Source of the DNA: Prochlorococcus sp. AG-402-C22
GTDB lineage: Bacteria > Cyanobacteriota > Cyanobacteriia > PCC-6307 > Cyanobiaceae
Assembly: GCA_003279535.1 (NCBI GenBank)
Contig: QCHO01000008.1
Coordinates: forward strand, 1-44,662
DNA: 44,662 bases
Direction of reading: 5' to 3'
This document shows, piece after piece, positions 1 to 44,662 of the stretch (positions within the stretch are counted from its first letter, which is position 1; every line of letters begins with the position of its first letter). The notes beneath the pieces are model-generated. The model was not told the origin of the DNA. It made no database searches and worked only from the letters and a program-made list of their open reading frames with translations. The position numbers were made by a program, and so were the translations under genes.

Positions 1-35
1 CAAGCTGCTTCTCAAATAAAATAATATCTAAAATA

Positions 36-923
36 ATGGAGATAAGACGCAGGCCACCAAATCCAACAGTAAGGGTAGAAAATTTAGAATATGCTGTACC
101 TCATAGAGAATCACAAGCAAAAAATATTCTGGAAGAAATTGTATGGCACAAGGATATTGAAATTAAAAATTTTAAAAAAATATTTTCTTTAGAAGATCTA
201 ATAAAAAAAATCGAAAAACTCCCTGCCCCCAAAGATTTTTATAAAAATATCTTGGAGTCAAAAATAAAACCAGGAGTAATTGCTGAAATAAAAAAAGCTA
301 GTCCGAGTAAAGGAGTTATTAGAAAAGATTTTAACCCTGAAGATATAGCAATTTGTTATGAAGGATTAGGAGCATCATGTATCTCAGTACTTACCGATAA
401 AAGGTTTTTTCAAGGTAGTTATGAAATACTCGAAACTGTAAGGAAATCAACTAATCTCCCTCTACTCTGCAAAGATTTTATTATTTCTGCTTATCAGATT
501 TATAAAGCAAGAGTATCTGGTGCTGATGCAATATTATTAATCGCTGCGATTTTAAGTGATGACGATTTAATTTATTTAAAGAAAATAGCTGATAATTTAA
601 AGATGAGTGTTCTTGTTGAAGTCCATAACTCTAATGAATTAGAAAGGATTCTAAAGTTAAAATCTTTTAATTTGATTGGAATAAATAATAGGGACTTGAA
701 GACTTTTAAAACGGATTTAAAAACATCAATAGAATTGATGCATAGATATGCAGATATATTTTTAAAACAAAATATTATTCCCATTAGTGAATCTGGAATT
801 AATTGTACCGAAGATTTGGAATCTCTTAGATCTATTGGAATAAAGGGAGTATTAATTGGTGAAACTTTTATGAGAGAAACTGATATTGAACAATCTTTCA
901 AGAAATTATTTAACTCAATTTAA
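36..923 (+). CDS. trpC: Indole-3-glycerol phosphate synthase
   Basis: Cytosolic enzyme of tryptophan synthesis that closes carboxyphenylamino-deoxyribulose phosphate to indole-3-glycerol phosphate. The 295-residue protein has the TrpC barrel signatures: [11 protein letters not shown] with the catalytic lysine near residue 88, [14 protein letters not shown] and SESGI before the phosphate-binding end. About 80 residues precede the barrel core; a long N-terminus is usual in cyanobacterial TrpC. The ATG at 36 is the first in the window. The gene stands apart from other trp genes, as is common in cyanobacteria. It is followed by a 55-bp spacer and the nickel transporter. Assignment is firm. Confidence 0.96.
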
Positions 924-942
924 TTTTGACTTCAAATCGTGC

Positions 943-948
943 TATAAA
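943..948 (+). promoter_or_regulatory. Possible -10 element ahead of the nickel transporter
   Basis: TATAAA lies 30 bp before the transporter ATG in the short trpC-transporter spacer. A TTGACT at 926-931 is too close (11-bp spacing) to serve as a standard -35 box, so the promoter call is weak. Confidence 0.3.
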
Positions 949-978
949 ATTGAATAAACATAGTTGTAGTGAATATAT

Positions 979-1650
979 ATGCAGGCTGTAATTTTAACAG
1001 GTATAGTTGCAGGATTTGTACATGTTGTTAGTGGCGCTGATCATCTAATTGCAATGGCACCAGCAGCGATTAATAATCCCCAAAAAGCTCTTAAAAATAG
1101 TTTCTCATGGGGCTTAGGACACTCTTCAGGGATCCTCTTGTTAGCTTTCTTAGCGATTTTTGTTAAGGATATTACCCCATTAAACAAATTTTCTAATATT
1201 GCCGAATTCCTAGTTGGAATTTCTCTTCTAATTGTTGGAGTATTTGCTATAAAAAATTCTTTTCAATTAAGTATCCACTCGCATTCCCATAAGCATGAGA
1301 ATGGAATTGCCCATCGTCACTTTCACTTTCATATTAAGGAACAAAAAAATAATAATAAGCACTCACATGCTTTGACGGGTTTAGGCTTGCTACACGGTAT
1401 AGCTGGAGGTTCACATTTTCTTGCGGTTCTTCCTGCTTTAGCATTACCTTTAATAAGCGCTTGCTTATATTTGATTTCATATTTGATTGGTTCACTAATA
1501 AGTATGAATCTTTTTACTTGTTTAATATCTTTTACCACCTTTAAAGTAAGTCAAAAATTTATTAAAAGATTAATAGCTGTAGCAGGAGGGCTTTCCTTTT
1601 CTTTGGGATTATTTTGGATTCAAAGAAGTGCTTCTGTTTTTTTGAATTAA
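979..1650 (+). CDS. HupE/UreJ-like nickel (or cobalt) transporter, His-rich
   Basis: Predicted inner-membrane metal permease of 223 residues with about six hydrophobic segments. The first helix has the HupE/UreJ-type motif HVVSGADHL (H15, D21, H22), and a related GLLHGIAGGSH motif opens the second half. Between them is a histidine-rich loop (about residues 98-130, with HSHSHKH and HRHFHFH), typical of nickel or cobalt handling. It faces sodX and sodN, whose product needs nickel, so nickel uptake is the natural inference. Its 3' end overlaps the 3' end of sodX by 42 bp on the opposite strand. Cobalt transport for cobalamin is the main alternative. Confidence 0.82.
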   Translation: MQAVILTGIVAGFVHVVSGADHLIAMAPAAINNPQKALKNSFSWGLGHSSGILLLAFLAIFVKDITPLNKFSNIAEFLVGISLLIVGVFAIKNSFQLSIHSHSHKHENGIAHRHFHFHIKEQKNNNKHSHALTGLGLLHGIAGGSHFLAVLPALALPLISACLYLISYLIGSLISMNLFTCLISFTTFKVSQKFIKRLIAVAGGLSFSLGLFWIQRSASVFLN

Positions 1651-2004
1651 AAAATTTTTTAATTTAGGAATAATTAATTTAGAGGTGACAATCCCAATTA
1701 TTTTTTCGTTACTGATTAATCCAAATTTATTACTATCTTCGCTAAATTCAAGATTGTCGCCAAGAACCTTAATATTATTTTGATTTACTGAATTTATCCT
1801 TTTTATTAGGTTTTCATTTTTAAGTGGATGATTAAAAATAACTATTTGTCGATTTTTTAGTATTGATTTATTCTTTTTATATTTTTTAAAAAATACAATA
1901 TCCCCTTCTTTTAGGTAAGGTAACATCGATTTACCACTAATAATGGCAGTTTTTCTTAAACCTAAAAAAAATAAAATAAAATCAAAAAAACTTTTGAAAA
2001 TAAT
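1609..2004 (-). CDS. sodX: Nickel-type superoxide dismutase maturation protease (S26-like), start uncertain
   Basis: Signal-peptidase-like (S26) protease expected to remove the SodN propeptide and free the nickel-binding N-terminus. The motif SGKSMLPYLKEGD holds the catalytic serine, followed by HPLKNENLIKRI with the likely general-base lysine and GDNLEFSEDS. The first ATG (1924-1926) codes for the Met right after the catalytic Ser, so starting there would lose the active site. The frame stays open to just past the sodN stop codon and encodes a hydrophobic anchor (FFDFILFFLGL), but contains no ATG, GTG or TTG. The start given here is an ATT at 2002-2004, five bases after the sodN stop codon, and is an inference. 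The gene is downstream of sodN on the same strand, probably cotranscribed and translationally coupled. Confidence 0.82.
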   Translation of the reverse strand: MIFKSFFDFILFFLGLRKTAIISGKSMLPYLKEGDIVFFKKYKKNKSILKNRQIVIFNHPLKNENLIKRINSVNQNNIKVLGDNLEFSEDSNKFGLISNEKIIGIVTSKLIIPKLKNFLIQKNRSTSLNPK

Positions 2005-2009
2005 TCTGA

Positions 2010-2483
2010 TTAACTAGCTTTTACAAAAGCGTCTGATCTTCCTTTTGAAGCCCAGAAAATATTATGAATCTTTTCTACATAACTCATGAGTTCTTCAGCT
2101 TGAGCTAAGTCAATATTAACTTTGCATGCACTGCATAATTTGGCCGTCTTCCAAATGGTTTCATGTAAGTCTGGATAAGTTTCTAAGTGAACTGGTTTAA
2201 AGTAATCTGTCCACAAAATTAGAATTTCTTTCTTTGTTTCTTTTGCTTGCTCTTCTTTAACTGCAACAAATCTAGAAAATGTATTACTGTATGCAGCCCA
2301 CTCTGCTGAATCAGTGCTAGAAGGAGCTTCTAATGCAATAAGTTTTTTTGTCATTGATAAAACTGCTTCAGCAGCAACTCTGGTAGATGCTGGGTCGTAA
2401 ACACCGCAAGGACCGTCACAGTGAGCATGGACTTTCATTGGGGATTTTTTATTTAGAAAAGAATTAATGAATTTACTTAACAT
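2010..2483 (-). CDS. sodN: Nickel superoxide dismutase
   Basis: Cytosolic enzyme that dismutates superoxide with a nickel centre; in Prochlorococcus it stands in for iron SOD. The nickel hook HCDGPCGVY is at residues 21-29. It supplies the N-terminal His and Cys2/Cys6 of the mature protein after a 20-residue propeptide ending in KVHA. The remaining 137 residues form the four-helix bundle typical of the family. The propeptide lacks a Sec or Tat signal, so processing by the adjacent SodX is expected inside the cell. The gene leads a sodN-sodX unit, and a nickel permease lies just beyond it. Confidence 0.97.
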   Translation of the reverse strand: MLSKFINSFLNKKSPMKVHAHCDGPCGVYDPASTRVAAEAVLSMTKKLIALEAPSSTDSAEWAAYSNTFSRFVAVKEEQAKETKKEILILWTDYFKPVHLETYPDLHETIWKTAKLCSACKVNIDLAQAEELMSYVEKIHNIFWASKGRSDAFVKAS

Positions 2484-2500
2484 TTCAAATATTTGGTGTT

Positions 2501-2510
2501 GTATATATAC
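2501..2510. promoter_or_regulatory. GTATATATAC palindrome in the sodN promoter region
   Basis: A 10-bp palindrome lies 18 bp upstream of the sodN ATG in the 78-bp spacer between the FKBP gene and sodN. On the sodN strand it includes TATATA, which could act as a -10 element. No convincing -35 box is visible. A repressor site is possible but unproven. Confidence 0.3.
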
Positions 2511-2561
2511 TACTTGGAGATTAACTAAATTGAAAAGTGTTAGATATTTTTCTTACTTAAT

Positions 2562-3134
2562 TTAATTGACTTTTAATAATTCAACTTCAAATATTAAAGT
2601 TGCATTAGCAGGTATTACATTACCTGCTCCTCTTGATCCGTATCCAAGTTCCGGAGGTATTGTTAATTTTCTTTTACCTCCAATCTTCATACCCGCTACA
2701 CCTTCGTCCCAACCTTTTATTACTCGTCCCGCTCCTAAGGGAAAGCTGAATGGGGCTCTACCGATACTTGTATCGAATTGTGTTCCGTCTTCTAGAGTTC
2801 CTGTGTAATTTACAGTAACTGTTTGCCCTGCACTAGCTTCATCTCCTTCCCCATTTACTATATCTGCAATAATTAGACCACTTTCTGTAGTCCTTGAATT
2901 GCTGTCTGATGGTGTTTCTTCTGCCATAGCGAAAAGTATAGGGTTTGGATCTGATGGGTCTAGTTCAAATAAATTATTATTTGAAACATTTGATGATTTT
3001 GCAACAGGCGTTTTTTGAACTAATTTTGTTTCTGATTCAGCAGCATTAACAACTTGAGGTGAATTAAATTGACTGAAAATAGTTAATGAAACACAAAAAA
3101 CAAAAACTGCAAAACTGATAAAGACTTCTTTCAC
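2562..3134 (-). CDS. Secreted FKBP-type peptidyl-prolyl cis-trans isomerase
   Basis: Protein-folding catalyst for the periplasm or thylakoid lumen. It starts with a signal sequence (hydrophobic residues 4-20, likely cleavage after VVNAAES near residue 32). A low-complexity linker follows, then a full FKBP domain from about residue 85: [66 protein letters not shown]. All classical FKBP pocket stretches are present. It reads in the same direction as sodN-sodX but is separated by 78 bp. Divergent from lnt across an 85-bp spacer. Whether it is lumenal or periplasmic cannot be told from sequence. Confidence 0.93.
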
Positions 3135-3219
3135 CTAGATTTTGAAAGTTACTAGAACTAATACTACAGAATAAAGGTACAATTAATGGGTGATTTTAAA
3201 TTTAATTTGAAATTTTAGA

Positions 3220-4707
3220 TTGTTAATCCCAACTCAAGTAAAAAGTTTAAAACAATATTTTTACCCATGTTTAGGTGGCATCCTAGGAGGAATTTCTGTT
3301 GCAACCCATTTTTGGGTGATTTTTATGCCGATATCATTATTCATTTTATGGAAGGGAAGTGAAAGAAGAATAGCAAATTTTTGTTGGGGTTTTTTCTTTA
3401 TCTTGATAAGTCATTCTTGGCTTTATGATCTCCATCCATTAACATGGCTAGGTTTTTCATGGCTTGCAAGTTTAATAATCACCATTTCAATATTATTATC
3501 TTGTGCTTTTTTGGGTGGTTTATTAGTTTATTTATGGGGATTGTTAGTTGAAATTATTCTCTGGAAAAAGGATGTTTTTAAAATGAAAATATTACCTTTA
3601 ACTGTAAAAGTATTTTTTTTATCTTTGACTTGGGGAATTGGTGAATTGATACTTTCTCAAACACCTTTTTTTTGGATAGGTTTAGGAGAGAGTCTTGTTC
3701 CAGGTGATATTTATCTTGCTGGTTTGGCAAGATGGATTGGTGCAAGTGGTTTATGCGTATTACAAATATTGATTGGATTTTGGATTTTTTTTAGTCACGG
3801 TAGATGGAGAAGAAAACTTCATTTTAAAAAAATATTTATTTTCGGACTTTTTATTATTTTTTTCTTACATCTATTTGGGGGTTTAACAACTCCCATTAAA
3901 AGAAATTATGAATATCCTGTAGCTATTTGGCAAACCAATATACCAACAAGAGAAAAATTAAAAATAGATGATGAATTTATTAAAGAAAAACAATCTATCG
4001 CTCAAAAGTATGCTTTAGCCAATCAAGCAAAACTTCTTGTTGCTCCTGAAGGAACTTTATATAATAATTTTTATTTATCTAAAGGCTTTAAGGTTAATAC
4101 CTTGGCAGGAGGCTTCAGAAATTCTAATAATGAATTAAGAAGTTCTTTACTCGGATTTCAAATTGGAGATAAATCTTTTACCTCATTTTTAGATAAAAAT
4201 AGACTTGTTCCATTAGGTGAAAAAATACCTAGATTTCTAGATAGTTTTTCAAGAGGATTATCTGCAGTAGGAGGAATTCAACCAGGCTCTGATTCAAGAT
4301 TTTTTGATCCTAAATTTACACAACCTCTAGCAGTGGCTATCTGTTATGAAATTAGTGATGGATTGAAAATAAGAAAGGCTATTAGTAGCGGTGCAAAACT
4401 AATAATAACTGCAGCAAATTTAGATCCCTATCCAACTAAGCTTTATAATCAATTCCTGTCTTTGGCAAGATTGAGAAGTATTGAAAATAAAAAAGATAAT
4501 CTGCTTGTATCAAACACTGGTCCTTCGGGTTTAGTTAAAGATGATGGAAAAATAATTCAACTTCTAGATTTAAATGTGGAGCAAAATAAAATAGTGTTCC
4601 CTAATTTTTCATCCGACAAGACCTTCTATACAAAATTTGGAGATAAACCTATTTTGTTATTGTTTATATTTTTTATGGGATTAAATTTCTTTTTGAAAAT
4701 TAGTTAA
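3220..4707 (+). CDS. lnt: Apolipoprotein N-acyltransferase
   Basis: Inner-membrane enzyme that adds the third acyl chain to lipoproteins. The 495-residue protein has an N-terminal multi-helix membrane region (about residues 15-220) and a C-terminal nitrilase-like periplasmic domain. The catalytic triad can be placed: E277 in [10 protein letters not shown]326 in [10 protein letters not shown] and C375 in [12 protein letters not shown] last hydrophobic helix ([13 protein letters not shown]) ends the protein. The TTG at 3220 is the only start after an in-frame stop at 3208; the next candidate is an ATG near residue 36, which would cut the first helix. Its end overlaps the convergent mnmA end by 8 bp. 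Confidence 0.93.
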
Positions 4708-5857
4708 TTAATCCGCCACCTAATAAAATTTCTCCTTTATAAAAAACTGCAGCTTGTCCGGGCGTTACCGAACTTTGACTTTCTTCAAAAATTAATTTAA
4801 ATGTTTTAGTTGCATCATCTACCTTTTCTAAAGGTATTAAAGTTCCTTTTACTGGATGACTTCTATATCTGATTTGTGCTTCTACTTGTATCTCTTGCTT
4901 AGGTTCTTCGATTGAAACCCAGTTAACCTTACTAATTATTGCTTCTTTATTAAATAGATCACTTTTATCTGCTACATACACTATGTTTTTTTCCCTGTCT
5001 AAACTTTTTACATAAAGTGGTTCGGGCCATGCAATACCCAAACCTTTTCTTTGACCTACCGTAAAGTGCTGTATACCATTGTGCGTTCCTAGGACTTTCC
5101 CATTTACATGCACAATTCCTCCTTCTTTGGGTTCAATGTGTTTGTCGATAAATCTCTGCATTGATCCATAATGCTCAACTAAACATAAATCTTGACTTTC
5201 TGGTTTTTGAGCAGTTCTAAGGCCTAATCTCAGGGCTTCCTTTCTTGTTTCTTCTTTTTTCATTTCACCAAGAGGAAATTCTAATCTGCTTAGTACTTCT
5301 TGTGAAAGACAATAAAGAAAATAACTTTGGTCTTTGTTCTTATCAGCACCTCTGAGCAGTAGGAATTCCTGAAATTTAAAGCCCTTGCAATCAAGAATTT
5401 CAGTAGAGGATGTTTTTTTTATTCTGGCGTAATGACCAGTTGCAATATGAGTAAACTCTTCTTTTTTTAATGCGTAATTAAGCATCTCTTCAAACTTCAC
5501 ATTCTTGTTGCACATAGAGCATGGAAGCGGAGTGAATCCATTCTTGTAACTTTGAGTAGTTTTTTTAATCACTTCTCTTTCGAAAATTTCTCTTGAATCG
5601 ATTATTTTATGATGAATTCCTAAATCTTCACAAAGTCCAGCAGCATCTACTAATCCTTCAGAACAACATGAGCCCTTTCCTTTCATTAACCAAAGAGTTA
5701 GTCCTTCAACATTCCATCCATTTTCTACAAGAAGAGCAGCTGAGAGCGAACTATCTACACCACCAGAAAGACCTACAATAATATTTTTCTTCTTCTTAGT
5801 TTTATTATTAGAAGAAAAACTGTTCTCTAATTTTTTATCCTTTTGTGTTTTTAACAT
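4700..5857 (-). CDS. mnmA: tRNA-specific 2-thiouridylase
   Basis: Cytosolic enzyme that thiolates U34 of tRNA Lys, Glu and Gln. A lysine-rich N-terminal extension of about 24 residues precedes the PP-loop ATPase motif GLSGGVDSS (residues 29-37). [13 protein letters not shown] carries one catalytic cysteine, ATGHYARI and DQSYFLYCL are family hallmarks, and SQDLCLVEH carries the second cysteine. The C-terminal domain shows [12 protein letters not shown] and [10 protein letters not shown]. At 385 residues the length is normal for the family. It starts at an ATG 46 bp from the divergent NAD(P)HX repair gene and ends overlapping lnt. Confidence 0.96.
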
Positions 5858-5903
5858 GGAAGTTTAAATTTTTGAACAGTACTTTAATTGCTTCGTACTA
5901 ATT

Positions 5904-7469
5904 ATGAATGAAATTGGATGGCCAACAATTGACTCAAAACATTTTATTGTTGATGCAAACCAAATGTTGATATTGGAGAAAGAAATGTTTTCTGATGGGA
6001 TGCCTCAAGAAGCATTGATGGAAAAAGCTGGTATCCAAATTAGTAAATGGCTCTTGAAAAGGAAACCTCTCTTAAAGTATGGAATAATTGTGGTAATAGG
6101 TCCTGGGCATAATGGTGGGGATGGCGCAGTAATAGCTAGAGAGCTGTTCTTGAAAGGGTATTTAGTCAAGGTATGGTGTCCATTCCCAATAAAAAAAACA
6201 GTAACAAATAACCATATTAATTATCTTACATCTATTGGGGTAAAAAAATTAGTAGAGTCTCCTTACGCATATGGGGGAGAACTATGGATTGATGCTGTTT
6301 TTGGTAATAATCAAACAAGAAAAGTAGATAATCAATTAGTTGAATTGTTTAACCAGAAATTTCATAGTAAATGCGGAAAGATTGTAAGCATTGATGTTCC
6401 TACAGGATTATGTCCAAATTCAGGAGAGCCTTTTTTAGATAATGCAGTAAAGGCAAACTACACCTTAGTAATTGGTCTAAATAAGATTGGGTTAACGCAA
6501 GATTCTGCTTTACCTTTTATCGGAGAATTGCATCATATCGATGTTGGGGTTCCAACTAATAAGTTATCTAAGATTGAAAAAAAAATTTTTAAGGTTACTT
6601 ATCGGGACTTAAAAAATATTGATTTACCCACCTTACCAAAAAATTCCCAGAAATATAAAAGAGGAAGGACATTATTAATCGCAGGAAGTGAAAAATATCC
6701 AGGGGCTGCATACTTAGCATTAAAAGGAGCCATATCAAGTGGAGCAGGTTTTATCTCTGCAGTTCTGCCTGAGTTAGTTGCTGAATCTATTTGGCAAGTT
6801 GCTCCAGAAATAGTTTTAAAAGGAACTATGCAATCTAATCAAAATGGTAATGCATCTTTGTTCAGTGCATTAAAGAATATTGATCTAAGTGCATATGACT
6901 CATTAGCTGTAGGCCCAGGAATAGGAATTGATAATAATGATTGGCAAAAATCCAAAGACTTTCTTATAGGTTTTGAAGGATTATTGATCTTGGATGCGGA
7001 TGCACTTAATAGAATTTCGGAATCTCAATTAGGATCAAATTTCTTTTTGGAGAGAAAATTTAAAACATGGATCACACCTCATCATAAAGAATTTCTAAGG
7101 TTATTCCCTAATATCAAATGTAAAACTAATGTTGGATTAGCACTTAAAGCGGCAAAAAAATTTAATGTTAGTATTTTGTTGAAAGGAGCTAACAGCATAA
7201 TTGCTGACAATAAAAATGCATGGCAACTTTATGGGACGGATTCTCAGACAGCTAGAGCTGGATTGGGTGATCTTTTATCTGGATTTGTAGCTGGAAGTTC
7301 TGCGATTGATTTAACCTTTTGTAGAAATATAACAACTGACTTTTTTGCTAAGTACGTACTTTTGCATTCATTTGCTGCATCAAAATGCAAAAGTGGATCT
7401 AATGCATCTGCTATTGGTGATGAATTATCGAAAATTATGAGAAACAGAAAAACGAGACAAATATCTTGA
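5904..7469 (+). CDS. nnrDE: Bifunctional NAD(P)HX epimerase / ADP-dependent NAD(P)HX dehydratase
   Basis: Metabolite-repair enzyme that restores hydrated NADH and NADPH. The N-terminal half (residues 15-230) is the YjeF-N epimerase with VVIGPGHNGGDGAVIAREL. The C-terminal half (about 240-521) is the ribokinase-like dehydratase with RGRTLLIAGSEKYPGAAYLA, LAVGPGIG, LILDADALN, WITPHHKEF, LLKGANSIIAD and ARAGLGDLLSGFVAGS. Both halves are complete, as in the usual fused bacterial form. The ATG is clear. It probably has its own promoter in the 46-bp divergent spacer with mnmA. The last motif has GLGDLLSG instead of the common GTGDxLxG; this looks like ordinary variation. Confidence 0.94.
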   Translation: MNEIGWPTIDSKHFIVDANQMLILEKEMFSDGMPQEALMEKAGIQISKWLLKRKPLLKYGIIVVIGPGHNGGDGAVIARELFLKGYLVKVWCPFPIKKTVTNNHINYLTSIGVKKLVESPYAYGGELWIDAVFGNNQTRKVDNQLVELFNQKFHSKCGKIVSIDVPTGLCPNSGEPFLDNAVKANYTLVIGLNKIGLTQDSALPFIGELHHIDVGVPTNKLSKIEKKIFKVTYRDLKNIDLPTLPKNSQKYKRGRTLLIAGSEKYPGAAYLALKGAISSGAGFISAVLPELVAESIWQVAPEIVLKGTMQSNQNGNASLFSALKNIDLSAYDSLAVGPGIGIDNNDWQKSKDFLIGFEGLLILDADALNRISESQLGSNFFLERKFKTWITPHHKEFLRLFPNIKCKTNVGLALKAAKKFNVSILLKGANSIIADNKNAWQLYGTDSQTARAGLGDLLSGFVAGSSAIDLTFCRNITTDFFAKYVLLHSFAASKCKSGSNASAIGDELSKIMRNRKTRQIS

Positions 7470-7610
7470 AAGAAACAATTTAAGAGAGTTATTTCTAGTT
7501 TTAAACACATAAATATACAAATATTACTTGAAATCTGAAGCGCGCATTAAATATTGGGCTATTTCCACAAAAGTGTAGGAGAGTTTTAATACCTTATTCA
7601 GGTCAAAATA

Positions 7611-8552
7611 ATGGTTTCATCAATACCAGCACAAGCAGAACCACAAAAAAGGAGAGGTAATGATCCTATCAGTTGGTATTTGCAGAATATCGGTAGAGTA
7701 CCTTTGCTTACACCTGCAGAGGAGATTGAACTGGGTAATCAAGTTCAGAAAATGATGATTCTCACAGAAGATGGCCAATTAAATGAAAAAATTAAAGAAT
7801 TTACAACGCAGCAAAAAAGAACAATAAAAATTGGCAGAAGAGCAAAAGAGAGAATGATGAAAGCTAATTTAAGACTTGTCGTAAGTGTGGCAAAAAAATA
7901 TCAAGGTAAAGGACTTGAACTCCTTGATTTAGTTCAAGAGGGTTCTCTTGGTCTAGAGAGAGCTGTTGAAAAATTTGATCCTACAAGAGGATATAAGTTT
8001 TCTACTTATGCTTTTTGGTGGATTAGACAAAGTATGACAAGAGCAATAGCTTGTCAATCACGAACGATACGTTTACCAGTTCATTTAAGTGAAAGATTAG
8101 CATCTATAAGAAAAGTCAGTAGGGATTTAGCACATAAACTTGGCGCTATGCCAAGTAGAATTGAAATTGCAGAAGCAATGGAAATTGATGTCGATGAATT
8201 AGATTCTGTTTTAAGACAAGCTTTATCAACGAGTAGTTTAGACGCTCCAGTCAATGGTGATGATGGTCGGAGCTTTTTAGGTGATTTAATTGCAGATAGT
8301 AATAATGAGGAGCCTTTAGACCAAGTTGAGCAAAAAATGCATCAAGAGCAACTTGGGAAGTGGTTAAGTCATCTAAGCGAGCAAGAGCAACATGTTCTTA
8401 AATTAAGGTTTGGACTTGATGGAAACGAGAGGCATACACTTGCTGAAATAGGAAGATTGTTAGAAGTTTCTAGGGAAAGAGTAAGACAAGTCGAACTTAA
8501 GGCATTAAGAAAATTAAGAAATTTAACCAGAAAATTACCAAGCAGTATTTAA
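7611..8552 (+). CDS. Group 2 (type II) sigma-70 family RNA polymerase sigma factor
   Basis: Alternative sigma factor that redirects RNA polymerase. Region 1.2 is DPISWYLQNIGRVPLLTPAEE (near residue 20). Region 2 includes LRLVVSVAKKYQGKGLELLDLVQEGSLGL and the -10-recognising GYKFSTYAFWWIRQSMTRAIA. Region 3 follows. Region 4 ends with LAEIGRLLEVSRERVRQVELKALRKLR, the -35-binding helix-turn-helix. At 313 residues it lacks the long N-terminus of the principal cyanobacterial RpoD and so fits the group 2 factors (SigB/C/D type). Which paralogue it is cannot be decided here. A 141-bp spacer upstream should hold its promoter. It ends 6 bp from the end of pdhA. Confidence 0.93.
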   Translation: MVSSIPAQAEPQKRRGNDPISWYLQNIGRVPLLTPAEEIELGNQVQKMMILTEDGQLNEKIKEFTTQQKRTIKIGRRAKERMMKANLRLVVSVAKKYQGKGLELLDLVQEGSLGLERAVEKFDPTRGYKFSTYAFWWIRQSMTRAIACQSRTIRLPVHLSERLASIRKVSRDLAHKLGAMPSRIEIAEAMEIDVDELDSVLRQALSTSSLDAPVNGDDGRSFLGDLIADSNNEEPLDQVEQKMHQEQLGKWLSHLSEQEQHVLKLRFGLDGNERHTLAEIGRLLEVSRERVRQVELKALRKLRNLTRKLPSSI

Positions 8553-8558
8553 TTTAAT

Positions 8559-9596
8559 CTATTCTTCGGCCCAAATGTATTTAGTCAATTCTTGTGAAGG
8601 TGGTTCAGGAGCTGCTAAGGCATTTTTAACAGACTCTGAGATCTCTGAATCTATTTTTTTTTCAATATTTTTTAATTCTTCTTCAGTTGCGAATTTACCA
8701 TCAATAATTTCTTGAGCTAATTTCTTAATAGGATCTCTTTCCCCCCAAAACTCCTTCTCTTTCTCAGACCTTAATTCATCAGGATCTGCAAGAGAATGTC
8801 CTCTGTATCTATAAGTCAAGCATTCTAAAAGAGTAGGCCCTTCTCCTGCTCTTGCGCGCTCAATTGCTCTTTGTGCTGCTCCTCTTACTGCTAATACATC
8901 CATCCCATCAACTTCTTCACCATGCATCCCAAAAGCAGAAGCTTTTCTCCAAATTTCAGGATTACTGGTTGCTCTATCGTGTGCCATACCAATAGCCCAT
9001 TTATTATTTTCAACAACAAAAATTATGGGTAATTTCCATAATTGGGCCATATTTAAACATTCAAAAAATTGTCCATTATTGCAAGTCCCATCTCCAAAGA
9101 ATGCTGCAGTTACTGCATCACTATTATTATTGCCAGCAACTTCTTTTTTATATTTACTTGAAAAGGCTGCTCCTAGAGCAACTGGAATTCCTTCCCCAAT
9201 AAAAGCATATCCTCCCAATAAGTGATGCTCTCTTGAAAATAAGTGCATGGACCCCCCTCGGCCTTTACTACAGCCTGTAGCTTTTCCAAAAAGCTCACTC
9301 ATTACTTCAAAAGAGGGAACACCTGCACTTAGTGCATGGACATGATCGCGGTAAGTGCTACAAAACCAATCATGTTTCTTTTTCATGGCACCAATTATTC
9401 CAGTGCTTATAGCCTCTTGACCGTTATATAAATGAACGAAACCAAACATTTTCCCCCTGTAGTACATTTCTGCACACTTATCTTCGAATCTTCGACCAAG
9501 TATCATATCTTCATAAAGAAATAATCCGGTCTCTCGATCTAATTCGGCTTTTTTTATGTCTTGAAGATTTGAGATTCTCTCTACGTGTGTTTCCAA
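8559..9596 (-). CDS. pdhA: Pyruvate dehydrogenase E1 component, alpha subunit
   Basis: Thiamine-diphosphate-dependent decarboxylase subunit of the pyruvate dehydrogenase complex; it pairs with PdhB, which is not in this window. The thiamine diphosphate motif [17 protein letters not shown] and [11 protein letters not shown] are intact. The phosphorylation-loop region [17 protein letters not shown] and the start [19 protein letters not shown] are typical. It has 345 residues, close to other cyanobacterial and plastid-type PdhA. The start is a TTG at 9596; no ATG gives a better fit. It faces the sigma factor gene with only 6 bp between stops. Confidence 0.96.
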
Positions 9597-9744
9597 GAAA
9601 ATACCTTAATGAAGTTTTGATTTGTTAACATTCTAAGCCGTGAAGGTCGATTTTCATGATTTTTTTTAATAACTCTGTAAGACCTTATGAAAAAAAATTT
9701 TAACTTGATAAAATTTATCTAAGAATTTTTAATAGGATATTTGT

Positions 9745-11850
9745 TTGGAACTTCCTTTAGATCATTTTCGTTTAATTGGCGTAAGCCCCTCTGCATCGTC
9801 TGAGGAAATATTAAGGGCGTTTCAATTGCGGTTGGATAAAACGCCTGATGAAGGTTTTACTTATGAAGTTTTAACCCAAAGATCTGAGTTGCTTCGCCTG
9901 ACTGCTGATTTACTTACAGATCCAGAAAGCAGGAGAGAGTACGAAAATTTGTTATTAAATGGTGCATCTGGACTTGATTTTTCCTCAAATAGAGAAGTGG
10001 CAGGATTAATACTTCTTTGGGAATCGGGTTCCCCAAAAGAAGCTTTTAGAATCACAAGAAAAGCTTTGCAGCCTCCACAAACTCCAGCCTTAGGAAGTAG
10101 TAGAGAAGCCGATCTAACTTTATTGGCTGCTTTAACAGCTAGAGATTCAGCAATTCAAGAACAACAGCTTAGATCTTATTCAACCGCAGCGGACTTTTTA
10201 TCTGAGGGTATACAACTTCTTCAAAGAATGGGAAAGCTTTTAGAAAGAAGGAAAGAACTTGAAGAAGACTTAGTTGCTCTGCTTCCTTATCGGATTCTTG
10301 ATCTACTTAGTAGGGACTTAAATGAACAGGAGTCTCATAAAAAAGGTTTAAGTATGTTGGAAACTTTAATAATTAAAAGAGGTGGTTTGGAAGGTAATAA
10401 TAAGTCTGAATATGGAGATTATCTAAATCAGCAAGAATTTGAAGCTTTTTTTCAACAAATAAGGCCATTTTTGACCGTGCAAGAACAGATAGATTTGTTT
10501 CTTGAATTACAAAAAAGAGGTTCATTAGATGCAGGATTCTTAGCTTTTTTATCCTTAACAGCAATTGGCTTCTCGCGAAGAAAGCCAGAAAAATTATTTG
10601 AAGCTAGGAGAATTCTAAAGAAACTAAATTTATCAGGTCTAGATTCAATGCCTCTTGTTGGTTGTTTAGATCTCCTTTTGGCGGATATTGATCAAGCTTC
10701 TGCAAGGTTTTCTAGCAGTTCTGACGAGAATTTACGAGATTGGCTTAATAATTATCCAGGAAATAAGTTAGAAGCGATATGTATTTTCTGTAAAAATTGG
10801 TTAGAGAATGATGTTTTAGTTGGTTATAGAGATATTGACTCAAAAGAGGTAGATTTGGAATCTTGGTTTGAAGATAGAGAAATTCAAGAATTTATAGAAA
10901 AATTAGAAAAGAAATCAAAAAAAATTACAATTAAATCAAATCTTCAAAACCAACAAATAAAAAAAGAATCTTTAACCAACATCACTGAAGATTTTGATAC
11001 TTCATCAGCAAATGTTGATGAAAGGAGGTTACCTTGGCCAGGTGGGATTAAACAAGAATTCGAGAAGCTTGATATATATGAAAACAAATTCAGTGAGGAA
11101 ATATTTAGGAATAAATCTATAGAGGTTTATAAGTACTTAATTGAAAAAATTGCTGAATTAAAGTTTAGTTTTGGGGAATTTTTGAATAATAAAGGAATTT
11201 TAAGCCGGTCACCTTATTTAATTTACCTATATGCGTTTATTATTCTATTTACATTTGGTATCGGCATTGGATTTCTAAGAAATAATTTTAAAAAATCAAT
11301 TCAGAATGAAGTTGTTCCAAATAAACCTTTAATAGCAGTTGATAAAATTCAAAAGGTTAGTGAAAAAGATATTATTCAAGAAATTAAAAAAAAAACTTTT
11401 AATGAATTGAATTTTATTACTGGAAACTCTACAGTAAAAAATTCCTTTAAAGTCGAAAAAATTACTAAAGCCTCCCCTTCCATAGCAGAGATAAAAAATT
11501 TAATTAATGTTTGGCTATTAAGTAAAAGTAATTACTTAGCTGGAAAAAGTGAAATTAATCTTTCCAAGATTGTTAGTAATGGTTTGATTGATAGAACAAT
11601 CGAAGAAAGACAAAATGATATCAAAAAAGGAATTGTTAAAGAAATTAATTCCCAAATTCAGAAGATAGATCTCGAATCGCAAACTTCCTCTAGGATAGTT
11701 GTATTAGTAGAATTAAATTATCTTGAGAGGATAATAAAGAATTCTGGAGAATTTGTTAATGAAACATCATTGACTCCTTTGAAAGTTAAATATATTTTGG
11801 GTTTTTCAAATAAATCATGGAAATTAGTTGATTTCGTGAGTGGCTTATAA
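9745..11850 (+). CDS. ftn2: Cell division protein Ftn2/ARC6 (ZipN)
   Basis: Cyanobacterial divisome protein that anchors FtsZ to the membrane; plant ARC6 is its plastid homologue. The N-terminus is the J-like domain (LPLDHFRLIGVSPSASSEEILRAF to PESRREYENLL, residues 3-70) followed by a long helical cytoplasmic region. One transmembrane helix lies at about residues 489-511 (YLIYLYAFIILFTFGIGIGF). The C-terminal part (about 575-701) is the IMS/ARC6-like domain starting at IKNLINVWLLSKSNYLAGK. The start is a TTG with a TAGGAT-like ribosome site 8 bp upstream. The 149-bp gap to divergent pdhA probably carries both promoters. Middle residues 385-440 are Lys-, Asn- and Gln-rich and look like a linker. 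Confidence 0.93.
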   Translation: MELPLDHFRLIGVSPSASSEEILRAFQLRLDKTPDEGFTYEVLTQRSELLRLTADLLTDPESRREYENLLLNGASGLDFSSNREVAGLILLWESGSPKEAFRITRKALQPPQTPALGSSREADLTLLAALTARDSAIQEQQLRSYSTAADFLSEGIQLLQRMGKLLERRKELEEDLVALLPYRILDLLSRDLNEQESHKKGLSMLETLIIKRGGLEGNNKSEYGDYLNQQEFEAFFQQIRPFLTVQEQIDLFLELQKRGSLDAGFLAFLSLTAIGFSRRKPEKLFEARRILKKLNLSGLDSMPLVGCLDLLLADIDQASARFSSSSDENLRDWLNNYPGNKLEAICIFCKNWLENDVLVGYRDIDSKEVDLESWFEDREIQEFIEKLEKKSKKITIKSNLQNQQIKKESLTNITEDFDTSSANVDERRLPWPGGIKQEFEKLDIYENKFSEEIFRNKSIEVYKYLIEKIAELKFSFGEFLNNKGILSRSPYLIYLYAFIILFTFGIGIGFLRNNFKKSIQNEVVPNKPLIAVDKIQKVSEKDIIQEIKKKTFNELNFITGNSTVKNSFKVEKITKASPSIAEIKNLINVWLLSKSNYLAGKSEINLSKIVSNGLIDRTIEERQNDIKKGIVKEINSQIQKIDLESQTSSRIVVLVELNYLERIIKNSGEFVNETSLTPLKVKYILGFSNKSWKLVDFVSGL

Positions 11851-11897
11851 TTACAAACTTCAAGATCATCTATAATAATTAAAATTACTATTTAATA

Positions 11898-13322
11898 ATG
11901 TTTGATGAACTCTCGTCACGCTTTGAAGACGCAGTAAAGGGTTTAAGAGGCGAAGCAAAAATTAGTGAAAATAATATTAACGACGCCTTGAAGGAGGTAA
12001 AAAGAGCACTCCTTGATGCAGATGTTAGTTTGTCTGTAGTCAAAGATTTTATATCAGATGTTAAAGATAAAGCTATTGGAGAAGAAGTCGTTAGGGGTGT
12101 AAATCCAGGTCAAAAATTTATAGAAGTAGTAAATAAAGAATTGATCAATATTATGGGGAATGAAAATTCTCCACTAAACGAGAATGAAAATAGTCCCACA
12201 GTTATTTTAATGGCTGGACTTCAGGGGGCGGGTAAAACAACTGCAACAGGAAAATTAGGCCTTTATTTGAAGGAAAAAGAAAAAAAAGTTCTTTTGGTTG
12301 CTGCAGATATTTATCGACCAGCAGCTGTAGAACAGCTTAAAACATTGGGAAGTCAATATGATTTGGAAGTTTTTTCGGCTAAAGAAAAAAATAGCAAACC
12401 AGAAGAAATAGCAAAGGACGCATTGAATTTTGCTAGTGAAAAAGATTTTAATTCGATAATTATTGACACCGCAGGAAGATTGCAAATTGATGATTCCATG
12501 ATGAGTGAGATGGTTCGAATTAAAGAAGTTTCTAATCCTGATGAAGTCTTGCTTGTTGTTGATTCTATGATTGGGCAAGAAGCTGCTGACTTGACAAAGT
12601 CATTTCATGAAAAAGTAGGAATTACAGGAGCGATACTAACTAAGTTGGATGGAGACTCAAGAGGAGGGGCTGCTTTGTCAATAAGAAAAATAAGTGGTAA
12701 ACCGATCAAATTTATCGGAGTAGGTGAAAAAATAGAGGCACTGCAACCATTTCATCCAGAGAGAATGGCTAGCAGAATTTTAGGAATGGGTGATGTATTG
12801 ACACTTGTTGAAAAAGCCCAAAAAGAAGTTGAACTTGCTGATGCAGAATCGATGCAAAAGAAACTTCAAGAAGCAACTTTTGATTTTAATGATTTTGTTA
12901 AGCAAATGAGATTAATTAAAAGGATGGGATCACTTGGTGGATTGATAAAATTAATACCTGGAATGAATAAAATCGATGATGGGATGATAAAAGATGGAGA
13001 AGATCAACTTAAGAAAATAGAATCTATGATCTCTTCAATGACTCTTGAGGAGAAACAAAAACCTGAGGTGCTCGCTGCTCAGCCCTCTAGGAGACAAAGA
13101 ATCGCTCAGGGAAGTGGTTATGAAGCAAAAGATGTAGATAAAGTATTAGCTGATTTTCAAAGAATGAGAGGATTTATGAAACAAATGTCGAATGGAGGAA
13201 TGCCAGGAATGGGAGGAATGCCAGGAATGGGAGGAATGCCAGGAATGGGAGGAATGAGTGGTAATAAACCAATGAAAAAACAAAAAAATAATAAGAAGAA
13301 AAAAGGTTTTGCTGATTTATAG
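11898..13322 (+). CDS. ffh: Signal recognition particle protein, SRP54
   Basis: GTPase of the signal recognition particle, binding signal peptides and SRP RNA. The N domain (1-90) is followed by the G domain with GLQGAGKTTATGKL, DTAGRLQID, TKLDGDSRGG and GVGEKIEALQPFHPERMASRILGMGD. The methionine-rich M domain follows (LGGLIKLIPGMNKI, QPSRRQRIAQGSG). The tail has three exact GMPGMG repeats encoded by an 18-bp tandem repeat, then a lysine-rich end. At 474 residues it is of normal length. Followed by rpsP 54 bp later, probably in one transcript with rpsP and phoH. Confidence 0.97.
   Translation: MFDELSSRFEDAVKGLRGEAKISENNINDALKEVKRALLDADVSLSVVKDFISDVKDKAIGEEVVRGVNPGQKFIEVVNKELINIMGNENSPLNENENSPTVILMAGLQGAGKTTATGKLGLYLKEKEKKVLLVAADIYRPAAVEQLKTLGSQYDLEVFSAKEKNSKPEEIAKDALNFASEKDFNSIIIDTAGRLQIDDSMMSEMVRIKEVSNPDEVLLVVDSMIGQEAADLTKSFHEKVGITGAILTKLDGDSRGGAALSIRKISGKPIKFIGVGEKIEALQPFHPERMASRILGMGDVLTLVEKAQKEVELADAESMQKKLQEATFDFNDFVKQMRLIKRMGSLGGLIKLIPGMNKIDDGMIKDGEDQLKKIESMISSMTLEEKQKPEVLAAQPSRRQRIAQGSGYEAKDVDKVLADFQRMRGFMKQMSNGGMPGMGGMPGMGGMPGMGGMSGNKPMKKQKNNKKKKGFADL
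13194..13256 (+). repeat. 18-bp tandem repeat, 3.5 copies, inside ffh
   Basis: The unit GGAGGAATGCCAGGAATG is repeated exactly at 13194-13211, 13212-13229 and 13230-13247, then half a unit to 13256. It is in frame and encodes the Met/Gly-rich GMPGMG tail of Ffh. Copy number could vary by slippage. Each unit also contains GGAGG followed by ATG, resembling a ribosome-binding site, though internal initiation is not supported by any ORF evidence. Confidence 0.9.
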
Positions 13323-13376
13323 TTTCTAAATTTTTACCTTTAAATGATATTATTATTAAAAACACATTAATTTAAG

Positions 13377-13742
13377 ATGATTAAATTGCGCCTTAAGCGC
13401 TTTGGAAAGAAAAAAGAGGCAAGTTTCAGAATTGTTGCATGCAATAGTACTTCCAGAAGAGATGGTAGACCTCTACAAGAATTAGGTTTTTATAACCCAA
13501 GAACTAAAGAAACGAGGCTTGATACAGAAGCTTTAAGAACAAGACTTACTCAAGGTGCTCAGCCTACTAATGTTGTAAGAACGTTATTAGAAAAAGGTGG
13601 GTTGTTAGAAAAAGTTGCAAGGCCCTCTATTGCTATTGGTAAGGCAAAGTTAGAAAAGGAAAAATTAGCTAAAGCTAAAAACAAAGACCAAGAAAGTGAT
13701 ATTAGTAAAGCTGAAAGCGATAGTAATGAAGCTGAAAGCTAG
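13377..13742 (+). CDS. rpsP: 30S ribosomal protein S16
   Basis: Small-subunit ribosomal protein. The conserved start [20 protein letters not shown] and the stretches [19 protein letters not shown] and [16 protein letters not shown] are diagnostic. The bacterial core is about 80 residues; this one has 121, with a charged Lys/Glu/Ser-rich tail (about residues 85-121) that is common in cyanobacterial S16 and has no assigned role. It lies between ffh and phoH, same strand, spacers of 54 and 36 bp. An ffh-rpsP neighbourhood is widespread in bacteria. Confidence 0.97.
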
Positions 13743-13778
13743 TGGTTTGATAAATTTACATTCTTATTTAATAACTAA

Positions 13779-14735
13779 ATGACAGAAGTTTCCAAAACTG
13801 GTCACTTCACTATAGATTTGCCAAGCTCTGATGCAGCAACAGCATTGTCAGGTCCCGGTAATTCTTTCTTAAAAAAATTTGAGTCTCTTACTGGAGTTTC
13901 TTTAACTATAAGAGGCTTACAACTTGAGATGAATGGCGTCATATCTAAAATTGAGAGAGCTTCAGCATTAGTAGAGCTGACAAGACCAATTTGGGAACAA
14001 GGGTTAGAAGTTCCAGAGGTAGATCTCAAAGCGGCTTTAAGTTCTTTAAATATGGGAGAGTCATCTTCTCATGCAGAACTTGGGAAGAAAGTCCTAGCGC
14101 GTTCAAAAGAAGGAAGATATTTAAGACCTAGAACTATAAGGCAAAAAGAATATGTTGAATCAATTGAAAACTTTGATCTTACTTTTGCAATTGGTCCAGC
14201 TGGAACTGGTAAGACATTTTTGGCAACTGTATGCGCAGCAAGACTATTGAACGAGAAAAAAATAGAAAAAATTGTTCTAACTAGACCAGCAGTAGAAGCT
14301 GGAGAAAGTTTGGGATTTCTACCCGGCGATTTGCAACAGAAAGTAGATCCATATTTAAGACCCCTATTTGACTCGTTACATAGTATTTTCGGGTTTGATA
14401 GAACAAATTCGTTAATCGATAAAGGAATTATTGAAGTCGCACCTTTAGCATTTATGAGAGGCAGAACCTTGGATAACTCTATGGTTATCTTAGATGAAGC
14501 ACAAAACACAACTTGCTCTCAAATGAGAATGTTTTTAACCAGATTAGGTGAGAGATCAAAAATGGTAGTAAACGGAGATATTACACAAATTGATTTGAAA
14601 AAAGATCAGGAAAGCGGCCTCATAGAAGCATCAAGAATTTTCTCTAAAACTGAAGGAATAAAATTTTGTTTTTTAACTGTTGAAGATGTAGTTCGTCATC
14701 CTTTAGTTCAGAAAATTATTGAGGCTTATCAATAA
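13779..14735 (+). CDS. phoH: PhoH family ATPase
   Basis: Cytosolic P-loop ATPase of the PhoH/PhoL family. The N-terminal 110 residues contain a KH-like region (LTGVSLTIRGLQLEMNG). The ATPase core shows IGPAGTGKTFLA (Walker A), ILTRPAVEAGESLGFLPGDL-type sequence, MVILDEAQNTT (Walker B) and NGDITQIDLK. At 318 residues it is a standard bacterial PhoH-like protein. The exact substrate is unknown; roles in RNA metabolism and phosphate stress are proposed for the family. Its position after rpsP suggests a ribosome- or RNA-linked role rather than phosphate starvation alone. Confidence 0.93.
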   Translation: MTEVSKTGHFTIDLPSSDAATALSGPGNSFLKKFESLTGVSLTIRGLQLEMNGVISKIERASALVELTRPIWEQGLEVPEVDLKAALSSLNMGESSSHAELGKKVLARSKEGRYLRPRTIRQKEYVESIENFDLTFAIGPAGTGKTFLATVCAARLLNEKKIEKIVLTRPAVEAGESLGFLPGDLQQKVDPYLRPLFDSLHSIFGFDRTNSLIDKGIIEVAPLAFMRGRTLDNSMVILDEAQNTTCSQMRMFLTRLGERSKMVVNGDITQIDLKKDQESGLIEASRIFSKTEGIKFCFLTVEDVVRHPLVQKIIEAYQ

Positions 14736-14807
14736 CTTTAAAACTCTGGTGATCCGTACCCTGAAATTTTAAAAATCAAGTAGAATAAGACCATATTTAA
14801 AAAAAAA

Positions 14808-15545
14808 ATGCCAGCAAGTAGTAATTTCAATCAAGCTATTCGTGAAGCACAAACAAGTTCAATCGTTGGACCTAATGTTGTTCAAAAAGCTCTACCTTAC
14901 GTAGGTGGGGGAATGGTACTAACTTCTTTAGGAGTTTTAGCAGGTGTCTCACTCATAGCAACAAACCCTGGGCTTTTTCAGCCTCTATCAATAGTTGCTT
15001 TAATTGCAGAATTGGTTTTATTTTTTATAGCCACAAGCGCTGCAAATAACGCAAATAACGCAAAGGCCTTGCCTTTACTAACAGGATTTAGTTTACTAAC
15101 TGGATTCACCTTAAGTGGAATAGTTGCTTTAGCAATAGGAACAATTGGTATTGGTTCGGTCGGAACAGCTGCTTTAGCTACAGGTATAACTTTTGTTATT
15201 GCCTCTTACACTGGTCAGAGAATGAGTGATAGTGTTGGTCAAGCACTTAGTGGTGTTGTTGGTCTTGGGTTGATAGGACTTCTTATAGCAATGTTTGTTC
15301 AATTAATTGGAGGATTCTTTGCTCCAGGTGTTTTTGGCGGTTCAGGACTTGAGTTGATTATTGCAGGATTTGGAACAGTCTTATTTGTTGCAATGTCTTT
15401 TGTGGATTTTTATACAATGCCAAGAAGATATAACGACGATCAATACCTAGCCGGAGCTCTAGGTATGTATCTAACTTATATTAATCTTTTCGTTTTCATA
15501 TTAAGATTAATGATCGCTCTGCAAGGTGGTGGCAGAAGAGACTAA
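14808..15545 (+). CDS. Bax inhibitor-1 / YccA family membrane protein
   Basis: Polytopic membrane protein of 245 residues with about seven hydrophobic helices from residue 28 on. It has the family layout, ending in the hydrophobic FVDFYTMPRRYNDDQYLAGALGMYLTYINLFVFILRLM, where the acidic and tyrosine residues of BI-1 proteins lie. Bacterial members include FtsH-associated YccA and calcium-leak channels, but the role in cyanobacteria is not settled. It is a single gene with a 72-bp upstream spacer and a good hairpin terminator downstream. Confidence 0.87.
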   Translation: MPASSNFNQAIREAQTSSIVGPNVVQKALPYVGGGMVLTSLGVLAGVSLIATNPGLFQPLSIVALIAELVLFFIATSAANNANNAKALPLLTGFSLLTGFTLSGIVALAIGTIGIGSVGTAALATGITFVIASYTGQRMSDSVGQALSGVVGLGLIGLLIAMFVQLIGGFFAPGVFGGSGLELIIAGFGTVLFVAMSFVDFYTMPRRYNDDQYLAGALGMYLTYINLFVFILRLMIALQGGGRRD

Positions 15546-15568
15546 AAAATTATTTAAATATTTATGCC

Positions 15569-15597
15569 AAAGCGTGGATTAGTTTCTACGCTTTTTT
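15569..15597 (+). terminator. Rho-independent terminator after the BI-1 family gene
   Basis: The arms AAAGCGTGG (15569-15577) and CTACGCTTT (15586-15594) form a 9-bp stem with one G-T pair, an 8-nt loop and a run of six T overlapping the stem end. It is one of the strongest hairpins in the window. It ends just inside the stop region of the convergent gene at 15596. Confidence 0.8.
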
Positions 15598-16123
15598 ATT
15601 GGGCAATATTAAGAATTTGTTTTTTTATAAATTTTTTTTGCTCGTCGTCATACTTAGTTGAATTATCAATACTATTTCCCATATTATCTAGGTCTTTAAG
15701 GACTTGATTAACATTCTTTGTAACTGAATTTGTTTCTAATAGTCTCAAAATAGCTTTACATCTATCTGAAATATTCTCTGATGTTATCTCATATTCATGA
15801 TTATTTTCTCTTCGATGAATAATAATTTGAGCGGAACTCATTATTAAATTTTTTACTACTATTTCTACTACGGCATCACCACCCTCGTTCAGTTTAAAAA
15901 TTAGTGAAAAAGGAAGTTTATCTAACAAAAAACAATTTTTATCTGATAAAGCGTAAGCAAAAAATCCTCTGAGTCCATTTTTTGTTTTGATTAGCTCTGC
16001 AATTCTATCTGCCAAAACCTCTTCGCTGAGTAAATCTTCTCCCCACTCTTTACACCATTGTGCGGATATATTTATCGCCTGAGTAAACGTTGCTTCTTTT
16101 AAATTTATAGCTTTTTTTTTCAT
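15596..16123 (-). CDS. Conserved hypothetical cyanobacterial protein
   Basis: I do not recognise a named family. The 175-residue protein is soluble, with no signal peptide or membrane helix. It begins with a helical, charged region (ATFTQAINISAQWCKEWGEDLLSEEVLADRIAELI), continues with an alternating hydrophobic stretch that looks like a beta sheet (GGDAVVEIVVKNLIMSSAQIIIHRR), and ends in an acidic helical tail. Base use and spacing match the core genes nearby, so it is a real gene. It is divergent from era across 38 bp and may share a promoter region with it. No function can be assigned. Confidence 0.75.
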   Translation of the reverse strand: MKKKAINLKEATFTQAINISAQWCKEWGEDLLSEEVLADRIAELIKTKNGLRGFFAYALSDKNCFLLDKLPFSLIFKLNEGGDAVVEIVVKNLIMSSAQIIIHRRENNHEYEITSENISDRCKAILRLLETNSVTKNVNQVLKDLDNMGNSIDNSTKYDDEQKKFIKKQILNIAQ

Positions 16124-16161
16124 TTTTGATCAGAATTTTATTATTGATGCATTAAAAGTCT

Positions 16162-17073
16162 TTGACCAATTATAGATCTGGGTTTGTAACTTTACTAGGA
16201 AGGCCAAATGTGGGGAAATCTACTTTATTAAATAAGTTGATTGGAGAAAAAATAACAATTACTTCTCCAATAGCACAAACTACTAGAAATAAATTAAAAG
16301 GAATACTTTCTACAAAAAATGGACAAATAATTTTTGTCGACACACCAGGTGTTCATAAACCTCATCATCGACTTGGAGAAATATTAGTAAAAAATGCAAA
16401 ATCGGCAATTGATGGAGTTGATACGGTTATTTTTGTTGTTGATTCAAGTGAAGAGCCTGGTAGAGGTGATGAATATATAATGAACTTTTTAGTAGCAAAT
16501 AAAACTGAGTTTATTGTTGTACTAAATAAGTGGGATTTGGTAAATAAAGAATTTAGGAATTTACGAATAGATCAATATAGAAGATTTTTCGGAATTAATA
16601 AAAGTTTTCAAATTGTAAGTGCTTCTAATGGAGAAGGATGTTCTGAATTAGTCGATATGGTACTTACTTTTCTTCCAGAGGGACCAAAACTTTATGATGA
16701 AGAGATGATATGCGACCAACCATTAGATAATTTATTATCTGACTTAGTAAGAGAGCAGGTATTAATAAATACAAGAGAAGAAGTTCCTCATAGTGTTGCA
16801 GTAAAGATAGAAAAGATAGAGGAAATGCAAAGAAAAAATGGCAAAAGTTTTACTGCTATTTTGGCCACTATTATCGTTGAAAGATCAACTCAAAAAGGCA
16901 TTCTTATTGGAAAGAGAGGTTCAATGTTAAAAATTATTGGTCAGTCAGCAAGATCAAATATGTCAAAATTAATTGATGGTCCAGTTCACTTGGAGTTATT
17001 TGTGAAAGTTGTTCCTAATTGGAGAAAAAAAGAATCAAGGCTAATTGAGTTTGGTTATGAGGAAGATTTCTAG
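16162..17073 (+). CDS. era: GTPase Era
   Basis: Essential GTPase that binds 16S rRNA and assists 30S assembly. G1 is GRPNVGKST (residues 13-21), G2 region TTRNKLKGI, G3 DTPGVHKPHH, G4 NKWDL, and the C-terminal KH domain contains GILIGKRGSMLKIIGQSAR and LELFVKVVPNWRK. At 303 residues the length is normal. The start is a TTG at 16162, the only start after an in-frame stop at 16153. It heads a tight cluster: its TAG is followed directly by the ATG of the next gene. Confidence 0.96.
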   Translation: MTNYRSGFVTLLGRPNVGKSTLLNKLIGEKITITSPIAQTTRNKLKGILSTKNGQIIFVDTPGVHKPHHRLGEILVKNAKSAIDGVDTVIFVVDSSEEPGRGDEYIMNFLVANKTEFIVVLNKWDLVNKEFRNLRIDQYRRFFGINKSFQIVSASNGEGCSELVDMVLTFLPEGPKLYDEEMICDQPLDNLLSDLVREQVLINTREEVPHSVAVKIEKIEEMQRKNGKSFTAILATIIVERSTQKGILIGKRGSMLKIIGQSARSNMSKLIDGPVHLELFVKVVPNWRKKESRLIEFGYEEDF

Positions 17074-18294
17074 ATGAGTAGTTTTAATTTTGATGTAATT
17101 ACATTGTTTCCAAAGGCTTTTGAATTAATAAATAATTTAGGAGTAATAACAAGAGCTCTAGATAAGAATTTGGTCGATGTGAACTTATATGATTTAAGAG
17201 AATATGGAGAGGGTCCTTATAGACAAGTAGACGATAAGCCTTATGGAGGAGGAGCAGGAATGGTATTAAAACCTGAACCTATTTATAAAGCGTATGAATC
17301 AATCAAAAAAACAACTAAAAGTAAAACTTTGTTGATGACCCCTCAGGGTAAAGTCTTAAAGCAAAAGGATCTTGTGAGATGGTCAACTTTGGATCAAATA
17401 ATAATTATTTGTGGTCAATATGAAGGTTTTGATGAAAGGATTAGATGTCTAGCTGATGAAGAGATATCGATAGGAGATTATGTACTTTCCGGAGGTGAAA
17501 TACCTGCTATATCAATAATTAACGGTTTGACTAGATTATTACCAGGAACTCTTGGTGATCCAGAGTCCTTAGTAGATGAGAGTCATAATTCTTCTTTATT
17601 AGAATATCCTCACTACACGAGGCCATTAATTTTTAAAGATATGAAAGTGCCAGACATCTTAGTTAGCGGTAACCATAAAGATATTAATTCGTGGAGAAGG
17701 CAAAAAAGTATTGAAAGAACATTGGAGAGAAGAAGTGACTTGATTTCAAATGAAAACTATAAAAAAACGCCACAAAGTAAGAGAATAATAAAAGAAACTA
17801 ATCAATTAATGAAATTTAGAATAGGTAATGGATACGATATTCATAGACTAGTAGAGGATAGAGATTTAATTATTGGAGGTGTAAAATTGCATCATCCCGA
17901 TAAATTAGGTTTAGATGGTCATAGTGATGCTGATGTTTTAAGTCACTCAATAATGGATGCATTATTAGGAGCACTTTCCCTGGGAGATATAGGAAAGTAT
18001 TTCCCACCATCTGATGAAAAATGGAAAAATGCTGATAGCTTGTTTTTATTATCAAAAGTAATTGATTTGATAAGACAAGATGGTTGGGAAATAAATAATA
18101 TCGATAGTGTTCTTGTTGCTGAAAGGCCAAAAATCATGCCACATATAAAACTAATGAGAAAAAATATTTCTGAGATCTTAAATATTGATGAAAATTTAAT
18201 TGGAATTAAAGCAACTACTAATGAAAAATTGGGTCCAGAAGGAAGAGAAGAGGGTATAAGTTGCCATTCAGTAGTCCTCCTTGAGAAAAAATGA
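17074..18294 (+). CDS. trmD-ispF: Fused tRNA (guanine-N1-)-methyltransferase and 2-C-methyl-D-erythritol 2,4-cyclodiphosphate synthase
   Basis: One 406-codon frame encodes two complete, unrelated enzymes. Residues 1-245 are TrmD, which makes m1G37 in t[27 protein letters not shown] and the knot segment [13 protein letters not shown]. Residues 246-406 are IspF, fifth step of the MEP isoprenoid pathway: GNGYDIHRL with metal ligands, [33 protein letters not shown] and [16 protein letters not shown]. The IspF part starts with an ATG at 17809 and alone would be 161 residues, the normal size, so ispF could also be translated separately. Either a true fusion, a lost stop codon, or a sequence error at the boundary; a run of seven A lies at 17761-17767. 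Cotranscribed with era, and it overlaps the next gene by 4 bp. Confidence 0.9.
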
Positions 18295-18737
18295 AATTAA
18301 ATTTAAATTTGAAAAAAAAAATTCAAAGATTTTGTTTAGTATTAATTTGCTTAGTAGTTTTAATTTTTCAATCGGATATTCCCAATATAAAAGCTCTTAC
18401 TATGGATAGTTATCAAGGTGAAATGGTTATAGAGGAATTAAGACTTAAAGTTCCTGCCGATGTGAAGGCAGTATGGTTGAATGCTGAAAAAGAAATATGG
18501 GAGCCATGGTTATCTTCTCAAGATGGTTTTTTGGGTAGACAATTATTTTGGGATAAAGAAAAAGAAGAAGCTTTAATATTGGTTAATTGGAAAAGTAAGA
18601 AATTATGGAAAAGCATACCAATGTCAGAAGTAAATGTAGTCCAACAAAAATTTGAAGATAATGTTAAATCTGCTCTTAATGTGGGAGAAAATCCTTTTGA
18701 ATTAATTTATGAGGGAGAATTAGATAAGCAAAGATGA
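18291..18737 (+). CDS. TIGR03792 family protein
   Basis: Small exported or membrane-anchored cyanobacterial protein of 148 residues. An N-terminal hydrophobic stretch (residues 14-27, [14 protein letters not shown]) looks like a signal peptide or anchor. The rest (about 45-140) resembles the TIGR03792 group, a ferredoxin-like fold related to antibiotic-biosynthesis-type monooxygenases: [41 protein letters not shown]. The function is unknown. It overlaps the trmD-ispF stop by 4 bp (ATGA) and the larB start by 4 bp, so the three genes are almost surely cotranslated. Confidence 0.75.
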
Positions 18738-19390
18738 ATTTTGATATCAATTTTGATTTTCAAAGAAGAGAGAGGCTTGGGCTCATTGAGGCTATTTGGG
18801 GGCAAGACAAGAGTATCGACCAATTAAAGAGATTATCTGAAAGTGTATTAAGTCAAAATGAGGTTGTTTTCATTACTAGGATTAATAGTGAAAAGGCTAA
18901 TTATCTTTTAGATTTGCATGATGATGCACGCTTCTATGAAGAAGCAAATTGCCTAATAATTGGGAAAAATCTAAATAAAATAAATACAAATAAAAAAGTT
19001 GCCATAATTTCAGGGGGCTCAAGTGATTTGGCCGTAACACTTGAAGCACAATTAGCGCTTGAAATTTATGGGTTGAATTGTCAATCTTTTATAGATGTTG
19101 GTGTAGCAGGACTCCATCGATTAATGAGTCAGTTAGAAGAAATTAATAAATATGATGTATTAATAGTTTGTGCTGGAATGGAAGGTGCTTTGGCAACAGT
19201 TGTGGGAGGGTTGTTAGCCCAACCAATAATTGCAGTACCTGTTTCAGTTGGCTACGGAGTCAGCAAAAATGGAATAACTGCCTTAAATAGTATGTTGTCA
19301 AGTTGTTCTCCAGGTATCACAGTTATGAATATAGATAATGGATATGGAGCCGCAATGGCAGCTCTAAGAATTATTAAAAGTATTTCCTAA
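18734..19390 (+). CDS. larB: LarB/CpmA family protein (PurE-related carboxylase)
   Basis: Member of the AIR-carboxylase-like family. In lactobacilli LarB carboxylates nicotinic acid adenine dinucleotide for the nickel-pincer cofactor; in Synechococcus elongatus the homologue CpmA is known as a circadian phase modifier. The C-terminal PurE-like domain shows SGGSSDLAVTLEAQLALEIYG, CAGMEGALATVVGGLLAQPIIAVP and GYGAAMAALRI. The protein has 218 residues and is soluble. It is the last gene of the era-trmD-ispF cluster with a 4-bp start overlap. No larA, larC or larE lies in this window, so its role here is open. Confidence 0.88.
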   Translation: MNFDINFDFQRRERLGLIEAIWGQDKSIDQLKRLSESVLSQNEVVFITRINSEKANYLLDLHDDARFYEEANCLIIGKNLNKINTNKKVAIISGGSSDLAVTLEAQLALEIYGLNCQSFIDVGVAGLHRLMSQLEEINKYDVLIVCAGMEGALATVVGGLLAQPIIAVPVSVGYGVSKNGITALNSMLSSCSPGITVMNIDNGYGAAMAALRIIKSIS

Positions 19391-19394
19391 ATAT

Positions 19395-19526
19395 TTACTT
19401 TTTTTCTATTTCTAATAGATTTTCTATCCATAAATTAAGTTGTTTTGAAAGCATTCCTTCTTCTCGCATTTTGATTGCCTTAATCACGACTTCTGTGTTT
19501 ACCCACTCTGGAAATCTTTTCGGCAT
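19395..19526 (-). CDS. Small hypothetical protein (43 aa)
   Basis: A 43-codon ORF from ATG 19526 to TAA 19395. The product begins MPKRFPEWVNTEVVIKAIK and continues with an amphipathic helical, charged sequence ending in EIEKK. A TATAAT sequence sits 18-23 bp upstream of the ATG on the same strand (19545-19550), which fits a -10 box with a short leader. Composition is codon-like and the start is well placed, but length alone makes it uncertain. Function unknown. It is convergent with larB, 4 bp from its stop. Confidence 0.55.
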   Translation of the reverse strand: MPKRFPEWVNTEVVIKAIKMREEGMLSKQLNLWIENLLEIEKK

Positions 19527-19544
19527 TTACTTTTATATTCAGTA

Positions 19545-19550
19545 ATTATA
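19545..19550 (-). promoter_or_regulatory. -10 box candidate for the 43-aa gene
   Basis: TATAAT on the minus strand, 18 bp before the ATG at 19526. No good -35 box is seen. Confidence 0.4.
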
Positions 19551-19593
19551 ATGTGGTACAAATTTTTATAAAAACAAGATCTACGTAACAAAT

Positions 19594-19761
19594 TTAATCT
19601 TTTATGTTTGATTTTGTACCTAATCTAGACAACTCAGAAGAGGCATGTTCACTTTCTACATTTTTTAATCTTTCAATTAACTCAGAGAGATCTTTATGAG
19701 CTAACTCTCCATTTTGCTCCCATTTTAGAGATCTTGAATGATTATTGATTTTTTCTTTCAT
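19594..19761 (-). CDS. Small hypothetical protein (55 aa)
   Basis: A 55-codon ORF from ATG 19761 to TAA 19594. The product is highly charged and likely helical (SLKWEQNGELAHKDLSELI, then ERLKNVESEHASSELSRL). It contains no hydrophobic segment or cysteines. It fills the otherwise empty space between the 43-aa gene and thiS, on the same strand as both. The heptad-like spacing of Leu suggests a short coiled coil. No family recognised. Confidence 0.55.
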   Translation of the reverse strand: MKEKINNHSRSLKWEQNGELAHKDLSELIERLKNVESEHASSELSRLGTKSNIKD

Positions 19762-19873
19762 TATTTTATTTAAGTAATAAGAATATAAAACGAAAATGGA
19801 AAAAATTTGGCTATTGTTTCAAGCTTAAACTTAAAAAATTATGAAGATTTTGAACTTACAAATATCTTTTCTT

Positions 19874-20083
19874 TTAACCACCACCAACTATTGAAACGAT
19901 TTCTAGATTATCCCCATCTTTAAGTTTCACTTTTTCCCATTTTATTGAATTAATAATTAAATTATTTAACTCGACAACAATTGTGTTGGGTTTATATCCC
20001 ATGGAATTAAGCGCTGTAGATAATAGAGCATTTTCTTGATCAATTTCTATTTTTTTCTCCTCACCATTTACCTTGATTTTCAT
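19874..20083 (-). CDS. thiS: Sulfur carrier protein ThiS
   Basis: Small ubiquitin-like protein that carries sulfur for the thiazole ring of thiamine. The 69-residue protein ends in SIVGGG, giving the C-terminal Gly-Gly that is adenylated and thiocarboxylated. The start KIKVNGEEKKIE and the middle TIVVELNNLII fit the beta-grasp fold. Its start overlaps the end of thiE by 23 bp, so the two thiamine genes are translated together. Confidence 0.93.
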   Translation of the reverse strand: MKIKVNGEEKKIEIDQENALLSTALNSMGYKPNTIVVELNNLIINSIKWEKVKLKDGDNLEIVSIVGGG

Positions 20084-21128
20084 GAGACAACTCTTTTAAA
20101 ATCATAATAGCGTCTTCTTTAGGATCTTCAGAATTCATTAATTGCGAAACTAAGGCAACTTTTTTGAAACCATTGCTTTTTAAATATGAAATATTATTTG
20201 TTTTAATTCCTCCGACAGCAAACCAAGGAATTTTTAGATCTTTTGTTAATGTTTTAATTCTATCAATACCTATAGGTTTTTTATTTTTTTTAGTTGCAGT
20301 TTCAAATACTGGTCCAATTCCTATGTAATCACAACCCTCTTTAAGAGCATTAGAAATATCAATTTCATTATTTGCACTTACACCAATTATTTTTGAATGA
20401 CCTAATAATTTTCTTGCGGTTTTTAAGTCTAAATCATCTTGACCGAGATGAATGCCATCTGCATTTGATGCTAAAGCTATATCAAGTCTGTCGTTAACGA
20501 TGAACAAAGAACTATATCTTTTACATAGATTTTTAATCTGAATTGCTTCTTGAAGATGATCTTTATCAGTTCCCGTTTTAAATCTATGTTGAATAATCTT
20601 TACTCCCGCAATTAAAATCTCCTCTATTATTTCTAATAAATTGTCCTTTTGATCTGTGATTACATATAAGTCATTTTCTTTTAATATTTCCTCCGACTTT
20701 TTAAACTTGCTTAAACTTAATAAGTCGATTTCTATAGTATAAATTTCATATCTAATTTCCGAAGCGATTTTTGAAAGCGCATTATTATGTAGCCTTGAGA
20801 ATTCTTCTATGACTCTTAATGCTTCTTGAACTCTGCCTGAATTAGAACTTATAATTTGCTCAGAGGTTTTTCTGTTGATTTGCTCTTGATGAGTCAATCC
20901 TTTACATTTGTCCTCAATGTGATTTCTAGATTGTTTATAAACTTCTAAATGATTTTTTCCTAAAATTTGTCTAAAATTTTTAATCCTTTCAACATATCTT
21001 TCTTTGCCTAGTCCAAATCTAGCCCAATCCTCTAATACTCTTAGGCCTTCTCTAGCTCTATCTAGATTAGCGTCAATAATTTGATAAATTCTTAAATCAT
21101 CAGCATTTGTAGTATTGGAATTAAGCAT
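20061..21128 (-). CDS. thiE: Thiamine-phosphate synthase, extended cyanobacterial form
   Basis: Cytosolic enzyme joining HMP pyrophosphate and thiazole phosphate to thiamine phosphate. The catalytic barrel takes residues 148-355: YVITDQKDN, IIQHRFKTGTD, FIVNDRLDIALASNADGIHLGQDDL, GIGPVFETATKKNKKP and WFAVGGIK. An extra N-terminal helical domain of about 140 residues (RIYQIIDANLDRAREGLRVLEDWARF) is typical of cyanobacterial ThiE. Overlaps thiS downstream and follows ribF by 7 bp, so ribF-thiE-thiS form an operon for cofactor synthesis. Confidence 0.95.
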   Translation of the reverse strand: MLNSNTTNADDLRIYQIIDANLDRAREGLRVLEDWARFGLGKERYVERIKNFRQILGKNHLEVYKQSRNHIEDKCKGLTHQEQINRKTSEQIISSNSGRVQEALRVIEEFSRLHNNALSKIASEIRYEIYTIEIDLLSLSKFKKSEEILKENDLYVITDQKDNLLEIIEEILIAGVKIIQHRFKTGTDKDHLQEAIQIKNLCKRYSSLFIVNDRLDIALASNADGIHLGQDDLDLKTARKLLGHSKIIGVSANNEIDISNALKEGCDYIGIGPVFETATKKNKKPIGIDRIKTLTKDLKIPWFAVGGIKTNNISYLKSNGFKKVALVSQLMNSEDPKEDAIMILKELSHENQGKW

Positions 21129-21135
21129 TTGTAAT

Positions 21136-22059
21136 TTATTTTTTATAGTTTTTAAAAATTCTTAGGGCATTATCTCTATCTTTTTTAATTTGATTAGAAA
21201 GTTGATCTATATTCTTAAACTTGATTTGAGATCTAAGCTTTTCAAGTGGTTCTACAGATAGGTTTAAACCATATAGATTGATATCTTTATTTATTAAATG
21301 AACTTCAACTGCAGATGGCAATAAAGGATTTATTGTTGGTTGAGAGCCAAGATTCATAACAGATGCAATTTTTTGATTGGAATTTTCTATGGTTGTCCAA
21401 GATGCGTAGACTCCTTCTCCAGGTAAAAATTTTCTGCCATCTATTTCAAGATTTGCGGTGGGCCATCCCATACTTTTTCCAATCCCTTTACCTTTAACAA
21501 CCTTTCCATTAAAACTATAAGGCCTATTAAGAATTTTGAAAGCATTTTTCAGATCACTTTTCTCCAGTAAATCTCTTATCCTACTACTGCTGATTCTACC
21601 TTCTTTGTCTTCTAAAATTGGAGTAATTTTTAGTTTAATATCAGTATCTTTGATTGTATTTTTTATAGTATTTATGTCTCCACTTCTTCTGAAACCAAAT
21701 TTAAAATTAGCACCTACAGAAATGTTTTTTGCTTGTAATTGATTTATCAAAATATCTCTTACGAATCTCTCTGCACTTAATTTAGATAGTTCCTTATCAA
21801 AAGGAATCAGAACTAATTGTTCAATCCCAAGATCTTCAAGAATAGGTAGTTTTTCATAAGGGAGATCAAGTCTAAGACGTGTCTCTTTGTATAAAACTTC
21901 TCTGGGATGAGGCCAGAAGCTCGCAATTGTTGGGGTGTATTGATTTTCTTCAACTACACTTTTAATTAATTTTCTGTGGCCAGCATGTAGGCCATCAAAA
22001 CTTCCAATAGCTATTGAAGTAGGATTCTTAACTTCAGATGGCGATATTAAAGAGATCAA
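21136..22059 (-). CDS. ribF: Bifunctional riboflavin kinase / FAD synthetase
   Basis: Converts riboflavin to FMN and then FAD. The N-terminal nucleotidyltransferase domain has AIGSFDGLHAGHRKL (residues 16-30) and ISSSRIRDLL. The C-terminal kinase domain has GKGIGKSMGWPTANLE and PGEGVYASW. The protein has 307 residues, normal for the family. The ATG at 22059 is 68 bp from divergent DUF3611. First gene of the ribF-thiE-thiS unit. Confidence 0.95.
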   Translation of the reverse strand: MISLISPSEVKNPTSIAIGSFDGLHAGHRKLIKSVVEENQYTPTIASFWPHPREVLYKETRLRLDLPYEKLPILEDLGIEQLVLIPFDKELSKLSAERFVRDILINQLQAKNISVGANFKFGFRRSGDINTIKNTIKDTDIKLKITPILEDKEGRISSSRIRDLLEKSDLKNAFKILNRPYSFNGKVVKGKGIGKSMGWPTANLEIDGRKFLPGEGVYASWTTIENSNQKIASVMNLGSQPTINPLLPSAVEVHLINKDINLYGLNLSVEPLEKLRSQIKFKNIDQLSNQIKKDRDNALRIFKNYKK

Positions 22060-22127
22060 AAGATTACGTGCAATTTTATGATTTTGATGGCAAATTTGAA
22101 TAGATTATAGTTTATTCAATCAAATGA

Positions 22128-22661
22128 ATGTCTGACAAAATTGATTTTCAGTCCCTTTCATTTGGAATGAGGCGCATTGGATGGATACGCTTTTGGATTC
22201 AGTCCATTTTAGGTGTTGTTGTTGCAGCTGTTTTGCTTTTTTCAAATGTTGTAAATAATAGCGAAGGGCAGCTTGGCTTAGCACCTGGTCTATCGCTTAC
22301 GGCAATATCCTTGATTTTACTACTTTTTAGTCTTTGGCAGGGTTGGTTAATAGTTAGAACAGGAAGAGCAATCGCAAGCAACGCAAGACCCTCAAGGGGA
22401 CAAACCAGTAAATTGATAAAACGAGGACTAATAGTTGATTTATTAGGAATTTTGTTTGGTTTAATTGGATATCAAGCTCTTATGGGTGCCTTATTTATAC
22501 AAGCGTCTTCTCAAACAACTGGACAATTGATAACAGCGACATCTGATATTCCAATTACTGGACTTGAAATATTATCAGTTCTCAGTAATACACAAGTTAT
22601 TGCTGCTCATTTTTTTGGACTTTGCTTTTCTTTATGGCTTTTAAGAAGGATTTATAAATGA
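22128..22661 (+). CDS. DUF3611 (Tic21-like) membrane protein
   Basis: Polytopic membrane protein of 177 residues with four hydrophobic helices (about 22-42, 54-74, 104-124, 155-172). It fits the DUF3611 family, the cyanobacterial relatives of plastid Tic21/PIC1, which are linked to protein import or iron transport. The motif [14 protein letters not shown] near the N-terminus and [21 protein letters not shown] between helices 2 and 3 are characteristic. Substrate unknown. Its 3' end overlaps the 3' end of surE by 21 bp. Confidence 0.85.
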
Positions 22662-23450
22662 ATTATTAATTTTAGGTAATTTGTCTAAATTTCCCCTCCA
22701 AAATAAATCTGGCTCAACGGGTGTAAGAGATATTTTATTTTCTTGTATTTGTGAAACGTCACTTGGCCATTTCTTTGGACCATAACCTTTTGATTTAAGG
22801 TCTAAAACTACCTCACCTGCGAGCCAATAATAATCGTCACCCCTAGGGTCTTCTCTTTTGGAAAATTGATTTTTATATTTTCTGATTGATAATCTTGTCC
22901 AGGATAATTCTTTAATTTTGCTTTTCTCGCAAGGAGGTATATTTAAGTTTAATAGAAGTGAAGCTGGCCAACTATCGTTAATTGCTTGTTCGGCAATATT
23001 CATTGCAATTTCTCCAGCATATTCAAAATTCTTCCATTTAAAACTAGCAACACTTATTGCCATTGAGGGAACATTTTCTAAAGTGCCTTCCATAGCTGCA
23101 GCGACAGTGCCTGAACAAAAAATATCTGTCCCTAAATTGGGCCCGTGATTTATTCCAGATAGAACTAGATCAGGTTTATGATCCAAAAGTTCAGATAGTG
23201 CTAATTTGACGCAATCAGCAGGTGTGCCAGAACATCCCCAAGCTTCAATTCCTTTCCCAAATAATTCGTCAGCTTTTTCCACTCTTAATGGAGATTGTAA
23301 AGTAAGACCATGACCAGTAGCTGATCTTTCTTGGTCAGGACATACTACTTTTACTTTATGTCCTCTTTTTTGAGCTGATTTTGCTAACGCTCTTATCCCC
23401 GCTGCAAAAACACCATCATCATTGCTAATTAATATATTTAACGGTTTCAT
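22641..23450 (-). CDS. surE: 5'/3'-nucleotidase SurE
   Basis: Metal-dependent nucleoside monophosphate phosphatase. The N-terminal [16 protein letters not shown] holds metal-binding D11 and D12; further motifs are [42 protein letters not shown]-type [12 protein letters not shown] and LLNLNIPP. At 269 residues it is full length. Divergent from pheS over a 68-bp gap; its 3' end overlaps the DUF3611 gene. Confidence 0.95.
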
Positions 23451-23518
23451 TAATCAATACATTTTATTTATGGACGATATTTAAGTAAGATAAGGCAATA
23501 CCTATTTTTACTATATCA

Positions 23519-24526
23519 GTGAGTCAAATTGAATCATTAAGTCAAATTGAGGAAAAACTAAATAATCTTTCTCTAAAAGCAAAAAATAATATAGATAATT
23601 CTAATACTCATGAAGAACTGGATAAACTGAGAGTCTCTTTATTGGGAAAAAAAGGCGATTTGTCAATTATCTTGAAAACAATGGGTCAATTATCTGCTAC
23701 TGATAGACCCATTATTGGCCAGAAGGCAAATTTAATAAAGATAAATTTACAAGAACTAATAACCGAAAGAAAAAATCAACTTAATAATCAAGCCCTAGAC
23801 CAAAAAATTAAAAACGAAAAAATTGATGTAACTATCCCTTCAATTGGAATACCCCCTGGAAATAAACATCCTTTAATTTCAACTCAAGACGAAATAATAG
23901 ATATTTTTTGTGGCTTAGGATACTCAGTTGAAAGTGGCCCTGAAATAGAAACTGATTTTTATAATTTTGAGTCTCTCAATATACCCAAAAATCATCCTGC
24001 AAGAGATATGCAGGATACTTTCTACATAGATGAAAATCGACTTTTAAGGACCCATACTTCTCCTGTTCAGATAAGATACTTAGAGAAGAATCCTCCTCCA
24101 GTGAGAATTATTGCTCCCGGAAGAGTATATAGGAGAGATGCTGTAGATGCTACTCATTCCCCTGTATTTAATCAGGTTGAGGTTTTATGTATCGATCAAG
24201 ATATTGATTTTAGTCATTTAAGAGGAACGGTTCTTACTTTTTTAAAGACCTTTTTTGGAGATATTCCTGTAAGATTTAGAGCTAGTTATTTCCCATTTAC
24301 TGAACCTTCTGCAGAAGTAGATGTTCAATGGAAAGGTAAATGGTTAGAAGTAATGGGCTGTGGAATGGTAGATCCGATGGTCTTAGAAAAATTAGGAATA
24401 GATTCTGAGAAATGGACTGGATTCGCAGCTGGATTAGGTGTTGAAAGGTTTTGTATGGTAAGACATCAGATTGACGACATCAGAAAATTTTATACAAATG
24501 ATCTTAGATTCTTAGAACAGTTCTAA
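23519..24526 (+). CDS. pheS: Phenylalanyl-tRNA synthetase alpha subunit
   Basis: Catalytic class II subunit of PheRS, which works as an alpha2-beta2 complex with PheT (not in this window). The N-terminal coiled coil (residues 3-100) binds tRNA. The catalytic core has motif 2 ([22 protein letters not shown]), [17 protein letters not shown], and motif 3 ([13 protein letters not shown]). At 335 residues it is normal. The start is GTG at 23519. Confidence 0.96.
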
Positions 24527-24596
24527 TAAAATTGAAATTTAAAATAGGATTGTCTAGCAAATTAGTTTAAGATAGTTATAGGTTTAGTTTTTTTGA

Positions 24597-25505
24597 TTGG
24601 TACGTAAAGCAGGGCTAATAGTTAATGATGGGAAAGAACTTGCTGTTCAAACTGCAAGTTCTGTTCAGAAAAAATTGGAAAATTCTAATTATGAAGTTGT
24701 AAGAGTTAGTAGCTCTGGTGGAATGGTTGGATTCGCTAATCCTGATCAACATGTTCGTCCTTTGGGATATACGAATTGTGTCCCCGAGGGGTTTGACTCG
24801 TCAATGGAATTTGCAATAGTTCTTGGCGGAGATGGAACTGTGCTTTCTGCAGCAAGGCAAACAGCACCTGCTAAAATTCCAATCCTTACAATAAATACTG
24901 GTCATTTAGGTTTTCTTGCAGAAGCTTATTTATCTAATCTTGATGAAGCAATAGATAAAATCGTTGCTGGTAATTGGGATATTGAAGAAAGAACTTGCTT
25001 AATTATTAGTGTAATGAGGAATGATCAGAGGAGATGGGAGTCTCTCTGCCTTAATGAGATGGCTCTTCATAGAGAACCTCTGACAAGTATGTGTCATTTT
25101 GAGATTTCTATAGGGCGACATGCTCCAGTGGATATTTCAGCTGATGGAGTAATTTTATCTACTCCAACTGGATCTACTGCCTATTCTCTTAGTGCTGGAG
25201 GGCCAGTTATTACACCTGATTGCCCAGTAGTGCAATTAACTCCAATTGCTCCACATTCATTGGCATCTAGGGCTTTGGTTTTTAATGATTCTGAGCCAGT
25301 AACTGTTTTTCCTGCAACTCCTGAAAGATTGGTAATGGTTGTCGATGGAAATGCTGGTTGTTATGTTTGGCCTGAAGATAGAGTTTTAATAAGAAAAAGC
25401 AAACACTCTGTAAAGTTTATTAGACTTGAAGATCATGAATTTTTCCAGGTTTTAAGAAATAAACTAGGTTGGGGTTTGCCCCATGTGGCTAAACCTAACA
25501 AATAA
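24597..25505 (+). CDS. nadK: NAD kinase
   Basis: Phosphorylates NAD to NADP in the cytosol. Conserved motifs: [13 protein letters not shown] (about residues 77-89), [29 protein letters not shown] and [15 protein letters not shown]. It has 302 residues. The start is a TTG at 24597, the only one after the upstream stop. It reads in the same direction as pheS with a 70-bp gap. Its stop is 7 bp from that of convergent cobL. Confidence 0.95.
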
Positions 25506-25528
25506 AAACTATTTAAATTTGTTTTTTT
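25497..25528 (+). terminator. Hairpin terminator at the nadK/cobL junction
   Basis: AACAAAT (25497-25503) pairs with ATTTGTT (25517-25523) across a 13-nt loop and is followed by five more T. The stem includes the nadK stop codon and overlaps the cobL stop, so one short hairpin would end nadK transcription in this 7-bp spacer. AT-only arms make it modest. Confidence 0.45.
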
Positions 25529-26793
25529 CCTTTTAATAAAAAAACAGGATTGTTTGGTTCTAATCTAATTCCCCTTGCAATACTTAAGCTTTTATAGGTC
25601 TGAATCAAATTTATATTTGTTTTGAAATTTTTATATTCTAATTCCTCTTTCAACTCTTTAATAGTTTGAATGTCAATTATTGGGATAACGATAATATCTC
25701 CAATACTCATCCTCGGAGCTAGTGTATTAATAATTTCAAGTTTAGTCTTTTTATCACATCCTCCTATTATTAATCTATTAGGTTTTTCAAAAGAACTTAA
25801 ATTTCTCGTGTTCAAGGTATTAATTATGTTTTCCTCAAAAATAAATTTTGGTTTAACGCCAAGCCTTTTTGAGTTTTCTAGTATTAATGCTTTTGATCCA
25901 ATCCTTTTATCGATACAAAACAAATCTAAATTAGGCCTTAATTTTAATGCCTCTAAACCAATTGACCCACAACCTGCACCTATATCCCAAATAACGCCAT
26001 TTTTCGGGAGCTCTAAATCAGCTAAGATTTGAACGCGAACTTCCCTCTTAGTTAATAAATTTGGTCTATCGTTAAAAGTTTTAAAAACACTGTCCTTGAT
26101 TCCGAAAAGAGGGAGATTATTATTTGAATAATTTTTCTCTGTTTTTATGAGAACAGCAATGTTTAAACTCGATATATCAGACGGCAATGACTCTTTAAGA
26201 TTTAATTTTCTTATATTTTCATTGTCGAAGCCTATCTCTTCACAGAGCCAAAAATCGTAGAAGTCAATCAGATTTAATTCTGATAAGTTTTTTTTGATTA
26301 TTTCTAAACTTTTGTTATCTGAATCTGTAATAATAGCCAAACTTGAAGGCCTTGCTTTAAGAGCTTCAACTAACTTAGTCGAATCTCTGCCGTGAATACT
26401 TAAATTAATAGTATCTTGCCATGGGATCTTTAACTTGCTAAATGCTAATTGAATGCAAGTATTTGAAGGATAAAAACTTAATTCATCTTTTGAAAAATTT
26501 TCTAGTAATAACCTCCCAATCCCAAACCATAGTGGATCTCCTCTCGAAATTAAAATAACATCAGTTTTTTGAAATCTTAGCCAGTTAACAAGTTCGTGAT
26601 TACTGTTGCTCGAAAAAAATGATTTCTTTTTTTCTAAATCATTTTCGCTCCATGATTTAATTTCTTCAAAATATGAATTTGGAACTGCAATATTTCCTGT
26701 ATTAATAAATAAATCTTGTAATTTGGAAGGTAAATCATCAAATATATATGAATTAATGCCCACCACGTGTATTTTTCTATTAACTTCAGTCAT
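25513..26793 (-). CDS. cobL: Precorrin-6Y C5,15-methyltransferase (decarboxylating), CbiE-CbiT fusion
   Basis: Cobalamin synthesis enzyme that methylates precorrin-6B at C5 and C15 and decarboxylates it. The N-terminal CbiE tetrapyrrole methylase (about residues 8-215) contains ISRGDPLWFGIGRLL and YPSNTCIQLAFSKL. The C-terminal CbiT domain (about 230-425) begins KREVRVQILADLELPKNG and has the SAM motif WDIGAGCGSIGLEALKL. The protein of about 426 residues is a full-length fusion. The ATG at 26793 is chosen; a TTG lies just before it. Prochlorococcus is known to make pseudocobalamin, which would use this step. Confidence 0.93.
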   Translation of the reverse strand: MTEVNRKIHVVGINSYIFDDLPSKLQDLFINTGNIAVPNSYFEEIKSWSENDLEKKKSFFSSNSNHELVNWLRFQKTDVILISRGDPLWFGIGRLLLENFSKDELSFYPSNTCIQLAFSKLKIPWQDTINLSIHGRDSTKLVEALKARPSSLAIITDSDNKSLEIIKKNLSELNLIDFYDFWLCEEIGFDNENIRKLNLKESLPSDISSLNIAVLIKTEKNYSNNNLPLFGIKDSVFKTFNDRPNLLTKREVRVQILADLELPKNGVIWDIGAGCGSIGLEALKLRPNLDLFCIDKRIGSKALILENSKRLGVKPKFIFEENIINTLNTRNLSSFEKPNRLIIGGCDKKTKLEIINTLAPRMSIGDIIVIPIIDIQTIKELKEELEYKNFKTNINLIQTYKSLSIARGIRLEPNNPVFLLKGKKQI

Positions 26794-26876
26794 CAATATC
26801 TAATGAAAAGGAACTAAGCTGTTTGAATGTTTTATTAAATTATCTTATTATTGTTCGAGTTATCATAGTAAATTAA

Positions 26877-27128
26877 TTGTCTGAAAGAAGAAAGAGATTA
26901 CATGATTTATTGTTAACTCTTATTAATAAAGATACTGAATTTGAGTTTATTGAAGAAGATTCTAACGATTTAACATCTAGCTATTCTGAAAAAGACACTT
27001 TGAATTTATCTCGAGTTATAGAAAAAAATCGTAAAATAATCAAAAGGTACCAAGCTATCGTAAGAACAGCTGTAACTCTTGATGCCCTGATGGATTCTGA
27101 AAATGAAGAAAATTACAAAATCAAATAA
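26877..27128 (+). CDS. Small conserved hypothetical protein (83 aa)
   Basis: A soluble, highly charged 83-residue protein starting with TTG at 26877: SERRKRLHDLLLTLINKDTEFEFIEED, then a helical LSRVIEKNRKIIKRYQAIVRTAVTLDALMDSENEE. It has no signal peptide or membrane helix. It overlaps the start of the next gene by 26 bp, which suggests translational coupling. No family recognised; the overlap and steady codon use make it likely to be real. Confidence 0.7.
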   Translation: MSERRKRLHDLLLTLINKDTEFEFIEEDSNDLTSSYSEKDTLNLSRVIEKNRKIIKRYQAIVRTAVTLDALMDSENEENYKIK

Positions 27129-27603
27129 AAATATTTTCTTAAAAGGAATATTACCTTTACTTTTACTACTATCCTTTATTTTCAACCCATTAAAAGTATC
27201 TGCAGAAGTTGCAGAAACAGAAATAAATGGCGAATTAATAAATGCTAGTAGTGAGTTTTTAAGGGACTTGGACTTTGAAACTTGGCAATTAGTAGCATAT
27301 AAATCACCTCTTCTTGAAGACAAGTTAATTTTAAGAGTTATAGGTTATCCAGGAAATCTTAGGATTGACCATCCCACTGGATTAAGGGTTGAATCTGGCA
27401 GAAAAAAGTGGTTATTAAACGATAAAACATTATCCAACGTAGAATTGGCAAATGATGGTAGGCAGGCTGCTGCTGAATTTGATCTTGATGAGCTGATTCA
27501 AAATATCGATAAAAATAGGCCATTGAGACTATCTTTATCAGGTGTTTTTTCAGAGTTACCTGTTCCACCTTTCGTGGTTAAAGAATGGAGGTCACTAAAT
27601 TGA
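27103..27603 (+). CDS. Secreted DUF3122-like cyanobacterial protein
   Basis: An exported 166-residue protein. It has a clear signal peptide (KGILPLLLLLSFIFNPLKVSAEV, hydrophobic residues 14-27, likely cleavage near residue 33). The mature part contains WQLVAYKSPLLEDKLILRVIGYPG and RIDHPTGLRVESG, which resembles the DUF3122 group of cyanobacterial exported proteins. That family name is my recollection of its pattern, not a search result. The function is unknown. It overlaps the 83-aa gene and is 15 bp ahead of ribD. Confidence 0.7.
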   Translation: MKKITKSNKNIFLKGILPLLLLLSFIFNPLKVSAEVAETEINGELINASSEFLRDLDFETWQLVAYKSPLLEDKLILRVIGYPGNLRIDHPTGLRVESGRKKWLLNDKTLSNVELANDGRQAAAEFDLDELIQNIDKNRPLRLSLSGVFSELPVPPFVVKEWRSLN

Positions 27604-27618
27604 TTTTTAGAAGACGAG

Positions 27619-28713
27619 ATGTCTGAAAAAAATGTAAACCACATTAAATGGATGAAAAGGGCAATTCATTTAGCATCTCTTGGTGATGGGAAAACAAGTC
27701 CTAATCCTATGGTTGGAGCAGTAATTCTTGATAAAAATGGAAATATAATTTCAGAAGGATTTCATTACAAGGCAGGTATGCCTCATGCCGAAGCAATGGC
27801 TTTTAATAATTTAAAAAAAGATGCTACGGGAGGGTCAATGTATGTAAATCTTGAACCTTGCTGTCACCTAGGTAAAACACCTCCATGTGTAGATAAAGTT
27901 ATATCGTCAGGTATAAAAAAGATATATGTTTCTATTAAGGATCCTGATAAAAGAGTATCTGGTAAAGGTATAAAATTGCTCAAAGAAGCTGGAATTCAAG
28001 TTCACTTAGGATTATGTAAAAAAGAATCTTTAGAGTTAAATAAGGCTTTCGTTTATAGGAATATTACTGATAAGACATATGGGGTTCTCAAATGGGCAAT
28101 GAGTATTGATGGAAGAATAGGGTTAAAAAATGGCAAAAGTAAATGGATTACTAATGAGGAGTCAAGATCTTTAGTACATTCTTTTCGGGCAGAATTTGAC
28201 GCAATAATTATTGGTGGAAACACATTAAGAAAAGACAACCCAATTTTGACTACAAGAGGTTTAAAATCCCCCGAACCGTTGCGAGTTATTTTTACAAAAA
28301 CATTAGATCTCCCTTCAAAATCTAATCTTTGGAATTCTAATGAGGCAAAAACTTTAGTTATTTATGATTCTTCAACAGCTAATGAAAAATTTCTCGCTAG
28401 GATTCCAAAATGTGTTGAAGTTGAAAAGGTATCAACTGATAATCCAGAGTTAATTTCAAGATTACTAGCTAAAAGAGGATGTAATAAGGTTTTGTGGGAA
28501 TGTGGCCCAAGATTAGCGACTTCGGCTGTTAAATCAGGTTGTATCAACGAAATAATATCTTTTATTGCTCCAAAAATTTTAGGAGGAGAAAATAGTATGA
28601 GTCCCTTTGGAGATTTTGAATTTCAAGAAATGCATGAAATTTTAGACTTAAATGAATCCAATATTAGTTTTATTGGTAATGATATATGTGTAAAAAGTTC
28701 ATTAAAAAATTGA
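27619..28713 (+). CDS. ribD: Bifunctional riboflavin deaminase/reductase RibD
   Basis: Second and third steps of riboflavin synthesis. The deaminase zinc site is HAE at residues 56-58 with C81 and C90 in LEPCCHLGKTPPC. The reductase domain (about 150-364) has LKWAMSIDGRIGLKNGKSKWIT and NTLRKDNPILTTR, then WECGPRLATSAV. At 364 residues it is full length. It follows the DUF3122-like gene by 15 bp and is probably cotranscribed. Confidence 0.95.
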   Translation: MSEKNVNHIKWMKRAIHLASLGDGKTSPNPMVGAVILDKNGNIISEGFHYKAGMPHAEAMAFNNLKKDATGGSMYVNLEPCCHLGKTPPCVDKVISSGIKKIYVSIKDPDKRVSGKGIKLLKEAGIQVHLGLCKKESLELNKAFVYRNITDKTYGVLKWAMSIDGRIGLKNGKSKWITNEESRSLVHSFRAEFDAIIIGGNTLRKDNPILTTRGLKSPEPLRVIFTKTLDLPSKSNLWNSNEAKTLVIYDSSTANEKFLARIPKCVEVEKVSTDNPELISRLLAKRGCNKVLWECGPRLATSAVKSGCINEIISFIAPKILGGENSMSPFGDFEFQEMHEILDLNESNISFIGNDICVKSSLKN

Positions 28714-28742
28714 ACTTTACTGCTAAAATAATGAGTTAAACT

Positions 28743-28805
28743 ACCGTACGGTTCTTACCCAAAAGAAATTTTACGGATACGGAAACTTTTCGTTTAGTTT
28801 ATAAT
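28743..28805 (+). promoter_or_regulatory. ftsH upstream region: TACGG cluster and TATAAT box
   Basis: The 114-bp spacer between ribD and ftsH holds the palindrome ACCGTACGGT (28743-28752), then TACGG at 28772-28776 and TACGG at 28778-28782, then TATAAT (28800-28805) 22 bp before the ftsH ATG. The GC-rich motifs stand out in this AT-rich DNA and are placed around the -35 zone, fitting an activator or repressor site. No standard -35 box is present. Confidence 0.45.
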
Positions 28806-28827
28806 AAGTTCAAAATTCTCCTCAACT

Positions 28828-30690
28828 ATGCCAATAAGACAAGACGATAATCAACCTAATAGGAGATTTGGAATAGTAAATATCATTTTAATTGGAGTTG
28901 GTGCATTACTTTTATTTAGTAGCCTTTTCCCTAATCAAAATATGCAGATTCCGAGAGTTCCATATTCTCTGTTTATAGATCAGGTAAATGATGGGGAAGT
29001 AAAGAGAGCATATATTACACAAGAACAAATTAGATATGAACTTAATGGAGCTGAAGAAGGTGCCCCTTCGGTTTTAGCAACCACCCCAATTTTTGATATG
29101 GATCTACCACAAAGGTTAGAAAGTAAAGGTGTAGAATTTGCTGCTGCTCCCCCAAAGAAACCTAATTTCTTCTCAACCATATTGAGCTGGGTTGTTCCCC
29201 CTTTAATTTTTATCCTTGTCTTACAGTTTTTTGCAAGAAGAAGTATGGGAGGCGGGGGTGCTCAAGGAGCTTTAAGTTTTACAAAAAGTAAAGCAAAAGT
29301 TTACGTACCTGATGATGAATCAAAAGTAACCTTTGCAGATGTAGCAGGTGTTGATGAAGCTAAAGATGAATTAACAGAAATTGTTGATTTTTTAAAGAAG
29401 CCAGAAAGATATACAGATATTGGAGCACGAATTCCTAAAGGTGTTCTTCTTGTTGGCCCCCCTGGGACAGGAAAAACTCTTCTTTCTAAGGCTGTTGCCG
29501 GTGAAGCGGAAGTACCTTTCTTTATTATTTCCGGTTCTGAATTCGTTGAACTTTTTGTAGGTGCAGGTGCTGCAAGAGTTAGAGATTTATTTGAACAAGC
29601 TAAGAAAAAAGCCCCTTGCATTATATTTATTGACGAATTAGATGCGATTGGAAAAAGTCGTTCAGGATCAATGGGGGTAGTTGGTGGAAATGATGAGAGG
29701 GAGCAAACTTTAAATCAGCTTCTAACTGAAATGGATGGATTTGCCTCTGCTGATAAGCCAGTAATAGTTCTTGCTGCTACTAACCAGCCCGAAGTACTTG
29801 ACGCGGCACTTCTAAGGCCTGGTAGATTTGATAGACAAGTCTTAGTTGATAGACCTGACTTGTCTGGTAGAAAGACAATTCTTGAAATTTACACCAAAAA
29901 AGTCAAATTAGCTGACTCAATTGATCTAGATTCTATTGCCCAAGCGACTAGTGGATTCGCCGGAGCCGATTTGGCCAACATGGTAAATGAAGCCGCATTA
30001 CTTGCAGCTAGAGCTAAAAGGAAAAGTGTAGAACAACAAGACTTAAGTGAAGCTATAGAGAGAGTTGTTGCAGGTTTGGAAAAGAAGAGTCGCGTTTTAC
30101 AAGATGATGAAAAGAAAGTGGTTGCTTATCACGAAGTTGGCCATGCAATTGTTGGTCACCTTATGCCTGGGGGTTCAAAAGTTGCAAAGATTTCAATTGT
30201 ACCTAGGGGTATGAGTGCTCTTGGTTATACCCTTCAATTACCAACTGAAGAAAGATTCCTTAATTCTAAAGAGGAATTAAAGGGACAAATAGCTACACTT
30301 CTTGGTGGAAGATCTGCAGAAGAAGTTGTTTTTGGAAAGATTACTACAGGAGCTTCAAATGATCTACAAAGAGCAACTGATATAGCAGAACAAATGGTTG
30401 GTACATTCGGAATGAGCGACATTCTTGGTCCTCTTGCTTATGATAAACAGGGTGGAGGTCAGTTTCTAGGGAATGGAAATAACCCTAGAAGATCTGTAAG
30501 TGATGCCACTGCGCAGGCAATAGACAAAGAGGTTAGAGATCTTGTTGATGATGCTCATGAAACAGCACTTAATATTTTGAGGAACAATTTACCTCTTCTT
30601 GAATCAATTTCTCAAAAAATTCTTCAAGAAGAAGTGATAGAAGGAGATGATTTAAAAACCTTACTTGCTGAATCAAAAATGCCAGCATAG
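28828..30690 (+). CDS. ftsH: ATP-dependent zinc metalloprotease FtsH
   Basis: Membrane-bound AAA+ protease; in cyanobacteria FtsH hexamers remove damaged photosystem II D1 protein, and which of the family this one is cannot be told here. Two N-terminal helices (about residues 13-31 and 110-132) bracket an exported domain. Walker A is GPPGTGKT at 210-217, Walker [12 protein letters not shown], second region of homology LRPGRFDRQ, and the zinc site HEVGH at 435-439. At 620 residues it is full length. It is preceded by an unusual motif cluster. Confidence 0.96.
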
Positions 30691-30716
30691 TAAAATTAAT
30701 TAATATGTGATTTTTA

Positions 30717-31643
30717 ATGCTAAAACCTATAAGGCTTGTTAATAAAAACTTCTTATCAAGCTTAGATATATCTAAGGAAGAATTTTTAGGTATCCTAGAT
30801 TTAGCTAAGAATTTTAAAAATAAAACTTTAGAAATACAATTTAAAGATAAAGTTTTAGGTTTAATTTTTGATAAGTCATCAACTAGAACAAGGGTTAGTT
30901 TTCAAGTCGCAATGTCTAGGCTTGGCGGCACAACAATTGATTTAAATCCCAACTCTTCACAAATTGGCAGAGGTGAACCCGTTAAAGATACAGCGCGAGT
31001 CCTTAGTAAGTATTGTGATGTATTAGCAATTAGAACTTTTAAACAATCTGTGATTGAAGAATATGCAAAATGGTCTACAAAACCAGTTATTAATGCCCTA
31101 ACTGATATAGAACATCCATGTCAAGCTTTAGCGGATTTTCTCACCATTAAGGAGGAATTTGGAAATTTCAAAAATGTGGTTTTGACTTTTGTTGGTGACG
31201 GGAATAATGTTGCTAACTCGTTGATTTTGTGTGGAGCATTATTGAATTTAGAAATTAGAATTGCATGCCCAAGAGGTTATGAACCTAATGAAAATATTAT
31301 TCAAAAAGCACTCCAAATATACGAAGATAAGAGCCTATTAAAAATAAATAATAATCCAGAATCGTGTGTTATTGGAGCTAATGTTATTTATACTGATGTA
31401 TGGTCTTCTATGGGCGAGGAAAATCATAAAGAAGAAAAAGATAAAGACTTTTTGGGATTTTCAATAAATAAAAATTTAGTAAGTAAAGCTAATAAAGATG
31501 CTATTGTTTTGCACTGTTTACCTGCATACAGAGATAAAGAAATTACTGATGAGATAATTGAAAGCAACAAAAGCAGGATTTTTGAACAAGCAGAGAATAG
31601 ACTTCATGCTCAACAAGCACTTTTAGCTTGCCTTTTCTCCTAG
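30717..31643 (+). CDS. argF: Ornithine carbamoyltransferase
   Basis: Makes citrulline from ornithine and carbamoyl phosphate in arginine synthesis. Carbamoyl-phosphate motif SSTRTRV (residues 54-60), HPCQALADFLT, FVGDGNNVANSL and the C-terminal HCLPAYR with the ornithine-binding cysteine are present. It has 308 residues, normal for the family. Located 26 bp after ftsH, so read-through is possible, and 58 bp before lexA. Confidence 0.96.
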   Translation: MLKPIRLVNKNFLSSLDISKEEFLGILDLAKNFKNKTLEIQFKDKVLGLIFDKSSTRTRVSFQVAMSRLGGTTIDLNPNSSQIGRGEPVKDTARVLSKYCDVLAIRTFKQSVIEEYAKWSTKPVINALTDIEHPCQALADFLTIKEEFGNFKNVVLTFVGDGNNVANSLILCGALLNLEIRIACPRGYEPNENIIQKALQIYEDKSLLKINNNPESCVIGANVIYTDVWSSMGEENHKEEKDKDFLGFSINKNLVSKANKDAIVLHCLPAYRDKEITDEIIESNKSRIFEQAENRLHAQQALLACLFS

Positions 31644-31670
31644 AGATACTTGCAGTAATTCTCCCTGGCA

Positions 31671-31700
31671 GGTACATTTGTATTAGAGTACATTTGTTTT
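31671..31700 (+). promoter_or_regulatory. Two tandem LexA-box-like sites before lexA
   Basis: GGTACATTTGTATT (31671-31684) and AGTACATTTGTTTT (31687-31700) share the core GTACATTTGT and end right at the lexA ATG. Each matches the cyanobacterial LexA consensus RGTACNNNDGTWCB at all but one position. Tandem sites 16 bp apart suggest autorepression. Binding is inferred. Confidence 0.65.
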
Positions 31701-31701
31701 A

Positions 31702-32319
31702 ATGAAAAGCACCTCTAACTATGATCTTACCGATGCACAAAATGAGCTTTATTCTTGGATAAGGGATTATATGAGAGAGTTTCGACATAGCCCTTCAATA
31801 AGGCAAATGATGCAAGCTATGGGATTAAAATCGCCAGCTCCAATTCAAAGTCGATTAAAGCATTTACAAGAAAAGGGTTTCATTTCATGGCAAGAAGGAA
31901 AAGCTAGAACACTTCAAGTAGTTGATGAGATTCTAGAAGGAGTCCCTATAATGGGTTCTGTGGCCGCTGGAGGTTTAATAGAGACCTTCAATGATACCAA
32001 TGAAAATTTGGATATTACAGATGTATTGAAGAAGAAGAATGTCTTTGCACTTACAGTTAATGGAGATTCAATGATTGATGCATGTATTGCAGATGGAGAT
32101 ATGGTTCTGATGGAACCTATTAATGATTCTTTTTCTATAAGAAATGGAGATATAGTAAGCGCCTTAGTTCCTGGTATGGGAACCACGTTAAAATATTTTT
32201 TTAAAAGAGGTGGAAAGATATTTTTGGAAGCAGCTAATTCAAATTATGATCCTATCGAATTAAATTTAAATGAAGTCGTTTTCCAAGGAAAACTTTTAGC
32301 AGTTTGGCGAAAGATTTAG
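31702..32319 (+). CDS. lexA: SOS response repressor LexA
   Basis: DNA-damage repressor that cleaves itself. The N-terminal winged helix (LTDAQNELYSWIRDYMRE, HSPSIRQMMQAMGLKSPAPIQSRLKHL) binds DNA. The cleavage site is A89-G90 in GSVAAGG; catalytic Ser123 lies in NGDSMIDA and Lys164 in GTTLKYF, all present. So this LexA should be capable of self-cleavage, unlike some cyanobacterial LexA proteins that lack the residues. It has 205 residues. Two LexA-box-like repeats precede it. Confidence 0.95.
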   Translation: MKSTSNYDLTDAQNELYSWIRDYMREFRHSPSIRQMMQAMGLKSPAPIQSRLKHLQEKGFISWQEGKARTLQVVDEILEGVPIMGSVAAGGLIETFNDTNENLDITDVLKKKNVFALTVNGDSMIDACIADGDMVLMEPINDSFSIRNGDIVSALVPGMGTTLKYFFKRGGKIFLEAANSNYDPIELNLNEVVFQGKLLAVWRKI

Positions 32320-32328
32320 TAACATAAC

Positions 32329-32360
32329 ATCTATTGATAAATTTCGTCTAATAGATTTTT
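32329..32360 (+). terminator. Weak hairpin terminator after lexA
   Basis: ATCTATT (32329-32335) pairs with AATAGAT (32350-32356) around a 14-nt loop and is followed by TTTTA. AT-rich, so only moderately convincing. It sits between lexA and the convergent methyltransferase gene. Confidence 0.4.
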
Positions 32361-32400
32361 ATATAAAACTTTTTTTTGTTTTTAACATTACGATGAATTT

Positions 32401-33237
32401 TTATTTTCTTGAAAATTCTAATTTCATGTAAGGGATAAAATTTGGAAAGAGTTTAAAGATATTCAATAACCCTAATCCTTTAAGGGCAATCGCTATAATT
32501 CCAATTGATTTTTGTCTTTTTCTAAATTCTGTGTCATTAATGATTCTATTGACCATAAAATCAAGGATTAATAGATGATCTATGATTTTTAAATTTTTAC
32601 TATACTTTGAATTTTTTAAGTGATTAATAATTTCCCTTTTTTTTACAAAGTTCAGTGAATCCCACAAACCAAGGCAATCATTTTTGTTTTCAAAAATTCT
32701 TATTAATTTTTTAAATATTTTATATGTAATGTTCTTGTTAAAAATAACTGGAATTCTAAAATGACTTTCATATGGAAAACCGTAATTTGGGCATAAAACT
32801 ATAAGTTTTCCATTTTCGTTTAATAAAAAACTTATCTTTTCCAAAAAGTTCCTCCAATCATTGAGATGTTCAAAAACATTTATGCAAAATATTAAATCAT
32901 ATTTGTTATCAGGAGATAATTCTTCATATCCAATATTTTTAATAGAAACTCCATTCTCTCTTGATAAAGAGTTTAAATGATTTAGAGAACTGAATCCCTG
33001 TCCAAAAGGTTCTATTCCTTCGAAAATTATATCTTTGAAATTTTCAGATAATAAATTTAAAAGAATTCCACTCCCTGAACCAATCTCCAAAACTTTATTA
33101 TTCCCTTCAAGTTTTTTACAATACTCTTTGATATGATGAAAACCAAATAATGCTTCATTAATCCAAATATCACTATTTTTAATTTTTAATGATCGCAATT
33201 TTTTTAAAAATATCGAATTATCGTTTTTAATATTCAT
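32401..33237 (-). CDS. Class I SAM-dependent methyltransferase
   Basis: Soluble 278-residue methyltransferase. SAM motif I is VLEIGSGSG (49-57), an acidic GIEPFGQG follows for the ribose, and YDLIFCINVFEHLNDW is the post-I motif of the UbiG-like group. The C-terminal part, with no named motif, should set substrate choice. Its place at the edge of a glycosyltransferase block suggests sugar or lipid methylation; this is inference. AT-rich base use matches the following genes rather than lexA. It is the first gene of the variable region and reads away from the island's glycosyltransferase at 33524. Confidence 0.85.
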   Translation of the reverse strand: MNIKNDNSIFLKKLRSLKIKNSDIWINEALFGFHHIKEYCKKLEGNNKVLEIGSGSGILLNLLSENFKDIIFEGIEPFGQGFSSLNHLNSLSRENGVSIKNIGYEELSPDNKYDLIFCINVFEHLNDWRNFLEKISFLLNENGKLIVLCPNYGFPYESHFRIPVIFNKNITYKIFKKLIRIFENKNDCLGLWDSLNFVKKREIINHLKNSKYSKNLKIIDHLLILDFMVNRIINDTEFRKRQKSIGIIAIALKGLGLLNIFKLFPNFIPYMKLEFSRK

Positions 33238-33523
33238 TCTTGATAGAAGTTAAGTGAATATTATCTTACCTAAGAAATAAATTTATATTATTTTAAATTA
33301 CCTTTTTTAAATCTGTTAAATTTAACAGATTTAAAAATATTGATATGTTTGCATATTTTTTTTTAATAAAAAAACTTAATTTTTAAAAAAATATTATTCT
33401 CTTTATAGAATTAATAATTTTGAAAAAGTAATAATTTATTTAAAAGTTCATATATACAATTTCTATTTTGATAATCGTATGTTATGTTTCCAAAATGATT
33501 TATCTTAGTGTTTGATTAAATGA
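33238..33523. other. AT-rich divergent spacer
   Basis: A 286-bp non-coding stretch between two divergently transcribed genes. It contains long A and T runs and the 34-bp perfect palindrome listed separately. I see no ORF, tRNA or clear promoter beyond general -10-like AT sequences. Confidence 0.6.
33304..33337. repeat. 34-bp perfect palindrome
   Basis: The half-site TTTTTAAATCTGTTAAA (33304-33320) is followed directly by its exact reverse complement (33321-33337), with no loop. It lies mid-way in the divergent spacer. The stem ends in A rather than T on both strands, so it does not look like a usual terminator. An operator or a recombination or cruciform site is possible. Confidence 0.85.
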
Positions 33524-34471
33524 ATGATTGAGAGAAAATTGATTTCTTGGATAATTCCTTGTTTTAACGAAGAAGAAGTAATAATAAAATCGTTAAACGA
33601 AATTGTTAAAGTCTCTGCTTCAATTACAAATTATCAATGGGAGTTGGTAATTATTGATGACGGAAGTATAGATAAAACATCAGAATTAATTAAAGAATTT
33701 ACAAATAATAAATTTGATATTCATTTGATTCAATTTTCTAGGAATTTTGGTCATCAAAACGCTGTACAGGCAGGTTTAGATTATTGTAAAGGGGTTGCAG
33801 CTATAATAATTGATGCCGATTTGCAAGATCCTCCTTATCTTGCAGAAAAGATGATTAATAAGTGGGAAAATGGTTTCCAAGTGGTTTATGGCAAAAGAGT
33901 TCAAAGAATAGCTGAAAATAAATTTAAAATATTTACAGCTTTTTTATTTTATAGATTACTTAACTTTCTATCAGGGATTCCAATTCCCAACGATACAGGT
34001 GACTTTAGATTAATTGATAGAGAGGTAATTGATGTCCTTAATTCTATGCCTGAGAAAGGACGCTTTATTAGAGGATTAATATCTTGGATAGGATTTCGTC
34101 AGACTTCAATCAAATATAGGCGAAATAAAAGAGCTGCTGGATTAACAAAATATTCTTTAAGAAAGATGATTAGTTTGGCATTAGAGGGACTCACAAATTT
34201 TTCAAGAAGGCCCCTTAGACTCGCTACATTTTTAGGATTCTTCTTTTCTATATTTGCATTTTTAGGAATAATTTATGTCTTATACGTAAGGCTATTTACA
34301 TTAACTTGGGTTCCAGGTTGGGCAGCTATTTTATTAGCAATTCTTTTATCTAGTGGTATTCAGATGATTTGCATTGGTATTCTGGGAGAATATATTGGTA
34401 ACATATTTTTTGAATCTAAGAATAGACCTTTATATGTTTTGTCAAGTAGAGAATTAATTGTTCATAAGTAA
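33524..34471 (+). CDS. GtrB/ArnC-like family 2 glycosyltransferase
   Basis: Membrane glycosyltransferase expected to load a sugar on the lipid carrier undecaprenyl phosphate. The GT2 domain includes SWIIPCFNEEEV, VIIDDGSIDKTSE, SRNFGHQNAVQAGLDYC and IIDADLQDPP (catalytic DXD-type region near residue 97). Two C-terminal helices follow (about 235-257 and 266-290) as in GtrB and DPM1-type enzymes. It has 315 residues. The next gene, a DUF2079 protein, starts 6 bp downstream, so they form a pair. GtrA lies nearby on the other strand. The sugar cannot be inferred. Confidence 0.9.
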   Translation: MIERKLISWIIPCFNEEEVIIKSLNEIVKVSASITNYQWELVIIDDGSIDKTSELIKEFTNNKFDIHLIQFSRNFGHQNAVQAGLDYCKGVAAIIIDADLQDPPYLAEKMINKWENGFQVVYGKRVQRIAENKFKIFTAFLFYRLLNFLSGIPIPNDTGDFRLIDREVIDVLNSMPEKGRFIRGLISWIGFRQTSIKYRRNKRAAGLTKYSLRKMISLALEGLTNFSRRPLRLATFLGFFFSIFAFLGIIYVLYVRLFTLTWVPGWAAILLAILLSSGIQMICIGILGEYIGNIFFESKNRPLYVLSSRELIVHK

Positions 34472-34477
34472 ATAATA

Positions 34478-35896
34478 ATGAATTTATTATTTTCCAACTT
34501 AACTAGAGAATTAAAAAAAAATAAATCCTTTAGATTTGTTTGTTCAATATCTTTTGTTTTTGGAATTATTTTTTGGGCACTTTCTTTTACTAGGCATTTA
34601 CTTCTACAAAGTAACGCTTATGACTTAGGACTTTTCGATCAATGGATTTGGTTAGCAAGTAAAGGTGAAGAACCATACTCATCTATGACTGGTTTGCATC
34701 TATTTGCCGATCATGGAGCATGGACACTTTATATCGCATCATTTGTATATAAGATTTTTCCAAGTATTCATATTTTACTTTTATCTCAATCTTTTTCACT
34801 TTGTCTTACTTCAATACCACTATGGTTTTTGTGTAAAGCAAAAGAAATAAATAATAGAAATTCAGTTTTAATAATTTTATGTTGGCTTTTTCAACCTGTA
34901 GTTTTCAATATTAATCTTTTCGATTTTCATCCTGAAGTATGGGCTATGCCAATATTGGTTTTATATTACTTATTTGAGAAAGAAAAGAAATTTTCTTTAT
35001 GCTTATTAATATCTTTTTTTATACTTGGAACTAGAGATGGACTTGTTTTATTAGTATTTGGAATTGGTATTGAACAATTTCTCAAGAAAAGATTTTGGTT
35101 TTCTTTTGGACTATTTTTTACATCCACTGCATGGTTTATTTTTTTAAATAATTTTGCCTATCCTGCTCTAAATGGTGATAAAGGAACTGTTATGGCACTA
35201 AGTAGATATCAGGCATATGGTTCTAATTTTTCTGAAATTATTTTAAATATATTAATTCGACCAAATTTACTGATATCGAATATAGATTGGGAGGGAAGCT
35301 TATTTTATTTATTTATTTTATTTTTACCAGTTTTATTTTTTTTAAGAAGGATAAGTTTTCAAACTCTAGCGGTTTCTCTTCCTCTTTTAGTAACAAATAT
35401 CCTTTCAGATTCTAGTGCTCAAAGAGACTTGGTTCATCAATATAGTTTGCCAATATCTTTAGTAATTATAATTTCTTTAATTAACGGTTTTCAAAAAAAT
35501 AATCATTACTTTAGATACTATTTCAGATTATTTTGGATTCTACTTTGCTGGAGTGCATTAGCAAAACCTTGGTTTTTTACTGGACCCTACCTAGATAGGA
35601 TGCAAATGATAAAATCATCTAACGAAGCCTTTGCGATGATTAATAAAAAGGCAAATGTAATAACTACAAGTTATTTTGTACCCCATTTGTCTCAGAGAAA
35701 GCTTATTAAATTCCCCAATAATGAAAATCAACTAGTTGGTGATTTTAAAAAATATGAGATTCTTTTGCTTAATCCGCAAGACCCAGGATGGGGATCTTCT
35801 GGGATGATTCAGAACTATTATTTAGAATCTGCAAAAGAGCAAGGTTGGAAATGTAAAGTCTGGCAAAACGGTCAAGAGTTTTGTAGAAAAAGATAA
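34478..35896 (+). CDS. DUF2079 polytopic membrane protein, possible GT-C glycosyltransferase
   Basis: A 472-residue membrane protein with about 10-11 hydrophobic helices. It fits DUF2079, which belongs to the GT-C type of lipid-linked-sugar transferases. After the first helix the external loop holds NAYDLGLFDQWIW (residues 46-58), where GT-C enzymes keep acidic catalytic residues, and further GLHLFADHG and FDFHPEVWAMP. The C-terminal 80 residues are soluble. It is 6 bp after the GtrB-like gene. GT-C activity is an inference from family and context. Confidence 0.8.
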   Translation: MNLLFSNLTRELKKNKSFRFVCSISFVFGIIFWALSFTRHLLLQSNAYDLGLFDQWIWLASKGEEPYSSMTGLHLFADHGAWTLYIASFVYKIFPSIHILLLSQSFSLCLTSIPLWFLCKAKEINNRNSVLIILCWLFQPVVFNINLFDFHPEVWAMPILVLYYLFEKEKKFSLCLLISFFILGTRDGLVLLVFGIGIEQFLKKRFWFSFGLFFTSTAWFIFLNNFAYPALNGDKGTVMALSRYQAYGSNFSEIILNILIRPNLLISNIDWEGSLFYLFILFLPVLFFLRRISFQTLAVSLPLLVTNILSDSSAQRDLVHQYSLPISLVIIISLINGFQKNNHYFRYYFRLFWILLCWSALAKPWFFTGPYLDRMQMIKSSNEAFAMINKKANVITTSYFVPHLSQRKLIKFPNNENQLVGDFKKYEILLLNPQDPGWGSSGMIQNYYLESAKEQGWKCKVWQNGQEFCRKR

Positions 35897-35901
35897 AATA
35901 A

Positions 35902-36345
35902 TTAAAAGGTGTTCCTAAATTTTTTTTTAAAAGTAAAGAAATTACATAAAATAAAAAAAGATACTGAGTAAAAAAAAGAGGCAATTAAAAGAGCTAAATA
36001 ATAGTTAAGGTTTATAAATTCAGAACAAATATAAAAAGCAAAAATATTTAAAAAATATGAGAGAAAAAAAGAAAAAAGAAATTTTAGAAACTGACCTTTA
36101 ATTTTTCCTTTGGCTTTAAATACAAATTTTCTATTTAAAATGAATGAAATTATTAAACCAAATAAATAACCAATAAAGTTTGCTAAGTAGAAATGAAAGT
36201 TTAATAAGCTGTATAGCAATATTATTAATGTGTAGCCTGAAATTGCATTTACAATTCCTACCAACAAAAATCTTTTAATTTTTTTTATGCCAATCTTTTT
36301 TAATTCTCTTTTATAAAAAAAAATATAATTTGTAAAATTTAACAC
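35902..36345 (-). CDS. GtrA family membrane protein
   Basis: A 147-residue, four-helix membrane protein with the GtrA signature: KRFLLVGIVNAISGYTLIILLY, then YLANFIGYLFGLIISFILNRKFVFK and a C-terminal pair of helices ending FFTFKKK. GtrA proteins are thought to flip undecaprenyl-linked sugars across the membrane. It is convergent with the DUF2079 gene (5 bp between stops). An AT-rich 148-bp spacer separates its start from the tRNA gene. Confidence 0.88.
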   Translation of the reverse strand: MLNFTNYIFFYKRELKKIGIKKIKRFLLVGIVNAISGYTLIILLYSLLNFHFYLANFIGYLFGLIISFILNRKFVFKAKGKIKGQFLKFLFSFFLSYFLNIFAFYICSEFINLNYYLALLIASFFYSVSFFILCNFFTFKKKFRNTF

Positions 36346-36493
36346 TAATAGATTTTTATTTAGAAAATTATTCTCAATTTAATTATAACTAATAATAAAA
36401 TTGCAATTTCATTAATTCAAATTTTATAAATAGATTAGTTTGCTAAAATTAAATAAGGATTCAAAATGAGATAGTCAAAAAAGGATCTTTTTT

Positions 36494-36566
36494 GGGGCCA
36501 TAGCTCAGCTGGTAGAGCACCTGCATGGCATGCAGGGGGCCAGCGGTTCGAGTCCGCTTGGCTCCA
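36494..36566 (+). tRNA. tRNA-Ala (GGC anticodon)
   Basis: A full 73-nt cloverleaf. Acceptor GGGGCCA pairs with TGGCTCC and has the G3-U70 pair that marks alanine. D-arm region TAGCTCAGCTGGTAGAGCA; anticodon stem CCTGC/GCAGG with loop ATGGCAT, anticodon GGC; T-arm with GGTTCGAGTCC. The discriminator base is A. CCA is not encoded. It sits among the surface-polysaccharide genes, a common landing place for islands. Confidence 0.97.
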
Positions 36567-36638
36567 TTTAATTTTTATTTATATCATTTTCTTTGAAGGT
36601 TGCTTTAATTTATTTGATTAATCATTAATAAAAATTTA

Positions 36639-37196
36639 TTAATGTATTAGCTTTTTATGTGTTTTTAATTTATATGTTTTATGAACATAATTAATTACAA
36701 TCCCATCAAGATTCTTAACGTTTGGGATTTTATAGTTTAGATATTCTGCAACAGCTAATATTGGACCTAAGTGAGTAATGATAGCTACATTTTGATTTTT
36801 AATTAAGTCTAAATACTTTTTTAAAGATCTTATTACTCGCTCTTGCATAAATTTATTACTTTCTCCATTAGGATATTTTCTTTCGTTATTATTTTTAAGT
36901 TTAAAAAAATCATCAACATATTTTTCAGGAATATTTTGAAGATATCCACCATTTGTTTCTTGCCAATCACAATCTAATTTTATATCCTTTCCAAATAAAA
37001 TAACTCCAGTTTCAAGTGATCTTGCTGCAGTTGAGCTAACTATTTTCAAGTCGAACTTATGTTTTAAGTTTTTTGCAACTTCTCTTAATTTTAAACATTC
37101 TTTTCTACCATCAAAACTCAGCTCATCTAATACTGAACCTGTTGAAGATTGGAGAAGATTACATACTGATTCTGCGTGTCTTATTAAATAAAGCAA
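36639..37196 (-). CDS. Histidine phosphatase family protein
   Basis: Phosphoglycerate-mutase-like phosphatase of 185 residues. The phosphohistidine motif is LIRHAES (R6, H7, E9) instead of the more frequent RHGE/Q; a second conserved histidine lies in AIITHLGP near residue 142. Conserved Arg in SSTAARSLET. Substrate unknown; some family members act on sugar phosphates. It is 3 bp after the glycosyltransferase at 37200-38240 on the same strand, so it may be part of that transcript. Confidence 0.85.
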   Translation of the reverse strand: MLYLIRHAESVCNLLQSSTGSVLDELSFDGRKECLKLREVAKNLKHKFDLKIVSSTAARSLETGVILFGKDIKLDCDWQETNGGYLQNIPEKYVDDFFKLKNNNERKYPNGESNKFMQERVIRSLKKYLDLIKNQNVAIITHLGPILAVAEYLNYKIPNVKNLDGIVINYVHKTYKLKTHKKLIH

Positions 37197-37199
37197 ATT

Positions 37200-38240
37200 T
37201 TAGTTATAAATAACATCTAAAATTTTATCACTCATCCTTTGAATATTATGATTTTCTTTGACATCAAGATGAGAATTAATTGCTATCTTTTCGCGTAATT
37301 CTTTATCAAGAATTAGTCTGCGTATCCAATAAAGCCAACTACTATGATTATTTCTAGTAAGTATACCCGTCTCTAAATGTTTTATCACTCCCTGATATAT
37401 GTATGCGTCAGAAAAAATTGTAGGGATTGAGGACATACCATAATCTAAGTATTTGATTGGACTTTTACAGTTATGAAAATTATTTAGTTCAGGTTCTTCT
37501 CCAGCAGCTAGGGGAACAATTGCAAACCAATAATCTGATTTTGCCAATTCAAGTTTGTGATCTGAATAAGATCTACTACCTAAATCAAGGTATTTTATCT
37601 TATCCCCAAGAATACCTTTCTTGTCAGAATAAACATGTATTTCGAGATCTGGAAATTCTTCTTGAATTTTATTTAATGCTAAAAGAAATTCTCCTTTGAA
37701 ATTATTAAATTTAAGATTATCTGCATTTGTAAAAACTATCTTCGGATTTTTTGATTCTATCCTCTTATTTTTTAAAGTATATTTCTCTACATTAATACCA
37801 TGTTCTATAATTGTTGTTCTTTTCTTAAGATGTTTCCAGATCAATCGCTCAAGAGGTAAATTGCAAGTTATTATTTTTGAGGAAATTTTTAAAATTTCAA
37901 GTCCAATTGATTTGTTTTCAGAACTGCCGTTTGAGTAACTAGGGAATTCAAAAATATTATCATCTAAATCATAAATAATTTTTATTTTTAAAGAATCAAT
38001 AATTCTTGCTGCTTCTAGCGTTAATTGATCACAGGATTTGTTTATGAAAACTACATCAAATTTCTTACTTTCTAATATTTTATAAGTTATATTTTCTGGA
38101 TTAAAGACTTCAAATTCAACTAACCCTTTTTGATAAAGATATTCTAAAGGTTCTGTTAATCTATTTACTATTGATCTGCCTAGTTGCTTTGGGTCAACCA
38201 AGGATAGTCTGTTTATTACAAGAACTTTATATTTCTTCAA
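37200..38240 (-). CDS. Predicted GT-B glycosyltransferase
   Basis: A soluble 346-residue protein resembling GT-B (family 4-like) glycosyltransferases. KIIYDLDDNIFEFP is the DLDDN-type motif often seen in this subgroup. The C-terminal domain has KIVFTNADNLKFNNFKGEFLLAL, ADYWFAIVPLA-type sequence (SDYWFAIVPLAAG) and NNFHNCKSPIKYLDYGMSSIPTIFSD, where the nucleotide-sugar binding residues are expected. The acceptor and sugar are unknown. The 158-bp spacer upstream is AT-rich and noncoding. Confidence 0.78.
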   Translation of the reverse strand: MKKYKVLVINRLSLVDPKQLGRSIVNRLTEPLEYLYQKGLVEFEVFNPENITYKILESKKFDVVFINKSCDQLTLEAARIIDSLKIKIIYDLDDNIFEFPSYSNGSSENKSIGLEILKISSKIITCNLPLERLIWKHLKKRTTIIEHGINVEKYTLKNKRIESKNPKIVFTNADNLKFNNFKGEFLLALNKIQEEFPDLEIHVYSDKKGILGDKIKYLDLGSRSYSDHKLELAKSDYWFAIVPLAAGEEPELNNFHNCKSPIKYLDYGMSSIPTIFSDAYIYQGVIKHLETGILTRNNHSSWLYWIRRLILDKELREKIAINSHLDVKENHNIQRMSDKILDVIYN

Positions 38241-38398
38241 ATTAAATTTTTAGATATAGCTTAACTTTAAAGTAGCTTAATACCAAATTTGAATGGAATT
38301 ATTAAATATTTAAATAATGGTAATTTTTTTGAAAAATATTTTGAAAAAATACTGATTTAATAAATATCAAAGGAAATATATTAAGTGATTTAAGATTA

Positions 38399-39421
38399 TT
38401 AAATAATATTTTTTAGCCTATTTAAGCCTGTTTGAGTTAATCCTTTTGCTTTGTCTCTAATAAAGTTTCTAAATTTATTAATGTGTTCTAGGTTAAAAAG
38501 GTATTTTTTTTGTATCTCTTCAAAATTATCATTATTAGAAATATATTTATAATTTTTAGGAAAATAATCCTGAAGACACTTTAAAGGTAATGATAAAACC
38601 GGATTAAAATCATTTATTGAATTAAATAAAGGGATACAAAAGCCCTCGTGCAAACTTAGAGTTATAAAGCAATTCATAGTTCTTAATTTATTATTCAACT
38701 TTTCATCTTCTAATTGATGAAAGAAATTTATCCCATTTTTTAAAAACTCTCTATATTTATTATTGCCTAAATAATTTATACAATCTAACTTGGAAGAAGA
38801 TGTAAATATTGATAGTTTTTGTTGGCTTCTTTGATTTTTATTAAATAAATCTAGTAAGGAATTTACATTTTTATGGTTGCTAAAGGTTCCACAATAATAA
38901 AATTTAAGTCCTGACTTTAAAGATTTATTTTCATGGTTTTTTGTGTTTTTCAAAAATAAATCAATAGGTGGCATAATAATAAAATTTTCATTCTCAATAA
39001 AATTATTATTTACTTTTTTCAAAAATTGATTTTTTGATTCTGTAGAGTTTGATATATATAAATCGAAGTTATTTAGCAAATTTATATCTGACAAACCCTT
39101 TTTGCAATTGTTAAATAACTCACTGCCATATGAAAAAAACTTAGGCGGTGTTATCCCATGATAAAAGATTATCCTTTTTTTAAAACTTAAAGTAAGCAAT
39201 AATTTTAAATTGAGATCTTCTATAGAGTAGTGATAAAAAAGAATATTATATGGGTCATGTTTTTTTAAATATTCATTAAAATTGGTAACTCCATTAATAT
39301 TCGAATAATGTGCAACTAGTTCAACTTCTGCAAAACTTTTAAGTGAATTCATAAAATAAATTGAAGAATTACCTACTCCGTCCATTGATACTAAATTCTG
39401 AGAATAAATAATAATTTTCAT
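38399..39421 (-). CDS. Predicted glycosyltransferase, GT4-like
   Basis: A soluble protein of 340 residues. The N-terminal half has a Rossmann-like start (IIIYSQNLVSMDGVGNSSIY). The C-terminal half contains FYYCGTFSNHKNVNSLLDLF and FITLSLHEGFCIPLFNSI, where the E-x7-E motif of GT4 enzymes would be; here the second acidic residue is not clear, which could mean weak or changed activity. Translation is coupled to the upstream glycosyltransferase by an ATGA overlap (39418-39421). Confidence 0.78.
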   Translation of the reverse strand: MKIIIYSQNLVSMDGVGNSSIYFMNSLKSFAEVELVAHYSNINGVTNFNEYLKKHDPYNILFYHYSIEDLNLKLLLTLSFKKRIIFYHGITPPKFFSYGSELFNNCKKGLSDINLLNNFDLYISNSTESKNQFLKKVNNNFIENENFIIMPPIDLFLKNTKNHENKSLKSGLKFYYCGTFSNHKNVNSLLDLFNKNQRSQQKLSIFTSSSKLDCINYLGNNKYREFLKNGINFFHQLEDEKLNNKLRTMNCFITLSLHEGFCIPLFNSINDFNPVLSLPLKCLQDYFPKNYKYISNNDNFEEIQKKYLFNLEHINKFRNFIRDKAKGLTQTGLNRLKNII

Positions 39422-40395
39422 ATTAATTCCTCATATACATCTATTTGTTTCTCAATGCATTTATCCCATGAAAATTTTTTTATTTGGTCAAATTTAACGA
39501 TTCCTGAAGTTTGATTAAGAAAAACTCTTTTAATTAAATTTGAAAGTTCTTTCACATCTCCCCTTTTTCCATCATAGTAAGTATCTATGTTACCGAAATA
39601 CTCTTTTGCGCATCCTTCTGACGTAACTATAATTGGAATTCCAAGGGCTGCCGCCTCTAGGGCAGCTAATCCAGGGGTCTCTAATTTTGAAGCTAATACG
39701 AAACATTTAGCATTAAGTATTAGAGAAAAAAATTCGTTTGAATGATTTTTAACTGCACCGTAATAGATTACTGAATTATTATTATCTAATTCTAGGGATC
39801 TAAAATAATCTTTATCTCTTATATGCCCTACCAAAATAAGTTTTTTATTGTTTAACTTAGATGCTTCTATAAGAATTTTTTGGTTTTTTCTTGGTTCAAT
39901 ATTTGCTAAACAAAGTATATAATCTTGCCAATCTAGAGGAATTTTAGAGGATTTTTTAAATTGCTTATCTCTGTATTTTAATAAATCTGGTTCAAAACCA
40001 TTATGTACAACTCTAAATTTTGACTTTTCAATTGCAAAAACTTCACTTAATAAATCCTTTTCTTTTTTTGAATTAACAATAATTCTATCTGAAATTAATA
40101 ATTGTGATTTTATTTGATCAATATTATAGTTATGAACAGTATCTTTAGTAATCCAAAGGGAGGCACTAATAATCAATTTTTTATTAATACTTTTTAAATA
40201 ATTACAGAAATCTACTGAACCTCCCATACAAGAAAAAAAGTGATAAATATTTGGTTTTGTTTGTGGATTCCAATTATCAAATTTATGTATAGTAATATCT
40301 TTTTTCTCAAGATATTTGTTAAGCATTTCAATCTGAATTTCACCTCCTCCAGGTGTGAAATAAGCCCATGGGTAAGTTGCTAGTACTATTTCCAT
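39418..40395 (-). CDS. Glycosyltransferase family 4 protein
   Basis: A 325-residue GT-B glycosyltransferase. It starts VLATYPWAYFTPGGGEIQIEML, with the usual glycine loop. The donor domain shows CLANIEPRKNQKILIEASKL, LVGHIRDKDY and KLETPGLAALEAAALGIPIIVTSEG, containing the E-x7-E pattern. Sugar and acceptor unknown. It leads a two-gene set with the 38399-39421 gene. Divergent from the 647-aa glycosyltransferase over a 239-bp AT-rich spacer that shows no other gene. Confidence 0.88.
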   Translation of the reverse strand: MEIVLATYPWAYFTPGGGEIQIEMLNKYLEKKDITIHKFDNWNPQTKPNIYHFFSCMGGSVDFCNYLKSINKKLIISASLWITKDTVHNYNIDQIKSQLLISDRIIVNSKKEKDLLSEVFAIEKSKFRVVHNGFEPDLLKYRDKQFKKSSKIPLDWQDYILCLANIEPRKNQKILIEASKLNNKKLILVGHIRDKDYFRSLELDNNNSVIYYGAVKNHSNEFFSLILNAKCFVLASKLETPGLAALEAAALGIPIIVTSEGCAKEYFGNIDTYYDGKRGDVKELSNLIKRVFLNQTSGIVKFDQIKKFSWDKCIEKQIDVYEELI

Positions 40396-40634
40396 TAATT
40401 TTCAGAATAAAATCTAAGCTTTTCTTTCAGAACTCCATAATACAACTTAATCTATAAATTCATAAAAGCAAACAATTAAATATAAATCATTTGTTTTCAA
40501 ATTATCCTTTATGGTATTAGGATAGTTTTATCTTCTTAATTAGATAGAAATATACATTTATCAAAAACCAATTAATCTATAAAGTAATAAAGCTATTCTA
40601 TTAAAAGAGTTAGTACAAATTTATTTATAATTTG

Positions 40635-42575
40635 ATGAAAGAAGCTAAAAAATACATCCCTGAATTTGTTTACTCAATATATAGGCAGAGGAAGGATTTG
40701 CAAACTCTTTTTCCCTTAAAAGAAGAATGGGCAATTCTTGCACTTTTCCTTTGGTGGAAAGAAATAGGAGAAGTCAATGAATATAATTACTTTTGGCTCC
40801 CCTCAAAAAAATTTAAAGATTTATTTTTTTTATCAAAAAATGAAAATGGTTTACATAACATACATTTAGCAATAAGTTCAAGATTTAAAGAGCTGGAATT
40901 TTGTAATTTATTATTTGATCAAAGACATCCAAATTCTGATAATTATAAAAAATTTATTGATTGGATAACTGGAGATTATCAACTAAAGTTTAAATATACT
41001 TATTTTATATTTCAGGAACTTCCTGGGATAAAAATCTTGAACTCAGAATCTGAAAATATAATTTATGGAGATAATTATTTAGACATTAATAAAGAAATAA
41101 ATTTCTTATCAATTTTTCTTTCGTATTCAAAACTAAATGATAAAGAAAACCAATATGCTCTTTATATAAATAAAATTCTTTATGAAAATGTTTCTAAAGT
41201 AAATCCAAATAAACTCCCCTCAATTTATAGATATTTTTATAATTATTTTAAAAAATATCCTATAGCAAAATCAATAGATGAAATATATTTTGAATTCTGC
41301 AATCAAAAAAAATCTATAAATTCATCTACATTTCTTTTGCCAATTTTTCATGCAAGAAAAGATCTACTAAATGCTTTTAAGCAGCAAAAAAAATCTCTTG
41401 AAGAATTCTTAATAAATTGGTGGAATAAATTTGGATATAAAGAATATCCTGGATTTAAAGAATATATTTTTCTTAAATCAAAAGATAATAAAAGTTTTGC
41501 TAATGAGAAAATAGCAATTACTGGATTCCATAACTATCAATTAGGCATTAGCGAAGATGCTAGAAATCTTTATAAATCAATAAAAGAAATTACACCTTAT
41601 ATTAAAGCCTCAAATATTCCTCTTAATTGCTCAAATAACGAAATAGAAGCAAATTACGAATTATATGACTTTATAAATTCTAAATATAATTTTATAGTTT
41701 TGCCCCCTTTAGAACAACTTAACCTTTTTATGAAAAATCCTATTTATTTTCATAAAAATAAAGTATATGCATTAATGCCGTGGGAATTAGAATCTTTACC
41801 AGAAAACTTTAAATGTATATTCAAAAAAATTGATGTTGTTTTAGCTCCATCAAAATTCCTTAAGCAGGTTTTTTCTAAAATTCATAAAGATGTAAAACTT
41901 TTACCTCATTTTGTAGATATTGAATACGAGATAAATGAAGAAAAATTTGATCAATTTACATTTGTTTATTCCGCAGATATGAATTCTTATATTGCAAGAA
42001 AAAATCCATTATGTGCGATAAGAGCCTTTAAAAAGTTTTTAAAAGAATATTTATTTAAAAATCAAAAAAAACCACGTCTGATACTAAGATTAACTCATTT
42101 CTCAAATACAAAACATTCTGAAATTGTTCAAGAAATAGATAACTGTGAGCAGATATTTCTATTTACTGAAAAATTAGCTAAAAAAGAATATCTCACTTTA
42201 CTTTCAATGTCACATTGTTATGTATCACCACATAGATCAGAGGGATTTGGAAGAAACATTGCCGAGTCGATGTTTCTTGGAACCCCTACTATAGTGAGTA
42301 ATTATTCTGGCAACCTTGATTTCTGCAATCATGATAACTCCTATTTAATTGATGGTAAACTCATAAAAATAAATAAAGGGGAATACCCTTTATCGGATAA
42401 TTGTTCATGGTTCGATCCAGATATAAATCATCTAAAGCTGCTTATGATGGATGTGTATGTTAATTATGAAGCAGCTATATTAAAATCTAAAAATGCTAGA
42501 GAGATTATTATAGCTAATCATTCAATAGATATTTATAAGAAAAATTTGAAAAAAATAATAGGCCAAGATTTTTGA
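40635..42575 (+). CDS. Large glycosyltransferase with GT4 C-terminal domain
   Basis: A 646-residue soluble protein. The first 290 residues have no motif I know, are helical, and start KEAKKYIPEFVYSIYRQRKD. From about residue 295 a GT-B domain follows: IAITGFHNYQLGISEDARNLYKSIKE, then VLAPSKFLKQVFSKIH, FVYSADMNSYIARKNPLCAIRAF and SPHRSEGFGRNIAESMFLGTPTIVSNYSGN with the E-x7-E signature. Long glycosyltransferases with an unknown front half are frequent in bacterial polysaccharide clusters. The ATG at 40635 is chosen; a TTG sits just before. Flanked by genes on the opposite strand. Confidence 0.85.
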   Translation: MKEAKKYIPEFVYSIYRQRKDLQTLFPLKEEWAILALFLWWKEIGEVNEYNYFWLPSKKFKDLFFLSKNENGLHNIHLAISSRFKELEFCNLLFDQRHPNSDNYKKFIDWITGDYQLKFKYTYFIFQELPGIKILNSESENIIYGDNYLDINKEINFLSIFLSYSKLNDKENQYALYINKILYENVSKVNPNKLPSIYRYFYNYFKKYPIAKSIDEIYFEFCNQKKSINSSTFLLPIFHARKDLLNAFKQQKKSLEEFLINWWNKFGYKEYPGFKEYIFLKSKDNKSFANEKIAITGFHNYQLGISEDARNLYKSIKEITPYIKASNIPLNCSNNEIEANYELYDFINSKYNFIVLPPLEQLNLFMKNPIYFHKNKVYALMPWELESLPENFKCIFKKIDVVLAPSKFLKQVFSKIHKDVKLLPHFVDIEYEINEEKFDQFTFVYSADMNSYIARKNPLCAIRAFKKFLKEYLFKNQKKPRLILRLTHFSNTKHSEIVQEIDNCEQIFLFTEKLAKKEYLTLLSMSHCYVSPHRSEGFGRNIAESMFLGTPTIVSNYSGNLDFCNHDNSYLIDGKLIKINKGEYPLSDNCSWFDPDINHLKLLMMDVYVNYEAAILKSKNAREIIIANHSIDIYKKNLKKIIGQDF

Positions 42576-42584
42576 AAAAATCTT
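42565..42584. terminator. Hairpin at the stop codon of the large glycosyltransferase
   Basis: AAGATTTTT (42565-42573) and AAAAATCTT (42576-42584) are exact inverse repeats two bases apart, spanning the stop codon. More A and T runs follow in the 72-bp convergent spacer. It may end transcription from both sides. Confidence 0.35.
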
Positions 42585-42647
42585 AAAAAAATTTTTCTTA
42601 AAATTCTCCTTTATGGTTAAGTTTAATAAATTCATTTTTCATGGCAA

Positions 42648-43571
42648 CTATTTTAAATCGCATAGATAATCTATCATTTGTCCATTTATAGAATTAACTT
42701 TATCAAATTTTTCAAAATCCTCATCTAGCCATACTTTTTCATAAAAATCCCTCTTATTCTTAAAAATTGTTTTTTGGGATTCATAGTATTTTGCTCTGGA
42801 GATTGGCCCCTTTAAACTTTCCCTTAAATCTTCTATTTCTTCTACCTGCTCTATTGGGCTTCTATTATCATTCCAATAGAAAACCTTTGGCAGAATTTTA
42901 TTACCTTCATCCATTAAAGTAGCTGATAAATATCTTTCTATTATGAATGGAAATAATTTATAAGTTTTTTTATAAGACTTATTAAAACTATACTCAAATG
43001 GCGATCTATGAAAAGTTTCCTTTAAACCTAAATTATTCTCTGTCATTAGATCATCAAGACTGATCATATTGTTGACTATTTTTATAAAGTATTCACTTTT
43101 GGCAGCCCAAAAATTACAGAAAGAAAATTGGTCTTTTGGAGTTCTTGATTGAAAATCAATAGTAGGGAAGCTCTTGTTTAATGAAAATATTTCTTTTACT
43201 TCTTTTCTTATCCCTTTATGACATATCTCTGCTTGATCCCAGTAATTATAAAATATTAAAGAATTATATTGACATGGAGAAAATATAAAAATATCGGCAT
43301 CGTTTTCTTTTATCAATTTGCAAACAGATTGATAATTTAAACCAGTTCTTTCTATAAAAGATGCGCTAAATAAGCCAATTATATTGTTTTCATTTTCTTG
43401 TGATTTTGATACTAAATTATATATAGTTTTATATATCTGAAATTCTCTTTTCCATGGATGTTTATTTTCAAAGATGCAAGGTATAAGTTCTAAATCATTT
43501 ATTAATAATTGCTTAGTATCATAAACACCATAAAATAAAAATAAATCCTTATTTATTTCTGATGAAACCAT
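42648..43571 (-). CDS. Unrecognised polysaccharide-region protein
   Basis: A 307-residue soluble protein, no signal peptide. I do not recognise a defined family. Visible features: FLFYGVYD start, IIGLFSASFIERTG, a patterned DADIFIFSPCQY followed by NYWDQAEICH, NFWAAKSEYFIKIVNN and FPFIIERYLSATLMDEG. The last two patterns recall proteins that accompany or are fused to glycosyltransferases in capsule clusters, but this is only an impression. Codon use is like that of its glycosyltransferase neighbours. A role in surface glycan assembly is inferred from context alone. Confidence 0.65.
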   Translation of the reverse strand: MVSSEINKDLFLFYGVYDTKQLLINDLELIPCIFENKHPWKREFQIYKTIYNLVSKSQENENNIIGLFSASFIERTGLNYQSVCKLIKENDADIFIFSPCQYNSLIFYNYWDQAEICHKGIRKEVKEIFSLNKSFPTIDFQSRTPKDQFSFCNFWAAKSEYFIKIVNNMISLDDLMTENNLGLKETFHRSPFEYSFNKSYKKTYKLFPFIIERYLSATLMDEGNKILPKVFYWNDNRSPIEQVEEIEDLRESLKGPISRAKYYESQKTIFKNKRDFYEKVWLDEDFEKFDKVNSINGQMIDYLCDLK

Positions 43572-43680
43572 CCTTGTAAATTTAAGAAATTATAATCTAA
43601 CTTATAATTAGTTTTATGTAAATTAATGGAATATTAAAGCCTTCCCTAATTAAATTGCTTAAATTTACTATTCAAATAAA

Positions 43681-44445
43681 TTAATTTGTTTTGGTGTATA
43701 GATAATCATGAGCTGATAATTTCTTGACCAAATAATATCCGCAATTAGTAAGGTATGTATTTATGGTTTTGTAATCAGAAGTTTCTATAAGTATATTTTT
43801 AATATGTCCTTTTTCTAGTTTACAACCTTCAAGAATCGATAATTCATTTCCCTCCACATCTAAGGATAATAAGTCAACATGATTTATGGAATGTTTTTCA
43901 GTTAATTTACTAAGTGTTATTGCAGGAGCAAAAAACTTATAAACTCGATCACTAGGTAAACCTAAAATCTTTCTTATTGGTAATTTGCGAATAGCACCTT
44001 TTTTTGCATGTTCTAAGCTATTTTTTTTTCCTTTGACTTGTGTAGTCCATAAATTCCCAAAGATTAATTGCACAAATTCTTCCTTAAAATCTGGAGAAAC
44101 CAATGCATAATTTTCTATTATGTTTTCTCTACTCCTGTAAAGAAAACATTTTTCATAAAGGGAGGGAGATGCTTCAATTAACATTCCTTTTGCTTTGTAT
44201 TTTTTTTCTAAAAAAAAAGTATTACTTTGAGTAATACCGTCATTTGCTCCAACCTCTATATAAAATGTTTTATTGTTGAGAATATTTGGCAGAAGGAGTG
44301 ATATTTGTTTGTCTAAATTATTTATTGAAGTAAAAGGATATATAAATGTTGCTTGTTTTTTTAAAAATATAGATAAATCATAAAATAAATCTGAAAATTT
44401 TCTTATAAAGAAACTTAAATATTTTCTAATTCTCATAGATTGCAA
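43681..44445 (-). CDS. FkbM family SAM-dependent methyltransferase
   Basis: A 254-residue methyltransferase of the FkbM type. The SAM motif is FYIEVGANDGITQSNT (about residues 61-76), the acidic residue lies in KGMLIEASPSLYEKC, and VDLLSLDVEGNELSILEG is the FkbM hallmark. The C-terminus matches the family end region. In islands these enzymes usually methylate sugars. The first 58 residues include a hydrophobic stretch and may be a membrane contact. ATG 44445 is used; a second ATG is 3 codons inside. Confidence 0.88.
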   Translation of the reverse strand: MQSMRIRKYLSFFIRKFSDLFYDLSIFLKKQATFIYPFTSINNLDKQISLLLPNILNNKTFYIEVGANDGITQSNTFFLEKKYKAKGMLIEASPSLYEKCFLYRSRENIIENYALVSPDFKEEFVQLIFGNLWTTQVKGKKNSLEHAKKGAIRKLPIRKILGLPSDRVYKFFAPAITLSKLTEKHSINHVDLLSLDVEGNELSILEGCKLEKGHIKNILIETSDYKTINTYLTNCGYYLVKKLSAHDYLYTKTN

Positions 44446-44576
44446 AATCCTTAATCTATATTTATTTTAATTATCACTAACAAGATTGAAAGTTAATTAC
44501 TTCCAATCTAAAAATAATTTCTAATATTTATTAGTAAAGAATGCATATCAAATATTAGTTATAATCTCAAGAAATT

Positions 44577-44662
44577 TTAAAAAGTTCTACCCTCCCTGAA
44601 GCCACTTTCCACATAATGTTTTTTGGCAAGTGTATGATCGTTTCCAAAAATATTTTTTAAAT
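44577..44662 (-). CDS. 3' end of a gene cut by the window edge
   Basis: An open frame on the minus strand enters from the window end and stops at TAA 44577-44579. It reads LKNIFGNDHTLAKKHYVESG and ends in FREGRTF (27 residues visible). Its base composition is much richer in G and C than the flanking spacer, and the sequence looks protein-like, so it is probably the C-terminus of a real gene. No family can be named. Gene start is outside the window. Confidence 0.5.
   Translation of the reverse strand, partial: LKNIFGNDHTLAKKHYVESGFREGRTF

Follow-up and report, generated by a model that had tools for sequence, protein, structure and literature searches.

A perfect, apparently strain-specific 34-bp palindrome between two divergent genes near the start of a Prochlorococcus glycan island

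Examination of a 44,662-nucleotide stretch of the genome of Prochlorococcus sp. AG-402-C22 (contig QCHO01000008.1, here called the window) revealed a perfect palindrome of 34 bp at positions 33304-33337, TTTTTAAATCTGTTAAATTTAACAGATTTAAAAA, in which two 17-bp arms, TTTTTAAATCTGTTAAA and TTTAACAGATTTAAAAA, meet with no loop between them. The palindrome is a genuine, rare and apparently strain-specific sequence of a known kind, for which we found no evidence of function, and is probably an inverted repeat with no dedicated function. It is most likely the by-product of a copying slip rather than a conserved control element. The explanation we prefer, and put forward tentatively, is that polymerase template switching created or perfected the inverted repeat within an unconserved spacer. 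The repeat had been reported in the original prediction as an exact, loopless inverse repeat of this length between divergent genes, and its sequence, coordinates and symmetry all proved correct.

Setting, symmetry and length of the palindrome

The genes upstream of the island are of the ftsH, argF and lexA types. The palindrome separates the first and second island genes, approximately 1 kb beyond lexA (Table 1). Past the glycosyltransferase, the island further encodes DUF2079 and GtrA proteins, several glycosyltransferase-like proteins, an FkbM methyltransferase and a tRNA-Ala. On the Pfam content of these genes the earlier name of surface-glycan region is a fair one, and the palindrome does lie near the start of a variable island. 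Over the part present, the window's FtsH shares 98.1-99.8% identity with FtsH of the 15 relatives inspected. Four genomes of the genus (G283, G067, G163 and G008) have loci with a 1-kb stretch identical to one in Prochlorococcus records such as MIT 9314 and AG-676-L21, and both results place the genus as Prochlorococcus. The tRNA-Ala gene (GGC) lies within the island at window positions 36493-36567 and also occurs in the stretches following lexA in 11 of these 15 relatives; its distance and orientation vary among the 11, and it is a possible anchor of the island.

Table 1. Positions in the window of the palindrome, its spacer and the neighboring genes
Feature	Position	Strand	Remark
lexA, final gene ahead of the island	31702..32319	+	
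SAM-dependent methyltransferase (Methyltransf_23), first island gene past lexA	32401..33237	-	
Divergent spacer, 286 bp	33238..33523		short AT-rich matches only; no full-length relative in 265 other genomes of the genus
Promoter-like match TTAACA-18-TAAAAT	33290..33319	-	consensus match only; first hexamer within the palindrome
Palindrome, loopless, perfect, 34 bp	33304..33337		one copy in own genome
Left arm, TTTTTAAATCTGTTAAA	33304..33320	+	at up to 1 mismatch, only the two arms in own genome
Right arm, reverse complement of the left arm	33321..33337	-	
Promoter-like match TTAACA-16-TATGTT	33322..33349	+	consensus match only; first hexamer within the palindrome
Family-2 glycosyltransferase	33524..34471	+	
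DUF2079 membrane protein, glycan island	34478..35896	+	

As single-stranded DNA the palindrome can form a hairpin of 15 bp closed by a loop of 4 nt (-11.6 kcal/mol). Folded as RNA, the two strands gave -14.8 and -14.0 kcal/mol, with z values of -5.05 and -5.33.

The palindrome is 88% A+T and is composed of TTAAA-like pieces, and this composition is what would favor its being a chance product of AT-rich DNA, noticed because very many windows were scanned. We consider such an origin quite improbable in view of the length of the arms. The second-longest loopless arm within the window is 10 bp, and 10 bp is also the next longest in 443,563 bases of the same genome (the window and 20 further stretches). 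Across 76 stretches totaling 1,497,866 bases, no other loopless palindrome had arms longer than 11 bp, and in 96 stretches of DNA from the genus (1,855,516 bases) the next loopless arms reached only 12 bp, in four instances. Simulated DNA of the overall composition had maximal loopless arms of 13 bp (order 2, 3 Mb) and 12 bp (order 5, 3 Mb). With the composition of the spacers the maxima were 14 bp (order 1) and 15 bp (order 3) in 6 Mb each. Extrapolating by hand, with a roughly 3-fold drop for each additional pair, we expect about 1e-3 chance palindromes of such length per genome. The earlier claim that the palindrome exceeds what is common by chance thus holds with respect to composition. 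Perfect reverse-complement arms beyond chance are what is expected of a template-switch product.

The genome itself is a draft of 46 contigs and is 81% complete, and a repeat of this kind might in principle have arisen during assembly or amplification, for example through an inverted chimera formed during multiple displacement amplification. In one study of data of this type, to judge from the accessible part of its text, chimeras made up 6.19% of read pairs and inverted ones formed more easily (PMC4595205). However, the overlaps given there for chimeras were mostly 5-8 nt, compared to the 17 bp found here, and the flanking ORFs are both open. An artefact is therefore very unlikely.

Copies, related spacers and gene order

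The full 34-mer has a single exact occurrence in the genome, and no second place in it matched the 22-bp core with up to 3 mismatches. A 24-bp core was present in only 1 of 60 genomes, this being the genome of the window, and was not found among genome_contigs or viral_contigs, collections which may omit records near the window's own genome. The 20-bp core with up to 3 mismatches was matched in 138 of 266 genomes, by eye and without summing no more commonly than its reversed control. The half-site with up to 1 mismatch was matched in 134 of the 266, by eye somewhat more commonly than the reversed control. The count of half-site copies that had been proposed earlier yielded, in the genome of the window, the two arms of the palindrome alone; elsewhere, the 11 exact half-sites among the matches listed all fall at one orthologous coding position. 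No match to the palindrome region was found in phage records. In Rfam no family was found, the sole hit (E 0.97) reaching 21.3 bits where the gathering cut-off is 50.

The spacer as a whole had no full-length relative in the 266 genomes, where short AT-rich matches were all that was found. One segment of 36 bases, 33377-33412, resembled at approximately 90% the 3'-terminal part of a gene conserved in many relatives, presumably hemF. We judged this match to be due to chance and rejected the segment as a remnant of a gene end, since its 53.6 bits were no better than AT-rich matches elsewhere in the query (54.5, 50.0 and several of 49.1).

LexA was identified at E <1e-40 in 94 of 121 genomes, including that of the window, and the region following lexA was compared in 15 of the 93 others. 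In none of the 15 are the genes after lexA arranged as they are in the window. Comparison of the spacer with these 15 stretches gave short AT-rich pieces only, plus the methyltransferase gene itself in the genome designated G008. The nearest sampled relative by LexA (G092, 96%) carries other genes at the locus. The original prediction had proposed to judge the palindrome both by further genomic copies and by its state in close relatives that share its gene order. On the first part, no other genomic copies were found; for the second, there were no relatives of the same order among the genomes searched.

At the thresholds used, the methyltransferase was found in 6 and the glycosyltransferase in 19 of the 266 genomes, the window's own included in each count, and three other genomes carry both. 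In the G008 island the relatives of the two flanking genes (55% and 29%) are present but in tandem, in G036 both are on the same strand approximately 1.7 kb apart, and in G067 they are on separate contigs, so that the divergent pair is absent from all three. In three genomes, methyltransferase relatives sit after an argJ gene (one of the three argJ genes named by NCBIfam). More distant methyltransferase relatives come from Alteromonas and from the MAG of an alphaproteobacterium, a distribution that would suit a gene passing from genus to genus. No glycosyltransferase relatives were found in the viral contigs.

The content of the island in all 15 inspected relatives is unlike that in the window, and a palindrome close to its beginning might also mark a mobile-element scar or attachment site, formed from joined terminal inverted repeats or as a recombination site at the island border. 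Such an origin is extremely unlikely. By eye, no target-site duplication was seen in the flanks, and no further copy of the arm occurs in the genome at up to 1 mismatch. Nor did the 15 stretches following lexA contain a notable match to the spacer, and the phage records gave no match. The features by which terminal repeats of insertion sequences and MITEs are recognized, a target-site duplication and further copies, were thus not found, and the earlier suggestion of a trace of recombination at the island edge gained no support.

Divergent promoters and an operator

The position of the palindrome in a divergent spacer of 286 bp would suit an operator, and the original prediction had named one acting in both directions. 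According to this explanation, a dimeric or tetrameric regulator would bind the palindrome, occlude the -35 elements of both promoters and so control both divergent genes. TTAACA-type hexamers resembling -35 elements do lie within the palindrome on both strands, and a regulator gene, lexA, lies at a distance of 1 kb, but the box type known for it is a different one. Three of the four non-terminator intergenic hairpins in the survey with arms of at least 14 bp are in divergent spacers, too few to decide the matter. When arms of at least 12 bp are taken, the proportion is 3 of 11, and divergent spacers make up 30% of spacer bases; a preference of long dyads for divergent spacers was accordingly rejected. 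The promoter-like matches in the region number 13, compared to 10.8 (sd 3.7) in shuffled sequence, which is no excess.

The only regulator family among the scanned neighboring genes is that of lexA, and a Pfam scan of the island ORFs gave no regulator family, one ORF (42648-43571) matching nothing. Dimeric operators usually need less than 34 bp of perfect symmetry. An operator is further expected to recur at other promoters, or to be conserved ahead of the flanking genes' relatives. The genome has no other site, and over the 500 bases that precede 5 methyltransferase and 19 glycosyltransferase relatives, loopless arms longer than 7 bp were absent except for one of 12 bp, in G124. With no second copy in the genome and no full-length relative of the spacer in 266 genomes, the proposal of an operator for both directions was not borne out, and we consider it unlikely. 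A further reading makes the palindrome a dedicated switch, working through a novel regulator or by cruciform extrusion, that links the divergent gene pair opening the surface-glycan island and thereby helps to set the cell-surface type of this strain; this strikes us as less probable still.

The G124 exception speaks mildly against the palindrome of the window being the sole one of its kind. Examination of that genome also revealed, upstream of the glycosyltransferase relative and between tandem island genes, an AT-rich (93%) hairpin with perfect 17-bp arms and a 6-nt loop (L224:9957-9996), which is unrelated to the palindrome of the window. The loopless palindrome with 12-bp arms is separate from this hairpin and lies 20 bases ahead of it.

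Dyads in other spacers and comparison with known systems

Two other long dyads of the survey that are not terminators also lie in divergent spacers, one between eno and clp in the genome of the window and one between rpe and glpX in G078. The gene names are those of NCBIfam, clp denoting a Clp-type ATPase that scored below the ClpB cut-off. For each spacer the best 30 loci were aligned, out of 97 matching genomes for eno/clp and 109 for rpe/glpX.

In the genome of the window the eno/clp dyad (L067:11131-11169; relatives L267-L295) is paired at 15 of 15 positions, compared to 10 of 15 in G092 when both are read without gaps in one register. The two genomes differ at four places in the 39-bp dyad, by three substitutions and one deletion, and all four changes are towards pairing. 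Within the 262-bp spacer, three columns are unique to the window's genome among it and 29 relatives, and two of these three fall in the dyad. The dyad does not stand out clearly as a hot spot, because the rest of the spacer differs between the same two genomes at 16 of 223 bases, and this slightly lowers our confidence in template switching. Seven of the 29 relatives have an eno/clp dyad that is perfect over 15 bp with other letters, while in the others it is less perfect; the perfect dyads in these seven could reflect selection for the dyad.

The rpe/glpX dyad keeps its outer part and is variable in the middle, with a conservation of 0.928 compared to 0.983 and 0.991 in the surrounding spacer. 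The corresponding G078 hairpin (L202:17931-17959, aligned with L236-L265) lies 41-69 bases before the start of glpX, and its outer arms are kept in most of the 30 aligned genomes. It may serve as a leader or an operator.

Dyads of this sort can thus change their pairing from one relative to another, through mutation, selection or both. On this ground an origin by template switching is, tentatively, the best reading for the lone palindrome of the window, and we infer that the process which acted on the eno/clp dyad also made the palindrome, which would have no function. In this view the replicating polymerase would have stalled where the island spacer is AT-rich and in part self-complementary, used its own nascent strand or the opposite one as template for a short while and then returned, which would leave two exactly complementary arms of 17 bp. 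An imperfect ancestral or sister spacer was found neither in the 266 genomes nor beside the methyltransferase relatives.

The palindrome serves mostly as a caution that an eye-catching and statistically real palindrome need not have a function. The eno/clp comparison hints that intergenic dyads of Prochlorococcus can be remade between close relatives, so that perfect symmetry alone is weak evidence of an operator in this genus. The literature collection searched contained no paper joining Prochlorococcus with a perfect palindrome and none treating quasipalindromes and template switching together with cyanobacteria. The accessible portion of a paper on Prochlorococcus genomic islands retrieved with palindrome as a search term (PMC2784084) contains nothing about the palindrome of the window.

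Among known systems, intrinsic terminators of Prochlorococcus resemble the palindrome in having a perfect stem of similar length. However, terminator-like hairpins of the genus consist of an A-run, a G+C segment and a T-run, whereas the palindrome is a T-run followed by an A-run and lies between two gene starts. On either strand the 5' arm carries the T-run and the 3' arm the A-run, with neither a U tail nor a G+C stem, and an intrinsic terminator was accordingly rejected. A terminator search of positions 32300-33600 gave no site, in agreement with the earlier remark that, with no T tail, a terminator is unlikely. Terminator-like hairpins accounted for 7 of 8 in convergent and 4 of 11 in tandem spacers of the survey, and because those in the genus sample have arms of 12-16 bp, the survey would have recognized a terminator here. 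The strong folding of both RNA strands is what might commend a transcribed hairpin, acting as a terminator or leader element. With T and A runs opposite to the terminator layout, no terminator predicted and no Rfam family, a transcribed RNA hairpin is scarcely probable.

The LexA box of cyanobacteria is given as AGTACWNWTGTACT and the SOS box of E. coli as CTG(TA)5CAG in the accessible part of PMC3091678. The lexA gene of the window is preceded at 31671-31684 by GGTACATTTGTATT, which is like the boxes listed for Prochlorococcus. A second, weaker site resembling a LexA box, AGTACATTTGTTTT, also precedes lexA at 31687-31700. The strict consensus RGTACNNNDGTWCB had no match in the window. The palindrome was rejected as a cyanobacterial LexA box, by this consensus or by AGTACWNWTGTACT, for there is no GTAC half-site within it. 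Its core, CTGTTAAATTTAACAG, resembles instead the E. coli SOS box in fitting CTGT-N8-ACAG, with lexA 1 kb distant, unlike the site upstream of the genome's own lexA, which is of the Prochlorococcus type. The pattern CTGT-N8-ACAG had one match in the window compared to 0.10 expected, and four in the genome compared to one for the reversed control. We take the fit of the core to the E. coli-type box to be probably a coincidence.

Template switching can create or perfect arms of the kind seen here, according to the portions available of two studies (PMC7202029, PMC8794818). Unlike the quasipalindrome cases in the accessible parts of these papers, the palindrome of the window comes with no imperfect ancestor among the sequences searched, and for that reason we infer the event itself. 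Its likeness to the quasipalindrome-associated template-switch mutations described there lies in its arms, which are perfect reverse complements such as a single event can produce.
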